Assembly (NCBI RefSeq): GCF_030908405.1
Contig: NZ_CP133089.1
Span: 558,001-622,000, forward strand
Direction of reading: 5' to 3'
Length of the DNA stretch: 64,000 nucleotides
Source of the DNA: Aminobacterium sp. MB27-C1
GTDB lineage: Bacteria; Synergistota; Synergistia; Synergistales; Aminobacteriaceae
The translations under genes and the position numbers were made by a program. The stretch's first letter is position 1. Each line of letters begins with the position of its first letter. This document shows, piece by piece, positions 1-64,000 of the stretch. Under the pieces are notes generated by a model, which was not told where the DNA came from, searched no databases, and worked only from the letters and a program-made list of their open reading frames with translations.

Positions 1-381
1 CGTCGCGAATGTCCCGAGTGTCTGGCGCGTTTTACAACGTATGAAAAAGTTGAAGAAAAAAAGACCCTGCGTGTTATCAAAAAAGACGGAAGCAGAGAAT
101 TTTTTGATAAGGAAAAAATTACAAGGGGGATTAGCAAAGCATGCGAGAAACTTCCAGTCTCCTTAGAGCAGATTGAGGAAGTAGCTTCTCGTATAGAAGA
201 AAGTTTCCGTTCAAGTGGTTATGGGGAAATTCCAGTCTCTCTCATTGGAGAAAAAGTTATGGAAGAACTCAAGTTACTGAATAAAGTAGCATACGTCCGT
301 TTTGCCTCTGTATATCGTGAATTTACTGACCTCTCAAGTTTCCAGCGTGAAATTTCACGTCTTTCTGACGAAAGAGAATAG
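1..381 (+). CDS. nrdR: Transcriptional repressor NrdR, C-terminal part (5' end outside window)
   Basis: The frame is open from base 1 to a TAG at 379-381. It begins inside the N-terminal zinc ribbon (RRECPECLARFTTYE: the second Cys pair, then the conserved RFTTYE) and continues through a complete ATP-cone domain (VIKKDGSREFFDKEKI to YVRFASVYREF). In this family the zinc ribbon binds NrdR boxes upstream of ribonucleotide reductase genes and the ATP-cone senses ATP/dATP. The first pair of zinc cysteines lies upstream of the window. No nrd genes are visible here, so its targets lie elsewhere. Confidence 0.95.
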   Translation, partial: RRECPECLARFTTYEKVEEKKTLRVIKKDGSREFFDKEKITRGISKACEKLPVSLEQIEEVASRIEESFRSSGYGEIPVSLIGEKVMEELKLLNKVAYVRFASVYREFTDLSSFQREISRLSDERE

Positions 382-423
382 TCTTTTTCTATATAATCGT
401 CTCTCTAGTTAAAATTTATACCA

Positions 424-450
424 TTGTTTGATTGGATATTCGTGTATAAT
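424..450 (+). promoter_or_regulatory. Possible promoter of livK
   Basis: A perfect TATAAT lies at 445-450, 69 bases before the livK start, with a weak TTGTTT 15 bases upstream. A second TATAAT at 392-397 has no visible -35. The region is AT-rich throughout, so this is only a candidate. Confidence 0.3.
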
Positions 451-518
451 TACATTATCTTTCTGTATCTTATACTCATATATCTTTTTATTAATATGAA
501 AAAGGAGGGGTTTGGTTT

Positions 519-1652
519 ATGAAGCTGAGAAGAGTAGCATTGGCTCTGGCAATGGTTCTGCTTCTTACAGGGGGGGCTTTTGCCCAGGATACGATTCGTA
601 TCGGTGTCTATCTTCCCCTGACAGGGCAGAATGCTTTCGGTGGTCAGTTGGAGTTGGACGGCGTGAAAATGGCTCATGAAGAAATACCAGAAGTGATGGG
701 AAAGAAAATTGAACTTATCGTTGTTGATAATAAGTCAGACAAAGTTGAGTCAGCAAATGCTGTTAAACGACTGATCGAAAAGGAAAAAGTTATAGCTATT
801 ATAGGAACCTATGGATCTTCTTTGGCTATGGCTGGTGGAGAAGTAGCAGAAAAAGCGGGAATTCCTGTTATGGGTACATCATGCACAAATCCTCTCGTAA
901 CCCAAGGGAAAAAGTATTATTTCCGTGCGTGCTTTATAGATCCTTATCAGGGCGCAGCTGCTGCAACATACGCAATTCGCGAACTTGGTATAAAGAAAGC
1001 CGCTGTTCTTGTTGATGTTTCTAACGACTATAGCGTTGGTTTGGCAGGATTCTTCAAACAGTCTTTTGCAAAACTGGGCGGAGAGATAGTCTCTGAACTT
1101 AAATATAACACTGGAGATCAGGATTTCACGGCCCAGCTTACTGAAATTATCAGTAAGAAACCTGGCATTATGTTTATTCCTTCTTACTTTGCAGAAGGTG
1201 CCATTATCATGAAACAGGCTGCTGAACTCGGAGCAGAGTTTAAGATAATGGGCGGAGATGCCATGGATAATCCAGAGATAGTTACTATTGGTGGAGAAGC
1301 GGTCGAAGGCTTTATGCATACAACTTTCCCATATGACCCATCTATGAAAGATATGAGTCCTCTTGCCAAACAGTTTACTGAAAATTGGAAAAAGGCTCAC
1401 CCCGATAAAGATCCTAACGTCAATGCAGCGCTTGGCTATGATTCGTATCTTCTCGTTATCGATGCCATTAAACGGGCTGGAAACGCTGAGCCAGAAGCGA
1501 TTACCAAGGCTCTGACCGAAACGAAAGACTTCCCCGGAGTAACAGGTAACACCACGATTAATGAGACTCACGATGCTGAAAAAGAAGTAGGAATTGTTAT
1601 GATCAAGGAAGGTAAAAAGACATTTATAGGTACAGTGAAGCCTGAAATGTAA
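519..1652 (+). CDS. livK: Branched-chain amino-acid ABC transporter, substrate-binding protein
   Basis: A 377-residue protein with a classical signal peptide (residues 1-22, positively charged start, Leu-rich core, cleavage near GGAFA-QD). The mature part is a type I periplasmic-binding fold of the Leu/Ile/Val or amide binding class: IRIGVYLPLTGQNAFGG at the start, VVDNKSDKVESANAVKRL, and IIGTYGSSLAMAG in the ligand cleft. Start at 519 is supported by AAAGGAGGGG at 501-510. It is the first gene before permeases and ATPases livHMGF, so it delivers ligand to that transporter. Exact substrate cannot be told from sequence: Leu/Ile/Val, other amino acids or short amides are all used in this family. 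A hairpin follows directly. Confidence 0.93.
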   Translation: MKLRRVALALAMVLLLTGGAFAQDTIRIGVYLPLTGQNAFGGQLELDGVKMAHEEIPEVMGKKIELIVVDNKSDKVESANAVKRLIEKEKVIAIIGTYGSSLAMAGGEVAEKAGIPVMGTSCTNPLVTQGKKYYFRACFIDPYQGAAAATYAIRELGIKKAAVLVDVSNDYSVGLAGFFKQSFAKLGGEIVSELKYNTGDQDFTAQLTEIISKKPGIMFIPSYFAEGAIIMKQAAELGAEFKIMGGDAMDNPEIVTIGGEAVEGFMHTTFPYDPSMKDMSPLAKQFTENWKKAHPDKDPNVNAALGYDSYLLVIDAIKRAGNAEPEAITKALTETKDFPGVTGNTTINETHDAEKEVGIVMIKEGKKTFIGTVKPEM

Positions 1653-1696
1653 AATGGCCTTTCATGTCTCTTTTCAGTAAATTTTAATTTCTATAG

Positions 1697-1728
1697 AGGC
1701 AGGAAGGATAATTTCCTTCCTGCCTTTT
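1697..1728 (+). terminator. Hairpin between livK and livH (partial terminator or mRNA stabiliser)
   Basis: A perfect 12-bp inverted repeat (AGGCAGGAAGGA at 1697-1708, TCCTTCCTGCCT at 1714-1725) with a 5-base loop, followed by TTTT. Its place between the binding-protein gene and the permease genes is typical of hairpins that allow more binding protein than membrane components to be made. Confidence 0.8.
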
Positions 1729-1746
1729 CACAAGGGGGAAGTTGCT

Positions 1747-2640
1747 GTGAGCCTAAATATGTTTATTCAGCATTTATTTAATGCTATTACCCTTGGCTCT
1801 CTATACGGCCTTATTGCCATTGGCTACACTATGGTTTATGGAATTTTACGTCTTATCAATTTTGCTCATGGCGATATTTTTATGCTTGGTGCTTATTTTG
1901 TCTTTTTCTCTGTCACTCTTACTAAATTGCCGTGGGGAATAGCTGTTATTGTTGCTGTAATACTTTCGACTTTTTGTGGAATTTTGGTAGATCGTGTTGC
2001 ATATCGTCCTCTTCGGAACGCGCCCCGTATCTCTGCTCTTATTAGTGCTATTGGCGTTTCTTTCTTTATAGAAAACCTTGGTCTCGTCATTTTTACTGGT
2101 CTTCCTAGACCAGTGGCTCGTCCCGATTGGCTTGTACGTGTCATCAAAGTTGGAGGAGTTAGAATTTTACCCTTAGCAATAGTCGTTCCTCTTGTAACAT
2201 TTCTTCTTGTTATCGGGTTACTGTGGGTCGTGTATAAAACTAAACCAGGTTTGGCTATGCGGGCAATTTCCAAGGATATTGAAACGACACGTCTTATGGG
2301 CGTTTCCGTTGATAAAGTTATAGCCATAACTTTTGCTCTCGGTTCGGCCCTAGCGGCAGCATCGGGTATCATGTGGGCACTGCGATATCCTCAAATTAAC
2401 CCCTTCATGGGGGTTATTCCTGGATTTAAGGCTTTTATAGCAGCTGTTTTTGGCGGTATCGGCTCTATTCAGGGAGCGGTTACTGGGGGAATGATTCTTG
2501 GCATTATTGAGATAATGGTTGTGGCCTTCTTCCCCGCTCTTTCTGGATATCGCGATGCATTTGCATTTATTCTTCTGATCGTTATCCTCCTCATAAAGCC
2601 TACCGGCTTAATGGGGGAGAAGTTGGAGGACAAGATCTGA
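1747..2640 (+). CDS. livH: Branched-chain amino-acid ABC transporter permease LivH
   Basis: A 297-residue polytopic membrane protein of the BPD_transp_2 family. It opens with FNAITLGSLYGLIAIGYTMVYG and contains the family signature INFAHGDIFMLGAYF. About eight hydrophobic segments are visible, and the EAA-like cytoplasmic loop reads AMRAISKDIETTRLMGVSVDK. It starts at GTG 1747 behind AAGGGGGAA, and its TGA stop overlaps the ATG of livM. It should form one half of the inner-membrane channel with LivM. Confidence 0.93.
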   Translation: MSLNMFIQHLFNAITLGSLYGLIAIGYTMVYGILRLINFAHGDIFMLGAYFVFFSVTLTKLPWGIAVIVAVILSTFCGILVDRVAYRPLRNAPRISALISAIGVSFFIENLGLVIFTGLPRPVARPDWLVRVIKVGGVRILPLAIVVPLVTFLLVIGLLWVVYKTKPGLAMRAISKDIETTRLMGVSVDKVIAITFALGSALAAASGIMWALRYPQINPFMGVIPGFKAFIAAVFGGIGSIQGAVTGGMILGIIEIMVVAFFPALSGYRDAFAFILLIVILLIKPTGLMGEKLEDKI

Positions 2641-3686
2641 TGGATAAAAAGAAGAGAAATTTCATACTTAATTTATGCGGAATTGGCCTTTTGGCACTTT
2701 TTATGTACTGGGCACAGGGAAACCTTGATGGGTATAAAATTCAGGTAATCAATCTCGTGGCTGTCAATGCTATTCTTGCACTCAGCCTCAACCTGATTTA
2801 TGGTTTCACCGGAATGTTTTCTTTGGGACATGCAGGATTTATGGCTATTGGTGCCTATGTTTGTGCCATATTAATCTTGAGTCCGGCTCAGAAACAGGCC
2901 TTATGGATTTTGGAACCAATTGTATGGCCCTTTTCTGTTATGAGCGCTCCTTTCCTTGTAGCAGTCTTAGCAGGAGGTCTCGTTGCTGGCTTTTTTGGTT
3001 TACTGATTGCTCTTCCGGTGTTGCGTCTTGGAGGCGATTACCTCGGTATCGCTACCCTTGGTTTTGCCGAAATTATTCGTGTAGTTCTGACGAACATAAC
3101 ACCAATAACAAATGGAGCTCTCGGTATTAAAGGAATTCCCTCCTATTCTAATTTGTGGTGGAATTATGGTTGGCTTCTGTTTACCCTTTACGTTATGGTG
3201 AAATTTATCAATAGCAATTTTGGTAATGTCCTCAAGGCTATCCGAGACGACGAAATAGCGGCCAAAAATATGGGGATCAATACCTTCAAATATCGTGTCA
3301 TTTCTTTTACCATAGGATCATTTTTTGCTGGTATCGGCGGAGCTCTCATGGGGAGCCTTATTACAACTATCGACCCTAAGATGTTTATCTTCCTTCTGAC
3401 TTTCAATATTCTCATGATTACCGTAGCCGGAGGTTTGGGATCCATTACTGGAAGTGTTTTAGGCAGCATCATTATCACCATATTGCTTGAATGGCTTCGT
3501 TTTGTGGAAAACCCCCTCACCATCGGTTCTTTTGAAATTCCCGGAATTCCCGGAATGCGAATGGTTATTTTCTCTCTAGCCCTTATTTTCATTATTCTCT
3601 TCAGAAGAGAGGGCATTATGGGAATGAGAGAATTGACCTGGGATGGTTTATTCGCTCGTTTCTCTAAAGGGGGAAAGACAGAATGA
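2640..3686 (+). CDS. livM: Branched-chain amino-acid ABC transporter permease LivM
   Basis: A 348-residue multi-spanning permease, second member of the LivH/LivM pair. Family hallmarks include NLIYGFTGMFSLGHAGFMAIGAY near residue 55 and the cytoplasmic loop AIRDDEIAAKNMGINTFKYR. The ATG overlaps the livH stop by one base and the stop overlaps the livG start, so translation is probably coupled along livHMGF. Confidence 0.92.
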   Translation: MDKKKRNFILNLCGIGLLALFMYWAQGNLDGYKIQVINLVAVNAILALSLNLIYGFTGMFSLGHAGFMAIGAYVCAILILSPAQKQALWILEPIVWPFSVMSAPFLVAVLAGGLVAGFFGLLIALPVLRLGGDYLGIATLGFAEIIRVVLTNITPITNGALGIKGIPSYSNLWWNYGWLLFTLYVMVKFINSNFGNVLKAIRDDEIAAKNMGINTFKYRVISFTIGSFFAGIGGALMGSLITTIDPKMFIFLLTFNILMITVAGGLGSITGSVLGSIIITILLEWLRFVENPLTIGSFEIPGIPGMRMVIFSLALIFIILFRREGIMGMRELTWDGLFARFSKGGKTE

Positions 3687-4471
3687 ATCAGGTCAAAACA
3701 GTGCTTGAAACCAAAGAAATTACTATGCGTTTCGGAGGATTGACAGCTGTTAACTCCTTAAATATGGCAGTTCCCCAGGGAAGCATTGTCGGACTCATTG
3801 GTCCCAACGGAGCAGGAAAAACGACAGTATTCAATATGATTACCGGTTTTTATACTCCGACAGAGGGAAGCGTTTTCTTTAACGGCAATGAAATTACTGG
3901 ACTTCCCCCATATAAAGTGTGCGAAACGGGCATTGCCAGAACGTTTCAAAACATACGACTTTTTACGAATGAAACTGTCTTGCAGAATGTAATGATAGGT
4001 TGTCACGTACGACAGAAAAGTAAATGGTGGATGGCTCCTTTTCTTATCCCGTCAATGATCAGGGAAGAGAAGGAAATTCGAGAAAAATCAATGAAATTGC
4101 TGGAGTCAGTTGCGTTGGCTCAACATGCGGATGAGCTTTCAAGTTCTTTACCCTATGGAGCGCAACGGCGTCTTGAAATTGCTCGTGCACTGGCCACTGA
4201 ACCAAGCTTTTTGCTTTTAGACGAGCCAGCTGCAGGAATGAATCCCCTCGAAACTGTAGAACTCATGGCTTTTATTCGCAGAATCAGAGATGAATTCAAC
4301 TTGACAATACTTCTTATAGAACATGATATGAAAGTAGTCATGGGAATCTGTGAATATATATGGGTTCTTGATTATGGGAAGCTTATTGCCGAGGGAGATC
4401 CGGAAGCAATACAGTCTAACCCTCGAGTTATCGAAGCTTACCTAGGAGAGGAGTACGCGAAAAATGCTTAA
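3683..4471 (+). CDS. livG: Branched-chain amino-acid ABC transporter ATP-binding protein LivG
   Basis: A 262-residue ABC ATPase with Walker A GPNGAGKTT (about residue 40), a signature-like LPYGAQRRLEIARALA, Walker B LLLDEPAAGMNP and switch His in IEHDMKVVM. The LPYG(A/E)QRRLEIARAL version of the signature and the GMNP after Walker B are characteristic of LivG. The gene overlaps livM upstream and livF downstream. With LivF it energises import through LivHM at the cytoplasmic face. Confidence 0.93.
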   Translation: MNQVKTVLETKEITMRFGGLTAVNSLNMAVPQGSIVGLIGPNGAGKTTVFNMITGFYTPTEGSVFFNGNEITGLPPYKVCETGIARTFQNIRLFTNETVLQNVMIGCHVRQKSKWWMAPFLIPSMIREEKEIREKSMKLLESVALAQHADELSSSLPYGAQRRLEIARALATEPSFLLLDEPAAGMNPLETVELMAFIRRIRDEFNLTILLIEHDMKVVMGICEYIWVLDYGKLIAEGDPEAIQSNPRVIEAYLGEEYAKNA

Positions 4472-5183
4472 GGTTGAAGATCTTCACGTTTACTATGGCG
4501 GTATTCATGCTGTCAAGGGCATTAGTCTCGATATTCCACGAGGGCAGATTGTAACGTTAATAGGGGCCAATGGTGCAGGTAAAAGCAGTACGATCAGAAG
4601 TATTGCCGGCCTTGTTAAAACAGCTAAAGGTAAAATCTTATATACGAACGGCAACGGCATAGAAGAGAATATATTGGGCAAAGCTCCAGAAAATATTGTT
4701 AAAAAAGGAATTGCCATGAGCCCTGAGGGACGGAGGATCCTTCCCCATCTCACTGTTGAAGAAAATCTATTTTTGGGTGCTTATATACGTGACGATAAAG
4801 AAGGCATTCAAAAAGATATCGATCACGTTTATTCCCTCTTCCCTCGACTTAAAGAGCGCGCCTGGCAAAAAGGTGGAACTCTTTCTGGAGGAGAGCAGCA
4901 AATGCTTGCCGTAGGACGTGCTCTAATGAGCAGACCTGAACTTGTTATGATGGATGAACCTTCCTTGGGGTTGGCTCCCATGCTTGTTAAAGAAGTTTTC
5001 GATATTATTCAGGAAATCAACGCACAGGGGAAGACCGTTCTTCTTGTAGAGCAGAATGCCTTTGCAGCCCTTAAAATCGCCAACTATGCCTATATTCTGG
5101 AAGTGGGAAGCATTGTCCTTTCAGGTACGGGCGAAGAGTTGTTGAAAAATCCGCGAGTAAAAGAAGCCTATCTGGGCGGCTAA
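4464..5183 (+). CDS. livF: Branched-chain amino-acid ABC transporter ATP-binding protein LivF
   Basis: A 239-residue ABC ATPase: Walker A GANGAGKSST, signature TLSGGEQQMLAVGRALM, Walker B LVMMDEPSLGLAP and switch region LLVEQNAFAAL. The (M/E)SPEGRRILPHLTVEENL segment is typical of LivF. It is the last gene of the liv operon and is followed by a strong terminator at 5216. Confidence 0.93.
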   Translation: MLKVEDLHVYYGGIHAVKGISLDIPRGQIVTLIGANGAGKSSTIRSIAGLVKTAKGKILYTNGNGIEENILGKAPENIVKKGIAMSPEGRRILPHLTVEENLFLGAYIRDDKEGIQKDIDHVYSLFPRLKERAWQKGGTLSGGEQQMLAVGRALMSRPELVMMDEPSLGLAPMLVKEVFDIIQEINAQGKTVLLVEQNAFAALKIANYAYILEVGSIVLSGTGEELLKNPRVKEAYLGG

Positions 5184-5215
5184 AAATAGTAGTATAATAA
5201 ATTGTTATGAAAAGC

Positions 5216-5247
5216 AAGGGGACGGATGACTTGCCGTCCCCTTCTTT
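5216..5247 (+). terminator. Terminator of the liv operon
   Basis: AAGGGGACGG (5216-5225) pairs with CCGTCCCCTT (5234-5243), giving a 10-bp stem with an 8-base loop followed by CTTTG. The U-tract is short but the stem is GC-rich and sits 32 bases after the livF stop. Confidence 0.75.
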
Positions 5248-5307
5248 GTGTCATAATATTGAGATGCTTAGCAACAGAGAAAATTAGTTGAGGAGGCACC
5301 CGTTTAA

Positions 5308-5877
5308 ATGTCTGCCCTGAATGTCCCAAATATGTTAAGTTTGCTACGAGTTTTTCTTTCTCCATTAGTTGTTATATTTTTGACTTTAAAAATAAGTACG
5401 CCTGTCCCTATCTTTGAAAAATTGGGAGCAAGCATTAGCTACGGAGATCTTATTGCAGGTTTCGTTTTCATCATAGCGGCTCTTACAGATACTGCCGATG
5501 GATACATTGCTCGTAAAAAAGGTATAGTTACGAATTTGGGCAAATTTATTGATCCCTTAGCAGATAAGATACTGGTTATTGCGGCATTAATATCGCTCGT
5601 TGAATTGCAGCGTTTGCCGGCTTGGATTGTTGTTGTGATTATCGCAAGAGATTTTATCGTTACCGGAGTTCGGCTTGTTGCTGCTGCTGAAGGAGTTGTT
5701 ATTGCGGCATCTTCTATGGGAAAGTTGAAAACAGTAGGTCAGATTATTGCTATATCATTGCTTATTTTTAACTTGCCTGGCGGCCTTCCTGCAATGTGGA
5801 TTGCAATGATCCTTACCGTCTGGTCTGGTATGGAATATCTTATTAAAGGGCGTAATATGCTTTTCGATGCTTCATAA
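5308..5877 (+). CDS. pgsA: CDP-diacylglycerol--glycerol-3-phosphate 3-phosphatidyltransferase
   Basis: A 189-residue membrane protein that should make phosphatidylglycerol phosphate, the committed step to phosphatidylglycerol. The CDP-alcohol phosphotransferase motif DG-x2-AR-x8-G-x3-D-x3-D is complete: ADTADGYIARKKG, then NLGKFIDPLADK. The N-terminal NVPNMLSLLRVFLSP is typical of PgsA, and several hydrophobic helices follow. GAGGAGG precedes the ATG. A peptidase gene begins 25 bases after its stop. Confidence 0.92.
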   Translation: MSALNVPNMLSLLRVFLSPLVVIFLTLKISTPVPIFEKLGASISYGDLIAGFVFIIAALTDTADGYIARKKGIVTNLGKFIDPLADKILVIAALISLVELQRLPAWIVVVIIARDFIVTGVRLVAAAEGVVIAASSMGKLKTVGQIIAISLLIFNLPGGLPAMWIAMILTVWSGMEYLIKGRNMLFDAS

Positions 5878-5902
5878 TCATGGAGAAAGAAGGGGTTTAA
5901 CA

Positions 5903-7126
5903 ATGACTTCTCATGTCATTCAATATGTTGATACGATTCAAGATCGAATCGTGAAGAGTTTGGCTGAACTTGTAGAATACCCTGCTGTTTCCCCCCATGA
6001 AGGAGGAGAAGGTGAGAATAGAAAAGCCCGTTTTCTGGAAAAACTTGCTCAAGAATTAGGTCTCTCTCATATCCAATGGCATAACGCTCCAGATGAACTA
6101 GCGCCAGAAGGATTCAGGCCTAATCTGGTTATACGCGTTCCGGGGAAAACTGATAAGAGGCTTTGGATCATTACTCATATGGATGTGGTTCCTGAAGGTG
6201 ACCGCAGTTTATGGCAGACGGATCCTTTTAAAGCTGTAATCAAGGAAAATCGTATCTATGGCCGTGGTAGTAATGATAATGGTCAAGAGCTCATTGCTAG
6301 TCTGTACGCTGCCGCAGCCATGAAGGAATGCAATATTCTGCCTGAATATGAGACATATCTTTGTTTTGTTGCAGATGAAGAACTGGGCAGTGAGTTTGGA
6401 ATTCAATATCTTATAGAGCAGAATCTTTTTAAAGAGGATGATCTGATTATCGTTCCTGATGGTGGGAACGATCGGGGAGATTTTGTAGAAGTTGCCGAAA
6501 AGAGTATCCTATGGCTTCAGTTTACAGTAGGAGGACAGCAAGTTCATGCGAGTAGGCCTGATTTAGGATTAAATGCGTGTCGCATCGCGAATGCCTTTGC
6601 TACGGAACTTGACAAGGCTTTTCATGACGCTTTTCCTGAAGAGGACAATCTTTTTACACCACCTTTTTCCACATTCGAACCTACACGACGTTTACCTAAT
6701 GTAGGAAACGTCAATACGATTCCAGGTAAAGAAACATTTTGTTTCGACTGTCGCATTTTACCCTCTGTGAATGTAGATGATGTTTTAAATGTAGTTTCCC
6801 AAGTAATTAGCCCAATAGAGAAAGAGTATGGAGGAAAGATAAAATTGACTGTTCTTCAGAGAACGGATTCTACCCCCCCAACTCCGCTGGATGCTCCAAT
6901 CGTTCACCTGCTTACCAAGGCGATTAAAGCCGTTTACAGTTTTGATCCCGAGGTGGGTGGCGTTGGAGGAGGAACGTGTGCTGCATATTTTAGAAAAGAG
7001 GATATTCCAGCTGTTGTTTGGGCTCAGGAGGCAGATGTAGCTCATATGCCTAACGAATATTGTGAAATTGAACATCTGATAAACGAAACCAAGGTTTTTG
7101 CCCTCTTAATGGCTGGTGTAGAATAA
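5903..7126 (+). CDS. M20 family metallopeptidase/deacylase (ArgE/DapE/PepV-like)
   Basis: A cytoplasmic dinuclear-zinc hydrolase of the M20 clan, 407 residues. Visible metal and catalytic motifs: THMDVVPEG (first His and Asp), GRGSNDNGQ (bridging Asp), ADEELGSEFG (catalytic Glu pair), VPDGGNDRGDF and the last zinc His in VAHMPNEY. Start at ATG 5903 is preferred over an upstream ATG at 5867 because AAGAAGGGG (5887-5895) is correctly spaced and the longer version would run into pgsA. The substrate is unknown: dipeptides or acylated amino acids are usual, fitting a peptide-fermenting organism. Confidence 0.85.
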   Translation: MTSHVIQYVDTIQDRIVKSLAELVEYPAVSPHEGGEGENRKARFLEKLAQELGLSHIQWHNAPDELAPEGFRPNLVIRVPGKTDKRLWIITHMDVVPEGDRSLWQTDPFKAVIKENRIYGRGSNDNGQELIASLYAAAAMKECNILPEYETYLCFVADEELGSEFGIQYLIEQNLFKEDDLIIVPDGGNDRGDFVEVAEKSILWLQFTVGGQQVHASRPDLGLNACRIANAFATELDKAFHDAFPEEDNLFTPPFSTFEPTRRLPNVGNVNTIPGKETFCFDCRILPSVNVDDVLNVVSQVISPIEKEYGGKIKLTVLQRTDSTPPTPLDAPIVHLLTKAIKAVYSFDPEVGGVGGGTCAAYFRKEDIPAVVWAQEADVAHMPNEYCEIEHLINETKVFALLMAGVE

Positions 7127-7132
7127 AAACAA

Positions 7133-7170
7133 GGGCGGAGGAATAAGAGCCTCCGCCCATATTTTATTTT
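7133..7170 (+). terminator. Terminator after the M20 peptidase gene
   Basis: GGGCGGAGG (7133-7141) pairs with CCTCCGCCC (7150-7158), 9 bp with an 8-base loop, followed by the T-rich ATATTTTATTTT. Confidence 0.85.
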
Positions 7171-7184
7171 AAGTGAAAATACTT

Positions 7185-7214
7185 TTGACCCACTCCTTTG
7201 TTACAGCATATAAT
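7185..7214 (+). promoter_or_regulatory. Promoter of secA
   Basis: TTGACC (7185-7190), an 18-base spacer and a perfect TATAAT (7209-7214), immediately after a terminator and 47 bases before the secA start. Confidence 0.75.
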
Positions 7215-7261
7215 GTTTTTTTGTGGAATGATTATTGCAAATATTTGTAGAGGTGAAGTGA

Positions 7262-9937
7262 ATGTTTAATGGCTTAAAGCGCGTTCTGGGGTTGGACCCT
7301 AATGAACGGGCGCTCAAGAGATATCGCCAGATTGTTGATGATATCAATGAGCTCGAAGCGGAAATGACGGCGAGAAGCGATGACGAGCTTCGTTCCTTGG
7401 TTACAGATTATAAAGAGCGTCTCAATAATGGTGAAAGTCCAGATGATCTATTAAAAGAAGTTTTTGCCTTGGTGAGGGAAGTTTCACGTCGAACCCTTGG
7501 TCTTCGCCATTTCGATGTGCAGCTTATGGGAGGCATTGCCCTTCACGAAGGAAAAATAACTGAAATGAAAACAGGAGAAGGAAAAACTCTTGTTGCTACT
7601 TTGGCCGTTGTCCTCAATGCACTTTCTGGGCAAGGTGTTCATGTCATTACAGTAAACGACTATTTGGCGAGACGTGACGCTGAATGGATGGGGCCCATAT
7701 ATCATTTTTTAGGCCTGTCTGTTGGTGTTATATACGCCTATATGGATCAGGAAGAGCGTAAAAAAGCCTATCTTTCTGATGTGACATACGGTACAAACAG
7801 TGAGTTCGGTTTCGATTATCTGCGAGACAATATGGCTGTTTCCCAGGAACAGCTTGTTCAACGACCTCACCATTTCTGTATTGTTGACGAAGTCGACTCT
7901 ATTTTGATCGATGAAGCGCGAACGCCTCTTATTATCTCAGGTCCTTCTGAAGACAACGTAGAGATGTACAACACAGCAGACCAGATAGCGAGACAGCTTA
8001 AAGAAGGTCCGGATTTTGAGAAAGATGAAAAAGAACGGAATGTCTCCATTACAGAAGAAGGAATAGCGAAGTGTGAGAAACTGCTGAAGATGCCAGGGCT
8101 TTTTTCTGACGCGGCTCATTCTGATCTGGCTCACAGAATCGTGCAGGCAATTAAGGCTCATGTGCTTTTTCAGAAAGATGTACACTATGTCATCAAAGAT
8201 GGTGAGATTGTAATAGTCGATGAATTTACAGGCCGTCTTATGTTTGGACGTCGCTACTCAGATGGATTGCATCAGGCCATTGAGGCGAAGGAAAAAGTTA
8301 AAGTCGGAAGAGAGAGTCAAACCCTTGCTACCATAACTCTTCAGAACTACTTCCGTATGTACCAGAAACTGGCGGGAATGACAGGTACGGCTATAACCGA
8401 AGCAGAAGAATTCAAAGAGATTTACGGACTTGAGGTTATTTTGGTTCCTACGAATAAGCCTATGGTTCGTAAAGATCTTCCAGATGTCATCTATCGTACG
8501 TCTTTAGAAAAATTTCATGCTGTTGCAGAGGAAGTTGCAGAGACTTATGAGCAGAAGCAACCTGTACTTGTAGGCACGACGTCAATAGAAAATTCTGAAC
8601 ATATTAGCAAACTTCTTAAAGCACGTAAAATTCCTCATCAGGTCTTGAATGCCAAGTACCACGAAAGGGAAGCCCAGATTGTGGCCCAGGCTGGACGAGC
8701 TGGGGCTATTACCGTAGCTACAAATATGGCAGGACGTGGAACAGATATTGTTTTAGGAGGAAATCCAGAATTTTTGGCCAAAGAGACCCTTCGAAAAGAG
8801 GGCGATGAAAATGCTCAGAACACTAAGCATTATGAAGAACTACTCGAAGAATATCGAAACATTTGTGCAGAAGAGCGCGATCAGGTTCTCAAAAGTGGCG
8901 GCCTTAAAATTATTGGAACGGAGCGTCACGAATCGCGAAGAATCGATAATCAGCTGAGGGGACGAGCAGGTCGTCAGGGCGATCCTGGTTCCAGCCGCTT
9001 CTATCTCTCTTTGGAAGATGACCTCTTAAGACTTTTCGGGTCTGATCGTATTCATGGACTTATGGAAAAGCTTGGCATGGAAGAGGGAGAAGCTATTGAG
9101 CATAACCTTTTGACGAAAGCTATTGAGTCGGCACAGAAAAAAGTAGAGCAGATGCACTTTGACATTCGTCGTCAGCTCTTGGCATACGACAACGTTATGA
9201 ATCAACAGCGTGAAGCTGTTTATGGTGAGCGACGCCAGATTCTTACGGATAAAGATATTATTGAGCATACATGGGAAGTTATTCAGGGCGTTATAGGTGA
9301 TGTGTTAGACCACTACTTCCCCGAAGATGGGGAGGCGGAGTCAGAGAGAGCTGCTTCAAAGTTAAAAAGTATCTTTGGTCCAGGGCTTGACTCCTTTTTG
9401 AAAGATGTAGATAGCCGCCGTCTTTTGCCAGAGGCCTCTGAACAGATAAAACAGGAAGTCGAAAATCGTTTCAGGATAAAGATAAAGAATCTGGGATCGG
9501 CAATTTCTGACGAACTGATGCGTTTTATTGTTCTTCACACGCTAGATAGCAGTTGGAAAGACCACTTACTTGCAATGGATGAATTACGGAGAGGAATAGG
9601 CCTTCGTGCAATTGGTCAAAAAGATCCTCTGCTTGAATATCAGTTCGAATCGTATAATCTTTTCCAGGCAATGATGGAAAGGGTAAGAGAATCTATTGCT
9701 GAACTTGCTTTCAGAGTAACAGTAGTTTCAGAGGAAACGCGGAGGACTCCTGATCGGAGGAATCTTAGGGAAAGTAGAGATTTCACTCTTCCTTTCCCTT
9801 CAGAAGAGGTTCCGGGAGCTCAGGTTGGTGCCGAAAAACCTCAACCAATACGAAAGGGTCCCAAAGTAGGGCGCAATGATCCGTGTCCATGTGGCAGCGG
9901 AAAAAAGTATAAACACTGCTGTGGCAAAAACGCCTAA
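7262..9937 (+). CDS. secA: Protein translocase subunit SecA
   Basis: The ATPase motor of the Sec export pathway, 891 residues, full length for the family. It shows Walker [10 protein letters not shown] (residues about 103-110), the DEAD-like [18 protein letters not shown], the second nucleotide-binding domain ([30 protein letters not shown]) and the helical scaffold ending in [12 protein letters not shown]. The extreme C-terminus has the zinc-binding SecB/ribosome-contact motif [14 protein letters not shown]. It starts at ATG 7262 with a GAGGTGA ribosome-binding site. A secreted protein gene follows 19 bases downstream. Confidence 0.98.
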
Positions 9938-9956
9938 AATGAGGAGGAAAATAAGT

Positions 9957-11786
9957 ATGGGCCGAACTTTTACTAAAGCAGCCCTGGTGTTTGCTGTGTT
10001 TTGTGCATGTATAGCGGGAATGTTCCTATTACAGTCTCCGGCAACGGCCTCCACTGAAATCAATATTCGGAGACTTGTTCAGGAAGCCCCCGATTTTTCT
10101 CTCTACGGAAACGCACAGGGAATAGTATGGCTGAAAGAGTATCATTATACACTGCTTGCCGATGGAAGCATGCAGACAGACGTCACATGGGCTATCCTTG
10201 TAAAGGAAACCATTGATGAGTCATGGCAGAATTGGTCTCTTATTGTTCCCGAAGGAGGGAACATTTCCATCGAAAAAGCCGAAGTATACGATCCCGCCTC
10301 AGCTATGTTATTAACTAAAGCTGACATAACAACTACAGAATCTGAGGGACGGACTTTCTACCGTGTTAAATTTCCGGCACGGGATGAAGTTCTTTGGGTT
10401 CTTTCGTACAGGATTACTTCCCCTCGAAAATTAGGTGTGGACGGATACGTAAAAACAGGAATATCTTTGCCTCAATGGGAGCAGAAGATTACTGTAGATG
10501 TTCCTTCAGGTTCTTCTTTTACATGGCTTTCAAGTGAGAATGAAGCACCAAGTCTCGAGAAAAAAATGGGTCGCGACAGATACGAATGGCATATTGTCAA
10601 TCGCCCCGTATGGAGAGATACTTCTCTTTTGAGTTCTTTCGAACCTTTTATAGCTTTTAGCCTTCAGCAGGGGAAAATTCCTTTTTATAAACTCTTGCAG
10701 TCTACAGAAGACGTTGTTGTTCCAGAGGCACCAGATAGTGTCATTTCAATGGGACGTGGAGCTAATCGTGTAAAAGCAGGAGAAGATATTATTCAGTTTG
10801 TCAAAAATCACCCATCTTTCCAAGATAAAGCTGCTCATAATGTAGTCCGATCGAAAATTCCAAGTGACGGGCCGTGGTCTGAATGGGAAAAAGCGCTAAT
10901 TCTTTGTAAGTGGTTGCCTTTGGCAGGTTGGCAAGTTAATCTAAAGTGGATTACCCCTACGGAAATTACTGAAGAGACTCCCATTACAAGGGGACTTCTT
11001 CTCAAACCGGTTGTTGAGGCAAATATCCCTGGGGGTGGCCGTGTCTACTTTGATGTAGAACAAGGTCTCTCTTTAGGCGAAACACCTCCATCACTTTGGG
11101 GAAATAGAGTTTACGGACTTGTGAATAAAGAAATTGTATCTGACGTTATTCAAGGTGGAGGTGCAGCAGACCACCGACTTTCTCTTAGATGGGACCTTGA
11201 TTTGGAGGAGTCAGGTTTTTTGGTGGGAAAACTTTCCTTTTTTGTAAGAAATGGGTGGACAGGGCTCTTTTTCTCAGGGAAAACGCCTACCCTTGAAGAA
11301 GCGGCTTCTGTTCTATCTAGCTGCACTGGGTTACAACTTGATAGTAGTAAAGGAGAAATCAAGCAGCTTAAATATGGTTTTGAGATACGGTTCCCCGTAC
11401 GAATGCTTGGAGCCATTACGGGTTCTGAAGGTCACCAGATGCTCGTAAAACTTCCTGTTTTTGTCCCGGCATGTTTGCGAGAACTTTCTTCGGTACGTCC
11501 GCCGTATTCACTACGTTTTCCTTTTGCTGTCGAGGCTGAATATGAGCTGAGTTTGCCATCATCAATGAATGTACTCACACTTCCAAGTACGTCTGATAGA
11601 GATATGGGTAAAGTAAAGTATTATGAAGATATGACATATAGAAAGAAAAAACATGTTATTCGTGGTAGCGCCAGAGTTGTTGTCTCTTCTGATCGTATAG
11701 ACGGGGCATTAGCTTCAGCACTGAACGAGTCTCTTCGTCGTTTTGCTGATTTTAATGCCAAGACATTGGCCCTGCGCGCCAAATAA
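9957..11786 (+). CDS. Secreted DUF3857-like protein of unknown function
   Basis: A 609-residue exported protein. The ATG at 9957 is chosen because GAGGAGG (9941-9947) fits it; the frame is open further upstream inside secA. A signal peptide spans about residues 1-27 (hydrophobic core KAALVFAVFCACIAGMFLL, then SPATAS). Beta-rich N-terminal segments such as WLKEYHYTLLADGSM, WSLIVPEGGNISIEKAEVYD and EVLWVLSYRI resemble DUF3857 domains, which often accompany transglutaminase-like domains. I see no clear Cys-His-Asp triad. It lies between secA and argS, and its role is unknown. Confidence 0.6.
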   Translation: MGRTFTKAALVFAVFCACIAGMFLLQSPATASTEINIRRLVQEAPDFSLYGNAQGIVWLKEYHYTLLADGSMQTDVTWAILVKETIDESWQNWSLIVPEGGNISIEKAEVYDPASAMLLTKADITTTESEGRTFYRVKFPARDEVLWVLSYRITSPRKLGVDGYVKTGISLPQWEQKITVDVPSGSSFTWLSSENEAPSLEKKMGRDRYEWHIVNRPVWRDTSLLSSFEPFIAFSLQQGKIPFYKLLQSTEDVVVPEAPDSVISMGRGANRVKAGEDIIQFVKNHPSFQDKAAHNVVRSKIPSDGPWSEWEKALILCKWLPLAGWQVNLKWITPTEITEETPITRGLLLKPVVEANIPGGGRVYFDVEQGLSLGETPPSLWGNRVYGLVNKEIVSDVIQGGGAADHRLSLRWDLDLEESGFLVGKLSFFVRNGWTGLFFSGKTPTLEEAASVLSSCTGLQLDSSKGEIKQLKYGFEIRFPVRMLGAITGSEGHQMLVKLPVFVPACLRELSSVRPPYSLRFPFAVEAEYELSLPSSMNVLTLPSTSDRDMGKVKYYEDMTYRKKKHVIRGSARVVVSSDRIDGALASALNESLRRFADFNAKTLALRAK

Positions 11787-11815
11787 GATTTTTAGAGATT
11801 TCCGGAGGTGTAAGA

Positions 11816-13492
11816 ATGGCTGATGTACTCGTAACTCTTCGCCAACTTCTTAATGATTCCATACGATCAATGGCGGAGGAGCAAAACATTCAACTTGAAA
11901 ATCTTCCTGACTTTGTGATAGAGAAGCCAAAAAATGAAGATCATGGTGACTGGGCAACAAACGCAGCTATGCAATTGGCTCGCATATTTCACAATAGCCC
12001 GAGAAAATTGGCAGAACAAATAGTAGATCGTCTTGCTGATTGCGATTATTTTACTTCTGTTGAAATTGCCGGACCGGGGTTTATTAACTTCAGGTTGTCT
12101 CAGAAATGGATGGGCGAGGTCTTAGAAGAAATACTTACGCTTAAAGATCAATACGGTCGTCAGAATGTGGGGCAGGGCGAAAAAGTTCAGGTTGAGTTTG
12201 TAAGTGCAAATCCTACAGGACCTCTTCATGTGGGACATGGACGGGGTGCCGCTGTTGGTGACATTATCGCTAAGATAATGGATTTTGCAGGGTGGAATGT
12301 TCAGAAAGAGTACTACATCAATGATGCCGGCTTGCAGATGAAAATATTGGGCACATCTACTCAATCACGTTACTTTGAACTTCTTGGTCATAAAGATCGC
12401 GCCCCATTCCCGGAAGATGCGTATAAAGGTGAATACATTTACGATTTAGCCCAAGAAATTATTGATAAGGAAGGCGATCGTTTTCTTTCCTTGCCTTTAG
12501 AAGAGAGCATGGAGTTTTTCCAAACTTATGCTGCAGGACATATTTTAGAGGGTATAAAAAAAGATCTTGCAGATTTCGGCGTTCATTTTGACGTATGGTT
12601 CTCCGAAAAGAGCCTTTATGAACGAAATTTGGTGCCGGAAGCCATGGATACTCTAAGGAAACATGGCTATGCTTACGAGCAGGACGGAGCGCTCTGGTTC
12701 AAAGCGACAGCCTTTGGGGATGAAAAAGATAGGGTTCTCATTCGCAATAATGGCGTGCCAACATATTTTGCATCAGATATTACGTACCATATGGAGAAGT
12801 TTGGCAGAGGTTTTGAACGAGTTATCGATATATGGGGAGCGGATCATCATGGGTATGTTCCCCGTATGAAAGCGGGAGTAGAAGCCTTAGGGAAGGATAG
12901 GGAGAGTTTAGAGGTCGTTCTGATTCAGTTCGTCAACCTTTTGCGAGGTGGCGAACAGGTTGCAATGTCAACTCGTTCTGGGCAATTCGTAACGTTAAGA
13001 GACGTTATCAATGAAGTAGGAGTTGATGCAACCCGCTACTTCTTCGTTATGCGCCGAAGTGACAGTCACCTTGATTTTGATCTTGAGCTGGCGAAGCAAT
13101 CTTCCAATGAAAATCCCGTTTATTATGTTCAATATGCTCACGCTCGAATTTGCAGTGTTTTAAAAGAAGCTGAAAACCGTCAAATAAAGCTGTACGGACT
13201 TGAAGCTTTAAACACAGAACTTTTGACTTCCGATGAAGAGAAGAAGCTGGTGAACCGTTTATCCCTCTTCCCTCAGGAGGTTCGGAGAGCAGCTATAGAT
13301 CGTGCTCCTCATGTTATTGTAAATTATGCCTATGATTTGGCGTCTGACTTCCATTCCTTCTATAACGCCAATCGTATTCTTGGGGAGCGCCCAGATGTTA
13401 TGAATGTTCGGCTTTTACTTGTCTTAGCATCAAAATACGTTCTTTCTCGTTCTCTGAGCCTGCTTGGCTTAAACGCTCCAGAAAGGATGTAG
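11816..13492 (+). CDS. argS: Arginyl-tRNA synthetase
   Basis: A class I aminoacyl-tRNA synthetase, 558 residues. The N-terminal tRNA-binding domain contains KPKNEDHGDWATNAAMQLA. The HIGH motif is in NPTGPLHVGHGRGAAVGD (about residue 125), and the KMSKS equivalent is degenerate, reading QVAMSTRSGQFVTL, as is common in ArgRS. The C-terminal anticodon-binding DALR domain includes NPVYYVQYAHARICSV and ends SLLGLNAPERM. Ribosome-binding site CCGGAGGTG precedes ATG 11816. Confidence 0.97.
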   Translation: MADVLVTLRQLLNDSIRSMAEEQNIQLENLPDFVIEKPKNEDHGDWATNAAMQLARIFHNSPRKLAEQIVDRLADCDYFTSVEIAGPGFINFRLSQKWMGEVLEEILTLKDQYGRQNVGQGEKVQVEFVSANPTGPLHVGHGRGAAVGDIIAKIMDFAGWNVQKEYYINDAGLQMKILGTSTQSRYFELLGHKDRAPFPEDAYKGEYIYDLAQEIIDKEGDRFLSLPLEESMEFFQTYAAGHILEGIKKDLADFGVHFDVWFSEKSLYERNLVPEAMDTLRKHGYAYEQDGALWFKATAFGDEKDRVLIRNNGVPTYFASDITYHMEKFGRGFERVIDIWGADHHGYVPRMKAGVEALGKDRESLEVVLIQFVNLLRGGEQVAMSTRSGQFVTLRDVINEVGVDATRYFFVMRRSDSHLDFDLELAKQSSNENPVYYVQYAHARICSVLKEAENRQIKLYGLEALNTELLTSDEEKKLVNRLSLFPQEVRRAAIDRAPHVIVNYAYDLASDFHSFYNANRILGERPDVMNVRLLLVLASKYVLSRSLSLLGLNAPERM

Positions 13493-13496
13493 ACAT

Positions 13497-13802
13497 TTGC
13501 CGCGGTTACGGTGGGTTCTTCTGGCTATTGTTTTATCTCTCATTGCGGCTATCATGGGAACTGCCTATATCGTGGAATTACGAGAGGTTCATCGCTTGTC
13601 TGCATTGGTAGATAAGCGAATGGCTCTTTTAATGCAGAAGAGCCAGATCATTCAGGAATACAAAGAAAAAATTGAATTTTATAAAACGCCGGAGGGAATG
13701 GCGCATTTAGCGAGAGACCAATATAATCTGGTTTTCCCCGGTGAGAAAATTTATAAAATTGTAGTAACGTCGGATGATATATTGCCCGAGAAGAAACAGT
13801 AG
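13497..13802 (+). CDS. DivIC/FtsB-like septum formation initiator
   Basis: A 101-residue bitopic protein with one N-terminal transmembrane helix (about residues 5-25). A short coiled coil follows (REVHRLSALVDKRMALLMQKSQIIQEYK, read across residues 27-55). The family C-terminal signature is YKTPEGMAHLARDQYNLVFPGE, adjacent to EKIYKI. Proteins of this class join FtsL in the divisome and help activate septal peptidoglycan synthesis. The start is TTG 13497, behind AAAGGATG that overlaps the argS stop. The rpsF promoter lies inside its 3' end. Confidence 0.8.
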   Translation: MPRLRWVLLAIVLSLIAAIMGTAYIVELREVHRLSALVDKRMALLMQKSQIIQEYKEKIEFYKTPEGMAHLARDQYNLVFPGEKIYKIVVTSDDILPEKKQ

Positions 13803-13810
13803 CGTATAAT
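13782..13810 (+). promoter_or_regulatory. Promoter of rpsF-ssb-rpsR
   Basis: TTGCCC (13782-13787), a 17-base spacer and TATAAT (13805-13810). The -35 lies inside the end of the preceding divisome gene. The next start is rpsF at 13882, leaving a leader of about 65 bases. Confidence 0.75.
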
Positions 13811-13828
13811 ACACGGGCATGTGTCCCT

Positions 13829-13851
13829 GTCCCTTTATTAATAAAAGGGAC
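13829..13851 (+). promoter_or_regulatory. Hairpin in the rpsF mRNA leader
   Basis: GTCCCTTT (13829-13836) pairs with AAAGGGAC (13844-13851) around a 7-base AT loop, between the promoter and the ribosome-binding site. S6:S18 autoregulatory leaders are known upstream of rpsF in many bacteria, but I could not match the full conserved structure here. Confidence 0.45.
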
Positions 13852-13881
13852 CAATTAGACCAAAGGGAGGAGGTGAGTTGC

Positions 13882-14166
13882 GTGCGACCGTACGAATTGA
13901 TGGTTCTTGTTAATGCCGACCTTGAAGATCCCAAAGAGGAGATTGCAAAGGTAGAAGAGGTCGTGCGAAACCTCGGTGGAGAGCTTTCGAAAACTGACAT
14001 ATGGGGAAAAAGAAAGCTAGCATATCCAGTTAACGAACACACCGATGGTTTTTATGCCGTTTTGACCTTCAAGCTCGTTTCAGACGAAGTAACTGAGCTT
14101 GAACGTTTACTGAGTCTTCGACAGAATGTATACCGGCATATGATCGTCCGTCTTGACGAAGAATAA
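13882..14166 (+). CDS. rpsF: 30S ribosomal protein S6
   Basis: A 94-residue S6: MRPYELMVLVNADL at the start, LGGELSKTDIWGKRKLAYPV in the centre and QNVYRHMIVRLDEE at the end. GTG 13882 is chosen because GGGAGGAGGTGA precedes it and S6 proteins begin M-x-YE; the open frame extends further upstream without support. S6 pairs with S18 on the 30S platform, and rpsR is two genes downstream. ssb lies between them, the widely conserved arrangement. Confidence 0.96.
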   Translation: MRPYELMVLVNADLEDPKEEIAKVEEVVRNLGGELSKTDIWGKRKLAYPVNEHTDGFYAVLTFKLVSDEVTELERLLSLRQNVYRHMIVRLDEE

Positions 14167-14178
14167 GGAGGAGATCTT

Positions 14179-14670
14179 TTGGCCAGGGGATTCAATAAAG
14201 TCATACTCATGGGGAACTTGTCCCGAGACCCAGAAATACGATACACAGCTTCCAAGCAAGCAGTAGCGCGGTTGAATGTAGCCGTTGATCGCCAGTGGAA
14301 GGGGCGAAATGGTGAGATTCAAAACCAGGTCGACTTTATTCCTATCGTTGTATGGGGAAGCCAGGCTGAAAACTGCGAGCGGTATCTTAGAAAGGGTCGT
14401 CCTGTTCTTGTTGAGGGACGTCTCCAGGTACGGAGCTACGAAGACAAGTCTGGCGAACGCCGTTGGGTGACGGAAGTAGTTGCTTCTTCGGTTGTCTTCT
14501 TAGGTAGTGCCCCTCGAGATGACGATAACAAAGGAAACCACTCTAGTAGCGGAAGCGATGACTTTGGTAGCATCCGTGACAGAGGTTTCGATGGAGAAGA
14601 GTTCCCTCTGGATATCTCCGAAATGGGAGAGACTGATTCCGGAGATGATGAAGCAGATATTCCGTTTTAG
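14179..14670 (+). CDS. ssb: Single-stranded DNA-binding protein
   Basis: A 163-residue SSB with an N-terminal OB fold (FNKVILMGNLSRDPEIRYT, then QVDFIPIVVWGSQAENCERY and GRLQVRSYEDKSGERRWVTE). A Gly/Ser/Asp-rich linker follows, and the C-terminal tip DEADIPF is the conserved acidic tail that recruits replication and repair proteins. The start is TTG 14179 behind AAGGAGGAG. It is co-transcribed with rpsF and rpsR. Confidence 0.96.
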   Translation: MARGFNKVILMGNLSRDPEIRYTASKQAVARLNVAVDRQWKGRNGEIQNQVDFIPIVVWGSQAENCERYLRKGRPVLVEGRLQVRSYEDKSGERRWVTEVVASSVVFLGSAPRDDDNKGNHSSSGSDDFGSIRDRGFDGEEFPLDISEMGETDSGDDEADIPF

Positions 14671-14685
14671 GGAGGAGGAACATCA

Positions 14686-14952
14686 ATGGCTGTAAGTGGT
14701 GGCGCTTCAAAGGGCGGAAACAGAGGTCCGAGAAGAGGCGGCAAGAGACGGCCAAAGGTTTGTTTTTACTGTGTCGACAAAATTGATCACGTTGACTATA
14801 AAGATGTAGAACGCCTGCGGAAGTACGTAAGTGAACGGGGCAAGATTATGCCAAGACGTGTTACCGGAAATTGCGCAAAGCATCAGCGTCAGCTGACAAT
14901 AGCGATTAAAAGAGCTCGTTTTATGGCACTTCTGCCCTACGCCTTAGATTAA
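14686..14952 (+). CDS. rpsR: 30S ribosomal protein S18
   Basis: An 88-residue S18: the core [18 protein letters not shown], then [20 protein letters not shown] and [12 protein letters not shown]. The CFYC pair plus the later Cys of TGNCAKH and His are typical of the zinc-binding form of S18. The N-terminus is Gly/Arg-rich. It is the last gene of the operon before a terminator. Confidence 0.96.
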
Positions 14953-14973
14953 ACGGCAAAATAGAGACTTTTC

Positions 14974-15009
14974 CAAGGGGGGTAGCTGCGGCTTCTCCCC
15001 TTGTTTTTT
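14974..15009 (+). terminator. Terminator after rpsR
   Basis: CAAGGGG (14974-14980) pairs with CCCCTTG (14997-15003), with extra pairing possible inside the 16-base loop, followed by six T residues (15004-15009). Confidence 0.8.
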
Positions 15010-15042
15010 CGGCACAACTAGTGCATGAAAGGATGTTTGTGT

Positions 15043-15993
15043 GTGACACCGACGAGAAGCCTCGTAGAATCATCCCTTCTTGTAGGGTTGGCTGTGGTCC
15101 TTTTTTTGGCCGCACAGTTTCTACCGGTTGTGGGGATTGGTTTTTCCTTTCTTTGTCCGGCTCCTCTGGTGGTAATGGGTCTAAGACATGATTTTAAGAA
15201 AGCTCTGCTGGGTGTTGCTGTAGCGACAGGGCTTGTCATGATCTTCATGGGACCTCTGGGAGCACTCTTTTTCCTCCTTGGTTTTGGCGTATTGGGAGTA
15301 GGTCTTGGCCAATTGGCAAAGCGCCTTCATCGAGGAGTGGAAATCCTTCTCTATGGCATACTCCTTTCTCTGGGAAGTAAATTGCTTCTTATGGTGATAG
15401 CGAGTAAAGTTATGGGAGTAAATCCTTTTTCTGTTGATCCTGTAGAGATTGAGAGTATGTTGAATAAAGTATTTGCTTTTTATGCGGGAAAAGGGTTATC
15501 GCAAGAAACTATCGAATCGATGAAGCAGCAGATGATGATGACCTTGAAAATTATCCCTCTCGTTTTCCCGGCTTTGCTGACTCTTGCTGCATCAGTGGAT
15601 TGCTATTTGAGTTATGTTATTAGCGGGGCAGTAATCCGACGTATCGGGAGTGGCACTCTTCCTCCGTTGCCTTCTTTTTCAAACTGGAGATTCCCCAAAA
15701 GCATTTTCTGGGCTCTTCTTGTCTCCATACTGTTTTCCATGTTAGGAATGCAACAAGGGGAAGCAAGTCTTATGTTTCGTATGGGAATGAATCTAAAACT
15801 TTTGATTAATATTCTTTTTTTACTCCAGGGACTGTCCGTCATCTGGTATTATTTTTCATTGAAGGGTTTGGGATCTTTTGTGAGATGGGTTGCTGTTATT
15901 TTAGTTCTCTTTGTTCCCTTCCTTTCAACAATTGCATTGATTCTTGGTGTATCTGATATGTGGTTTGATTTCAGGTCACGAATCAGGAGGTAA
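15043..15993 (+). CDS. YybS/DUF2232-family membrane protein
   Basis: A roughly 316-residue integral membrane protein with eight or so hydrophobic segments, starting SLVESSLLVGLAVVLFLAA and containing PLVVMGLRHDFKKALLGV. This resembles the YybS (DUF2232) family, which is often encoded beside rplI and dnaB, exactly as here. The start is taken as GTG 15043, with AAAGGATG (15028-15035) as its ribosome-binding site. An ATG at 15025 is in frame but lacks a ribosome-binding site and would contain this one. The function is unknown; ECF-transporter-like folds have been suggested for the family. Confidence 0.7.
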   Translation: MTPTRSLVESSLLVGLAVVLFLAAQFLPVVGIGFSFLCPAPLVVMGLRHDFKKALLGVAVATGLVMIFMGPLGALFFLLGFGVLGVGLGQLAKRLHRGVEILLYGILLSLGSKLLLMVIASKVMGVNPFSVDPVEIESMLNKVFAFYAGKGLSQETIESMKQQMMMTLKIIPLVFPALLTLAASVDCYLSYVISGAVIRRIGSGTLPPLPSFSNWRFPKSIFWALLVSILFSMLGMQQGEASLMFRMGMNLKLLINILFLLQGLSVIWYYFSLKGLGSFVRWVAVILVLFVPFLSTIALILGVSDMWFDFRSRIRR

Positions 15994-15998
15994 TAGCA

Positions 15999-16445
15999 AT
16001 GAAGGTGATCTTGAAAGAAGATGTTTCGAAACTTGGTCGTAAGGGAGACCTTGTTGAGGCCTCCGATGGATATGTTCGTAACTATCTTATCCCTCGAGGT
16101 TTAGCAGATGAAGCTACTCCTGCTAAAATAAAAGAGTGGCAGAAAGAAAAGAAGACTCAAGAGAAAAAGGAAGAAAAACTTTTGGCTGAAGCCGAAGAGA
16201 AATGCCGTTGGTTGCAGGGGAAAAGAATCGTTGTAAAGGCGAGTGCCGGCGATAGCGGAAAACTTTTTGGCAGTGTTACTAATGCTCATGTAGAAGAGGC
16301 ATTAAAGAAACAACTGGATGTGTCTATTGACAAGAAAGATATCAAATTGGATGAGAACATCCGAAATACAGGAGAGTATTCCTTTACTGTAAAGCTCTAT
16401 TCAGGAGTAGAAGCTCGTATGACAGTTAAAGTCGAGGCTGAATAG
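15999..16445 (+). CDS. rplI: 50S ribosomal protein L9
   Basis: A 148-residue L9. The N-terminal domain has the signature MKVILKEDVSKLGRKGDLVE and GYVRNYLIPRGLA. A long charged linker helix (KEWQKEKKTQEKKEEKLLAE) leads to a C-terminal rRNA-binding domain with KLFGSVTNAHVEEAL. It starts 5 bases after the previous gene and 2 bases before dnaB, so these genes are one unit. Confidence 0.97.
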   Translation: MKVILKEDVSKLGRKGDLVEASDGYVRNYLIPRGLADEATPAKIKEWQKEKKTQEKKEEKLLAEAEEKCRWLQGKRIVVKASAGDSGKLFGSVTNAHVEEALKKQLDVSIDKKDIKLDENIRNTGEYSFTVKLYSGVEARMTVKVEAE

Positions 16446-16447
16446 TT

Positions 16448-17800
16448 GTGACTGAGACCATTTATGACAGAGTGCCTCCAGCGAGTCCGGAGGCTGAGCG
16501 TGCTGTGTTGGGGGCTTGTCTCGTTGACAGAGAAGCCCTCAATACGGTAATAGAGATTTTAACTCCAGAAGATTTTTATGATTTGACTCATCGTGAAGCT
16601 TACGATGTGGTTTGTGACATGGCGCAGCGAAATAAGCCTGTCGACGCTTTGACATTCCTTGAAGAAATTAATCGCCGTGAACTTGATAAAAAAATTGGTG
16701 GGCAGCCCTTTATAGCAGGACTTGTCAATGGGGTTACGACGACGGCTAATGCGGAATATTATGCTCTTATTGTTAAAGATAAGGCAATACATCGGCGTCT
16801 TATTTCTGCGGGTAATAAGATCGTGCGTCTTGGTTATTCTGAGGAATTGGAAGTAGACGAGATCCTTGAAGAATCTGAAAAAGCAGTTTTTGAAATTGCT
16901 CAAAAGAGGAATAGAACGAATTTCAGACCAATATCTGATGTTTTAGGCAAGACATTCCAGATTATTGAAGAGCAATATCGTAAGTCAGATCAGGACGTAA
17001 CAGGTTTCTGCACTGGTTTTTATCAGTTTGACAGAATAACGGGAGGATTCCAGCCGGGAAGTTTGAATATTATTGCGGCTCGTCCGTCTATGGGTAAGAC
17101 AGCCTTGGCTTTGAACATGGCGCAGTATGGTGGTGTCGATCGTCATGATCCTGTATTGATCTTTAGCCTTGAAATGAGCGCTGAACAGCTTGTTCAGAGA
17201 ATGCTTGGTTCTGAAGCCAAGGTCAATATTCATGATATACGTAACGGGTCGTTTGCAGAAAATGATTGGGATAAACTTGCGGATGCTGCTGGACGGCTAT
17301 CTCAAGCTCCCATCTTTATTGACGATAGTTCAATGCTCTCTACTCTTGAGTTTAGAGCCAGAGCGCGACGTTTTAAATCCCGTTTTGAAAATTTGGGACT
17401 TATCGTTGTCGACTACTTGCAGCTTATGAGTTTCGCAAGGCGAATTGATAGCAAACAGCAGGAAGTTGCTGAAATATCACGAGCTTTAAAAGGAGTGGCA
17501 CGAGAGCTTGATGTCCCAGTTGTTGCCCTTTCTCAGCTTTCACGAGCTGTTGAGCAACGAAACGATAAAATGCCTCAATTGTCAGATCTTCGAGATAGTG
17601 GAGCAATAGAACAGGATGCAGACTTGGTTATGCTTTTATATCGTCCCGGTTATTATGATACGGCAGCTGCTCCAGAAGAAGAAGATAATAGGGCTGTTAT
17701 TCGTATAGCGAAGCATCGTAATGGACCTACAGGAGATGTCGATCTTGTCTTCTTGAGGGAATATACGAGGTTTGTAAATGCTGAAAGAGGATATATGTAA
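16448..17800 (+). CDS. dnaB: Replicative DNA helicase DnaB
   Basis: A 450-residue hexameric replication helicase. N-terminal domain: VPPASPEAERAVLGACLVD. RecA-like domain: PGSLNIIAARPSMGKTALAL (Walker A, about residue 215), FSLEMSAEQLVQRML, Walker B LIVVDYLQLM and SQLSRAVEQRNDKMPQLSDL with the arginine finger region. The C-terminal IRIAKHRNGPTG is also conserved. It starts at GTG 16448, 2 bases after rplI. No intein is present. Confidence 0.97.
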   Translation: MTETIYDRVPPASPEAERAVLGACLVDREALNTVIEILTPEDFYDLTHREAYDVVCDMAQRNKPVDALTFLEEINRRELDKKIGGQPFIAGLVNGVTTTANAEYYALIVKDKAIHRRLISAGNKIVRLGYSEELEVDEILEESEKAVFEIAQKRNRTNFRPISDVLGKTFQIIEEQYRKSDQDVTGFCTGFYQFDRITGGFQPGSLNIIAARPSMGKTALALNMAQYGGVDRHDPVLIFSLEMSAEQLVQRMLGSEAKVNIHDIRNGSFAENDWDKLADAAGRLSQAPIFIDDSSMLSTLEFRARARRFKSRFENLGLIVVDYLQLMSFARRIDSKQQEVAEISRALKGVARELDVPVVALSQLSRAVEQRNDKMPQLSDLRDSGAIEQDADLVMLLYRPGYYDTAAAPEEEDNRAVIRIAKHRNGPTGDVDLVFLREYTRFVNAERGYM

Positions 17801-17842
17801 GGTCCTTCTTTCAGGGAGATTGACTATATATGGAGGAACGAT

Positions 17843-18769
17843 ATGGCAGGCATGATGAATTTTCTTCGAAATGAATCATTGCTGCACGGGATGAAAAATG
17901 AGACGGCTAACGATCAAAAGCGGCGATTATGTGATTTGCCTATAGATCAGATACGACCGAATCCCCTTCAGCCGCGGCAATATTTCGATGAAGATGATCT
18001 GCAAGAACTAGCTACGTCTATTGCAGAACTCGGAGTAATACAGCCTGTGGTCGTTTGCCAGGTAGAGAATGGTTATGAACTCATAGTGGGGGAGCGACGT
18101 CTTCGAGCCGCTAAACGAGCCGGACTTTCTGTAATCCCGGCAATCATAACGGAAGTAACGCCGACAGACCAACAGGTTATTGCTCTCGTAGAAAATATTC
18201 ATAGAAGTAATCTTTCTTCAATAGAAGAAGCTCGATGTCTACAGGATATCTTGCAACGTACAGGCTGGAACCAATCGTATCTTGCACAGCGCCTTGGACG
18301 TTCTCAGTCTGCTATTGCAAATAAACTTCGTCTTCTTAAATTAGAAGATGATGTGCAGACTATGGTTCTTGAGGGAGAGTTGGGGGAACGTCAAGCGAGA
18401 GCTCTCGTTGCTCTTGAAGGAGACGTTCAAAAAGAATGGGCACAGCGTATCGTCGATGAAAAAATTCCTGCAAAAGATGTAGAAAAGCTTGTTCGTCAGG
18501 AATCGTCTAAAACAGATATGCTTAAAAGTAATAGAACAACTCAGGGAAAGAAACAGAAGGGATTAAGTTTTGCCGGACCAGAAGGGCCGACAGGAGAGCT
18601 TCTTAAAGATTTGGCTTTATTGGTGGAGCAAAGCCGCCGGCGAGGAATTCCTGTTGTCTGGAAAGTTAAGGAGCTCGCTCAGCGGCAGCTTATTGTTGAA
18701 ATAGCTGTAGATTTGAAAGAACAAATTGTGAATGATGAAGAAAAGGCTTTGTCCCATGAAAGCAAGTAA
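17843..18769 (+). CDS. parB: ParB/Spo0J-family chromosome partitioning protein
   Basis: A 308-residue ParB-type protein with a CTP-binding N-terminal domain: LPIDQIRPNPLQPRQYFDE, ELATSIAELGVIQPVVV, the ParB box VGERRLRAAKRAGL and ALVENIHRSNLSSIEEA. The central helix-turn-helix is LAQRLGRSQSAIANKLRLL, followed by a linker and a short C-terminal dimerisation region. No parA or parS-like 16-mer palindrome was found nearby, so it may be a Noc-like or chromosomal ParB encoded apart from parA. A terminator-like hairpin follows directly. Confidence 0.88.
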   Translation: MAGMMNFLRNESLLHGMKNETANDQKRRLCDLPIDQIRPNPLQPRQYFDEDDLQELATSIAELGVIQPVVVCQVENGYELIVGERRLRAAKRAGLSVIPAIITEVTPTDQQVIALVENIHRSNLSSIEEARCLQDILQRTGWNQSYLAQRLGRSQSAIANKLRLLKLEDDVQTMVLEGELGERQARALVALEGDVQKEWAQRIVDEKIPAKDVEKLVRQESSKTDMLKSNRTTQGKKQKGLSFAGPEGPTGELLKDLALLVEQSRRRGIPVVWKVKELAQRQLIVEIAVDLKEQIVNDEEKALSHESK

Positions 18770-20465
18770 CAATATTGAATCGTTTTTTGCATCTCAAAGC
18801 CCCTCATTTTTAATGGAGGGCTTTTTATTTTGTTGTTTTGGAATGGTTCTAATCTTTCCAAATATGATCTTTTCAGGTGATTATTGGTATCAGACGTTAC
18901 ATTTGATGAAATGGTTTTTTGCTTTTGTCCCCATAGCTATGATGGTTATGGTTTTATGGATCTATTCATTTCGGAGTCATATTTCTTTTACAATAGATTT
19001 TTTTTCGATATTATGGTTTATTTTTCTACTCTATATGGCGATACAACCAGTCTTCATTGAAATATCTTCCATCCCTTCTTTTATAAGGGGCTATGTTTTT
19101 TTTGCTAGCCTCTTTGCTCTTTATTGCTTAACTCTAAACTTTTTTAAGGAAACGATGCTCTCTTTTATATTATGGGGGAGTAGTATCGCCGGCGTTCTCA
19201 GTGTCTTTTTTGCTGAGTTGCAGTTGCTTGGAATAAATGGGGTTTTCCCCTTTATTCTCAACACTCCTGGACACTATATTGCCAATACTGGGCAGCAGAA
19301 TATGTTCGGCATATGGCTTGCTCTATGTGCTCTCAATACCATGTTTCTTTACATAAAGAAAAAATCTTTTAACTCAGGAATCATTGCCCTTTTCTTGTTA
19401 GCAATTATTGAATGGGGTCTTTGGAATACAACGAGTCGTTCTGCTATTTTCGGAATGGCAGCGGGGATTTTTTTCATGTTGATTATGGCTCTTCGGACGC
19501 AGACGAAAGAGACACTCAAAAGGACTTTTGCTGTAGTTTTTATTTTCCTCCTCGTCATGGCTGGAATTGTGGAAATTAACAAGGGGCGCATAGGAACGCT
19601 GAAGGATAAATTTAAAGATATCCTTGACCATCCTACGTCTGTAGCCAAGCGAGATAGCATTTGGCTCACGTCATGGACCATGTTTCGCTCAACCCCCGTT
19701 TCAGGAGTAGGCCTTGGCCAATACAAATGGCACTATCTTGAAGCCCAAAGAGAAATGAGGCATTTGCGTCCGGAAAAAACATGGCAATTTACGTACTGGG
19801 CGCACAATGAATATCTGCAATGGATATGCGAAACAGGCGTTATTGGGGGAGGCTGGCTTCTTCTTTTAGCAAGTTGGTGGTTATGGAATTTCACAAGACT
19901 TTTATTGAGAAAACGATCCCTCTCTTATGAGGCGTTCTGGGGAATATCTATTTTGGCGCTTATATTAGGAACAGCTCTGTGGACGCGGCCTTTCCATCGT
20001 ATCGAGGATGCAGTGTGGATATCTGTTGCTTTCGGAGTTGCCAATAGGGAAATTTTCCTTTTTCAGCCTCTTCTTTCCTTCTCTGAAAAGGGACAAAAAA
20101 TTTTATTTACCTTCGCGGGAATGTGTGTATTGTCGGCGCTCCTCTTTTTCGGACATGGCCTTTATGGCGATCGTCTCGTCAGTCTTTCTCTTGATAGCGA
20201 GAGTGCTGAAAACAAAAAAAATTATCTGGAAAAAGCCGCAACATCCCTTATGGTGCAAGATATAGCAGAAAAAAAATTAGCTTACTATTATTTGAACTTA
20301 GGTGAGAATCATGAAAATCCCGAATTAGTTGCTATTGGTCTCAATCGCCTTTACAACGTTTTTAAGCAACAACCTCACAGTAGGGAGCTTTCAGTTCTTC
20401 TCGATTGGGGGAAAAAGCTAGAAAACAAAACTCTAATTCAGGAAATGTCATCTTTTATTCAGTAA
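18756..20465 (+). CDS. Wzy_C-family membrane protein (O-antigen ligase or protein O-glycan ligase)
   Basis: A roughly 569-residue protein with about 12 hydrophobic helices and a large loop carrying the Wzy_C signature. Family motifs are TTSRSAIFG, TPVSGVGLGQYKWHYLEAQ and WAHNEYLQWICETGVIGG, where the His-Asn pair is typical of O-antigen ligases (WaaL) and PglL-type oligosaccharyltransferases. A soluble-looking C-terminal tail (about 100 residues) may be TPR-like. The start is uncertain: ATG 18756 overlaps parB by 14 bases and has AAAAGG upstream, but a terminator-like hairpin lies inside codons 14-23. ATG 18813 or 18843 would avoid most or all of it. Ligase versus glycosylase cannot be decided. 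Confidence 0.75.
   Translation: MKASNNIESFFASQSPSFLMEGFLFCCFGMVLIFPNMIFSGDYWYQTLHLMKWFFAFVPIAMMVMVLWIYSFRSHISFTIDFFSILWFIFLLYMAIQPVFIEISSIPSFIRGYVFFASLFALYCLTLNFFKETMLSFILWGSSIAGVLSVFFAELQLLGINGVFPFILNTPGHYIANTGQQNMFGIWLALCALNTMFLYIKKKSFNSGIIALFLLAIIEWGLWNTTSRSAIFGMAAGIFFMLIMALRTQTKETLKRTFAVVFIFLLVMAGIVEINKGRIGTLKDKFKDILDHPTSVAKRDSIWLTSWTMFRSTPVSGVGLGQYKWHYLEAQREMRHLRPEKTWQFTYWAHNEYLQWICETGVIGGGWLLLLASWWLWNFTRLLLRKRSLSYEAFWGISILALILGTALWTRPFHRIEDAVWISVAFGVANREIFLFQPLLSFSEKGQKILFTFAGMCVLSALLFFGHGLYGDRLVSLSLDSESAENKKNYLEKAATSLMVQDIAEKKLAYYYLNLGENHENPELVAIGLNRLYNVFKQQPHSRELSVLLDWGKKLENKTLIQEMSSFIQ
18796..18836 (+). terminator. Terminator-like hairpin after parB, inside the next reading frame
   Basis: AAAGCCC (18796-18802) pairs with GGGCTTT (18818-18824), with additional TC/GA pairing across a bulged C, followed by TTATTTTGTTGTTTT. 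It sits 27 bases after the parB stop, as expected for the terminator of the dnaB-parB unit, yet overlaps the N-terminal codons of the downstream ORF. Confidence 0.6.
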
Positions 20466-20467
20466 AC

Positions 20468-20505
20468 ACTATGGGGCAGAGAAAATATTTTCTCTGCCCC
20501 ATAGT
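20468..20505. terminator. Bidirectional terminator between convergent ligase gene and glnA
   Basis: A 38-base perfect palindrome (19 bp per arm; the arm contains GGGGCAGAGAAAAT). It lies between two convergent genes, 2 bases after the ligase stop and 14 bases before the glnA stop. Both strands have A/T tracts at the hairpin base. Confidence 0.85.
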
Positions 20506-20518
20506 ATTATTAATCGTT

Positions 20519-22630
20519 TTATGGAATGTACAGTAAATCCCTATATGTAGGATAGGGCCATACGCTAGCTGCCGTAATGGATTCAGCTGCGTCACACATG
20601 CCTCGAATAGCTTCATAGAGAGGCAATCCTTCTTCTGTGAGAACCTGAGCCTGTTTCTCAAGCGGCATTTCTTGAATAGACTGACGCAAATTGTCCAGAC
20701 GTTCGATAGATGTTAGAAGCCCGCTCTTAAGTGATCCTAGGCGTTCTACGAATTTAAACCATGGTTGTGTATCGATAGCTCCCTTTCCTTCAAAAGAAGA
20801 GAGGGATTGTCCTTCTAGAACAATTTGTTTCGTCAAAGCTGGTAAAATACCTTCCCAGACCATGGAGTGAAGAATGCCCATCTCGATTTCAACAGTTTTT
20901 ACGTATTGCTCAAGTCGTATTTCATAATATGCAGATGTCTCTCTATCTGTCATAACATGTAAATCAGACAAAAGCTGGCGATGCTCAGGAACAAGATAGA
21001 GGGCAAGAGCTTCCGGGGTACTGTTTGCAATAGTCAAGCCCCGTCTTTTTGCTTCATCGTGCCATTCCTGACTATATGCGTTTCCTTCGAAGCGAACATT
21101 TTTACTTTCCTGAGCTGCGTAACGAATAGCTTCAAGGGCTGCATCTACAACGTCCCCACCGCCAAGTCGGGACTCTATCATTGAGCATATCTGATCTAAT
21201 CCCCACGCCCAGATACTCAAGATCATGGTAAGAGGTCCGGCTATGGATTGAGATGCACCAGGTGCACGGAATTCAAACTTGTTACCTGTGAAGGCTAATG
21301 GAGCAGTTCTGTTTCTATCTGTATTATCTACGCTGACTTCTGGTAGACGTGTTAGGCCGAGATCGATGAGACTCTTCCCGGGGAAAGATTCGGGAAGTCC
21401 TTGCTCGATTCTCTCAAGAATAGCAGATAGCGTATCTCCCAGATAGACACTCATAATTGCAGGAGGAGCTTCATTTCCTCCAAGTCGGTGCATATTCCCT
21501 GGAGATGCAATGGAGGCGCGAAGAAGGGGGCTATACTTTGAAAGCCCAAGGAGCAGCGCTGATAGGAACGTCAAAAACTGAATGTTCTTTCTCTGGTTTG
21601 ATGAAGGTTTCAATACATTCTTACCTTCACTATCCTGTATTGAGAAGTTAATGTGTTTTCCACTTCCGTTGAGACTGGCAAAAGGCTTTTCGTGAAGCAA
21701 AAGCATGAGATCGTGGCGACGAGCCATTTTGCGCATAGTTTCCATAATAAGCTGGTTCTGATCGCATGCCAGGTTGGCTTCAGCGAACTGTGGTGCAAAT
21801 TCGAACTGGCAGGGGGCAACCTCATTATGTCGAGTTGTAATGACAACACCCAGCCGATACAGATCTCGTTCGACATCTTCCATATATGCAAGAACTCGTG
21901 GAGGAATGGCACCAAAATAGTGATCTTCCATCTGTTGTCCTTTAGGAGGTTGACAACCAATAATAGTACGTCCGCAGAATTGAAGATCGGGACGTTTACG
22001 TGCACCAGCTCCGTCGACAAGGAAAAATTCCTGCTCAGCTCCTACTGTTACCTTAGCCCAACGGACACCGCGGTTTCCAAAGAGTTTTAAAAGACGAAGG
22101 GCTCGGCTTTCCACGGCATCGAGCGATTTCATCAGAGGTGTTTTGAGGTCTAATGGAGTTCCGTCGTAGGAGATGAAGACAGATGGAATACAGAGAGTAC
22201 CTCCCTTTCGGCTCGTAACAATAAAAGCAGGACTTGTTGGGTCCCATGCGCTATATCCGCGTGCTTCAAAAGTAGAGCGAATGCCACCTGATGGGAAAGA
22301 AGAGGCGTCTGGCTCACTTTGTACCAGTTCTTTTCCTTTAAAAGACTCCATGGGCAGTCCGTTTTCGTCGGCAGTGAGGAACGCCATATGCTTTTCTGCC
22401 GTAAGTTCTGTTCGAGGATGAAACCAATGTGTGTAATGAGTAGCCCCTTTTGAAAGAGCCCATTCTTTCATTGCGGCTGCTACCATATCGGCAATACTTG
22501 CGTCAAGTTTCTGACCGCCTTCAATAGAAGCAATGAGAGCATCGTATACATCTCTCGGTAGTCGTTCTCGCATAGCTCGTCGATCGAAAACATACATGCC
22601 GAAAATATCACGTGGTTTATCGTACGCCAT
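20519..22630 (-). CDS. glnN: Glutamine synthetase type III
   Basis: A roughly 703-residue GSIII, far longer than GSI (about 450 residues). It converts glutamate, ammonia and ATP to glutamine. GSIII signatures include DIFGMYVFDRRAMRERLP at the start, THWFHPRTELTAEKH, KGGTLCIPSVFISYDGTPLD, the ATP and glutamate site NEVAPCQFEFAPQF, HEKPFASLNGSGKHINFS and DRNRTAPLAFTGNKFEFR. The ATG at 22630 is chosen because GGAGAGGAG precedes it, rather than the longer frame to 22711, which crosses its own promoter. It is monocistronic, with a good promoter at 22683-22711 and palindromic sites upstream. Confidence 0.95.
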   Translation of the reverse strand: MAYDKPRDIFGMYVFDRRAMRERLPRDVYDALIASIEGGQKLDASIADMVAAAMKEWALSKGATHYTHWFHPRTELTAEKHMAFLTADENGLPMESFKGKELVQSEPDASSFPSGGIRSTFEARGYSAWDPTSPAFIVTSRKGGTLCIPSVFISYDGTPLDLKTPLMKSLDAVESRALRLLKLFGNRGVRWAKVTVGAEQEFFLVDGAGARKRPDLQFCGRTIIGCQPPKGQQMEDHYFGAIPPRVLAYMEDVERDLYRLGVVITTRHNEVAPCQFEFAPQFAEANLACDQNQLIMETMRKMARRHDLMLLLHEKPFASLNGSGKHINFSIQDSEGKNVLKPSSNQRKNIQFLTFLSALLLGLSKYSPLLRASIASPGNMHRLGGNEAPPAIMSVYLGDTLSAILERIEQGLPESFPGKSLIDLGLTRLPEVSVDNTDRNRTAPLAFTGNKFEFRAPGASQSIAGPLTMILSIWAWGLDQICSMIESRLGGGDVVDAALEAIRYAAQESKNVRFEGNAYSQEWHDEAKRRGLTIANSTPEALALYLVPEHRQLLSDLHVMTDRETSAYYEIRLEQYVKTVEIEMGILHSMVWEGILPALTKQIVLEGQSLSSFEGKGAIDTQPWFKFVERLGSLKSGLLTSIERLDNLRQSIQEMPLEKQAQVLTEEGLPLYEAIRGMCDAAESITAASVWPYPTYRDLLYIP

Positions 22631-22682
22631 CTTAATCTCCTCTCCCTTTCTAATGTGGATATAGAATAAAAAACGATGCTGT

Positions 22683-22711
22683 TTTATAGCACTTAAAAAA
22701 TAAAGAGTCAA
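22683..22711 (-). promoter_or_regulatory. Promoter of glutamine synthetase III
   Basis: Read on the minus strand: TTGACT (22711-22706), a 17-base spacer and TATAAA (22688-22683). Predicted transcription starts near 22676, giving a leader of about 45 bases. Confidence 0.7.
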
Positions 22712-22717
22712 TAGCTT

Positions 22718-22826
22718 TTTGCAAATTTAATGTTATAAGTATGGGTTTAATGTGCAAATTGCATTTAAAAAGTTGTTTTATGCACATTCAATTCTAAAGC
22801 GAAGCATTTTTTATGCAGTTTTGCAT
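22718..22826. promoter_or_regulatory. AT-rich divergent intergenic region with three TGCA-centred inverted repeats
   Basis: The 340-base gap between glnN and queD carries TTTGCAAA (22718-22725, just upstream of the glnN -35), TGCAA-A-TTGCA (22753-22763) and ATGCA-GTTT-TGCAT (22813-22826). Such clustered short palindromes upstream of a nitrogen-assimilation gene could be operator sites. No protein partner can be named. The rest of the gap up to queD shows no clear riboswitch or RNA gene. Confidence 0.35.
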
Positions 22827-22970
22827 GTATATGTATTTGGGGATGACAAAATATATCAAAACTGGGTATTTCGTCTCTTTTCTTGTGAGATGCAACAAAT
22901 GCGAAGTCTTGTAAATATAGTGTAAAATCAAAATAACGTCACTTTTATAGAGAGAGGAGCGAATGGCTCA

Positions 22971-23339
22971 ATGCTTCTTAAGAAAGAGTTTATTTTCGAT
23001 GCGGCTCATAATCTTGTGCACTATAAGGGGAAATGCGAAAACCTTCATGGGCATACCTACCGCATGGTTATTGTTATAGAAGGAACTCCAGATCATGAGG
23101 GAATGGTCGTTGATTTTTGCGAAGTCTCTTCAATAGTAAAGGAAAAAGTTGTTTCTCGTCTTGACCATGCTTATATTAACGATATTATTCCTCAGCCTTC
23201 AGCGGAAAATATTGCTGTCTGGGTCTGGAAAGAGATAGAACAGTTTTTCAAACGTCCACATTCTCATCTCTACGCTGTAGAAATTTGGGAAACCGCAACC
23301 AGCGGAGTTATTGTCAGAAAGGAAGACATCTATGCGTGA
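22971..23339 (+). CDS. queD: 6-carboxytetrahydropterin synthase QueD (PTPS family)
   Basis: A 122-residue T-fold enzyme. Zinc ligands are in FIFDAAHNLV and ENLHGHTYRM, the catalytic Cys is in GKCENLHGH, and LDHAYINDI holds the His/Asp of the proton relay. It should convert 7,8-dihydroneopterin triphosphate to 6-carboxy-tetrahydropterin in queuosine (preQ0) synthesis. The next gene folE2 makes its substrate and overlaps its stop by 8 bases, and queH lies about 27 kb downstream. GAGAGGAGCG precedes the ATG. A biopterin-type PTPS is less likely from the short length and context. Confidence 0.88.
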   Translation: MLLKKEFIFDAAHNLVHYKGKCENLHGHTYRMVIVIEGTPDHEGMVVDFCEVSSIVKEKVVSRLDHAYINDIIPQPSAENIAVWVWKEIEQFFKRPHSHLYAVEIWETATSGVIVRKEDIYA

Positions 23340-24105
23340 TGTTCAAAACGAGAGAGATTCAAGAAAGGTTGCCATTGACCTCGTAGGGGTACGAAATGTT
23401 TCTTATCCTATAGTTGTTCTTGACAGAGAACAGAACGAACAGCAGACTGTAGCTCAGATTTCGATGGCGGTCTCCCTGCCTCATCACTACAGGGGAACAC
23501 ACATGAGTCGTTTTATCGAAGTGCTTGAAGAGATACAAGGCAAAATTACCTTATCCCGAATGGAGCAAATTACAGAACACCTTCGCCAGGTTCTGGAAGC
23601 CGATCGGGCGGAGATAACCTTTCAATTTCCCTATTTTATCCGCCGTTATGCTCCTGTAACAAAAATTCCGAGCTATTCCCGATATGATGTTACTTTTTGG
23701 ACTCAAAAAGAGGAAAACTTCGACCTGATAACTACTGTTTCGGTGCCAGTTCAAACGTTATGTCCATGTTCAAAGGAAATTTCGGATGTTGGAGCTCATA
23801 ATCAAAGAGCTCGGATAGATATTTCTGTCCGTATGAAAAATTTCGTATGGATAGAGGAACTTGTAGAAATAGCTGAGCGATGTGGTTCTGCACCTCTTTA
23901 CACATTATTGAAACGGGAAGATGAAAAATATGTTACTGAACAAGCGTATAATAACGCTAAATTTGTGGAGGATGTTTTACGTGATACAGCGTTGGAACTC
24001 GACACGGAAGAACGCATTTCATGGTACAGAGTGCGAGTTGTAAGCTCAGAAAGTATACATAATCACGATGCTTTCGCGGAATTAGAGCGGCACGTATCTT
24101 CTTAG
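23332..24105 (+). CDS. folE2: GTP cyclohydrolase FolE2 (type IB)
   Basis: A roughly 257-residue T-fold GTP cyclohydrolase of the COG1469/MptA class. Signatures: DLVGVRNVSYPIVV, HHYRGTHMSRFIE, PYFIRRYAPVTKIPSYSRYD and PVQTLCPCSKEISDVGAHNQ, with the metal-binding Cys. It opens GTP to 7,8-dihydroneopterin triphosphate, shared by folate and queuosine pathways. Type IB enzymes can use metals other than zinc. The start ATG 23332 is chosen with AAGGA at 23319-23323; it overlaps queD, implying coupled translation. Confidence 0.92.
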   Translation: MRDVQNERDSRKVAIDLVGVRNVSYPIVVLDREQNEQQTVAQISMAVSLPHHYRGTHMSRFIEVLEEIQGKITLSRMEQITEHLRQVLEADRAEITFQFPYFIRRYAPVTKIPSYSRYDVTFWTQKEENFDLITTVSVPVQTLCPCSKEISDVGAHNQRARIDISVRMKNFVWIEELVEIAERCGSAPLYTLLKREDEKYVTEQAYNNAKFVEDVLRDTALELDTEERISWYRVRVVSSESIHNHDAFAELERHVSS

Positions 24106-24115
24106 GGGGGATAGT

Positions 24116-25090
24116 ATGAACATACTCTTTGGTGGCAAGGCTTTTTTACGTTTATGGGATGTGCTTTCTCCGGCTTTCCAAGAGCATTCTTTAGATGTTG
24201 CCGAAGACGAAGAGATACCTTCCAAACTCCCATGGGCAGATATTTTTGTTATACGCCCCATGACTATAGATAAGGATATTCTCAAGTATGGAGCAAAACT
24301 TAAATTGGTTCAGCAGTGGGGTGTTGGTGTAGAGGGGTTAAACGTTGAAGATTGTACTGAAGCAGGCGTTTATGCATGTAATATTCCTTCGCGGGGAACA
24401 GGTAATGCAGAAGGTGTTGCAGAGATAGCCATTCTTCATATGATGCTGCTGGCAAGACGATATCACAGGGCGAAAGAAAAACTTCAGGAAGGCAAGGTGT
24501 TCACACCTCCGGGAGTCACTCTTTGGGGAAAACGAGCTTGTGTCATCGGACTTGGAAACTTGGGGCACTGTGTTGTTGAGCGGTTAAAAGGCCTTGGAAT
24601 GAGCGTTACTGGGGTTAATAGAACGCACCGGGAAGAATTTTCCCAATGGGGAGTTGATACCTTTTATTCCCTGGCTGAAATGGAAAAAGCATTGGCAGGT
24701 TGCCGCTTTGTTATTTTGGCGTTGGCTTTGACCCCAGAGACATATCATTCAATAGCAGAACCTTTCTTTCAGTCGATGGATAGGGACGCTTTCTTTATTA
24801 ATGTGGCTCGCGGGGATATTGTTGTGCGTGAAGCCTTTGATAAAGCTCTTCAAAACAAATGGATTGCAGGCGCAGGTTTCGACGTTTTTTGGAAAGAGCC
24901 GCCTGAAATTACTGACCCTATATTGAATCACCCTCTTGTAACGACAACCCCTCATATTGGAGGGGTCACTGATGCTTCTTTGAATGGTGCTATTGACTTT
25001 ATTGTAAAAAATGTTCAGAGGGTGGCCCTTGGAGAAGAGCCCTATTCTTGCTTGAATAGCAGGGATCTTCAAAGAAAGAAGACACTCTAA
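24116..25090 (+). CDS. D-isomer-specific 2-hydroxyacid dehydrogenase family protein
   Basis: A 324-residue NAD(P)-dependent dehydrogenase. The Rossmann motif VIGLGNLGHCVVERL is in the middle, and the catalytic Arg, Glu and His occur in NVARGDIVV, FDVFWKEPPE and TTPHIGGVTD. The split N-terminal catalytic domain includes GNAEGVAEIAILHMMLLARR. The substrate could be glycerate, phosphoglycerate, hydroxypyruvate or another 2-hydroxyacid, and nothing in the neighbourhood decides. It starts 10 bases after folE2, behind AGGGGGG. Confidence 0.85.
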   Translation: MNILFGGKAFLRLWDVLSPAFQEHSLDVAEDEEIPSKLPWADIFVIRPMTIDKDILKYGAKLKLVQQWGVGVEGLNVEDCTEAGVYACNIPSRGTGNAEGVAEIAILHMMLLARRYHRAKEKLQEGKVFTPPGVTLWGKRACVIGLGNLGHCVVERLKGLGMSVTGVNRTHREEFSQWGVDTFYSLAEMEKALAGCRFVILALALTPETYHSIAEPFFQSMDRDAFFINVARGDIVVREAFDKALQNKWIAGAGFDVFWKEPPEITDPILNHPLVTTTPHIGGVTDASLNGAIDFIVKNVQRVALGEEPYSCLNSRDLQRKKTL

Positions 25091-25093
25091 TCG

Positions 25094-26017
25094 ATGGACT
25101 TTAAAGAAAAAAGGAAAAAACTTCTTTATGGAGTTATTGTTTTATGTTTTATAACGGCAGCTATTTGGATTTATGGTCTTTGGTGGCGTTATTACGAAGT
25201 GACTCATCCTCGTATTGCACAGGCTATTCCTCATTCGTATGAGGAGCAGGTTCCTCTGTATGGTGTTCTTTTATGGGACGAAGTTGTAGTGACTTCTCCC
25301 CTCAAGGGAACACTTTCATATGCTGTTTCAGGGCATGGAGGGAGAGTCAGCAAAGGGGATGTCATTGCGACTGTAACAGCCTCCGCACGCCAACAATTAC
25401 GGGCCCCTCAGACAGGTTATTTTATTCCGGGCCTTGATGGTGTGGAAGGTGGGTTGAGCTACTCTTCCCTTTGGGGGGGAGAGGAAAAATTTCCTGACCT
25501 TCCATCGCTGAGGTATTTTCCTGGAAATCATAAAGTTAACAAGGGAGACGCTATCGGCAAAATTATTCCGATGCCTCAACAGCTGCGTATTGTAGGTTAT
25601 GCCGATTTAACTCCGGCCCTTGAAAAACAACTGGCACGAGGAGTACTTTTGGTGCGCAGAGGGCCCAAAGAATCATTGTACGAAGCGGGAATACGCGTAG
25701 TTCGTAAAATGGGGTATAGAACAAAATTGTATCTCTCATTGCCCTTTTTTCCTGTTAATATTGTGAAAAATCGTTCTGTATCGTATCTTATTTCTACGGA
25801 AGAACGTGTAGGCGTTTCAGTTCCTCAATCGGCGGTTATCTTGCGAGGCGGGAAACTTGGGGTTTTCCTTGTAGAAGGAAACTATGCCTGTTTTAAAGAA
25901 ATCAATGGTATTCCCCTGTCTGATCATCTTTTTTTCGTGACAAGCGGACTGCAACCAGGAAATATTGTTATACTCAAAGCAGATCATGCCAGGGAGGGTC
26001 GAGTTGAGCTATGGTAA
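25094..26017 (+). CDS. HlyD-like membrane-anchored protein near division genes
   Basis: A 307-residue protein with one N-terminal transmembrane helix (about residues 10-31). Barrel-sandwich (lipoyl-like) segments follow: VVTSPLKGTLSYAVSGHGG, VSKGDVIATVTA and a second half with KVNKGDAIGKIIPMP. The C-terminal part (ERVGVSVPQSAVILRGGKLG, GLQPGNIVIL) looks like the membrane-proximal domain of periplasmic adaptor proteins. No efflux transporter gene is adjacent. Comparable proteins encoded before yggS-sepF-divIVA occur in other anaerobes, so a cell-envelope or division role is possible but unproven. Confidence 0.6.
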   Translation: MDFKEKRKKLLYGVIVLCFITAAIWIYGLWWRYYEVTHPRIAQAIPHSYEEQVPLYGVLLWDEVVVTSPLKGTLSYAVSGHGGRVSKGDVIATVTASARQQLRAPQTGYFIPGLDGVEGGLSYSSLWGGEEKFPDLPSLRYFPGNHKVNKGDAIGKIIPMPQQLRIVGYADLTPALEKQLARGVLLVRRGPKESLYEAGIRVVRKMGYRTKLYLSLPFFPVNIVKNRSVSYLISTEERVGVSVPQSAVILRGGKLGVFLVEGNYACFKEINGIPLSDHLFFVTSGLQPGNIVILKADHAREGRVELW

Positions 26018-26715
26018 ACGTTAATATTTGTGAAAATGTAGAAAGAATTCGTGGCTTGATTGCAGAAAGTGCAAAGAAGAGCGGGCGCAAAAAAGAAGAG
26101 ATTCAACTTATTGCTGTGACTAAAAATCACAAAGTAGAAGAAATGGTTAAGGCCATACAGGAAGCGGGCGTTACGAACATTGGTGAAAACCGAGTGCAGG
26201 AAGCCCAGACCAAGCGGGCAAGCTGGCCGGAAAATGTAAATGCTGAATGGCATCTTATAGGACACTTGCAGAGAAACAAAGCAAGAAAAGCTCTTGAAAT
26301 TTTTAATGTTATTCAATCTTTAGATTCTATTGCTCTTGCAGAACGACTTGAACGTATTTGTGTGGAAATGAAGCGTACAGTTCGTGTTTTGCTTGAGGTC
26401 AATACCTCGGGAGAAAGTGCCAAACATGGAGTTGCTCCCGATGATGTCTATTCTCTTTTCGATTATGTTATGGGAGAGTGTCCATCTCTAACAGTTCAAG
26501 GTCTTATGACTGTAGGTCCTCTCACGGAAGAAGAAAGCGAAGTTAGAGAGGCTTTCGCTCTACTCAGAAGCTTGAAAGAAAATTTAAGCTCATCAAGGGA
26601 CGTTTCGCTTCCAGAACTTTCTATGGGGATGAGCGGCGATTTTCAGTGGGCTATCGAAGAGGGAAGTACCATGGTCCGGATCGGGACGGCGATATTTGGT
26701 CCTCGATCGTATTAA
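26011..26715 (+). CDS. yggS: YggS-family pyridoxal phosphate homeostasis protein
   Basis: A 234-residue single-domain PLP-binding TIM barrel. The PLP lysine is in IQLIAVTKNHKVEEM. Other signatures are NIGENRVQEAQTK, WHLIGHLQRNKA, VLLEVNTSGESAKHG and SMGMSGDFQWAIEEGSTMVR. The family buffers free PLP and affects amino-acid metabolism without a known catalytic reaction. It overlaps the preceding gene by 7 bases and precedes sepF, as in many bacteria. Confidence 0.94.
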   Translation: MVNVNICENVERIRGLIAESAKKSGRKKEEIQLIAVTKNHKVEEMVKAIQEAGVTNIGENRVQEAQTKRASWPENVNAEWHLIGHLQRNKARKALEIFNVIQSLDSIALAERLERICVEMKRTVRVLLEVNTSGESAKHGVAPDDVYSLFDYVMGECPSLTVQGLMTVGPLTEEESEVREAFALLRSLKENLSSSRDVSLPELSMGMSGDFQWAIEEGSTMVRIGTAIFGPRSY

Positions 26716-26743
26716 CCGCTCTTATATTATAGGAGGTGGTTCA

Positions 26744-27148
26744 ATGTTCGAGCGCCTTATGGCGATGTTGGGGCTTGCCGAATATAACTACGATGACGTT
26801 AATGGTGAAGATGAAACGGAATTAGAAACAACTTACGGCGAAGAAGATGTTGAAGAACGCCAGAAACGTATCTTAAAATCTCCACCGACACAGGCTCAGA
26901 TTATTATTTGTCGTGGAGAACTTTGTCTTGATCGTAGAGAAGAACTTGGGGAAGCCCTGCATAAGGGTCTTAATGTTATTGTTGATTTGCGGAATATGGA
27001 TCGTGACGTAGGGCAAAGTGTACTTGATTTTTTGTGTGGAGTTGCTTTCGCTATGCGAGGAGATGTAGTTCGTGTCTCTCCAGGAGTATTCATGGCATCT
27101 CATCGCAAGGGTATAGTGGAAGAATGGAAGGAGGAACATCGTGCCTGA
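26744..27148 (+). CDS. sepF: Cell division protein SepF
   Basis: A 134-residue protein: an N-terminal amphipathic segment FERLMAMLGLAEYNYDD for membrane binding, an acidic linker, and the SepF core with IIICRGELCLDRREELGEAL and NVIVDLRNMDRDVGQSVLDF. It ends VRVSPGVFMASHRKG. It polymerises and tethers FtsZ to the membrane. The ATG 26744 with TAGGAGGTGG is clearly right; an upstream frame inside yggS lacks support. Confidence 0.93.
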   Translation: MFERLMAMLGLAEYNYDDVNGEDETELETTYGEEDVEERQKRILKSPPTQAQIIICRGELCLDRREELGEALHKGLNVIVDLRNMDRDVGQSVLDFLCGVAFAMRGDVVRVSPGVFMASHRKGIVEEWKEEHRA

Positions 27149-27644
27149 TCTTATCACGGCGCTTGATATTGAAAGTAAAACCTTTTCCAGGGCTATCAGA
27201 GGGTATGACCCCGATCAGGTTGACGAATTCCTTGATCATTTAGCAGAGACGTTACGTCTTATGGGGCAGCAGTTCTCAGACCTGGAACGGGAAAAAATGT
27301 GTTTGGAAGAGCAATTGAAGGAATATAACAATCTTAAGGATACATTGCAGGAAACACTTCTCATGGCTCAAAAAAGTGCAGAAGCGAAAAATGATGCGGC
27401 AAAGCAGGAAGCTGATGCTATTATTTCTGAGGCCCGGGCCAAGGGAGAGAGAATTGTTTTTGAGGCGATGAACGAGCGAGACCGTCATCGACGTGATGCG
27501 GCCAGGTTTTCTGACATGAAACGCGTCTTTAAGAGTGATATGGCAGCTTTGTTGACCAAGTTCTCTTCCTTAATCGATTCTATTGAAGACGATGTTGACG
27601 TTACTCAGGAAATTACTGTAGTTGAGGAGCATCAGGCGGAGTGA
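27141..27644 (+). CDS. divIVA: DivIVA domain protein
   Basis: A 167-residue DivIVA: N-terminal lipid-binding domain ALDIESKTFSRAIRGYDPDQ with VDEFLDHLAETL, then a long coiled coil (about residues 40-150) rich in Glu, Lys and Ala. These proteins bind curved membranes at poles or septa. GTG 27141 overlaps the sepF stop by 8 bases, with AAGGAGGAAC upstream. Confidence 0.92.
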   Translation: MPDLITALDIESKTFSRAIRGYDPDQVDEFLDHLAETLRLMGQQFSDLEREKMCLEEQLKEYNNLKDTLQETLLMAQKSAEAKNDAAKQEADAIISEARAKGERIVFEAMNERDRHRRDAARFSDMKRVFKSDMAALLTKFSSLIDSIEDDVDVTQEITVVEEHQAE

Positions 27645-29728
27645 CCGAACTTGAAGTACATCAGCAACCGATTCGCTACATAAAAGGGGTAGGGGCAGTT
27701 CGAGAAAAACTGTTGAATCGTCTAGAGATAGAGACGGTGGAAGATCTTCTTCTTTTTTTCCCCCGTCGTTACGAAGATCGGAGGGGATTAACCCCCCTTG
27801 CCGATGTAAAGCCGGATACAACAGTTTCTCTTCTCGTTCGTGTTGTTGCTTTGGAAAAACGCCAGACCTCAAGAAAAGGCTTCATGATTATCCAAGCTCT
27901 TCTTACTGATGGACACGATTTCATACGGGCTGTCTGGTTCAATCGGAAGGGACTTGAACGCCTTCTCACTCCAGGGAAGGAAGTTGCATTATATGGTGCA
28001 GTTGAATGGCGATACGGGCAACTGCAAATTACGAGTCCTGAATTTGAAATCATAGAGGAAGGGGAACATCCGGATTCCATTGGACATATTGTGCCGGTTT
28101 ATCCACTTACTGCCGGATTGCAACAACGCTGGTTTCGCAATGTAGTTCGTTTTTGTCTTGAAAATTATAAAATAACGTCGGACCCTCTTCCAACATCTAT
28201 TTGCTTGAAATATGAATTTCCGACGTTCTTCGAAGCTGTTCGTGAAATGCACTATCCACAAGGCAGAAAGAGCTGGAAGAAAGCGCGGGATCGTCTTGCT
28301 TTTCAAGAGCTATTCGTTCTGCAGACAGGAATGGCTCTCCGACGGGGTAAGCGTTCGCATTTTGCAGAAAAAGCGCCAATATTACCTGTAGATGGCCCGT
28401 TGCGGAAAAAGTTTTTAGATGAGGTCTTCCCTTACGCCTTGACTGAAGCGCAAAAGCGAGTCTCTTTCGAAATAAGTTCAGATTTGGAACAGAGCATTCC
28501 CATGCACCGTCTGCTTCAGGGGGATGTGGGCTCGGGAAAGACGGCTATTGCTGTTTTAGCCCTCATTCAAGCTGTGGAAGCTGGGTTTCAAGGAGCATTT
28601 ATGGCTCCTACAGAAATTTTAGCCCAACAACATTACTATCGATTGAAATCCTTATTTAAACATTTGGGAATTTCTGTAGTTTTGCTCGTTGGTTCTTTAA
28701 AAAACAGCGTGAGGGATGATACACTGCACAAAATAGAAAGCGGCGAAGCACAGGTGGTTGTCGGGACCCACGCATTATTCTCAGATCCTGTTCTTTTCTT
28801 GAAACTGGGTTTGGCGGTTATAGATGAACAGCATCGATTTGGAGTGCTTCAAAAAAATGCACTGCGTTCCAAGGGAAGCAATGAGGGCATGGTTCCTCAC
28901 GTGTTGGTGATGACGGCAACGCCCATTCCCAGAACACTTACGCTCTCTGTTTACGGAGATCTTTCTGTCTCTACAATAGATGAGATGCCTCCTGGGAGAA
29001 CTGAGATTCATACTCGCTGGCTCAAGAAAAAAGAAGAGAGGCGATTGTGGACTTTCATTCGGGAGCGATGCTCGGAGAAAGAGAGAGTATATTGGGTGTG
29101 TCCTCTTATTGAAGAGAGTGAAGCCCTTTCAGTAACATCAGTTACGGAAAGATATGAATATTTGCAGGAACTATTTTCTGAACTGAGAGTGGGATTATTA
29201 CATGGACAACTTCCAGCGAAGGAAAAAGAAAACGTGATGAATCATTTCGCCGCGGGGAAACTTGATATACTCGTATCGACTACTGTTATAGAAGTTGGAG
29301 TTGATGTTCCTGAGGCGACGGTCATGATTATCGAAGATGCGGATCGTTTTGGTCTTTCGCAACTTCATCAACTTCGTGGTCGAGTGGGAAGAGGAAAAAA
29401 ACAGGGGTATTGCGTTCTTTTAAGCAACCCATCAACAAAGGAAGCTGTGGAACGGCTAAAGGTTATGTGTGCGACAACTGACGGATTTAAAATAGCGGAA
29501 GCAGATTTGAAACTTCGCGGTCCAGGAGAAGTTTGTGGCATCAGACAGCATGGAATTACAGATTTTCGTGTGGCTGATTTATTGAAAGATCGTTCTCTCT
29601 TGGAATTGGCCCGAAAAGATGCGTCTGATCTGATCGAAAAGGATTCACGACTTGAAAAAGAACCGGAACTTTTGAACTACGTGTTAAGAACAGTTGGACG
29701 AAACCTGGATTTGGTGGGAATTGCATGA
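27641..29728 (+). CDS. recG: ATP-dependent DNA helicase RecG
   Basis: A 695-residue superfamily 2 helicase that remodels stalled forks and Holliday junctions. The N-terminal wedge (OB) domain includes PIRYIKGVGAVREKLLNRL. Motor motifs are LLQGDVGSGKTAIAVLAL (I), VIDEQHRFGV (II), LVMTATPIPRTLTLS (III), IVSTTVIEVGVDVPEA-like ILVSTTVIEVGVDVPEAT and QLHQLRGRVGRGKKQGYC (VI). Start GTG 27641 overlaps the divIVA stop. Confidence 0.97.
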   Translation: MTELEVHQQPIRYIKGVGAVREKLLNRLEIETVEDLLLFFPRRYEDRRGLTPLADVKPDTTVSLLVRVVALEKRQTSRKGFMIIQALLTDGHDFIRAVWFNRKGLERLLTPGKEVALYGAVEWRYGQLQITSPEFEIIEEGEHPDSIGHIVPVYPLTAGLQQRWFRNVVRFCLENYKITSDPLPTSICLKYEFPTFFEAVREMHYPQGRKSWKKARDRLAFQELFVLQTGMALRRGKRSHFAEKAPILPVDGPLRKKFLDEVFPYALTEAQKRVSFEISSDLEQSIPMHRLLQGDVGSGKTAIAVLALIQAVEAGFQGAFMAPTEILAQQHYYRLKSLFKHLGISVVLLVGSLKNSVRDDTLHKIESGEAQVVVGTHALFSDPVLFLKLGLAVIDEQHRFGVLQKNALRSKGSNEGMVPHVLVMTATPIPRTLTLSVYGDLSVSTIDEMPPGRTEIHTRWLKKKEERRLWTFIRERCSEKERVYWVCPLIEESEALSVTSVTERYEYLQELFSELRVGLLHGQLPAKEKENVMNHFAAGKLDILVSTTVIEVGVDVPEATVMIIEDADRFGLSQLHQLRGRVGRGKKQGYCVLLSNPSTKEAVERLKVMCATTDGFKIAEADLKLRGPGEVCGIRQHGITDFRVADLLKDRSLLELARKDASDLIEKDSRLEKEPELLNYVLRTVGRNLDLVGIA

Positions 29729-30159
29729 ATGAAGAATATTTTGAAAACTATCTTCAGCGTTTGTTGACCCGTGGAGCCTATACGTGTTGGCAAATTCAGG
29801 ATAAACTCATAAAGAAGGGTGCAGCTGAAGAAGTAGCACATACATTGGTAGAAAAATATACAGAATTGGGCTTTCTAGATGATGAAGCCTATAGTATTCT
29901 TTATGTAGCATCTCATGTGGGGTGGGGTGACCGAAAGTTACGGGACGAGCTGAGACGACGAAAAGTGAGTCCTACGATAATTCAAAAGGTGCTCGAGGAA
30001 GCGGAAACAGACGAAGTACATCGTGCGTGTGTCTTGGCACAGGAGTGGAAGCGGCATGATGTTGATTCTCGAAAAATATGGGGACGATTGATACGTCGTG
30101 GATTTTCTGCCAGTTCCTGCAAGATTGCTTTGGAAAGGACTTGTGAGCCTTTCCGTTGA
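29725..30159 (+). CDS. recX: Regulatory protein RecX
   Basis: A 144-residue all-helical RecX with tandem three-helix repeats: YLQRLLTRGAYTCWQIQDKL, KYTELGFLDDEAYS, GWGDRKLRDELRRRKVSP and a final KIWGRLIRRGFSASSCKIAL. RecX caps RecA filaments and limits recombination. It overlaps the recG stop by 4 bases (ATGA). recA itself is not in the window. Confidence 0.85.
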   Translation: MNEEYFENYLQRLLTRGAYTCWQIQDKLIKKGAAEEVAHTLVEKYTELGFLDDEAYSILYVASHVGWGDRKLRDELRRRKVSPTIIQKVLEEAETDEVHRACVLAQEWKRHDVDSRKIWGRLIRRGFSASSCKIALERTCEPFR

Positions 30160-30251
30160 TCTGTAAAATAGAATCCTCAGCACTACGTGTGCGGTCTTAA
30201 AATGTTACTGATCAGCACCTTGATAATAAAATGAGGAGTGATAGGCCAATT

Positions 30252-31793
30252 ATGCAAATGATGACTGCTATTATAGGAATAGCTGCTGGCCTTGCTGCTG
30301 GAGTTGCAGCAGGGTTCATGCTTTCAAAGACTATTGGAGCCAAACATCTTGAAAATGCCAAATTACGAGCAGAAACAATTCTTAAAGAGGCTCTTCAAGA
30401 GGGGGAACAGCGTAAACGGGAGAAGTTGGCGGAGGCTCGCGAAGAAGCGTATAAACTTCGTCAGGAAGTTGAACGGGAAAGTAAGGAGCGTCGCTTGGAA
30501 CTTCAAAGAGCAGAACGACGCCTTGAGCAAAAAGAAGAAAATCTTGATAAAAAGATGGACCGGATTGGTCACAAAGAGGAAGAACTTCGTCAACGTAAAG
30601 ACGATATAGAGAAACAGTCTGCCGAGGTAGAGCTTGTTCGACAGGAACAGGTTAAACGCCTTGAAGAGATTGCTCAAATGTCGAGAGAAGAGGCCCGTCA
30701 GATTCTTCTTAAAGAGACAGAAGACGATATGCAGCATGATTTGGGCATGCTTATGAAAGATTTAGAGGAACGAACGCGGCGAGAAGCGGAGAAAAAGGGG
30801 AAAGAAGTTCTTGCGACGGCTATCCAACGTTGTGCTGTTGAACAGACATCGGAAGTCGCCGTGAGTGTCGTGCCTCTGCCTTCTGATGAAATGAAGGGAC
30901 GTATTATTGGCCGTGAAGGACGAAATATTCGTTCCTTTGAAACCTTGACAGGCGTAGATCTTATTGTTGATGACACGCCAGAAGCTGTGACTTTGAGCAG
31001 TTTTGATCCTGTACGAAGAGAGGTTGCACGTCTTTCTCTCGAAAGACTTGTTGCCGATGGAAGGATTCATCCTGCCCGGATCGAAGAACTGGTGGAAAAG
31101 GCAACAAAAGATGTTGATGAGCAGATACTTGAAGCTGGAGAAACCGCCCTTTTGGAAACAGGCGTTAAAAATATGCACGATGAGCTTATTCGCCTTATAG
31201 GTCAATTGCGATATCGATATAGCTACGGACAAAATGCCTTACAGCATAGCCTTGAAGTATCACACTTATCGGGTATTATCGCTGCTGAATTGGGTGTTGA
31301 TGAGGAGTTGGCCAGACGAGCCGGTTTGTTGCATGATATAGGGAAGGCTGTGGACCATCAGATAGAGGGGCCTCACGCCCTTATCGGAGCAGACTTGGCG
31401 AAACGGTATGGCGAATCTCCAGAAATCATAAATGCTATCGCGGCACATCATGAAGATGTAGAGCAGCAGTCGGTGTTTGACGTTATTGTTGCTGCTGCAG
31501 ATGCTGTGAGCGCATCTCGTCCGGGAGCTAGAAGAGAAAGCCTTGACGCATATATACGCAGACTCGAAAAGCTGGAGGAAGTAGCGAAATCTTTCAAGGG
31601 AGTAAGTAAAGCATTCGCTATACAGGCTGGACGTGAAGTTCGCGTTGTGGTCTCTCCCAATGTGACGGATGAAGGCGTTGTTTATAAAATAGCCTATGAT
31701 ATCGCCCGTAAGATCGAAGAAGAGATGAAATATCCAGGTCAGATCAAAGTCACGGTAACACGTGAGGTTCGGGCAACAGAATATGCGAAGTAG
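30252..31793 (+). CDS. rny: Ribonuclease Y
   Basis: A 513-residue membrane-anchored endoribonuclease. Order of parts: N-terminal transmembrane helix ([18 protein letters not shown]), long charged coiled coil (about residues 25-190), KH domain ([20 protein letters not shown]), HD domain with catalytic [12 protein letters not shown] and [11 protein letters not shown], and a C-terminal domain ending [13 protein letters not shown]. The start ATG 30252 follows GAGGAGTGA (30232-30240); an ATG at 30231 is in frame but has no site. It precedes ymdB, the usual partner. Confidence 0.96.
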
Positions 31794-31802
31794 GCATTTG
31801 CG

Positions 31803-32591
31803 ATGATGAGAATACTTTTCGTTGGAGATATAGTGGGGCGACCGGGTCGAAAAACTTTTTTGACCCAGTTGCCTCTTCTTAAGAAAGAATTTTCGAAGAT
31901 TGATTTTGTCATTGTTAATGGTGAAAATGCTGCTGCTGGAAAGGGCTTGACGGAGAAAATCAAAGACGAGTTCTTTGATGCAGGAGTAGATGGTATTACA
32001 TCAGGAAATCATATTTGGGATAGGTCTGATTTTTACACAGTTTTAGACGAAGAAACTCGAATAGTGCGGCCTGCTAACTATCCGCCAGGGTGTCCTGGAA
32101 TAGGAGTGACTGTTCTTTCGAAACGAGGATTGAAGCTTGGCCTTATAAATTTGCAGGGTCGGGTTTTTATGCCTGATACTGACTGTCCTTTTCGTAAGGC
32201 TGATGAAATTTTAGAAGATTTTGCCGATGTTCCCACCCTAATTGATTTTCACGCAGAGGCAACATCTGAAAAGAGGGTTTTAGGTTTTTATCTTGATGGC
32301 AGAGTTTCAGCTTTTCTTGGAACCCATACTCACGTACAGACAGCTGACGAAGAAATTCTACCAAAAGGAACAGCATATATTTCTGATGTAGGAATGACAG
32401 GTGCGCATCACAGCGCTATTGGTATGACGTTAGAAAGTGTTTTGCCAAAATTCCTTACAGGTCTCCCCTCTCGATTTCAAGTGGCCAGCGACGATTTGCG
32501 TCTTAATGCTGTGCTTATTGATATCGACACAGAGACTAAAAAAGCTACACACATAGAAAGAATAGTACGAGTATTAGACGAAGAAAACTAA
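31803..32591 (+). CDS. ymdB: YmdB-family metallophosphoesterase
   Basis: A 262-residue calcineurin-like phosphodiesterase of the TIGR00282 type. Metal-binding motifs are LFVGDIVGRPGRK, VNGENAAAGKG, TSGNHIWD and FLGTHTHVQTADE. B. subtilis YmdB hydrolyses cyclic nucleotides and influences biofilm and RNA decay; that function is inferred by homology only. Located 9 bases after rny, followed by a bidirectional terminator. Tandem ATGs at 31803 and 31806 leave a one-residue start ambiguity. Confidence 0.93.
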   Translation: MMRILFVGDIVGRPGRKTFLTQLPLLKKEFSKIDFVIVNGENAAAGKGLTEKIKDEFFDAGVDGITSGNHIWDRSDFYTVLDEETRIVRPANYPPGCPGIGVTVLSKRGLKLGLINLQGRVFMPDTDCPFRKADEILEDFADVPTLIDFHAEATSEKRVLGFYLDGRVSAFLGTHTHVQTADEEILPKGTAYISDVGMTGAHHSAIGMTLESVLPKFLTGLPSRFQVASDDLRLNAVLIDIDTETKKATHIERIVRVLDEEN

Positions 32592-32621
32592 TAAGATAAT
32601 AAAAAAATTGATTAATAAAAC

Positions 32622-32657
32622 AAAAGGGAGGAGCTTTCAAAAGCTCCTCCCTTTTTT
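32622..32657. terminator. Bidirectional terminator between ymdB and hypE
   Basis: AAAAGGGAGGAGCTT (32622-32636) pairs perfectly with AAGCTCCTCCCTTTT (32641-32655), 15 bp with a 4-base loop. It has T-runs on both strands, between convergent genes. Confidence 0.92.
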
Positions 32658-32685
32658 AATCATGTAATTTTTATAATCTGCGGTC

Positions 32686-33675
32686 TTAGCAGATACGGGG
32701 CAACATTTCACCTACTGGCATATCCACTACTCGCATACCACCTATTTTTGTCTGAAGAGCAACCATTCCCTTATGTTCTTCAGTGACACTGCCTATTATT
32801 GAGGCTTCTTGGCAAAGAGGGTTTTCCCGTAAAATATTCAATACCTTATCTGCGTCTTTCGGGTCAACTCCTATGGCTGCACATCCTTCACACGCTAAAT
32901 AAAGCGGATCAAAACCTAAAATATCACAGACAGACTGCACTGATGAACGAATAGGAATGCCCTCTTCTGAGAGTGTTACTCCTAATTGTCGTCCTTCGGC
33001 CCATTCGCACATAACCGTGCCCAGCCCTCCTCGGGTGCAGTCGCGCATACAGCGTAACCCATCAATTTTGAGCAGTGGTTCTAATGCTGGCCAAAGAGGA
33101 GCACAATCACTTTTCAGGTCTTCCGGATTAAGATCAAAACGGCTTGCCCCTATTGCTGCACCGTGTCGTCCTATAGATGTACTGACGATAATCGTATCGC
33201 TTGGCTGGAGAAGATTCATCCCCAACGGGGCAGGTGTAACTCTTTCTCCAACAGCGCATGTTGTTATGAAAAGACCTTCAACGTGCCCCTTGGGAACTAC
33301 TTTAGTATCCCCTGCTACAAGCTGAATGCCGAGTTTTTGGCATATCGAAGAGGCACTTTTCATATATCGTGTGAGTTCATCTATATGAAAACCTTCTTCT
33401 GCAACAACACTCATCGTTATAAATTGAGGTTTAACCCCACGAACGGCTAAGTCATTTGCACTTCCGCAGATTGCAAGCTCTCCAATATCCCCACCTGGAA
33501 AATCTCGAGGCGAAACAGTAAAGCTATCAATGGTTACACCAATCTTCTCCCAGATAAGAGCACAATCTTCAAGATCTGACGTAAGATTTTTTTTAGGAAA
33601 GACGGAAAGAATGACCTGTATAAGATCTTGAGTTAATCGTCCGCCACTTCCGTGGCCAAGTGTGACTTTTTCCAG
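32686..33675 (-). CDS. hypE: Hydrogenase maturation protein HypE, apparent CTG start
   Basis: HypE with HypF makes the CN ligands of the [NiFe] centre; the protein ends in the conserved PRIC whose Cys carries the thiocarboxamide. The reading frame is open up to a TGA at 33684-33682, and its start holds the diagnostic VTLGHGSGGRLTQDL and later IGVTIDSFTVSP and PGGDIGELA. The PurM-like core follows (MRDCTRGGLGTVM, ACEGCAAIGV). No ATG, GTG or TTG exists between that stop and the GHGSGG motif. The only workable codon is CTG at 33675, 9 bases after AGGAGG, giving 329 residues. An ATG at 33414 would delete about 87 conserved residues. It overlaps hypD by 43 bases. Confidence 0.88.
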   Translation of the reverse strand: MEKVTLGHGSGGRLTQDLIQVILSVFPKKNLTSDLEDCALIWEKIGVTIDSFTVSPRDFPGGDIGELAICGSANDLAVRGVKPQFITMSVVAEEGFHIDELTRYMKSASSICQKLGIQLVAGDTKVVPKGHVEGLFITTCAVGERVTPAPLGMNLLQPSDTIIVSTSIGRHGAAIGASRFDLNPEDLKSDCAPLWPALEPLLKIDGLRCMRDCTRGGLGTVMCEWAEGRQLGVTLSEEGIPIRSSVQSVCDILGFDPLYLACEGCAAIGVDPKDADKVLNILRENPLCQEASIIGSVTEEHKGMVALQTKIGGMRVVDMPVGEMLPRIC

Positions 33676-34811
33676 GGAGATTCACCTCCTCTATTATATT
33701 TGTAGTATGCAGAGCAAGACCCTTCACTTGAGACCATACATGGTCCAACGGGAGTCATAGGTGTGCATCGTTTAGCGAAAAGAGGGCATTCCAATGGACG
33801 TATATGCCCTGCTAAAACATCACCACAACGGCATCCTGCAGGAGGAGGCGGTGATGTAAGTGTTATTTGAAACCGAAGAAGGGTATCAAACGATGAAAAC
33901 TCTTCCTTAAGCATATATCCGGAGAGAGGAATTTCTCCCAAGCCTCTCCATCGAGCAGAGCAGGGTGTAAATACCCGGTCTATCATTGAAAGAGCTTTTT
34001 GATTGCCTTCTGGTCGGACAGCTCGTGGATAGAGAGAGTGTAAAACAGCCTGACCATTTGCATGTTGAAAGACAAGGTCAGCAATGGCCAAAAGAATATC
34101 CATTGGTTCGAATCCGGCAATAGCACAAGGAATTTTATATTTTTGGGCAATGAACCGATAGGCGTTGTGTCCGAGAATAACACTGACGTGACCAGGAAGA
34201 ATAAAACCATCTATTTTCAGGTCTGGATCTTGAACTAATTGCTCCAAAACGGGAGGTGTTTGTTTGTGATAACTCAGAATAGAGAAATTTGAAATGTTCT
34301 TTTCGCGCGCTTCGAGAACGGTAGCTGCGGTTGCTGGAGCAGTTGTTTCAAAACCCACAGCCAAAAAAACAACTTCTCGTTCGGGGTTATTTTCTGCAAT
34401 GGATAAAGCCTGAGCTGCGCTTGTTACCAGTCGAACATCCTTCCCCTCGCTTTTTCTCTCGGAGAGAGAGCTCTTGGTTCCAGGAACACGAAGCATATCT
34501 CCGTAGGTTGCTACTGTGATTTGTGGCATGTCAAGAATGTCTATGGCGCAATCGATCTCTCCTTGATCTGTCACACAGACGGGACATCCTGGTCCAGATA
34601 CAAGAGATAACTCTTCAGGAAGAAGAGAGCGGATTCCTGAACGGAATATAGAGACTGTATGTGTTCCGCATACTTCCATAAAAGTTAATGGTTTTGAAAT
34701 TCTCTGGCCGATGGCTTCTATTACATGTTGAGCTGTAAAAGAGGCCTTGAAGGGGTTGGATTTTTTATCGGACTTTTGCATGGCTCTGTTCGGCATATTG
34801 ATAAATTTCAT
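33633..34811 (-). CDS. hypD: Hydrogenase maturation protein HypD
   Basis: A roughly 392-residue iron-sulfur scaffold for assembling Fe(CN)2CO. Conserved motifs: FMEVCGTHTVSIFRSGIR, SGPGCPVCVT, VFLAVGFETTAP, GFILPGHVSVILG, PCAIAGFEPMDILL, and the C-terminal Cys-rich cluster CRCGDVLAGHIRPLECPLFA, then CTPMTPVGPCMVSSEGSCSA. The start is uncertain: Met codons at 34811, 34796 and 34781 all overlap the end of hypC and none has a clear ribosome-binding site, so coupled translation is likely. It sits between hypC and hypE on one transcript. Confidence 0.94.
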   Translation of the reverse strand: MKFINMPNRAMQKSDKKSNPFKASFTAQHVIEAIGQRISKPLTFMEVCGTHTVSIFRSGIRSLLPEELSLVSGPGCPVCVTDQGEIDCAIDILDMPQITVATYGDMLRVPGTKSSLSERKSEGKDVRLVTSAAQALSIAENNPEREVVFLAVGFETTAPATAATVLEAREKNISNFSILSYHKQTPPVLEQLVQDPDLKIDGFILPGHVSVILGHNAYRFIAQKYKIPCAIAGFEPMDILLAIADLVFQHANGQAVLHSLYPRAVRPEGNQKALSMIDRVFTPCSARWRGLGEIPLSGYMLKEEFSSFDTLLRFQITLTSPPPPAGCRCGDVLAGHIRPLECPLFAKRCTPMTPVGPCMVSSEGSCSAYYKYNRGGESPWKKSHLATEVADD

Positions 34812-35010
34812 CCCAAAGGGCCCGCAACTCTATTGAATCGTCTTTTTCTAGTTTTTCAATAGCAAAACCCGCATGTACCAGAACGGTATCTCCTATTTCA
34901 ACAGAGTCTAACAAGTCTGTACGAACTTCAACCTGAACGGAACCTGTGTTGGCTAACGCTTTGTTTTCACCTAAGAATTTTTCTATTGTGTGAGGAACAG
35001 CAAGACACAT
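34765..35010 (-). CDS. hypC: Hydrogenase maturation chaperone HypC
   Basis: An 81-residue HypC/HybG chaperone. The invariant N-terminus MCLAVPHTIEKF with Cys2 fixes the start at 35010, and GGAAGGAGTG lies just upstream; the frame extends 8 codons further without reason. It carries Fe(CN)2CO intermediates with HypD to the hydrogenase large subunit. hypA, hypB, hypF and structural hydrogenase genes are not in the window. Confidence 0.93.
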   Translation of the reverse strand: MCLAVPHTIEKFLGENKALANTGSVQVEVRTDLLDSVEIGDTVLVHAGFAIEKLEKDDSIELRALWDEIYQYAEQSHAKVR

Positions 35011-35037
35011 CTCGTCTATCACTCCTTCCGACATATA

Positions 35038-35065
35038 ATTCTACTCTATATCATTTCTTATGCAA
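35038..35065 (-). promoter_or_regulatory. Candidate promoter of hypCDE
   Basis: On the minus strand: TTGCAT (35065-35060), a 16-base spacer and TAGAAT (35043-35038), placing transcription start near 35030 and the hypC ribosome-binding site about 10 bases later. Confidence 0.4.
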
Positions 35066-35299
35066 TGGACAGAAAAAATAAAAGAATTTTTGATCATTTT
35101 ATTTTCATTTAAGGGCTACAATTATTAACCTCTTGATGTATAATTGAAGTACATTATCGTATATCTTGAATAATGCCAATCTTGAGTATTTTCAAATTTA
35201 GTTGTTGAGTGTGGGGAGGTGGAAGAGGAAAAAATAGAGTGAGAGTCGAATGTTACAAAAGTTTTTAGTAGTCAGATGAAAAGGGGGGTTATATGGAAG

Positions 35300-36637
35300 A
35301 TGAGTAACAATGGAGAGAGAGAACAGTGGGGAAGTAGAATAGGTTTTATTCTTGCGGCCGCTGGTTCAGCCGTTGGTTTGGGAAACATTTGGCGTTTCCC
35401 TTATATCACTGGCCAAAATGGTGGAGGAGCTTTTGTTCTTATTTATGTTGCACTTGTTTTTGTTATCGGCTTCTCCGTTATGCTTGCAGAGGTAGCCATT
35501 GGACGTCGCGCTCAGTTGAATGCTGTAGGGTCATTTAAAAAATTAAAAGGTGGAGCTTGGCCGATCGTTGGCTGGATGGGTGTCGCTGCAGGGTTTATTA
35601 TTTTGTCTTATTACGGAGTTATTGGCGGTTGGACTATTAAATACTTTATTAGCTCATGGACAGGGCTCATGGAAGCAGGAGCTGCTGGCAAGGCTGGAGA
35701 TGTATTTGGCGGTTTCGTAACAAATACGCCACAAGTTATTATGTTCCAAGCGCTTTTTATGATAGTAACTATTTGGGTTGTCTATCGTGGTATAGGCGAA
35801 GGAATTGAAAAGTATTGTAAAGTGTTGATGCCAGCGCTTTTTGTAATTCTTTTGATTCTTATTGTTCGTTCTGTGACTCTTGAAGGCGCAGGAAAAGGGC
35901 TTGAATTCTATCTTAAACCCGACATGTCGAAAATTACCGGAGATACTTTCTTGGCAGCGTTAGGTCAGGCTTTCTTCTCTCTTTCTCTTGGCATGGGATG
36001 TATGATTACGTATGGCAGCTATTTGACGAGAAATACGACAATACCAAGTGCTGTTGGTCAGATATGCTTTATCGACACAATGGTAGCCTTACTTGCTGGT
36101 CTCGTTATTTTCCCGGCAGTTTTTGCATTTGGTGTCGAAGCCGGAGCTGGCCCGGGGCTTACATTTGTTACGTTGCCATCTGTCTTTTCTCAGATGCCTG
36201 GTGGTCCCATTTGGTCATCACTATTCTTTTTGCTTCTCTTCATAGCGGCGCTAACGTCTGCTATTTCTTTGCTTGAAGTGGTTTCTGCTTACTTTATCGA
36301 TGAAATGGGATGGGGACGACCCAAGGCTGCGTTGCTTATGGGACTGACAATTTTCCTGTTGGGTATTCCTTCTGCAATTTCTCTTGCAGGCAATTTGAAA
36401 GTTGCGGGAAAAGATTTCCTTGATGCGGCGGACTTTTTGGCTTCTAACGTGTTGTTACCTTTAGGTGGACTCTTCATTGCCCTTTTTGTCGGCTGGGTCT
36501 GGACAGAGACTGCGCGTAAAGAGGTTAGCAACGATGGCACATATCAATTTGGTCTGATGGATGTATGGATTTGGATATGTAGAACTGTTGCCCCAATAGC
36601 CATTGCTATCATTTTCTGGCAGGGGTTGAAATGGTAA
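35300..36637 (+). CDS. Sodium:neurotransmitter symporter (NSS/SNF) family amino-acid transporter
   Basis: A 445-residue LeuT-fold transporter with about 11-12 hydrophobic helices. The family signature is REQWGSRIGFILAAAGSAVG with LGNIWRFPYITGQNGGGAF in TM1, which carries Na+ and substrate contacts. Na+-coupled uptake of an amino acid is expected. Its place directly before the glycine riboswitch and grd operon suggests glycine or a related amino acid, but this is inference. ATG 35300 fits the AAAAGGGGGG site slightly better than ATG 35276, which overlaps it. A TATAAT at 35139-35144 may be its -10, but no matching -35 is seen. It is followed by its own terminator, so it is a separate unit from grd. 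Confidence 0.9.
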   Translation: MSNNGEREQWGSRIGFILAAAGSAVGLGNIWRFPYITGQNGGGAFVLIYVALVFVIGFSVMLAEVAIGRRAQLNAVGSFKKLKGGAWPIVGWMGVAAGFIILSYYGVIGGWTIKYFISSWTGLMEAGAAGKAGDVFGGFVTNTPQVIMFQALFMIVTIWVVYRGIGEGIEKYCKVLMPALFVILLILIVRSVTLEGAGKGLEFYLKPDMSKITGDTFLAALGQAFFSLSLGMGCMITYGSYLTRNTTIPSAVGQICFIDTMVALLAGLVIFPAVFAFGVEAGAGPGLTFVTLPSVFSQMPGGPIWSSLFFLLLFIAALTSAISLLEVVSAYFIDEMGWGRPKAALLMGLTIFLLGIPSAISLAGNLKVAGKDFLDAADFLASNVLLPLGGLFIALFVGWVWTETARKEVSNDGTYQFGLMDVWIWICRTVAPIAIAIIFWQGLKW

Positions 36638-36705
36638 AAGAGTAGTAAGGTAATAAAAGTGAAATCAGCAGCGGGTTTTGACAATAGCTGCTTAAAGTAA
36701 AGATA

Positions 36706-36736
36706 ACAGGGGGGAGAATAATTCCCCCTGTATTTT
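36706..36736 (+). terminator. Terminator of the NSS transporter gene
   Basis: ACAGGGGG (36706-36713) pairs with CCCCCTGT (36724-36731), followed by ATTTT. It isolates the transporter from the riboswitch-controlled operon. Confidence 0.75.
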
Positions 36737-36782
36737 GTATATTTATGTGAATAGGATGAAAGTTTCATTTTTCACAAGGGCC

Positions 36783-36810
36783 TTGACTATCATCACTTAT
36801 AGTGTAGAAT
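36783..36810 (+). promoter_or_regulatory. Promoter of the glycine reductase operon
   Basis: TTGACT (36783-36788), a 16-base spacer and TAGAAT (36805-36810). Predicted transcription begins near 36817, just before the riboswitch aptamer. Confidence 0.7.
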
Positions 36811-36832
36811 CATAACAGATTGCCGGAGGAAG

Positions 36833-37001
36833 GTCGCAAGAGAGTCCTTTTTACTATGGTAGAGGGGCGCCGAAGGGGCAATGTTTTTAGGTGTAGGAAC
36901 CTTAAAATGGAAACTCTCAGGCACAAGGATTGCGACTGGACGGGTCTCTGGAAGAGTTAGCCGCTCTTTTCATAGAGCCAGATTGGGCTATGCGACAGAG
37001 A
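36833..37001 (+). promoter_or_regulatory. Glycine riboswitch: one full aptamer followed by a ghost aptamer
   Basis: The aptamer is closed by P1 GTCGCAA (36833-36839) with TTGCGAC (36930-36936). Inside it are the conserved core GGGCGCCGAAGGGGCAA and AAACTCTCAGGCACAAGGA, both near-consensus for glycine aptamers. It is followed by the linker GACGGGTCTCTGGAAGAG. A second unit (36945-37001) has TCTCTG pairing with CAGAGA, TAGCC with GGCTA and GCTCT with AGAGC, but lacks the glycine-binding core: this is the arrangement called a ghost aptamer in singlet glycine riboswitches. It sits between the promoter and grdX, so it should couple glycine reductase expression to cytoplasmic glycine. Confidence 0.93.
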
Positions 37002-37009
37002 TTGTCTTA

Positions 37010-37031
37010 CCTATAGAATCGATATAGGAGG
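37010..37031 (+). promoter_or_regulatory. Hairpin that can mask the grdX ribosome-binding site
   Basis: CCTATA (37010-37015) pairs with TATAGG (37023-37028). The latter contains the first bases of AGGAGG (37026-37031), the grdX ribosome-binding site. No T-run follows, so translational rather than transcriptional control by the riboswitch is plausible. Confidence 0.5.
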
Positions 37032-37039
37032 CAGTGTAT

Positions 37040-37456
37040 ATGGGTCGCAAGCTCCTCGTAACAAATAATAAAACTCTTTGTAAGAGAGTGAAAAATGTCG
37101 AATGTGTAGAAGGATCGTCATTCGACGTTTTGGTTGTAGCTCGTGATTATATCCATCAAGGATGGGTTCTTTTGTCACATCCGCTTTATGGTAATTTGCG
37201 CCCCTATCAGCATCCTTTCCGTTCCCTTCTTTTAGAAGCTCCAAGTGAAAATTCTGTACGTCAAGTAGATACATATTCCCTTGAGCTTATAGAAAACGCT
37301 CTTTCGATTTATCGTTCTTGTGGAGAGAGGATACTAAAAGTCTCGTCTCTATCAGAGGAAATGATAGATGATTTCTCATTTCTTGATAAGGAACTTATTA
37401 AAGAAAGTCTGAATAAGTATTCAATGTTTTTCTCTGCTGGGGATGAGCAGAGATAA
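37040..37456 (+). CDS. grdX: GrdX protein, glycine reductase operon
   Basis: A roughly 138-residue protein of unknown function typically encoded first in grd operons. Visible segments include FDVLVVARDYIHQGWVLLSH, PLYGNLRPYQHPFRSLLL and DTYSLELIENALSIY. ATG 37040 is preferred: GTG 37034 is only 2 bases from the AGGAGG site. It lies directly behind the glycine riboswitch and before trxA and grdE. Assignment rests on position and resemblance to GrdX. It has no catalytic motif I recognise and could be regulatory. Confidence 0.8.
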   Translation: MGRKLLVTNNKTLCKRVKNVECVEGSSFDVLVVARDYIHQGWVLLSHPLYGNLRPYQHPFRSLLLEAPSENSVRQVDTYSLELIENALSIYRSCGERILKVSSLSEEMIDDFSFLDKELIKESLNKYSMFFSAGDEQR

Positions 37457-37519
37457 ATAGGGGTTAGTGTTGTCGTGTTAGTGAGATTTTTAACTTTTTC
37501 TGAAAGGAGGTGAAGTTGA

Positions 37520-37843
37520 ATGGCAATGGTCGAATTGACGAAAGAGAATTTCGATGCAGAGGTAAAGGAGAGCAGTCTCCCTGTACTCGTCGACTTTTGG
37601 GGCCCTAAGTGTGGTCCTTGTATGGCCCTTCTTCCCAACGTACATAAAATGGCCGAGGAGTTTGAAGGAAAAGTCAAGTTCACTTCTGTTGATGTTTCTC
37701 AGAACCGTCGTGTAGCTATCAACAATAGGGTGATGGGATTACCCACATTCCTTTTCTGGAAAGATGGCAAAGAGGTTGCACGTATTAGCGGTGCTGAGGT
37801 TACCCTTGAGAAAATCAAGGAAAATGTAGAGAAATTACTGTAA
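37520..37843 (+). CDS. trxA: Thioredoxin of the glycine reductase system
   Basis: A 107-residue thioredoxin fold. The active site is CGPC in VDFWGPKCGPCMALLPNV; the Pro-Lys in place of the usual Ala-x before the first Cys is typical of grd-operon thioredoxins. The cis-Pro loop is VMGLPTFLFWKDGK. It would supply electrons to the GrdA selenol/thiol. The ribosome-binding site AAAGGAGGTGA is near perfect. Unlike the classical clostridial operon, no thioredoxin reductase (trxB) gene is present next to it. Confidence 0.93.
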   Translation: MAMVELTKENFDAEVKESSLPVLVDFWGPKCGPCMALLPNVHKMAEEFEGKVKFTSVDVSQNRRVAINNRVMGLPTFLFWKDGKEVARISGAEVTLEKIKENVEKLL

Positions 37844-37872
37844 GCGAATCCGCGAAAAAGGGGGGGAGTCAT

Positions 37873-39159
37873 TTGAAATTAGAACTCCATAACGTAAAAG
37901 TTAGTAAACTTGCATGGGGAGACAAGACAACAGTAAAAGACGGCGTTCTCTATGTCAACAAAGAAGAGCTTATTGCAAAGCTTTCCGATGACGAGCGTCT
38001 TGCTAAAATTGATGTTGATCTTGCTATGCCCGGCGAGAGCGTACGTATCCTTCCAGTGAAGGATGTTGTTGAGCCTCGTTGCAAACTCGAAGGCTCTAAC
38101 GAAGTATTCCCCGGTTTCATCGGCGATGTAGACACCGTCGGCGAGGGCAAGACTCTCGTGTTAAAAGGTGCTGCCGTTGTAACAACGGGAAAAATAGTTC
38201 GTTTCCAGGAAGGCATCATTGATATGATGGGTCCTGGTGCGGAGTATACTCCTTATTCTCAGACCAACAACGTCGTACTTGTTCTTACTCCCGTTGATGA
38301 TCTTGAGAAACACGATCATGAAGCAGCATGCCGTATGGCTGGCCTTAAGACCGCTGCTTACCTTGCCCAGAGCTGCAAGGAAGCAAAAGCTGACGAGGTC
38401 GAGACTTACGAGCTTCCTTCCTTCAACGAAGCTATGCATGCCTATCCTGAGCTTCCTAAAGTAGCATACCTCTATATGCTTCAGTCTCAGGGACTTCTTC
38501 ACGATACCTATGTTTACGGTGTAGACGCCAAGAAAATTCTTCCCACATTCATCAACCCGACAGAAGTTTTTGATGGCGCTATCGTTTCCGGAAACTGCGT
38601 TTCCGCTTGCGATAAGAACAACTCCTATGTTCACCTCAACAACCCTGTCATCAAATCCATGTTTGATCGCCACGGAAAAGATTTCAACTTCATCGGCTGC
38701 ATCATCACCAATGAGAACGTAACCTTGGCCGACAAGAAGAGAAGCTCTTCCTATGCTGTCAAACTTGCGAAGACACTTGGCGTAGACGGCGTTCTTATCT
38801 CTGAGGAAGGCTTTGGTAACCCCGATGCCGACCTTATCATGAATTGCTGGAAAGCCGAGCGCGCCGGAATCAAGACCACTCTTCTTACTGACGAATATGC
38901 TGGTCAGGACGGCGCAAGCCAGTCTCTTGCAGACTCCTGCAAAGAGGGCGATGCCTGTGTAACAGCTGGTAACGCTAACGAAGTTATCGTACTTCCTCCA
39001 ATGGAGAGAGTTATCGGCATTCCTGAAGAAGCCAACACTATCGCTGGCGGCTGGCAGGGTTCCCTTGCTGAAGACGGCACAATTACCGTTGAGTTGCAGG
39101 CTATCCTCGGCGCTACAAGTGAGCTTGGTTACACGAAACTTGGAGCCTACACAATCTAG
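37873..39159 (+). CDS. grdE: Glycine reductase component B, GrdE proprotein (pyruvoyl precursor)
   Basis: A 428-residue precursor of the two small substrate-binding subunits of selenoprotein PB. In this family autocatalytic cleavage before a Cys generates a pyruvoyl group that binds glycine as a Schiff base. The site is Asn241-Cys242 in AIVSGNCVSACDKNNSYVHL, the same Cys number as in characterised GrdE proteins. The start is TTG 37873 behind AAGGGGGGGAG. It lies between trxA and grdA in the standard order. Glycine specificity rather than sarcosine or betaine is inferred from the riboswitch and operon. Confidence 0.95.
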   Translation: MKLELHNVKVSKLAWGDKTTVKDGVLYVNKEELIAKLSDDERLAKIDVDLAMPGESVRILPVKDVVEPRCKLEGSNEVFPGFIGDVDTVGEGKTLVLKGAAVVTTGKIVRFQEGIIDMMGPGAEYTPYSQTNNVVLVLTPVDDLEKHDHEAACRMAGLKTAAYLAQSCKEAKADEVETYELPSFNEAMHAYPELPKVAYLYMLQSQGLLHDTYVYGVDAKKILPTFINPTEVFDGAIVSGNCVSACDKNNSYVHLNNPVIKSMFDRHGKDFNFIGCIITNENVTLADKKRSSSYAVKLAKTLGVDGVLISEEGFGNPDADLIMNCWKAERAGIKTTLLTDEYAGQDGASQSLADSCKEGDACVTAGNANEVIVLPPMERVIGIPEEANTIAGGWQGSLAEDGTITVELQAILGATSELGYTKLGAYTI

Positions 39160-39214
39160 TTTTCAGTAGTGTAGGAAGTTCCTTATAAAAAAGACTAAAA
39201 AGGAGGTGCGAAGC

Positions 39215-39691
39215 ATGGGCAAATTGGCTGGAAAAAAAGTTCTTCTTCTTGGCGAGCGCGATGGCGTTCCAGGACCTGCCATGGAAGCATGCTTCAAAGA
39301 TAGCGGCGCTGAGGTTGTCTTCTCAGTGACCGAGTGTTTCGTCTGAACGGCTGCAGGAGCCATGGACTTGCAGAACCAGCAGCGTGTTAAAGATGCTGCT
39401 GAAAAGTATGGAGCCGAAAACGTAGTAGTAATTCTTGGTTCTTCTGATGCAGAAGGCGCTGAGATTTACGCTGAAACAGTAACAAACGGTGATCCTACTT
39501 TCGCTGGTCCTTTGGCTGGAGTTCCGTTGGGACTCGCAGTATACCACGTATTTGAGCAGGAAATTCGCGATGAAGCCGATGAAGCGGCTTGGGAAGATCA
39601 GATCAGCATGATGGAAATGGTTCTCGACCCCGAGGCACTTTCTGCTGCTGTAAAATCTATGCGCGAAGAATTTAGTAAGCATACATTATAA
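39215..39691 (+). CDS. grdA: Glycine reductase selenoprotein A, GrdA (UGA = Sec44)
   Basis: 158 residues when the in-frame TGA at 39344-39346 is read as selenocysteine. The sequence around it is the invariant [12 protein letters not shown], with Sec at codon 44 as in characterised GrdA proteins. The N-terminus is [20 protein letters not shown] and the C-terminus covers [20 protein letters not shown]. GrdA carries the carboxymethyl group from PB as a Se-carboxymethyl selenoether to PC, and is re-reduced by thioredoxin. AAGGAGGTG precedes ATG 39215. An uninformed gene caller would split it into two fragments. Confidence 0.97.
39349..39361 (+). promoter_or_regulatory. Possible SECIS element of grdA
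   Basis: GGCT (39349-39352) pairs with AGCC (39358-39361), 2 bases after the UGA. An alternative stem CTGCA (39351-39355) with TGCAG (39369-39373) is also possible. Neither is as convincing as the grdB element. Confidence 0.4.
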
Positions 39692-39716
39692 ATCCTTATA
39701 GAAAGGAGGGGTACAT

Positions 39717-41024
39717 ATGACTTACCGTGTCGTTCATTATATAAATCAGTTCTTTGCAGGTATTGGCGGTGAGGAGAAGGCTGATTATTTACCAGAGCTT
39801 CGTGAAGGTGTAGTAGGCCCTGGTATGGCCCTTAATGCAGCATTTAAAGGAGAAGCCGAAATAGTCGCCACCGTTGTCTGTGGAGATACATACTTTGCTT
39901 CCAATATGGAAGAAGCAACAAAGACGATTCTTGATATGGTGAAAAAGAGCAATGCCGATGCTTTTATAGCTGGCCCTGCTTTTAACGCTGGACGTTATGG
40001 CACAGCTTGCGGCGCTATTTGTTCCGCAGTTTCCAAAGAGCTTGGCGTTCCTGTCGTTTCCGCCATGTATCCTGAAAACCCCGGCGTTGAGATGTATAGA
40101 AAGAACCTTTTCATCGTAGAGGCTGCTGACAGTGCTCGCGGAATGGGTAAAGCAGTGCCTGCAATGGCTGCTCTTCTTCTCAAACAGCTTAAGGGAGAGA
40201 AAATTGGTCTGCCCACAGAGGAAGGCTACATTGAGCGCGGTGTTCGAATCAACAAGTTCTATGAGAAACTTGCTGCCGAGCGCGCTGTTGACATGTTTGT
40301 AGCAAAAATGCAGGGCAAACCTTTCACAACTGAATATGCAATGCCTGTCTTTGACAGAGTAGCTCCAAACCCTGCCATTAAAGACCTTAAAAATGCCACT
40401 GTTGCTATTGTTACATCTGGTGGTATTTGCCCCAAAGGAAACCCTGATCATATCGAGGCTTCCAGTGCCAGCAAATATGGCGAATATGATATTACCGGCG
40501 TAGATGACCTTACAGCTGAAGCTTACTGCACAGCCCACGGTGGCTATGACGCTACCTATGCTGACCAGGATGCCGACAGAGTTCTTCCTGTTGACGTACT
40601 GAGAGAGATGGAAAAAGCCGGAGTATTTAAAAAGCTTCACAATAAATTCTATACAACAGTTGGTAACGGTACTGCCGTAGCCAGCGCAAAACGTTTCGGT
40701 GCCGAAATTGCTGAAAAATTAAAGAAAGACGGCGTCGATGCGGTAATATTAACATCCACCTGAGGAACTTGTACTCGTTGCGGTGCAACGATGGTAAAAG
40801 AAATTGAGCGCGCTGGTCTTCCAGTCGTTCACGTTTGTACAATCGTTCCTATTTCCTTGACTGTTGGTGCTAACAGAATCGTTCCAGCTGTTGCCATTCC
40901 TCACCCCCTGGGTGACCCAACAAAGCCTTTCGAGGAAGAAAAAGCAATTCGTCGGCATCTCGTAGAGAAAGCTCTGAAAGCCCTTCAGACAGAAGTCGAC
41001 GATCAGACAGTTTTCACAGACTAG
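39717..41024 (+). CDS. grdB: Glycine reductase component B, selenoprotein GrdB (UGA = Sec349)
   Basis: 435 residues when TGA 40761-40763 is read as selenocysteine, in the canonical ST-U-GTCTRCGATM context. The upstream part includes YRVVHYINQFFAGIGGEEKA and VVCGDTYFASNMEEA, the downstream part LTVGANRIVPAVAIPHPLGD. With the pyruvoyl subunits from GrdE it forms the glycine-specific PB, whose Sec accepts the carboxymethyl group after cleavage of the imine. ATG 39717 follows GAAAGGAGGGG. A stable hairpin lies in the gap before grdC. Confidence 0.97.
40775..40791 (+). promoter_or_regulatory. Bacterial SECIS hairpin of grdB
   Basis: TCGTTGC (40775-40781) pairs perfectly with GCAACGA (40785-40791) around a GGT loop, beginning 11 bases after the UGA. 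The GG/GU-containing apical loop and the spacing match bacterial SECIS elements recognised by SelB. Confidence 0.8.
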
Positions 41025-41040
41025 TAACGTCTGTAATCAG

Positions 41041-41062
41041 GGCCCAGGGTAATCCCTGGGCC
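41041..41062 (+). terminator. Hairpin between grdB and grdC
   Basis: GGCCCAGGG (41041-41049) pairs perfectly with CCCTGGGCC (41054-41062) around TAAT. The tail TATCTCTTATTG is T-rich but broken. It is either a leaky terminator or an mRNA-stabilising end that lowers grdCD relative to grdEAB. Confidence 0.7.
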
Positions 41063-41119
41063 TATCTCTTATTGTAGAATAATAAAGAAAGATTGTTAAT
41101 TGAGGAGGTTTTTGCAGCC

Positions 41120-42649
41120 ATGTCCAGTGTTGGTATTAAAGGTTACGCTTACTGCCTGAACCACGTCCCCGAACTGGGTCTCCATTATGGGAACACCCCT
41201 TACGTTGAGAGGCACCATCATAAAGGAGAGAGTGAGTATTTAAAAAATTTACCGGAACATATGCAGTCCTTTGAGGATGCAAGAGATTATGCTCCCAACC
41301 AGGCTTATATTGGCGGTTTCCCTCTTTCCGAGTATGAAGCCAAGAAACAGCCCTGGTATGAAAATCGTTTAACAGGTTCAAGCCGTTATGGCAAGTTTGG
41401 TGAAATCATGCCCGAGGATGAATTCCTTGGACTCATGGATATATGCGACGTCTTCGATATTATTTGGCTTGAGAAAGGTTTTGCAGCCAGCGTAAAAGAG
41501 AAGCTCGCCCAGGATCCAATAATTAATGATCATGTTCTTGCCCGTCTTGAGGCAGGACACGACCTTTCCGAAATAGAGACAGAAGTGAAAGATCATTTAG
41601 CTTTGCCTCTCTATTTTGACAATAAAGTTGTAGGATGCGCACGTAACGGTCACGAGGTTGACGAGTGCCTTTTCGCCTACGTATTACTTGAAAATTTAGC
41701 TTGTAAGGCTGGCGGAGTATTGGCCCTTCTTCACATGTTGGAAAATACAGGCGTTGCTCCTGAGGAAATCGATTTTGTTATCGAGTGTTCTGAAGAGGCT
41801 GCCGGAGATATGAACCAGCGTGGCGGCGGCAACTTTGCAAAATCTGTTGCTGAAATCGCAGGCTGTGTAAATGCAAGTGGATGTGACGTTCGTGGATTCT
41901 GTGCTGGCCCTGTTAATGCTATGCTTGCAGCGGCATCACAGGTTGCTTCCGGTCTTCGTAAAAACTGTGTCGTGCTCGCTGGTGGAGCTATTCCTAAGCT
42001 TTACATGAACAGCCGCGACCATGTTAAAAAGGGAATGCCTGCACTGGAAGATTGCCTTGGAAACTTTGCAATTATGCTTGTGCCCGATGATGGTACAAAT
42101 CCAGTAATTCGCCTTGATGCTGTGGGTAAGCACTCTGTAGGTTCCGGAGCTTCCCCCCAGGCTGTTACCTCTGCCCTCGTTTTCGAGCCTTTGCAGAAAA
42201 TTGGTTTGACATTTACAGATGTAGATAAGTTTGCAGCTGAACTTCACACACCTGAAATAACACTTCCTGCCGGCGCCGGCGACGTGCCTCTTGCAAGCAC
42301 AAAAATGATTGCTGCGTTAGCTGTTATGAAGAAAGTTATTGAGAAAGCCGACATGATGAACTTCGTAAAAGAGAAAGGTCTCGTTGGATATGCCCATACA
42401 CAGGGACATATCCCTTCTGGAGTTCCTTTCGTTGGCCCAGCTTGCGAAGCCATTAAAGAGGGTTCTATGAACCGGGTAATGATCATCGGTAAGGGAAGTT
42501 TGTTCCTTGCACGTTTGACCAACCTGGCTGACGGAGCTTCCTTCCTTATCGAGCCGAGCAGCGGTGGTGCTGGAGCTGCCGTGAGCAAGGAAGATGTTAA
42601 AGCGCTGATTCTCGAGGTTCTTTCTGAGATCACGGAAAAGCTCCAGTAG
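41120..42649 (+). CDS. grdC: Glycine/sarcosine/betaine reductase component C, large subunit GrdC
   Basis: A 509-residue beta subunit of protein C, which turns Se-carboxymethyl-GrdA into acetyl phosphate with GrdD. Features seen: GIKGYAYCLNHVPELGLHYG at the start, the conserved NTPYVERH, and thiolase-like glycine-rich segments such as NASGCDVRGFCAGPVNAMLA and QGHIPSGVPFVGPACEAIKE. ATG 41120 follows TGAGGAGG; the frame extends upstream without support. Component C is shared by glycine, sarcosine and betaine reductases. grdD follows after 19 bases. Confidence 0.95.
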   Translation: MSSVGIKGYAYCLNHVPELGLHYGNTPYVERHHHKGESEYLKNLPEHMQSFEDARDYAPNQAYIGGFPLSEYEAKKQPWYENRLTGSSRYGKFGEIMPEDEFLGLMDICDVFDIIWLEKGFAASVKEKLAQDPIINDHVLARLEAGHDLSEIETEVKDHLALPLYFDNKVVGCARNGHEVDECLFAYVLLENLACKAGGVLALLHMLENTGVAPEEIDFVIECSEEAAGDMNQRGGGNFAKSVAEIAGCVNASGCDVRGFCAGPVNAMLAAASQVASGLRKNCVVLAGGAIPKLYMNSRDHVKKGMPALEDCLGNFAIMLVPDDGTNPVIRLDAVGKHSVGSGASPQAVTSALVFEPLQKIGLTFTDVDKFAAELHTPEITLPAGAGDVPLASTKMIAALAVMKKVIEKADMMNFVKEKGLVGYAHTQGHIPSGVPFVGPACEAIKEGSMNRVMIIGKGSLFLARLTNLADGASFLIEPSSGGAGAAVSKEDVKALILEVLSEITEKLQ

Positions 42650-42668
42650 TAGGAGCGAGGTGAGCAGT

Positions 42669-43820
42669 ATGAGTGAAATCAGGCGTCTAGTCGGGGAGGC
42701 TCTCTCCGAAATAGTTGAAACAGCTAAAAGTGGCGGTCCTCGCATCAGCGTAGGACTTATGGCTACTGGAAGTGAACATGGAGGAGAAGAGCTGGCGAAA
42801 GCTGGTGTTCTGGCTCAGGCACAGTATCCCAACGTCAAGGTCGTTATGATCGGTCCCAAAGTGGATGGATATGATGAGCTTGAATGGATTGAAACTCCTA
42901 ATTGTGAGGCAGATGTTTCTTCCGCAATGGAGAAAGCCATAAAAGAGGGAGTTATACAGGGTGCTGTCGCGATGCACTATCCTTTCCCCATGGGAGTAAC
43001 AACTATTGGACGTGTTGTAACTCCTGCTAAAGGAAAAGATATGATTATCGCTTCTTCCACAGGTACTTCTGCTATTCAGAGAGTTGAAGCCATGGTTAAG
43101 AATGCGATTTACGGTATTGCCGTTGCCAAGTCTATTGGTAAAGAGAATCCGACGGTAGGTATATTAAACGTAGAAGGAGCTCAGCTTGTTTTCAGAGCTT
43201 TAAGCCAGTTGAAAGAGAAAGGCTACGATATTACCTTTGGAACAAGCATTCGTAAGGATGGCGGTTCTGTCCTTCGTGGGAACGATATCCTTGCTGGTGC
43301 CGTTGATGTGTGTGTTAGCGACACATTGACAGGTAACGTGTTGATGAAGGTATTCTCTTCATTTAACACAGGTGGTTCCTATGAGGCTCTCGGTTGGGGT
43401 TACGGCCCATCAGCTGGTGAAGGCTGGCCTCACGTTATTTCCATTATTTCAAGAGCTTCCGGTGCTCCTGTAATTGCTAATGCCTTAGCTTATAATGCAG
43501 CTGCGGTTCGTGGAAATCTTCCTGCAGTTGTTGCTGAGGAAATTGCGAAAGCAAAAAGTGCTGGACTTGACGATATCATTGCGGCCCTGCAGCCCAAACC
43601 TGCGGCTGCAGAAGAGGAGATAACACCTCCTCCTGCAGAGCCGACAGATGATGAAATTCATGGGATAGACGTACTTTCCATTGAAGATGCCGTAAAGGTG
43701 CTTTGGAAAGAAAAGATCTACGCCGAGTCTGCCATGGGCTGTACAGGCCCAGTGGTGAAGTTACCGGCAAAGTATACAGAAAAGGCCAAAGAAATATTAA
43801 AGGCCAACGGATATCTCTAG
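42669..43820 (+). CDS. grdD: Glycine/sarcosine/betaine reductase component C, small subunit GrdD
   Basis: A 383-residue FabH/PlsX-like alpha subunit. Conserved parts: GLMATGSEHGGEELAKAGVL, MHYPFPMGVTTIGRV and ASSTGTSAIQRVEAMVKNA. A Pro/Glu-rich linker around residues 318-335 leads to a C-terminal piece with ESAMGCTGPVVKLP. Its Cys, about residue 358, matches the catalytic Cys359 known from Eubacterium acidaminophilum GrdD. ATG 42669 is favoured over GTG 42660, which overlaps the AGGAGCGAGG site. It is the last gene before a strong terminator. Confidence 0.94.
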   Translation: MSEIRRLVGEALSEIVETAKSGGPRISVGLMATGSEHGGEELAKAGVLAQAQYPNVKVVMIGPKVDGYDELEWIETPNCEADVSSAMEKAIKEGVIQGAVAMHYPFPMGVTTIGRVVTPAKGKDMIIASSTGTSAIQRVEAMVKNAIYGIAVAKSIGKENPTVGILNVEGAQLVFRALSQLKEKGYDITFGTSIRKDGGSVLRGNDILAGAVDVCVSDTLTGNVLMKVFSSFNTGGSYEALGWGYGPSAGEGWPHVISIISRASGAPVIANALAYNAAAVRGNLPAVVAEEIAKAKSAGLDDIIAALQPKPAAAEEEITPPPAEPTDDEIHGIDVLSIEDAVKVLWKEKIYAESAMGCTGPVVKLPAKYTEKAKEILKANGYL

Positions 43821-43861
43821 AATCAAGTAATACTAAAGACTCAAAATAGAAATAAAAGAGT

Positions 43862-43899
43862 AAGCGGGAAAACAGTTTAATGTTTTCCCGCTTTTTTTA
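43862..43899 (+). terminator. Terminator of the glycine reductase operon
   Basis: AAGCGGGAAAAC (43862-43873) pairs with GTTTTCCCGCTT (43882-43893) and runs into seven further T residues. Confidence 0.93.
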
Positions 43900-43910
43900 T
43901 GAAATAAAAG

Positions 43911-43919
43911 TGATATAAT
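43911..43919 (+). promoter_or_regulatory. Extended -10 promoter for the AGCS symporter
   Basis: TGATATAAT (43911-43919) is a perfect extended -10 (TG-n-TATAAT). The -35 position is only T-rich. A leader of about 180 bases to the symporter start holds no structure I recognise as a known riboswitch. Confidence 0.45.
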
Positions 43920-44106
43920 TTTCGTAGTTTTTAGATTGTTTAAAATCTAACAAAAAGTAGGAGGTGGTAGAAAGTTCAGTTTAGCACGTGCTTTTCGCTC
44001 CTTGAAGTTTGCACCACGAGAAAGAGTGTGTTGTGAAGAGAGTAGAGAATGACAAGAATAGAGAAAAGTCATGTTCTCTCTCATAGTGAAAGGGGGAATT
44101 GCATCA

Positions 44107-45498
44107 ATGGACGCTATTATGAAGCTGAACGGTGTAATTAATGGTATTGTGTGGGGGCCGTGGATGTTGGCTCTTTTAGTTGGCACAGGTGTTTACCTGA
44201 CCCTGATTCTCGGCTTTCCTCAGATTCGGTATTTTGTTCTTATGTTTAAGGAAGTTTTCGGTAATTTAGGTAAAAAGAAAGAAGGAGAAGGTACGATTTC
44301 TTCCTTCGCAGCTCTGTCTACAGCTCTTGCCTCAACCGTTGGAACCGGTAATATCGCCGGTGTTGCGACGGCCCTTCACCTAGGCGGCCCAGGAGCACTT
44401 TTCTGGATGCTCATTTCAGCCGTTTTCGGTATGACGACAAAAATGTGTGAAGTTACGCTGGCTGTCCGTTTCCGTGAAAAGGATGTTTTGGGGAACTGGC
44501 GCGGTGGTACCATGTATGTATTAGAAAAAGGTACCGGATATAAATGGCTTGCTTGGCTTTTCGCTCTTTTTGCATTCCTTGCCTCTTTCGGAATCGGATG
44601 TGCTGTTCAGTCAAACTCCACAGCTGAAGGATTCTTCCTTGGCTTTGGTATCCCTCAGATTTGGACAGGTATTGCAGTTGCCGTATTGACGGCTCTTGTT
44701 ATCGTTGGTGGTTTGAAACGTATTTCTGACGTTACGACATATCTTGTTCCTTTCATGGCTGTTTTTTATATTATCGGCGGCATCATTGTCGTTTTTGCTC
44801 ACGCGAGCGAAGTTCCGGCAGCATTGGCCAGTGCTGTTAAGTATGCCTTCAGTGATCCCATGGCAATGCCTGGAGCTTTAGCGGGTTGGACGATAAAGAT
44901 GGCCCTTACAAAGGGTATTGCGCGAGGAGTCTTTTCAAACGAAGCCGGTTTGGGCTCTGCCCCTATGGTTCACGCTACCGCTATAGTTGATCACCCAGTT
45001 CGTCAGGGAATGTACGGTTTGTTCGAAGTTTTTACAGATACAGTCGTTATTTGTTCTCTTACATCTTTAGCCATCATTACCAGCGGCGTTCTTACGGGAA
45101 AACCAGAGCTTTCTGGAGCTCAGCTTTCTCTTTCTGCATTCCAGGTTGTTCTTGGCGGAACCGGTACAATGATCTTATCCATAGGACTGGGATTGTTTGC
45201 TTTCTCAACAATTCTTGGTTGGTATTGGTACGGTGAAACAGCTGCTACATACATTTTTGGACCAAAAGTCATTCCTGTCATGAAAGTGCTCTGGATTATC
45301 TTCATATTCCTTGGTGCTGCTGGTGGAACCCTCCTCGGGGATGCCAGTTCCTTCTTAACAAACCTTTGGGACCTTTCAGATACATTGAATGGACTAATGG
45401 CTGCCCCTAACCTTGTTGCCCTTCTTTTACTTTCTAACGAGCTTCGTCGTCTTGTCAAAGATTTTGATGCCAAGAGAAAATCAGGAGAACTTGAGTAA
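44107..45498 (+). CDS. Alanine/glycine:cation symporter (AGCS) family protein
   Basis: A roughly 463-residue transporter with 10-12 hydrophobic helices. AGCS signatures: PWMLALLVGTGVYLTLILGF, ALSTALASTVGTGNIAGVA, the highly conserved VFSNEAGLGSAPMVHATA and GWYWYGETAATYIFG. These carry Na+ (or H+) coupled alanine or glycine into the cell. ATG 44107 is selected by GAAAGGGGGAA upstream; ATG 44071 has no site. It lies directly downstream of the grd operon but in its own transcription unit. Confidence 0.93.
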   Translation: MDAIMKLNGVINGIVWGPWMLALLVGTGVYLTLILGFPQIRYFVLMFKEVFGNLGKKKEGEGTISSFAALSTALASTVGTGNIAGVATALHLGGPGALFWMLISAVFGMTTKMCEVTLAVRFREKDVLGNWRGGTMYVLEKGTGYKWLAWLFALFAFLASFGIGCAVQSNSTAEGFFLGFGIPQIWTGIAVAVLTALVIVGGLKRISDVTTYLVPFMAVFYIIGGIIVVFAHASEVPAALASAVKYAFSDPMAMPGALAGWTIKMALTKGIARGVFSNEAGLGSAPMVHATAIVDHPVRQGMYGLFEVFTDTVVICSLTSLAIITSGVLTGKPELSGAQLSLSAFQVVLGGTGTMILSIGLGLFAFSTILGWYWYGETAATYIFGPKVIPVMKVLWIIFIFLGAAGGTLLGDASSFLTNLWDLSDTLNGLMAAPNLVALLLLSNELRRLVKDFDAKRKSGELE

Positions 45499-45509
45499 AT
45501 TATCACAAT

Positions 45510-45537
45510 TTGACAAATATACTAACTATTGTAACAT
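45510..45537 (+). promoter_or_regulatory. Candidate promoter of alr
   Basis: A perfect TTGACA (45510-45515), a 16-base spacer and TAACAT (45532-45537), 70 bases before the alr start. A strong hairpin begins only about 5 bases further on. Confidence 0.45.
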
Positions 45538-45542
45538 GGCGG

Positions 45543-45568
45543 CAGGGGCGGATTTCCGCCCCTGTCTT
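45543..45568 (+). terminator. Hairpin between the AGCS symporter gene and alr
   Basis: CAGGGGCGG (45543-45551) pairs with CCGCCCCTG (45556-45564) around ATTT, followed by TCTTCTG. It probably ends the symporter transcript. If the promoter just upstream is real it would lie at the very 5' end of the alr mRNA. Confidence 0.65.
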
Positions 45569-45608
45569 CTGTGCAACGAAATTTATATAAAGAACAGGGG
45601 GAATAGGT

Positions 45609-46727
45609 GTGTTACTTCGTCCTACCAGAATGGAAGTTAATTTGAAGAATATTCAATCTAACTTCAAAGCAATTCAGAAACACGTAGGAACTGGTTCCCA
45701 GGTCATGGCTGTAGTGAAAGCTGATGCTTATGGGCACGGTGCTTTAGAAGTAACCAAAGCTCTTCTTGATGTAGGATGTCAGCGTTTTGCCGTAGCCACT
45801 CCAGATGAGGCGGTACAGATACGAGAAGCAGCAATAAACGACCCACTATTGGTTCTTGGCCCCTCTCCTTACGATGTTGCTTCAGAATATGTCAAATATG
45901 ATATAGCGGCTGCCCTTACAGATATTAAGTTTGCACAGGCGATGAGCCGTGAAGCTGTTAATCAGGGAAAGACAGCTTTGCTTCATCTAAAAATTGATAC
46001 TGGAATGGGGAGAATAGGTTTTCTCCCACAAGAAATACCTCAAGTTATAGATGAAATTTTGAAATTACCAGGAATAAGAGTAGAAGGACTCTTTACTCAC
46101 TTTGCTGTTGCAGATGAAAAACGCTTGGATTATACAGAGCTTCAATTTACGCGATATATGGATGTGTATCATTTTCTTGAGAGCAAGGGGCTCCGAATTC
46201 CATTGCGCCATGTTTGCAATAGCGCAGCAGTGCTTCATTCTCCCGAGATGTATCTGGATGCTGTTCGACCAGGTGTCATCCTTTATGGTATGTGGCCTTC
46301 TGATGAGTGCGTTCGCCCTATAGAATTAAAGCCCACATTTGAAGTAAAAACGGCTATTGCTTCTATAAAAGAGTTGCCATGCAATAGTGGCATCGGATAC
46401 GGTCTTCGCTATATGACACGAGGCATAGAAAAAATTGCCATTATTCCGTTAGGTTATGGAGACGGGTACTCTCGCTCACTGTCAATGAAAATACCAGTTC
46501 TTGTGCGCGGTAAAAGAGTTCCTATTGTTGGAAATATATGCATGGATCAGACGATGATCGATGTTACGGATATAGATGACGTAAAAGTGGGAGATGAAGT
46601 TGTTATTATAGGGCGTCAGGGTGAAGAGTTTATTACGCCAGAGGAAGTGGCGGCAATTCGGAATACTATTAATTACGAAATTCCAATTATGTTTTTGCCG
46701 CGAGTTCCCAGAGTTTATATTCGTTAG
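45609..46727 (+). CDS. alr: Alanine racemase
   Basis: A 372-residue fold-type III PLP enzyme that interconverts L- and D-alanine for peptidoglycan, and could also feed alanine catabolism. The PLP lysine is in QVMAVVKADAYGHGALEV and the catalytic Tyr in GIGYGLRYM. LHLKIDTGMGRIGF, NSAAVLHSPEM, GVILYGMWPS and GNICMDQTMIDVTD are family motifs. It starts at GTG 45609 behind AGGGGGAATAGG. The neighbouring alanine/glycine symporter is consistent with alanine metabolism. Confidence 0.95.
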   Translation: MLLRPTRMEVNLKNIQSNFKAIQKHVGTGSQVMAVVKADAYGHGALEVTKALLDVGCQRFAVATPDEAVQIREAAINDPLLVLGPSPYDVASEYVKYDIAAALTDIKFAQAMSREAVNQGKTALLHLKIDTGMGRIGFLPQEIPQVIDEILKLPGIRVEGLFTHFAVADEKRLDYTELQFTRYMDVYHFLESKGLRIPLRHVCNSAAVLHSPEMYLDAVRPGVILYGMWPSDECVRPIELKPTFEVKTAIASIKELPCNSGIGYGLRYMTRGIEKIAIIPLGYGDGYSRSLSMKIPVLVRGKRVPIVGNICMDQTMIDVTDIDDVKVGDEVVIIGRQGEEFITPEEVAAIRNTINYEIPIMFLPRVPRVYIR

Positions 46728-46747
46728 ATCAACAGGAAAGAATAAAG

Positions 46748-46783
46748 GGAGGCTGTCAATGGAGGCAGCCTCCTTATTTTTTT
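46748..46783 (+). terminator. Terminator between alr and the convergent FMN enzyme gene
   Basis: GGAGGCTG (46748-46755) pairs with CAGCCTCC (46766-46773), followed by TTATTTTTTT. Confidence 0.85.
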
Positions 46784-46793
46784 ATGACCCTCT

Positions 46794-47819
46794 TTACCGA
46801 AGGGGCATACGTATTTTTTCCATGGTGATTTCTTTGAGGTTTGCAGCGCCACACATAAGCATAATGTTACGAAGCTGTTCGCCTAAAAATTCTGTATAAA
46901 GAGCAACACCTTCAGATTGGCCTCCGCATGCTGCTATAACATATGGTCGACCGATCATAACTGCGTCGGCTCCTAGTGCCAAGGCCTTGAAAATATCGGC
47001 TCCCGTACGGATTCCTCCGTCTACTATTATTTTGAGGCGATCTTGTACTGCTGCCCGAATTTCCGGTAAGACCTCACACGTGGCGGGAGCTGAGGGCATA
47101 ACGCGGCCACCGTGAGAAGATACGACAATAGCGTGGGCCCCTGCCTCTAAGGCTTTAAGTGCGCCCTTAGCGGTCATAACACCTTTAAGAATGAAAGGAA
47201 CTTTTGTCGCATTAGTAAGAAGGCGAAGGTCTTCCACGCTCTTAGGCGAGAGAGTATTGACTTTACTTCCCATGTTTTTCAACCCTGCCATATCAATATC
47301 CATTCCAAAAGCTGTGGGTTTTGTTGTATTAATTGAATCGAGTCTCTCTTGTAATTTTTCATTGCTCCACGGTTTGCATACGGGGACACCGCGATTCTTA
47401 TGCCTTTTAATAATATCTATGCTGCTTTCGAACATCCCAGGAGCAGGTCCATCTCCCGTAAAAGCTAGGATACCTGCCTTGTTGGCTCCTTCAATGGTTA
47501 ATTCCATATATTCGATGTCAGTCATAATACCGTTATAGTTTTTTTTCATACCACCTATGGGGGCAATAAAGATCGGATAGCTAAAGTTCTGACCGAACAT
47601 AGCCAAAGTTGTATCTTGTCCGCAGTTTTCATAGCACGTATCCATATTGAGTTTGACACTATCCAAAAATTCAGTGCAAACAGTCCAAGAAGAACCGTTG
47701 CCTACAGCCCCCACTCCAGGGACTTCTCCACGGCAGGAGATGCCGTTACATACTTTACAGACTCTGCATCTTGGGGACATCTTTTCTTTTGCGCGCTCCC
47801 ATATTTCTTGTATTGTCAT
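46794..47819 (-). CDS. FMN-dependent alpha-hydroxy-acid dehydrogenase with Cys-rich N-terminus
   Basis: A roughly 341-residue TIM-barrel flavoenzyme of the lactate oxidase/glycolate oxidase superfamily. FMN and substrate motifs: FIAPIGGMKKNYNG, PFILKGVMTAKGALKALE, the catalytic His and Arg in AIVVSSHGGRVM, then KIIVDGGIRTGADIFKALA and DAVMIGRPYVIAAC. The N-terminus carries four cysteines in SPRCRVCKVCNGISCRGEVP, absent from classical lactate oxidases and possibly a metal or Fe-S site. Start 47819 follows AAAGGAG; a longer frame to 47858 is unsupported. It is monocistronic. Lactate or another 2-hydroxyacid is the probable substrate. Confidence 0.82.
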   Translation of the reverse strand: MTIQEIWERAKEKMSPRCRVCKVCNGISCRGEVPGVGAVGNGSSWTVCTEFLDSVKLNMDTCYENCGQDTTLAMFGQNFSYPIFIAPIGGMKKNYNGIMTDIEYMELTIEGANKAGILAFTGDGPAPGMFESSIDIIKRHKNRGVPVCKPWSNEKLQERLDSINTTKPTAFGMDIDMAGLKNMGSKVNTLSPKSVEDLRLLTNATKVPFILKGVMTAKGALKALEAGAHAIVVSSHGGRVMPSAPATCEVLPEIRAAVQDRLKIIVDGGIRTGADIFKALALGADAVMIGRPYVIAACGGQSEGVALYTEFLGEQLRNIMLMCGAANLKEITMEKIRMPLR

Positions 47820-47856
47820 TTTGAGATGCTCCTTTGTATAGAAAATATACCGTGTC

Positions 47857-47886
47857 ATTGTAGTTTCTCTTATTATTGGAAGTCAA
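47857..47886 (-). promoter_or_regulatory. Candidate promoter of the FMN dehydrogenase gene
   Basis: On the minus strand: TTGACT (47886-47881), an 18-base spacer and TACAAT (47862-47857), with the start codon about 38 bases downstream. Confidence 0.55.
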
Positions 47887-48050
47887 AATAAATTTGTTAT
47901 GGGGGAATAAAAATATTTTTCTATTTTATGCCCTTATGCTTCATATAATTATGCTGTAGAGGTTAGAATACATAGGATAGGATAAAGGGGCATTTTTTGA
48001 GGGATGTTCTTTTTTTACATAAAAATTATGCCTCAAAAGGAAAAAATGGA

Positions 48051-48056
48051 TATAAT
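48051..48056 (+). promoter_or_regulatory. Possible -10 of the transketolase operon
   Basis: A perfect TATAAT, 39 bases before the transketolase start, without a convincing -35. The 235-base stretch between 47860 and 48094 otherwise shows no structure I can name. Confidence 0.35.
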
Positions 48057-48094
48057 CAGACCTGGAGTTTGAATATAAGGAGGACGTAAGACTG

Positions 48095-50041
48095 ATGGAA
48101 AACAATTTGCCTTCACTTCGGAATTTTCCCGTAGAGGCGTTAAGCGACGAAGACGTAAAGCTTCTTGATAATGCAGCTCGCAAGGCACGTATTGATGCTG
48201 TGACTATGGTTTCTCTCGCAGGGAGTGGACATCCTGCCGGATCCCTTTCAAGTATGGAAATGTACTTGGCTACATACGGTGTGGCCAATCTCACCCCTGA
48301 AAATTGCAACGATACAGACCGTGACTATATAGTCGTCAGCCACGGACATACCTCTCCTGGCGCATACGCGACTTTAGCTACATGGGGCTTTTTCGAACCT
48401 CTCGATGCTGTTGCCAATTTCAGATTATGCTCCAGTCCTTTCCAGGGACATGTTGAGAGAAATGTTCCCGGAATAGACTGGGGAAGTGGAAACCTCGGGC
48501 AAGGGCTGGCTGCTGGTGTAGGTTTTGCTCTTGCGCAGAAAGCCCGGAATAACGGCGGGCGTGTCTTTGTCGTTATGGGTGACGGAGAACAGACCAAGGG
48601 GCAGGTTGCCGAAGCACGGCGAATTGCGGTAAAAGAGGGACTTTCAAATATTACAGCCCTTATCGATTATAACCACATACAAATTTCCGGACGTACAGAA
48701 GATGTTATGCCTGTTGATGTGCGTTCATTATGGGAAGCCGATGGTTGGGGAGTTCTCGAATGCGATGGACACTCCTTTGCCGAGATCTATGCGGCTTTGC
48801 GCGATGCTGTAAATGACGATGTTCCGACAGTAATTATCTGTCATACCCAAATGGGAAAAGGCATCTCCTTTATGGAAGGTATTCCTGATTATCACGGAAA
48901 AGCACCGAGTAAAGATCAGTATGCAGAAGCCATGAAAGAGCTTGGCGGTGACTTGGAATATCTCGAAAAGGCCAAATCTTTACGGGGCAATCCGATGCCT
49001 GTAGGGAGAAAAATTGTTCCCAATTCAAATAATCTTGTCTATGGGGAACCTCGCCAGTATGACAGTGAAACGAAGACAGACAACAGATCGGCCTTTGGCA
49101 ATGCTCTTGCCGATGTGGGAGCCCTTAACTATAAGAAAGAAGACAAGACACCTCTTCTTGTTTTTGACTGTGACTTGGCAGGTTCTGTAAAAACAGCCGA
49201 TTTCGCTAAAAAGTGCCCTGAATGGTTTATTCAGACAGGCATACAGGAGCATGCTACTGCGACAGTTGCCGGAGCTGCTTCTGTGGCTGGCGCTGTAAGC
49301 GTTTGGGCTGATTTCGGAGTGTTCGGATTGAGCGAAGCCTATAATCAGCAGCGGCTGAATGACATAAACAAGACAAACCTTAAACTGGTGCTTACTCACG
49401 TGGGTCTTGACGTGGGAGAAGATGGCATGACCCATCAGTCCATTGACTACGTTGGCCTTTTAAGAAATACATTTGGTTGGAAACTTATTGTTCCGGCAGA
49501 CCCCAATCAGACAGACAGAGCGACACGATGGGCCATTAAAGAAGCGGGGAATGTCTGCCTTGCCATGGGACGAAGCAAGTTGCCAGTCCTTACAGACGAG
49601 GAAGGCAAACCAATCTTTGGCGAAGATTATACGTTTGAATATGGTCAGGCAGTGAAGGTACGTGATGGTAAAGATGGTGCCATCTTTGCACTTGGGGCCA
49701 TGACAGGAAAAGCTCTTGAAGCCTGGGAAATACTTCGTGAAAAAGGATTGAACTTCAAGCTCTTTTCCGTAGCTACTCCATTAGCCATCGACACGGCAGC
49801 TTTAAGGGAAGCTTGCGACACAGGCGTTGTTATTTCTGTTGAAGATCATCATTATCACAATGGTTTAGGTGTTAGCATAGCCTTAGCAATGGCTGAGGAA
49901 AGGCTTAGTGCTGCCTTTATGCCTCTTGGCGTACATTCATACGGTGCTTCTGGCAAGTCTGAAGAAGTAATGAAGCAGATGAAGCTTGATGCAGCGTCAA
50001 TAGCTTCGCAGGCCGAAGAATGTTGTAAAGGAAGGGCGTAA
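48095..50041 (+). CDS. tkt: Transketolase (single full-length polypeptide)
   Basis: A 648-residue thiamine-diphosphate enzyme of the non-oxidative pentose phosphate pathway. N-terminal half: SLAGSGHPAGSLSSMEMYLA, SHGHTSPGAYATL, GNLGQGLAAGVGFALAQ and the ThDP motif VVMGDGEQTKGQ to DYNHIQISG. C-terminal half: the pyrimidine-binding FIQTGIQEHATATVAG, WADFGVFG and VGLDVGEDGMTHQSIDYV. Many anaerobes split transketolase into two genes; here both halves are fused. ATAAGGAGGAC precedes ATG 48095. queH follows 10 bases after the stop, and they probably share a transcript. Confidence 0.9.
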   Translation: MENNLPSLRNFPVEALSDEDVKLLDNAARKARIDAVTMVSLAGSGHPAGSLSSMEMYLATYGVANLTPENCNDTDRDYIVVSHGHTSPGAYATLATWGFFEPLDAVANFRLCSSPFQGHVERNVPGIDWGSGNLGQGLAAGVGFALAQKARNNGGRVFVVMGDGEQTKGQVAEARRIAVKEGLSNITALIDYNHIQISGRTEDVMPVDVRSLWEADGWGVLECDGHSFAEIYAALRDAVNDDVPTVIICHTQMGKGISFMEGIPDYHGKAPSKDQYAEAMKELGGDLEYLEKAKSLRGNPMPVGRKIVPNSNNLVYGEPRQYDSETKTDNRSAFGNALADVGALNYKKEDKTPLLVFDCDLAGSVKTADFAKKCPEWFIQTGIQEHATATVAGAASVAGAVSVWADFGVFGLSEAYNQQRLNDINKTNLKLVLTHVGLDVGEDGMTHQSIDYVGLLRNTFGWKLIVPADPNQTDRATRWAIKEAGNVCLAMGRSKLPVLTDEEGKPIFGEDYTFEYGQAVKVRDGKDGAIFALGAMTGKALEAWEILREKGLNFKLFSVATPLAIDTAALREACDTGVVISVEDHHYHNGLGVSIALAMAEERLSAAFMPLGVHSYGASGKSEEVMKQMKLDAASIASQAEECCKGRA

Positions 50042-50051
50042 GTAAAAAAAC

Positions 50052-50609
50052 ATGCACAATCTCTTGCTACATATTTGTTGTGCTCCAGATGCAACAATCC
50101 CATGGCCAGCACTTATTGAGGAAGGGTATTGTGTAACGGGATATTTCTACGGGCACAATATTCACCCGCAAGAAGAGTATAATCGGCGGAGAGAGGCAGT
50201 AGAGACACTTGCCTCTCTCCTGTCTCAATCTGTATATATAGAAGAATATAATCCCAATGAATGGCTTGAAAAGGCAAAGGCTTTATCTGAAGAGCCCGAA
50301 GGCGGGCGTCGGTGTTCCCTTTGTTTTGCCTTACAGCTGGAAGCCGCTGCTCAGAGAGCCCGGGAGCTTTCTTTTTCTTATTTATGTACGACCCTGACTA
50401 TTAGTCCTCATAAAGATCCTGATAGAATTAATAGGTTGGGAGAAGAAATTTCAGCTCGATATGGAATTATATGGCTGAACAAGATATGGAGAAAAAATAA
50501 CGGTTTCGTAGAATCGGTACGAAAAAGCCGTGAGATGAATCTATATCGTCAGAACTATTGCGGTTGTTGCTATAGCATACATGCCGAAAGTATTGATAAG
50601 AGGAGATGA
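50052..50609 (+). CDS. queH: Epoxyqueuosine reductase QueH (DUF208)
   Basis: A 185-residue protein with the QueH cysteine pattern: LLLHICCAPDATIPW at the start, GRRCSLCFALQLEAAA, TTLTISPHKDPDRIN and LYRQNYCGCCYSIH near the end. QueH reduces epoxyqueuosine in tRNA to queuosine, replacing the cobalamin enzyme QueG. The paired Cys motifs hold a [4Fe-4S] cluster and an additional metal. It completes, with queD and folE2 at 23-24 kb, a partial queuosine set in this window. ATGA-type overlap with the next gene's frame. Confidence 0.9.
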   Translation: MHNLLLHICCAPDATIPWPALIEEGYCVTGYFYGHNIHPQEEYNRRREAVETLASLLSQSVYIEEYNPNEWLEKAKALSEEPEGGRRCSLCFALQLEAAAQRARELSFSYLCTTLTISPHKDPDRINRLGEEISARYGIIWLNKIWRKNNGFVESVRKSREMNLYRQNYCGCCYSIHAESIDKRR

Positions 50610-50614
50610 CCCCC

Positions 50615-51595
50615 ATGGAGGATGAACGTAGCGTATTGCCTGTCGGAAAACTTCCCCCAGATATTCTAGAGAAGCACATATTGCAGTTTAGTGGAGCTAG
50701 ACGGCCTGATGTTCTCGTTGGACCTGGCATTGGGGAAGATGCTTCGCTTATCCGGTTCCCCGAGGGAAAACTATTAGCTGTCTCTTCTGATCCTATTGTA
50801 GGCGCTTCGGAGGGTGCTGGAACCTTTCTTGTTCATATTAACGCCAACGATATCGCATGTAAAGGTGGAGATCCTGCATATCTCATTATTACGCTCATTA
50901 TCCCTGTAGATCAGGGGCTTCCCTTTGCGTCGATGATCATGGAAGAAATCCACCACGCCTGTAAAAAAATGGGTGTTGCCGTTATAGGTGGTCATACGGA
51001 ATTTACAGATAGATATAAAAAACCTGTCATAGTGGGAACGATGATGGGCCAAACATCGTATCTTTACAGAGCAACTGACATTTGTGTTGGCGATGGTGTT
51101 ATTATGACCAAACATGTGGGGCTTGAAGGCATGTCCATACTGGCTCATGATAGATGCGATCTTCTCGAAAGAAGTCTGACCAGCGAAGAAATTCAAGAGG
51201 TTTCGTCATGGATTTCTTCAATATCCGTATTGGAAGATGCCAAAACTGTTCGAGATATAGCCAGATTTATGCACGATCCTACTGAAGGTGGACTTTTTGG
51301 TGGACTTGCAGAGATATGTCGCTTAAGCGGACTTGGCCTTCAACTCAATAAAGAGGCCATTCCAGTTCACCCCTTAACGAAAAAAGTACAGGACGACTTA
51401 GATTTTGACGTTTTTCATCTTATCTCTTCAGGAGTTCTTGTTGTTGTTGTTCCTAAAGAACATATTGACGAAGCATTGGCACGTTTCGAAGAGAAAGATA
51501 TTTCTGCAACGTTGATAGGAACCATAGCTGCAGAAGGCCAGGACAATGATGAACTGAACACAAAAGAAGAACTATGGAGACTTCTTGATCTGTAA
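50615..51595 (+). CDS. AIR synthase/HypE-like (PurM superfamily) protein
   Basis: A roughly 326-residue PurM-fold protein. Motifs: VGPGIGEDASLIRFPEGK (nucleotide-binding Asp region), SSDPIVGASEGAGTFLVHIN, ANDIACKGGDPAYLI, VIGGHTEFTD and the glycine-rich FMHDPTEGGLFGGLAEI. This ancestry includes HypE, ThiL and SelD, but there is no C-terminal PRIC as in HypE and no SelD N-terminal Cys/Sec motif. It is annotated elsewhere as a hydrogenase-expression-like or AIR-synthase-related protein without known reaction. Start 50615 fits AGGAG at 50601-50605; ATG 50606 touches that site. Confidence 0.75.
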   Translation: MEDERSVLPVGKLPPDILEKHILQFSGARRPDVLVGPGIGEDASLIRFPEGKLLAVSSDPIVGASEGAGTFLVHINANDIACKGGDPAYLIITLIIPVDQGLPFASMIMEEIHHACKKMGVAVIGGHTEFTDRYKKPVIVGTMMGQTSYLYRATDICVGDGVIMTKHVGLEGMSILAHDRCDLLERSLTSEEIQEVSSWISSISVLEDAKTVRDIARFMHDPTEGGLFGGLAEICRLSGLGLQLNKEAIPVHPLTKKVQDDLDFDVFHLISSGVLVVVVPKEHIDEALARFEEKDISATLIGTIAAEGQDNDELNTKEELWRLLDL

Positions 51596-51618
51596 GAAGT
51601 CCCAATAAGGAGGAAAAA

Positions 51619-52725
51619 GTGCTTATGCAGAATATTTTTCACCGTACAGAGAAGTTACGTCAGTCTTTTCCCGCCCTTGGAATAGACGCTGTTGCGCTTT
51701 TTGTTTTCGAACGTTCTAATTGGGAAAGTGTGTATTACATTTCCGGTTTCCGTGGAAGTAGCTCTGGAGTTCTTATCACAGAAAAAGAAACATTTCTTGT
51801 AACAGATGGGCGCTATTTAACGCAGGCATCGGAGCAGTCGCCCTTTACGCTGGTTCCACAGGGACAACGTTCTCTTCTTGAAACAATGTGTGATCTTATG
51901 GAGGAACATGGCTGTTCTCGAATCGGAGTGGAGAAAGAAAAGATATCGGCTAAGACATTTGAGCAGATTCAACATTCACTGGAAGGAAAAGAATGGTGTG
52001 ATATTTCCAGTCTTCTGCCTATAATGCGGAGGACGAAGGATACTTCTGAGATTGAGCTGATCAAAGAGGCCGGAATGATTGCGTGCAATGCTTATAGAGA
52101 AGTTACAGCCCGAGTACAAGAAGGGATGTCTGAAAAAGAGTTTGAAGCTCTATTGGAATATATGGTGAAGAAGCTTGGTGCTGAGGCAGGTTGGGGAAAT
52201 CATAATTTTATAGTTGCCTCTGGAGCTCGGAGCGCTTTGCCTCACGCGGCACCCACTGACCAGCCTTTCAAAAAAGGAGATTGGGTGACAGTCGATTTTG
52301 GTGCTATGGTTGGAGGATATATCTCTGACCTCACGCGTAATTTCTGCCTTGGCGAACCTGATTCGAAAGTGCGAGAGATCGAAGCAATTTTGCTGCGTGC
52401 CCATAAGGAAGCAGCAGCAGCCCTTAAACCAGGTGTTGCCGGAAAGGACATAGATGCCATTGCCCGTAAAATCATTTTTGATTCAGGGTATGGGGAATAT
52501 TTCAACCACGGTCTGGGACACGCTTTGGGATTGGAGATTCATGAAAATCCGAGATTATCTCCATTAAGTAAAGATATTCTTCAAGTTGGGGATGTAGTCA
52601 CTATAGAACCTGGCATTTACATTCCTGGTTTCGGAGGAATGCGTATCGAAGATGATTATCTCATTACGGAAAATGGAGCGGAGCGTATTTCCGGAGATTT
52701 AGATCAGGGGCTACTTATTCTTTAA
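51619..52725 (+). CDS. Xaa-Pro aminopeptidase (M24 family)
   Basis: A 368-residue pita-bread metallopeptidase that removes N-terminal residues before proline. Metal ligands are visible: VTVDFGAMVGGYISDLTR (two Asp), NHGLGHALGLEIHE (His), VVTIEPGIYIPG (Glu) and MRIEDDYLITENG (Glu). The N-terminal creatinase-like domain contains YYISGFRGSSSGVLIT. GTG 51619 is 5 bases after AGGAGG; ATG 51625 is an equally valid start. It fits peptide fermentation. Confidence 0.9.
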   Translation: MLMQNIFHRTEKLRQSFPALGIDAVALFVFERSNWESVYYISGFRGSSSGVLITEKETFLVTDGRYLTQASEQSPFTLVPQGQRSLLETMCDLMEEHGCSRIGVEKEKISAKTFEQIQHSLEGKEWCDISSLLPIMRRTKDTSEIELIKEAGMIACNAYREVTARVQEGMSEKEFEALLEYMVKKLGAEAGWGNHNFIVASGARSALPHAAPTDQPFKKGDWVTVDFGAMVGGYISDLTRNFCLGEPDSKVREIEAILLRAHKEAAAALKPGVAGKDIDAIARKIIFDSGYGEYFNHGLGHALGLEIHENPRLSPLSKDILQVGDVVTIEPGIYIPGFGGMRIEDDYLITENGAERISGDLDQGLLIL

Positions 52726-52736
52726 TACATTAACGG

Positions 52737-52772
52737 TTGCTTTTTTAACAGAGAGACGGATATAATGTCTCT
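52737..52772 (+). promoter_or_regulatory. Rubredoxin promoter with an inverted repeat around the -10
   Basis: TTGCTT (52737-52742), an 18-base spacer and TATAAT (52761-52766). AGAGAC (52752-52757) and GTCTCT (52767-52772) form an inverted repeat that brackets the -10, a typical place for a repressor site. Confidence 0.6.
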
Positions 52773-52807
52773 ACATGTGAAGTTTAAAAAATGAAGGAGG
52801 GGAAGTT

Positions 52808-52969
52808 ATGACAAAGTATGTTTGCACAGTGTGTGGATATGTTTATGATCCTGCAGAAGGGGATCCTGATAATGGTATTGCCGCTGGAACATCTTTTGAA
52901 GACCTTCCGGAAGATTGGGTTTGCCCAGTTTGTGCCGTTGGAAAGGATATGTTCGAGCCAGAAGAGTAG
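52808..52969 (+). CDS. rd: Rubredoxin
   Basis: A 53-residue one-iron electron carrier, too short for many gene callers. Both iron-binding knuckles are present: [17 protein letters not shown] and [16 protein letters not shown], with FEDLPEDW between them. AAGGAGGGGAAG precedes ATG 52808. It is monocistronic between its own promoter and terminator. In anaerobes rubredoxin often serves oxygen or peroxide detoxification, which fits an inducible single gene, but no partner reductase is adjacent. Confidence 0.96.
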
Positions 52970-53015
52970 TCTTTCTTGTGGCTTGTTGTATAAGTCTTTT
53001 TAATTTAGTAGAAGG

Positions 53016-53041
53016 AAGAGGGGATTTTTCCCCTCTTTTTT
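53016..53041 (+). terminator. Terminator of rubredoxin gene
   Basis: AAGAGGGG (53016-53023) pairs with CCCCTCTT (53030-53037) and continues as a T-run. Confidence 0.88.
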
Positions 53042-53042
53042 C

Positions 53043-53070
53043 TTGACTTCTTCCTTGCCTGAATTATAAT
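53043..53070 (+). promoter_or_regulatory. Promoter of the amino-acid binding protein gene
   Basis: TTGACT (53043-53048), a 16-base spacer and TATAAT (53065-53070), 70 bases before the start codon. It directly abuts the previous terminator. Confidence 0.8.
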
Positions 53071-53140
53071 AGACCAATCTTAAACTATAGTTCTAAAATT
53101 TGACTATATGTAACTAGTGTTTAAATAGGGAGGAATAGGT

Positions 53141-53905
53141 ATGAAGAAGTTAGTCGTGTTGCTTGCTGTTATTTTTGTTTTTACGAGTGCTATTGGTGCG
53201 ATGGCTGCCCAGTCAGCTCTTGAGAAAGATGTTATTCGAGTAGGAACCGAATCGACGTTTCGCCCCTTTGAATTTAGAAACGTTGATAATGAAGTTGTAG
53301 GATTTGATATTGACCTCATTAACATGATAGCAGAAAAACTTGGTAAAAAAGTTGAAATCGTAGACTCATCTTTTGACTCTCTTATCCCTTCTTTGCTGAC
53401 AAAGAAGATTGATATTATAGCAGCAGGAATGAGTGCAACTGAAGAGCGAGCAAAACGCGTTGCCTTCTCAGATACGTATTATCTTACCCCTTCCGCAGTC
53501 GTTGTTAAGGCAGAAGAGTCGGGAATAACAAAGGAAGAGGATTTAAAAGGTGATAAAGTGGCTACCGTTCAGATGGGTACAATTCAGGATGCGTACGTCT
53601 CTAAGCTTGGTTTGAAAGAAGTCAAACGTTTCTCGAAGACGGATGACGCTTTCAGAGAGGTTCTTCTTGGACGAGCCGATTTTGCAGTAGTAGATGGAAC
53701 TGTAACTCAGGAAAACCTTGAAAATAACAAAGATTTTACAGATACGCTTAAGAAAGCTTTCAACCTTTATATCGATAAGGGAATGGCCCTGGCCATGAGT
53801 AAAGATGATCCTCAGTTCGTAGAGGCTGTCGATAATGCTCTTCGCGAGCTTAAAGAATCTGGGGCACTTGATGAGCTTGAAAAGAAGTGGATGGGAGAGA
53901 AATAG
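53141..53905 (+). CDS. Polar amino-acid ABC transporter substrate-binding protein (solitary)
   Basis: A 254-residue SBP_bac_3 family protein with a signal peptide (residues about 1-22, cleavage after AMA). The fold signature is VIRVGTESTFRPFEFRNVD and GFDIDLINMIAEKLGKKVEI, then IDIIAAGMSATEERAKRVAF. The ligand is a polar amino acid; specificity cannot be read from sequence. It has its own promoter and terminator and, unusually, no permease or ATPase gene beside it, so it must work with a transporter encoded elsewhere. AGGGAGGAAT precedes the ATG. Confidence 0.92.
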   Translation: MKKLVVLLAVIFVFTSAIGAMAAQSALEKDVIRVGTESTFRPFEFRNVDNEVVGFDIDLINMIAEKLGKKVEIVDSSFDSLIPSLLTKKIDIIAAGMSATEERAKRVAFSDTYYLTPSAVVVKAEESGITKEEDLKGDKVATVQMGTIQDAYVSKLGLKEVKRFSKTDDAFREVLLGRADFAVVDGTVTQENLENNKDFTDTLKKAFNLYIDKGMALAMSKDDPQFVEAVDNALRELKESGALDELEKKWMGEK

Positions 53906-53958
53906 TATTTAAAAGCAAGAGCTAGAAGTTTCGCTACGTTGCTTAACTATACGAGATA

Positions 53959-54007
53959 AAGCGATGAGAAATTACCGTGTAAGGTAGTTTCTCATCGCTT
54001 CTTTTTT
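53959..54007 (+). terminator. Terminator of the amino-acid binding protein gene
   Basis: A long stem: AAGCGATGAGAAA plus TACC (53959-53976, one mismatch) pairs with GGTA plus TTTCTCATCGCTT (53983-54000), followed by CTTTTTT. Confidence 0.9.
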
Positions 54008-54031
54008 ATGTAACGTGGCATTAAACGCTTC

Positions 54032-54517
54032 TTAGTTCTCTTTATTTTCCAGCTGGAAGAGAATCTCTTGTGTTACCCTAAAAAGCTCTTCTTCCTCAAG
54101 ACTCTTGCTTTCTACAATCAATGTGGTGTGTTCTGGAAGACGGATAGATAAAGCTTTTCCAACTTGCGGGTAGCTTTCGAGTAGCGCTCTGTATTTTCCC
54201 AGGGAGAGAGTGCGGTAGGTAGCTCCAAACCCCATGGGGCGGTCATCTGTGTTAACTTCCTTTTCAGGAATGTAAAGATCGCCGCTTCCTGAGCCAGAGA
54301 GCACCGTAAGACTGAAATTACGCCCACCTGGGGCAATATAACGTCGTTTACGCCATATGCCATAATTGCCAGAAGGAGCCTCTAGTTGTTGTGAAAAAAG
54401 GTCTTCTCCTGTCCATCCTTCAAGATCAGGCAACGTATCTATTGCGGCTGAAGATACTTCTGCAGAGAAGAGCAGAAGCATCAACGAGAAAAATACTATT
54501 TTATGAAAAGGTTTCAT
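54032..54517 (-). CDS. Secreted protein of unknown function
   Basis: A 161-residue protein with a clear signal peptide (MKPFHKIVFFSLMLLLFSAE, cleavage near VSSAA). The mature part is soluble with no Cys pairs or known motif: DTLPDLEGWTGEDLFSQQLE, YIAPGGRNFSLTVLSGSGSG and HTTLIVESKSLEEEELFRVT. The GSGSGDLY region suggests a beta-rich domain. Start 54517 is chosen because AAGAAGGGATAG precedes it. It lies downstream of the AOR cluster on the same strand but behind a terminator. I do not recognise the family. Confidence 0.6.
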   Translation of the reverse strand: MKPFHKIVFFSLMLLLFSAEVSSAAIDTLPDLEGWTGEDLFSQQLEAPSGNYGIWRKRRYIAPGGRNFSLTVLSGSGSGDLYIPEKEVNTDDRPMGFGATYRTLSLGKYRALLESYPQVGKALSIRLPEHTTLIVESKSLEEEELFRVTQEILFQLENKEN

Positions 54518-54563
54518 CTCTATCCCTTCTTTCGAAGACAACTCTTTAGGTGATATTTTAGCA

Positions 54564-54589
54564 TCAAAAAAGGGGCCCGAAGGCCCCTT
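54564..54589 (-). terminator. Terminator of the AOR operon
   Basis: On the minus strand AAGGGGCC (54589-54582) and GGCCCCTT (54577-54570) enclose a TTCG tetraloop and run into TTTT. It ends the minus-strand operon 15 bases after the AOR stop. Confidence 0.92.
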
Positions 54590-54603
54590 CCCCTCAAATA
54601 GAA

Positions 54604-56412
54604 CTACAGATAGCTTGCAAGCCCGAGTTCTATAAGTTTTTCTTCTGTTGGTATTCCTTCTTCATTCCATCCTCGCAACGAGTAGTATTGAGGAAGCATG
54701 GAATCAAGACGATTGACTCGTCCCTTCATAGGTCCATTGGGAATTGGATCTTTCAACAAGCGTGGAGGCAACGTGTCGTCACTTTTTGAGAGACCTGCCT
54801 TCATATTGAAAAGACGTTCGAGGTTCCAGATTCTATCTCCAGCCTGCATGAAGCTTTCTTCTGTATAATCGACTCCCGTTACTGCCGCAAGTTGAGGAGC
54901 AATATCTGCGGCTCCAAGGGCGAATGTTGTGAAAAGGCACATTCCCGCAGAGTCAAGGGCAGCGGTGAGATCTTGAAAAGCCTTGAGCCAGACGGGTTTA
55001 GTTTCGTTATCTTCAGGATCTATTTTTTCGGGAGCGCCCAATACTTCAGGTGAAGTCAAATAACCTCTTACATGGCACCCGCCTCGGTTGGAAGTTGCGT
55101 ATTCAAGACCCATACCTTGCAAGGCTCGTGGGTCGTAGGCTGGCATTTCCTGCTTTTTAACGGTCATGGAAAGTTCAGGATGGCCCCATTTTTCAGCCAA
55201 TCTCCACGATCCTTCAGCAAGTTTATCGCCAAATCCACGTCTATAGGCTGTATCTTCTGTTAACTTTACCATAGCGTTAACATTGCCAAAATGCAAGTCA
55301 TATCCAGTTTCATTTTCGGTAAGAACGCCCATTTCGTAAAGTTCCATGGCGCAGGCTATAGTGGAACCGAGTGTTATTGTGTCCATTCCCAGTTCGTTGC
55401 AGATAAAATTGGCTTTGACAATAGCATCAATATCGTCAATGCCGCAATCTGGGCCGAATGACCACGTGCTTTCATATTCTGGCCCTTCACCCTGCCCCAC
55501 ATAGATACCGTTGCTCTTGGCAACTCGTCCACATCCGATTGGGCATCCCATACAGCCCTTATTTTTTATGAGGTTTTTCTCATTGTATGTTTCGGCACTG
55601 ACTTTATCTGCACCTTCGAAAATAGCTTCTCTGAAGTTTCTTGTGGGAAGAGCTCCCGCTGAGTTGATGATGCCGACAAGTACGTTTGTTCCGAAGGTTG
55701 GCAGTCCTCCTGATGTTACTGGATGTTCTTTGAGTTTCTTTCGTGCAGCGGCTACGCTCTGGAAAACGGCATCCCGATCGGCAACTTTGATGCCCTTCGT
55801 TCCTCGAACGACGATGGCTTTAAGATTTTTAGAGCCCATAACGGCTCCTACACCGGAACGGCCGGCGGCTCTGTCTTTTTCGTTCATAATGCAGGCGAAT
55901 TTAACGAGGTTTTCTCCTGCCGGCCCGATACAGGCTACTTTTGCTTCAGAGTCTGTCTCTGTGAGCAGGGAGTCTGTTACGGAGTGAACATCCTTTCCCC
56001 AGAGATGACGTGCGTCACGAATTTCTATCATGTCATTGTATATGTAGATATAGACTGGAGCTTTGGCTTTTCCTTCAAGAATGACCATGTCAAAACCGGC
56101 ATATTTAAGTTCCGGTCCCCAGAACCCCCCCGAGTTGGAAGCCGCAATGGTTCCCGTCAGAGGTCCCTTGGTTATAACATCGTATCGTCCTGATGATGTG
56201 GTGAGGGTGCCGGTAAGAGGTCCCGTGGCAAAGATGAGTTTGTTTTCAGGGCTGAGCGGGTCGACTGTTGGGTCAACTTCATCTATATAGTATTTTGTGC
56301 CAAGGCCGCGTGCTCCTATAAAGAGACGGGCGTCTTCGCTTCGAATAGGCTCTATTTTCCACGTTTTTTCGCCGAGATTTACACGTAAAACCCGACCTGT
56401 CCATCCAAACAT
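54604..56412 (-). CDS. aor: Tungsten-type aldehyde:ferredoxin oxidoreductase family, catalytic subunit
   Basis: A 602-residue tungstopterin enzyme that oxidises aldehydes to acids. Family motifs: [18 protein letters not shown] at the start, [36 protein letters not shown] with [36 protein letters not shown], the [4Fe-4S] cysteines in [17 protein letters not shown] and a later Cys in [11 protein letters not shown]. Pterin contacts appear in [20 protein letters not shown]. It overlaps the ferredoxin gene by one base and is last in a five-gene cluster with Nuo-like proteins, so its electrons probably reach NAD(P)+ as well as or instead of free ferredoxin. The aldehyde is unknown; amino-acid-derived ones are likely. 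Confidence 0.92.
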
Positions 56413-56891
56413 TATGCCTCAACCTCCTCAACTATCGCTGCAAATTTAGCGGCATAGGCTCTTTTCTTTTCGAGGTTATCCTTTTCGGCAGGAACATATT
56501 GAAGAGCTTCGGTAGGGCAGAAAAGAGCGCATTGAGGATCACCATTGCATTGCGTGCACTTAAAGGCGCTTTTGCCCTCTCTGTTATAGGAAATGTTCCC
56601 GAAAGGACAGGCAACTACGCACATACGGCATCCAATGCATTTTTCTGAATGAATATTAATAATGCCCGTTTCCTGATCCTGTTCCAGTGCGCCAGTCTTG
56701 CATACTGATGCGCATGGAGCGTTTTCACATTGCAAACATGTCATGGGAACATGTATTCCCAGTTCGAATCTGAACACTTTGATTCGAGCCAGGGAAGGAC
56801 GACATTCCCCTTCCTGAGACAAAGAACAAGCTACCTCACAACTGCCACATCCAATGCAGCGATCTGGCGAAATGAGTAATACTTTTTCCAT
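56412..56891 (-). CDS. Polyferredoxin subunit with four [4Fe-4S] motifs
   Basis: A 159-residue HycB/DmsB-type electron-transfer subunit. Cluster motifs: [11 protein letters not shown] (residue 12 on), [27 protein letters not shown] and [15 protein letters not shown]. It joins the AOR subunit (stop/start overlap) and would pass electrons from its [4Fe-4S] to the [2Fe-2S]/Nuo-like subunits. There is no signal peptide or membrane segment, so a cytoplasmic complex is expected. Confidence 0.9.
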
Positions 56892-56935
56892 GAACTTTTC
56901 TCCCCTTTCACATTTTGCAATATAGTTGAATTAGC

Positions 56936-57832
56936 CTACCCCCGTGTTGCTTTTACTTTTGAAAAAACAAGTGCGTACGCTTCCTCTTTACGACGACATT
57001 GCGGGCATATCTCTTCATAAGAGCTAAGATCGTTATCGTCGTCGTAGTTGAGAGCTGCCCGTTCTAGCTGCTCTTTTGTTGCGAAAAAGCGTCCACATCG
57101 AGTGCACTGTACAAGTTGGAACTCTCTTCCCCAGAGTATTCGTACGCCATCCTTTTCCAGCTTTTCTATAGCGCCGGTTGGGCATACTTCTGCGCATGCG
57201 CCGCATCCGATACACGACGTTGGCGGTTCCTTGAAGGGCGATGTGACCTCTCGTTGATGACCTCGCCGGCAGAAATCAAGACATCCAATACCTTCAGCTT
57301 CGCAGGCACGAACGCAAAGGCCGCAGAGAATACATTTCGATGCAGAATCGTGGGTGGCATTCTGAGACGTATCAATCGGAGTATTGAGAGATGGATTGGG
57401 AGATAGATCGAGTGGGGGAGCGAGATGAGTATCAAGTGGAGTGTGGGGAAGGGGATCTGGCGAAGTATTGAATCGGGTGGGAACAGAAACGTTGTATTTT
57501 TCAAAGAGATGGCGAAGAACTGGTGTGTTACACGCTTCTTTTGCCTCTTTGGCGATAAGTGTCAGTACGAATTTCCGAAGCGAGTATATTTTTGGCGTAT
57601 CCGTTTCTATGATGAGTCCGTCTTTTGTAATGGGATAAGAGCACGCCATAACGACTTTGCGCTTCTTGCCTTCTTCTATCTCTACGGAGCACATTCGGCA
57701 ATTTCCATCAGCCGGTAATCCAGGGTGGTAGCAGAGAGTGGGGATATGGATGCCAAGAAGACCGGCTGCTTCTAAAATGGTTGTTCCTGCTTCGATGTTC
57801 AAAGGATTTCCGTTTATAGTGATAGAGATCAT
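56936..57832 (-). CDS. [2Fe-2S]/[4Fe-4S] protein, NuoG-N/HydA-N-like, with Pro-rich insert
   Basis: A 298-residue iron-sulfur protein. The [2Fe-2S] domain has Cys34, Cys45, Cys48 and Cys64 ([20 protein letters not shown]). The usual HxxxCxxC-type cluster of NuoG is absent. Two [4Fe-4S] sets follow ([11 protein letters not shown] from residue 167, [12 protein letters not shown] from 207), then a C-terminal CTRC...CPQC knuckle (243-279) that may bind zinc or iron. Residues 122-164 form a Pro/Thr/Asp-rich linker, [20 protein letters not shown] in its middle. Start 57832 follows AAAGGAGG; a longer frame runs into the upstream gene. It overlaps the NuoF-like stop by 4 bases. Likely electron bridge between the flavoprotein and the polyferredoxin. 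Confidence 0.85.
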
Positions 57833-59703
57833 GATGTCGCCTCCTTTGGCCTGGGTTCGATAGCTTCGAAACGACATACCTCCAGGCACATTCCGCAGGT
57901 AATACATTTATCGTGGTCGATCTTTCGAATATCCCTGTCATTTCCCGAGATGGCGCCAGTTGAACAGTTGGCCTGACAGGCACCGCAGCCTATACACTTG
58001 TTACGGAGAATAAAAGGCATGTACATTCCTTGGCAAACGCCGGCTCGGCAGAAATGTTCCCTTTCGTGTTCTTCGTATTCTTCTGAAAAATAGCGAAGGG
58101 TGGAGAGAACGGGATTGGCCGCTGTTTTCCCAAGTCCGCAGAGAGCTGTTTCGGGCATATTCTCTGCAATAGCGCGCAACCTTTCAGTGTCTCCAGCTTC
58201 ACCTTTCCCCCTTGTCAATTTATGAAGAATCCGCTGCATTTCCATAAGGCCTTCACGGCAGGGAGTGCATTTACCGCACGATTCCGTTACGAGAAAATCA
58301 ACAAAATATCGGGCTACGTCGACCATGCAGCTTCGTTCATCCATGACGATCATGCCACCGGAGCCCATCATAGACCCTACGTCAGCCAAATGGTCGAAAT
58401 CCACAGGAAGGTCGAGGAAGGATTCGGGAATGCATCCTCCCGATGGTCCACCTGTCTGTACGGCCTTGAAAGGCCTGTTTTTCAGGGTTCCCCCTCCAAT
58501 ATCAAAGATAATTGTACGGAGAGTTGTTCCCATGGGAACTTCGACGAGGCCGCTGTTTTTGACTTTGCCTACGAGAGAGAATATTTTTGTGCCTGGGCTC
58601 GTCTCTGTTCCCAGACTTCGAAACCAGCTGGCTCCCTTCGAAATAATGGGAGGAATATTAGCCCATGTTTCTACATTATTAAGAACTGTAGGTTTCTCCC
58701 AGAGTCCTTTCTCTGTAGAACGGATATATTTGACCCTCGGAACGCCGACCCGGCCCTCTATGGAGGCCATTAGCGCTGTCGATTCGCCGCAGACGAAGGC
58801 TCCGCCTCCACGATAGACTTCAATATCGAAGGAAAAACCGGATCCGAGAATATTATTGCCGAGAAGCCCCACCTTACGGGCTTCCTTTATCGCCATGGAG
58901 AGGTGCTTGACGGCTAACGGATATTCGTCTCGCACATATATAAAGCCCTTATTAGCGCCTATGACATAAGCACCGATAGCCATTCCCTCAATAACGCTGT
59001 GGGGGTCGCCTTCCATAAGACTTCGGTCCATAAATGCCCCTGGATCCCCCTCGTCCCCGTTGGCGACAACGTAGCGAATGTCTGATTCTATCTTTCGAGC
59101 GGATTGCCATTTCTTGCCGGTAGGGAATCCGCCGCCGCCCCGGCCTCTCAGACCGGAATCGATAATTTCTTGTAAAACATGTTCTGGCCCTGTTTCGAAG
59201 GCCCGAAGAAGGGCTTCGTAGCCGTCGGCCAGAATATAGTCGTCTATTTTTTCAGGGTTGAGCTCTCCTGAATTGCGGAGGGCGATTCGTGTCTGATGAG
59301 AATAGAAGGGAATCTGTTGGGCTTCGGTAGTCGATTTCTTCGTGTTGGGATCCCGATAGAGAAGATGACTAATTGTTTTTTGCCCTAAAATGGTTTCGTC
59401 GATGATCGACTGAACGTCTGATGGCTTGACTTTCTGGTAGAAAATGTTGCCTGGGTTAATAGTTACCAGTGGGCCATGTTCGCAAAAACCGTGGCATCCT
59501 GTTGAATCCAGGGAAATCTGAAGATTAACGTTTAACTTCCTCTCTTTGAGTTCCTTTTCGAAGGCGCGGTATACGTCGCGACTCCCACTTGCGATACATC
59601 CCGTACCAAAACATATGCGGACGGAGGGAATGGTAGCCGCTGTTTTTTCTTCTTGTAGTTTCCTCCGGTATTCACGAAGGTCTGAAGGGGTGTTAAACGT
59701 CAT
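57829..59703 (-). CDS. NuoF/HydB-like NAD(P)H-binding flavoprotein with extra Fe-S domains
   Basis: A roughly 624-residue fusion as in bifurcating hydrogenases and NfnAB-like complexes. Order: N-terminal thioredoxin-like [2Fe-2S] domain ([25 protein letters not shown]), the NADH/FMN domain ([45 protein letters not shown]), the [4Fe-4S] motif [12 protein letters not shown] with a later Cys in ALCGLGKTA, and C-terminal 2[4Fe-4S] ([22 protein letters not shown]). Start 59703 follows GAGGAGGAAC. It probably oxidises or reduces NAD(P)(H) for the AOR complex. Whether it bifurcates electrons cannot be told from sequence alone. Confidence 0.9.
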
Positions 59704-60199
59704 TGTTTCGTTCCTCCTCAATCATAGATGGAATGAGATTGGGCGTCATTTGTCCGTAGACTTTTTCATTGACCATGACTACAGGAGCCAGAGCGCACGC
59801 ACCAAGACAGTTTACCGTTTCCAGAGTAAACTGACCATCTGGAGTTGTCTCCCCTGATGAGATAGAGAGTTCCTTTTGCAGCGTGTTGAGGATGAATGCC
59901 CCTCCTCTGAGGTGGCAGGCTGTTCCCCCGCAAACACGAATGGTCTTACGTCCTCTTGGTGAGAGCGTAAAGGCTTTGTAAAAAGTGGCGACACTGTAAA
60001 CGCGACTTTCCGGAACATCAAGATAGGTAGCGACTTCTTTCATCGCTTCGACGGGAAGATAACGGAAGGTTCGTTGAATATCCTGAAGAATGGGAAGAAG
60101 AAAGCGTGATTCCTTGGAGTATGAAGAGAGAATGTTCAGCAAGGCTTCTTTTTGTTTCTGGCGGTTGTCAGAAGACATAGTAATATTATGGTCTGTCAA
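59693..60199 (-). CDS. NuoE/HydC-like [2Fe-2S] subunit
   Basis: A 168-residue thioredoxin-like [2Fe-2S] protein, first gene of the cluster. The four cluster cysteines are in [14 protein letters not shown] and [20 protein letters not shown]; the helical N-terminus contains [15 protein letters not shown] and [16 protein letters not shown] at 60199 is preferred because AAAGGGGGG sits 7 bases upstream; an ATG at 60178 has no site. It overlaps the NuoF-like start by 11 bases, indicating a shared transcript and complex. Confidence 0.9.
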
Positions 60200-60242
60200 T
60201 GAAAGTCCCCCCTTTATGCCGACTTTCTGACAATTCTTTTAT

Positions 60243-60270
60243 ATTGTACAACTTAATTTGTTTTTGTCAC
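60243..60270 (-). promoter_or_regulatory. Candidate promoter of the NuoE-NuoF-AOR operon
   Basis: On the minus strand: GTGACA (60270-60265), a 16-base spacer and TACAAT (60248-60243), about 44 bases before the TTG start. Confidence 0.4.
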
Positions 60271-60358
60271 TTTCTCCCTTGAGCGGGTACATCGCCACTT
60301 TTCTTTTTAGACGTCTTCCCCAAATCATGTTAAGATTTTTCAGTTAGACTGTTTGTTA

Positions 60359-60367
60359 TGTTAGAAT
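60359..60367 (+). promoter_or_regulatory. Candidate extended -10 promoter of miaB
   Basis: TGTTAGAAT (60359-60367) resembles an extended -10, 32 bases before the GTG start. No clear -35 is present. Confidence 0.35.
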
Positions 60368-60398
60368 ATTAGAATTTCTATGGCCAGGAGGAATACGT

Positions 60399-61721
60399 GT
60401 GTATCGTTTTGCATTAAAGGTATATGGCTGCCAGATGAACGTTTATGATGGCGATAAACTTCGTACAGCCCTTATTCAAAAAGGGTGGAAAGAGGTAGAG
60501 GAAGAAGAGGCCGATCTGGTTATCTTCAATGGCTGTAGTATCAGGGCCAAAGCTGAACATAAAGTGTGGAGCGAACTCGGTCGTTACGGTGATAGCTGGA
60601 ATGAGAAAAGCAAACCTTATGTTGCTGTAACCGGCTGTATAGCCCAGCGTTTGGGAGAGGCCATGATGACTCGTTTTCCATGGGTGCGCCTTGTGGGAGG
60701 TCCCCGTCATATAGGAAATCTGCCTGAGGCATGCGAACGAGTAATGGCAGGGGAGTGTATCTCTCTTCTTGATGAGGACCCCAGAGCCTTTATTGACCTT
60801 GAGGTTCCTCCTATTAAAAGAGTGAATCCATGGAAGGCTTATGTGACTATAGCTCATGGGTGTGATAACTACTGTACATATTGTATCGTCCCCTATGTGC
60901 GAGGGCGTTTTGTTTCCAGATCTCCAGAGTCAATTATCAGAGAGGTTGAGAAACTTGTTGCCGATGGCATAAAAGAGGTAACTCTTTTGGGTCAGAATGT
61001 CGACAGTTATGGTCTTGATTTTGATAATGGCTACGCATTTTCATCCCTTCTTCGCGATGTAGCTAATATTGAGAATCTGCCTCTTATTCGTTTTGTAACC
61101 TCTCATCCGAAAGATTTTACGCCGGATATTGTCAAGGTTATGTCTCGTTACCCGAAGATTTGTCCGTCGATAAATCTTCCCATACAGTCGGGGAGCGAGC
61201 GCATATTACAGAAAATGAACAGGAAATACACTCTTGAAAAGTATAGAGAGACTGTTTCTATCATTCGCAACGCTCTGCCAGAAGTGGGATTGACCAGCGA
61301 TCTTATCGTAGGATTCCCAGGCGAAACAGAAGAAGACTTTCAGGATTCTGTAGCGGCACTTCACGAGTTCCGTTACGATCTTGTTCATACAGCCGCATAT
61401 TCTCCCCGTGAAGGAACAGTGGCTGCTACAATGCCAGATCAGATTCCTCAGGAGATAAAAATGAAACGTCTCAATATCGTTAACGAAATACAGTCTCGCA
61501 TAGCTTCGGAAATCAACCAGAGCCTTGTAAATAGAACGTATTCGATTCTTATTGACGATGTTGCTCCGAAGGGAGAAGGATTGGTTCAGGGTCGTACTCC
61601 TACTGATAAAGTTGTTATTATCAAGGGTGGAAAAGACCTTATCGGTCATTTTGCTACTATAAAAATTACTTCTGCTGATAATTGGTGCCTTTACGGAGAG
61701 GTGATTGATATCGTTGACTAA
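60399..61721 (+). CDS. miaB: tRNA-2-methylthio-N6-dimethylallyladenosine synthase MiaB
   Basis: A 440-residue radical SAM methylthiotransferase acting on A37 of tRNAs. The N-terminal UPF0004 domain holds three cluster Cys in KVYGCQMNVYDGDKL, FNGCSIRAKAEHKV and AVTGCIAQRLGEAM. The radical SAM motif is HGCDNYCTYCIVPYVRGR. Then come LLGQNVDSYGLDF and DLIVGFPGETEEDFQDSV, and a TRAM domain at the C-terminus. MtaB and RimO are alternatives, but LPIQSGSERILQKMNRKYT and the Q-M-N after the first Cys favour MiaB. GTG 60399 follows CCAGGAGGAA. Confidence 0.92.
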   Translation: MYRFALKVYGCQMNVYDGDKLRTALIQKGWKEVEEEEADLVIFNGCSIRAKAEHKVWSELGRYGDSWNEKSKPYVAVTGCIAQRLGEAMMTRFPWVRLVGGPRHIGNLPEACERVMAGECISLLDEDPRAFIDLEVPPIKRVNPWKAYVTIAHGCDNYCTYCIVPYVRGRFVSRSPESIIREVEKLVADGIKEVTLLGQNVDSYGLDFDNGYAFSSLLRDVANIENLPLIRFVTSHPKDFTPDIVKVMSRYPKICPSINLPIQSGSERILQKMNRKYTLEKYRETVSIIRNALPEVGLTSDLIVGFPGETEEDFQDSVAALHEFRYDLVHTAAYSPREGTVAATMPDQIPQEIKMKRLNIVNEIQSRIASEINQSLVNRTYSILIDDVAPKGEGLVQGRTPTDKVVIIKGGKDLIGHFATIKITSADNWCLYGEVIDIVD

Positions 61722-62385
61722 AGAAAAAACGAAGGCGCTCTTTTTCTTCGCCGCCGGAATTCTTTGTCTCGTCTTCGCAGGTTTGCTGATTACCACTTTT
61801 TCAGGACGATGGGAGGCAGGCCGTCCCACTGTTGTTGCAGGGCCCCTGCCTGTTGCCAGAGTGGAGAAGGAACCGCAGCCGATGGAACAGCAACCTGTGG
61901 AGGAAAAAGACGAGTGGGTCGTATATATAACGGGGTGTGTTCAAAAGCCTGGTGTCTACCACGTTCCAGCTGATTCGAGAGTCTATCAGGTTGTCGATAT
62001 GGCTGGCGGGCTCTCTTCACTGGCCGATCACGAAGCTATCAATCTCGCGACGCCGTTACAGGATGGGATGCACATTCACGTGCCGGCTCGTGGCGAGGTT
62101 CCCAAAGAGGATGTTCAGACGAAGGGGACGTCTTCCGTTTCTTTGAATGGGGCTGTCGCGTCTCGTGCAGAAGAAAGGGATATAAATAGGAAGATTGATA
62201 TTAACAGTGCTTCAGAGGAACAATTACAGGCATTACCAGGAGTTGGTCCCAAGACAGCAGCGTCTATAGTGAGTTACAGAGAGTCTCAAGGGGACTTTGA
62301 GGTCGTTGAGGATCTGTTGAGGGTGAGAGGTATTGGCCCTGCAAAATTCAAGAAGATACGTCAACTGGTTACGATAGGTTCATGA
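61714..62385 (+). CDS. comEA: ComEA-like competence DNA-binding protein
   Basis: A roughly 223-residue protein with one N-terminal transmembrane helix (LFFFAAGILCLVFAGLLITT). An SLBB domain follows (VYITGCVQKPGVYHVPADSR, VVDMAGGLSSLADHEAINLA), then a C-terminal tandem helix-hairpin-helix: KIDINSASEEQLQALPGVGP and DLLRVRGIGPAKFKKIRQLV. It should bind incoming double-stranded DNA outside the membrane. Start TTG 61714 is 10 bases after GGAGAGGTG; the in-frame TTG 61705 is too close to that site. It overlaps comEC by 4 bases. Confidence 0.9.
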   Translation: MTKEKTKALFFFAAGILCLVFAGLLITTFSGRWEAGRPTVVAGPLPVARVEKEPQPMEQQPVEEKDEWVVYITGCVQKPGVYHVPADSRVYQVVDMAGGLSSLADHEAINLATPLQDGMHIHVPARGEVPKEDVQTKGTSSVSLNGAVASRAEERDINRKIDINSASEEQLQALPGVGPKTAASIVSYRESQGDFEVVEDLLRVRGIGPAKFKKIRQLVTIGS

Positions 62386-63803
62386 CAGCTCTCGGCAGAA
62401 TGCCGGCCCTCTTTCCCTTTGCCGGCATATGTCTGGCCCTTCTTGTTCAGCAACGTGGCGTGTCATTGATATGGGATTCTTTACTGGCCATGCTTGGCAC
62501 TCTGGCGTTGCTTTTCCTTTTTACTGACAGAGATGCTCCCGATTATTGGAAGGCCGCTATAGGACTTCTTCTTATTGCGGGAATTGGCAGCATGGGAGTT
62601 TGCCTGAGAGTGTCTGAGCCTTTTGACCATGCCGGAGAGAGATACAAAGGGCAGGGCGTTGTTCTTTACGAGCGTTCCTGGGGAGGAAGAAGGGCTCTTT
62701 TGCTTCGAACCTCAGTAGGTCGGGTTATGGTAAAAGTAGGGCCCCAGTATGAACTTCTTCCTGGAGATAAAATAAAATTATCGGGGATACTGCTCGAACT
62801 TCCGTCAGATAAGGATAATTCCTTTCGAGAGGACCGATATTGGAAAGCCCGCGGAGCCGTTGGCGAGATTATTCCAGAAGATGTTTCGTTGCTTGGCTCA
62901 TCACGCTGGATGTCGCCCATTGGGTGGAGAAATGCCCTCGTACAGCGTATTCTTTTGACATTGCCTCCCCGTACGCGAGGGTACATACTGGCCTGTTGGA
63001 CCGGTCTGAAATCTCCAGTGTTGAGCTTTAAGCATCAGCAATGGGGGACGAGCCACCTATTGGCTGTTTCCGGTTTTCACGTTGCTCTTTTTGTTTCAGG
63101 CCTGTGGCTTCTTATTCCCGCAGGAAAGAAAAGGGAGCTCGTGGTTTCTGGTGCTTTGTGGGGCTATATTTTCCTGACTGGAGCGGCTCCAAGTGCGATA
63201 CGAGCTGCAATTATGATGCAGATAGCTCTTTTAGGGCGCTTATTTGGCCGACCTCCGTCACCTGTTAATTCCGTTTCACTGGCGGGACTCTTGCTTCTTT
63301 TATGGCGTCCCTTCTGGTTTTGGGATTTGGGATGGCGTCTTTCTATAATAGCGGCTTTGATTATTGCCGCAGCCCTTGAGAGAAGACTTTCTCCTCTGTG
63401 GTGGTGTAGTGTGAGTCCTGCAATTTGGGTGTCTACTCTTCCGCTGGTTTCCGCGGTCTGGGGGAGTGTCCCCTTGGCGGGAGTTGTTATGAACACTTTT
63501 GCCGGTGCTGTTTTTGGCGTTTTATATCCTCTGAGCTCTCTTTTGGTCTTGCCGTCGTTACTGGCTATCCCTGGCGGATATTGGCTTTCCCGCTCCGCTG
63601 ATGGGCTCTTTTATCTTTGGGAACTTTGTGCTGATACGATTGTTCGTTTTGTTCCCTGTCACGTCTCGTGGAACCCCTTCTGGGGAGCTTTTGCCGCTGG
63701 AATTTTACCCTTGTTTCTTGCTCGATCCATTCGGCTTTCGTGGAAGCGTTCTCTATCGACGGCATTACTGTTACAATGTGTTGTGATATTGATTTTGATG
63801 TAG
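62382..63803 (+). CDS. comEC: ComEC/Rec2-family DNA uptake channel, short form without hydrolase domain
   Basis: A 473-residue polytopic membrane protein. It has N-terminal helices, an OB-like region (YKGQGVVLYERSWGGRRALL) and the competence domain with LPPRTRGYILACWTGLKSP, WGTSHLLAVSGFHVALFVSG and GAAPSAIRAAIMMQIALLGR. Full-length ComEC (about 750 residues) ends with a metallo-beta-lactamase domain that would degrade one DNA strand. Here the frame stops at 63803 and no such domain follows before coaX. It is translationally coupled to comEA. It probably forms the DNA channel, with the nuclease supplied in trans or absent. Confidence 0.85.
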   Translation: MTALGRMPALFPFAGICLALLVQQRGVSLIWDSLLAMLGTLALLFLFTDRDAPDYWKAAIGLLLIAGIGSMGVCLRVSEPFDHAGERYKGQGVVLYERSWGGRRALLLRTSVGRVMVKVGPQYELLPGDKIKLSGILLELPSDKDNSFREDRYWKARGAVGEIIPEDVSLLGSSRWMSPIGWRNALVQRILLTLPPRTRGYILACWTGLKSPVLSFKHQQWGTSHLLAVSGFHVALFVSGLWLLIPAGKKRELVVSGALWGYIFLTGAAPSAIRAAIMMQIALLGRLFGRPPSPVNSVSLAGLLLLLWRPFWFWDLGWRLSIIAALIIAAALERRLSPLWWCSVSPAIWVSTLPLVSAVWGSVPLAGVVMNTFAGAVFGVLYPLSSLLVLPSLLAIPGGYWLSRSADGLFYLWELCADTIVRFVPCHVSWNPFWGAFAAGILPLFLARSIRLSWKRSLSTALLLQCVVILILM

Positions 63804-63850
63804 TATTTAAGATTAAGAGTTGAGACTGAGAGTTATGGAGGTTGAGAGGC

Positions 63851-64000
63851 ATGTTACTTGTTTTAGATGTAGGAAACACGACGACAGTTGTGGGTGTCTA
63901 CGATAATGATAGTCTTGTAGCTCACTGGCGGCTTGTTTCTGAACGACATACATCTGATGAACTTGGAATCTACTTACGCAACTTATTGCAGTTTGCGTCT
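63851..64000 (+). CDS. coaX: Type III pantothenate kinase CoaX, N-terminal part (runs off window)
   Basis: The first 50 codons of a Coa[21 protein letters not shown] carries the ASKHA nucleotide-binding DxGNT motif. It continues with [20 protein letters not shown], typical of the family. GGAGG lies 10-15 bases before ATG 63851. It would catalyse the first step of coenzyme A synthesis. The 3' end is outside the window. Confidence 0.93.

Follow-up and report, generated by a model that had tools for sequence, protein, structure and literature searches.

How might a glycine riboswitch with a single aptamer control the genes behind it when its second domain lacks the ligand core? A singlet glycine riboswitch of this kind, with a ghost aptamer, was reportedly described by Ruff et al. 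in 2016. The leader considered here lies upstream of a glycine reductase operon in Aminobacterium sp. MB27-C1, within a stretch of 64,000 nucleotides that was analysed as a whole and that we call the window. It suggests a concrete, testable answer, in which the ghost would serve as a scaffold and also supply the switching strand.

A glycine aptamer and a ghost domain precede the grd operon

The coordinates of the leader, its neighbors and the operon are collected in Table 1. The promoter motif, whose first base is the position at which the initial annotation began the element, occupies the same place in two congeners (L023 and L024), and a similar motif is found in three further leaders (L025, L030 and L033). 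Comparison of the window with the upstream regions of other loci (L002, L003, L006 to L008 and others) showed that the gene 5' of the riboswitch encodes a sodium-dependent (NSS-type) transporter in the relatives of the window and an AGCS symporter in genus g10.

Table 1. Features of the grd leader and operon in the window
Feature	Position	Strand	Evidence
Sodium-dependent transporter gene	35276-36637	+	NF037979 match
Intrinsic terminator of the upstream transporter gene	36706-36731	+	Terminator scan; separates the leader from the transporter gene
Sigma-70-like promoter of the grd leader, TTGACT-16-TAGAAT	36783-36810	+	Consensus scan
P0 5' strand and kink-turn half, CCGGAGGAA	36823-36831	+	Partner GGACGG 36938-36943; RF03166 alignment
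Glycine aptamer RF00504	36827-36942	+	Covariance model 62.8 bits, gathering score 32, E 1.2e-10 in 64 kb, full model 1-94
Aptamer P1	36832-36839 with 36930-36937	+	Probability up to 0.90 in unconstrained fold; conserved glycine-binding core
GGACGG linker (P0 3' half and kink-turn)	36938-36943	+	RF03166 alignment
Ghost domain	36946-37000	+	RF03166 match; CUCUG/CAGAG-type ghost P1 located in 95 Synergistota leaders
Ghost P1	CUCUG 36946-36950 with CAGAG 36996-37000	+	RF03166 alignment CUCUGGA...GACAGAG
Ghost internal P3-like hairpin	CAUAGAGCC 36971-36979 with GGGCUAUG 36985-36992	+	Read from sequence
Candidate switching strand in ghost 3' half, GGGCUAUGCGAC	36985-36996	+	Complementary to grdX codons 2-5; MFE helix, swap control, covariation
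SD-sequestering hairpin (predicted)	37001-37035	+	37001-37007 with 37029-37035 and 37010-37015 with 37023-37028; MFE
Shine-Dalgarno (SD) of grdX, AGGAGG	37026-37031	+	Sequence
grdX, ATG start	37040-37453	+	NF038093 GrdX (NCBIfam) 121.4 bits, cut-off 40
Candidate anti-ghost strand in grdX codons 2-5, GUCGCAAGCUC	37044-37054	+	Pairs with 36985-36996, A36990 bulged
trxA (thioredoxin)	37520-37843	+	NF047697 133 bits, just below the 140-bit cut-off
grdE (protein B alpha subunit)	37873-39159	+	GrdG/GrdE-type family 596 bits, below the sarcosine-specific cut-off of 780
grdA (selenoprotein A) region	39200-39691	+	NF040748 266.7 bits with TGA read as Sec; start codon approximate
grdB (selenoprotein B), TGA read as Sec	39717-41024	+	TIGR01917 (glycine-type model) 672.8 bits, cut-off 602.2
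SECIS_4 element in grdB	40764-40801	+	RF01990
grdC and grdD (protein C beta and alpha subunits)	41093-43820	+	NF040746 and NF040747 above cut-off
agcS (alanine/glycine:cation symporter), downstream of the operon	44071-45498	+	TIGR00835 448 bits

The leader (36817-37039) was compared with Rfam, where RF00504 recovered one significant aptamer, which is the sole glycine aptamer of the window and of the 2.43-Mb genome, in agreement with the single consensus aptamer that the initial annotation had recognized. The model RF03166 (glycine-GGAnGA), which describes an aptamer together with a second domain, scored 80.2 bits (E 4.6e-17) over 36823-37002. With a curated threshold of 110 bits, the leader is clearly related to that family but falls short of membership by the curated cut-off. 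The structured second domain without a ligand core that had been read from the letters alone was recovered as well: ghost P1 is present, and no second RF00504 match was detected near the first even at E<=10 in the 601 nt searched, on which basis the ghost was rejected as a second aptamer. Positions for tertiary A-minor contacts between ghost and aptamer appear conserved. With one aptamer and, 3' of it, a ghost stem carrying a second-domain P1, the leader is a predicted type-1 singlet. Its covariance score points to a genuine glycine sensor, whose response to glycine we infer.

The operon grdX-trxA-grdE-A-B-C-D is complete, with the selenoproteins GrdA and GrdB and SECIS as well as GrdE, GrdC and GrdD, and the glycine reductase operon named in the initial annotation was confirmed (NCBIfam, SECIS_4). 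The same genome contains a second, paralogous protein-B selenoenzyme operon (L174, 114000-126000) that has no glycine aptamer and in which a separate grdX copy sits after a grdB-like gene. Several Synergistota lineages have an in-frame TGA near the N-terminus of GrdX at one of two different positions (motifs ELU/ALU and NNARLU; 12 loci), and no SECIS family match was found for these TGA-bearing grdX genes. In such lineages GrdX may be a seleno- or redox protein. By eye, the GrdX of the window has Cys at both equivalent places.

Predicted pairing of the ghost with the grdX start

The leader folds with an energy z-score of -2.4 (3 of 200 shuffles were as low), and its minimum free energy (MFE) structure contains both a hairpin over the SD and a helix between the ghost and the first grdX codons. 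The inner stem of the hairpin, CCUAUA with UAUAGG, has a predicted probability of 0.96-1.0 and covers the first half of the SD; the MFE structure adds AUUGUCU with AGGCAGU so that the whole SD is covered. The small hairpin that had been described over the start of the ribosome-binding site (RBS) is therefore real and longer than first drawn. Its CCUAUA/UAUAGG stem is kept in both congeners with different loops. A terminator scan of the window leader found no terminator between the aptamer and grdX, and a run of five U between ghost and SD occurs in only one of 95 Synergistota leaders. With no terminator at this place, translational control of the grd operon is likely, as had been proposed from the lack of a T-run.

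In the unconstrained fold, core pairs of the ghost-codon helix reach a probability of about 0.91 versus 0.08 for ghost P1, and the helix encloses the SD hairpin together with the AUG. A fold on which ghost P1 is imposed lies 6.3 kcal/mol higher. Opening the region from -15 to +15 around the AUG is predicted to take 21.3 kcal/mol without the ghost and 14.0 kcal/mol with it, as computed by a folding program that excludes pseudoknots, with soft constraints for the unbound energies. In the genus of the window, C36996 is the one nucleotide that the ghost-codon helix and ghost P1 have in common; strictly, the helix overlaps the joining segment and the P3 arm of the ghost, on which its exclusivity rests. 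Taken for the window species alone, the complementarity is only moderately unusual, its level being reached by 3.9% of swaps and 3.7% of shuffles.

We think it probable that this type-1 singlet is a translational ON switch for grdX-trxA-grdE-A-B-C-D. In the absence of glycine the ghost would be open and its 3' half paired with grdX codons 2-5, and the SD and AUG would be closed in by the RBS hairpin plus the ghost-codon helix. Binding of glycine to the aptamer would stabilize the ghost by way of tertiary contacts and of the kink-turn between leader and linker. The ghost would then take its 3' half back and the start region would open, so that glycine would induce the enzyme that uses glycine for energy. 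Sequence and comparison show the aptamer, the ghost, the RBS hairpin, and a ghost-codon complementarity that is conserved with compensation. In the predicted ON state the SD hairpin is still formed and opening still takes 14 kcal/mol, so that expression in this state may be modest or depend on some further aid.

The aptamer P1 5' strand, GGUCGCAA (36832-36839), is repeated exactly at 37043-37050 in grdX codons 2-4, and the congeners do not have this repeat. The copy in grdX could pair perfectly over 8 nt with the 3' strand of aptamer P1, but this pairing was rejected because it has a probability of 0.06-0.08 and is absent from the congeners.

Ghost-start complementarity across Synergistota

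Of 188 genomes of the phylum searched with RF00504, 119 carry the aptamer. We examined 131 loci, one of them possibly with a tandem pair. Families and genera bear the labels given by the search tool (such as f1 and g10), and the named matches of this survey are Synergistota. grdX is the first gene after the aptamer at 104 of the 131 loci (104 genomes, 42 genera, 9 families). At the remaining loci the aptamer is followed by gcvT (17), lipoate ligase (3), DUF5058 (2), AGCS (2), trxA-grdC without grdX (2) or a contig end (1). A curated search found GrdX in 126 genomes of the phylum; several grdX genes have no aptamer. Direct sensing of the substrate of the Stickland glycine reductase would thus be the rule across a whole phylum of amino-acid fermenters. 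The genes for lipoate-protein ligase and DUF5058 membrane proteins that directly follow an aptamer lie outside the usual gcv/AGCS list of targets.

Because the motif used to locate the ghost in 95 leaders presupposes P1 pairing, counts of P1 pairs are not independent evidence. Across these leaders, duplexes of the ghost 3' half with the start region averaged -16.4 kcal/mol for native combinations versus -11.7 kcal/mol with start regions from other families, and a decoy from the ghost 5' side gave -9.9 native versus -10.5 kcal/mol swapped. The difference in opening energy was 6.5 kcal/mol with native and 2.8 kcal/mol with cross-family swapped start regions, and 27 of 37 genera were positive in a per-genus swap test (Wilcoxon p 1.3e-4). 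The predicted direction is ON (difference above 1 kcal/mol) in 78 of the 95 leaders and the opposite in 4. Pairing of 5 nt or more between the ghost 3' half and the SD-to-codon region is seen in 27 of 37 genera and is absent in 10, mainly genus g10 and neighbors of the same family. The predicted ghost-start complementarity is therefore specific in being stronger than in cross-family swaps. An impression gained by eye, that the ghost 5' strand CUCUG is a general anti-SD, was rejected because the decoy ghost-5' segment showed no native excess.

Covariation was scored in the lineages with GACAG/CUGUC (18 distinct sequences anchored on GUCG). The pair beside the invariant core is G-C in 11 sequences, A-U in 5, U-A in 1 and mismatched in 1, and the next ghost-codon pair is U-A in 11, C-G in 2 and U-G in 1. 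Two-sided changes filled 8 cells versus 2.1 in shuffles, a count that related sequences inflate, though the types of pair are spread over different families. The covariation score was 0.182 versus 0.091 in shuffles, none of 500 shuffles scored as high, and slid versions of the alignment paired far worse. All 14 close relatives use CGC for the Arg opposite the ghost, although CGC is a minor Arg codon (14% of Arg codons in sampled window genes); of 33 sites with a conserved amino acid, no other is identical in codon. The predicted ghost-codon pairing is thus conserved with compensatory changes.

This conservation across families argues against the idea that the RBS hairpin itself is the switch, competing directly with the ghost, and that the codon complementarity is a by-product. 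The hairpin is stable, its stem is maintained in the genus, a related form occurs in genus g2, and one or two additional pairs could carry ghost P1 into the lower stem of the hairpin. That extension overlaps the hairpin by only one or two bases, however, and the hairpin forms in both predicted states. The ribosome-site hairpin of the initial annotation therefore exists but is not the predicted switching element, and we regard a switch built on it as unlikely.

Somewhat less probable is a pseudoknot in which ghost P1 and the ghost-codon helix are present together when glycine is bound, an arrangement whose outcome could be OFF. In the window genus the single shared nucleotide would permit the two helices to coexist as an H-type pseudoknot. 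In most other lineages, however, the helix takes 3-5 of the 5 nucleotides of the P1 3' strand and is incompatible with P1; it also takes the ghost P3 arm, and a catabolic operon together with the precedent of Clostridioides difficile favors ON over OFF.

Related leaders outside the phylum

In a protein scan, the grd operon turned up in genomes of the Desulfovibrio group and of Peptostreptococcaceae. Two Desulfovibrio-group leaders (L200 and L201) contain the aptamer, the ghost and a GCGCGAC/GUCGCGC ghost-codon pairing in a riboswitch-grdX-grdE operon. GrdE is 71% identical to the window protein in the Desulfovibrio group and 60% identical in Peptostreptococcaceae. The grd locus of the Desulfovibrio group was possibly acquired by horizontal transfer. 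GrdX also occurs without an adjoining grd operon at two loci outside the phylum (L163 and L164), where by eye it follows a yedF-like gene in one and gcvH in the other.

Aptamer and ghost also precede grdX in Romboutsia (L204) and in a further Peptostreptococcaceae genome (L205). In these leaders the ghost 3' strand, AACAGAG or AACAGGG, forms the 5' arm of a strong hairpin that is followed by a U-run, which is the shape of an intrinsic terminator. The same ghost strand appears to switch in both the terminator and the translation versions, each of which predicts ON.

These terminator-like hairpins at the same place are what could be said for transcriptional control in the window, by a missed terminator or by Rho acting on untranslated mRNA, with the start pairing setting only a basal level; we hold this to be very unlikely, given a window leader without a terminator and the rarity of U5 runs in Synergistota leaders. 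Least probable of all is an OFF switch by which glycine represses the operon, which would fit the SD hairpin still being held in the ghost-formed state and the OFF switches known on transporter genes (PMC5829553) but is opposed by the opening energies of most leaders, by the location of type-1 singlets mostly on glycine catabolism (93% gcv; PMC6944388), by the induction of grd by glycine in C. difficile (PMC11477304) and by the ON prediction of the Peptostreptococcaceae terminator version.

Relation to known glycine riboswitches

Translational ON control through the ghost strand, the reading that we prefer, combines known and apparently new elements. A review lists a glycine riboswitch at the C. 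difficile grd operon, where glycine raises grd transcription and the switch is taken as ON (PMC11477304). It has the same operon and ligand class as the window and was compared by its description only. Control of the reductase by a glycine riboswitch is therefore not new, and the novelty implied initially, in the remark that these riboswitches are best known upstream of gcvT and transporters, was overstated. In the related leaders L204 and L205 the ghost strand leads to a terminator-like hairpin, whereas Synergistota leaders lack this hairpin and appear translational.

Ghost-bearing singlets were also known, as was their preference for glycine catabolism, type-1 singlets being 93% gcv (Crum et al. 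2019, PMC6944388). That study sorts singlets into gcv or transporter types, and a search of its text found no mention of 'reductase' or of Synergistota. The window leader resembles a type-1 singlet with a 3' ghost in its one aptamer, P0/kink-turn leader-linker, 3' ghost P1 and glycine-catabolic operon, and differs from it in that the ghost strand is predicted to pair with codons. The gcvT riboswitches of Bacillus subtilis and Neisseria gonorrhoeae are ON switches whose OFF hairpin uses or adjoins aptamer 2 (PMC5666159, PMC13104608). The N. gonorrhoeae switch is translational, and without glycine its second-domain nucleotides form an RBS-sequestering structure much as proposed here; it is a tandem, however, and the window has a ghost without a glycine pocket that would pair with codons 2-5 (PMC13104608). 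B. subtilis gcvT shares the glycine-ON logic and an OFF hairpin adjoining the second domain but differs in its transcription terminator, tandem aptamers and glycine cleavage operon (PMC5666159).

The glycine sensor, its link to grd genes and ghost aptamers are thus already known. In the literature searched we found neither the Synergistota distribution nor a case in which a ghost strand pairs with coding sequence, and pairing of the ghost 3' half with the first grdX codons across most of a phylum looks new. We lean slightly toward a broader reading as well. In most Synergistota and in the two Desulfovibrio-group genomes, the first grdX codons would form the antisense strand of a ghost-aptamer switch, coding sequence and ligandless riboswitch domain having co-evolved. 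The ghost strand would be a modular arm directed at a terminator in Firmicutes and at the translation start in Synergistota, and tandem relics would show second aptamers decaying into ghosts.

In eight grdX leaders of the survey (L094, L099, L101, L102, L104, L105, L109 and L110) the second domain looks like an intact or decaying aptamer, with a weak second RF00504 match in L105, L109 and L110. It is possible that this group forms a series from tandem to ghost at one locus, and the grdX leader offers a single locus at which tandem, decaying and ghost second domains can be compared.
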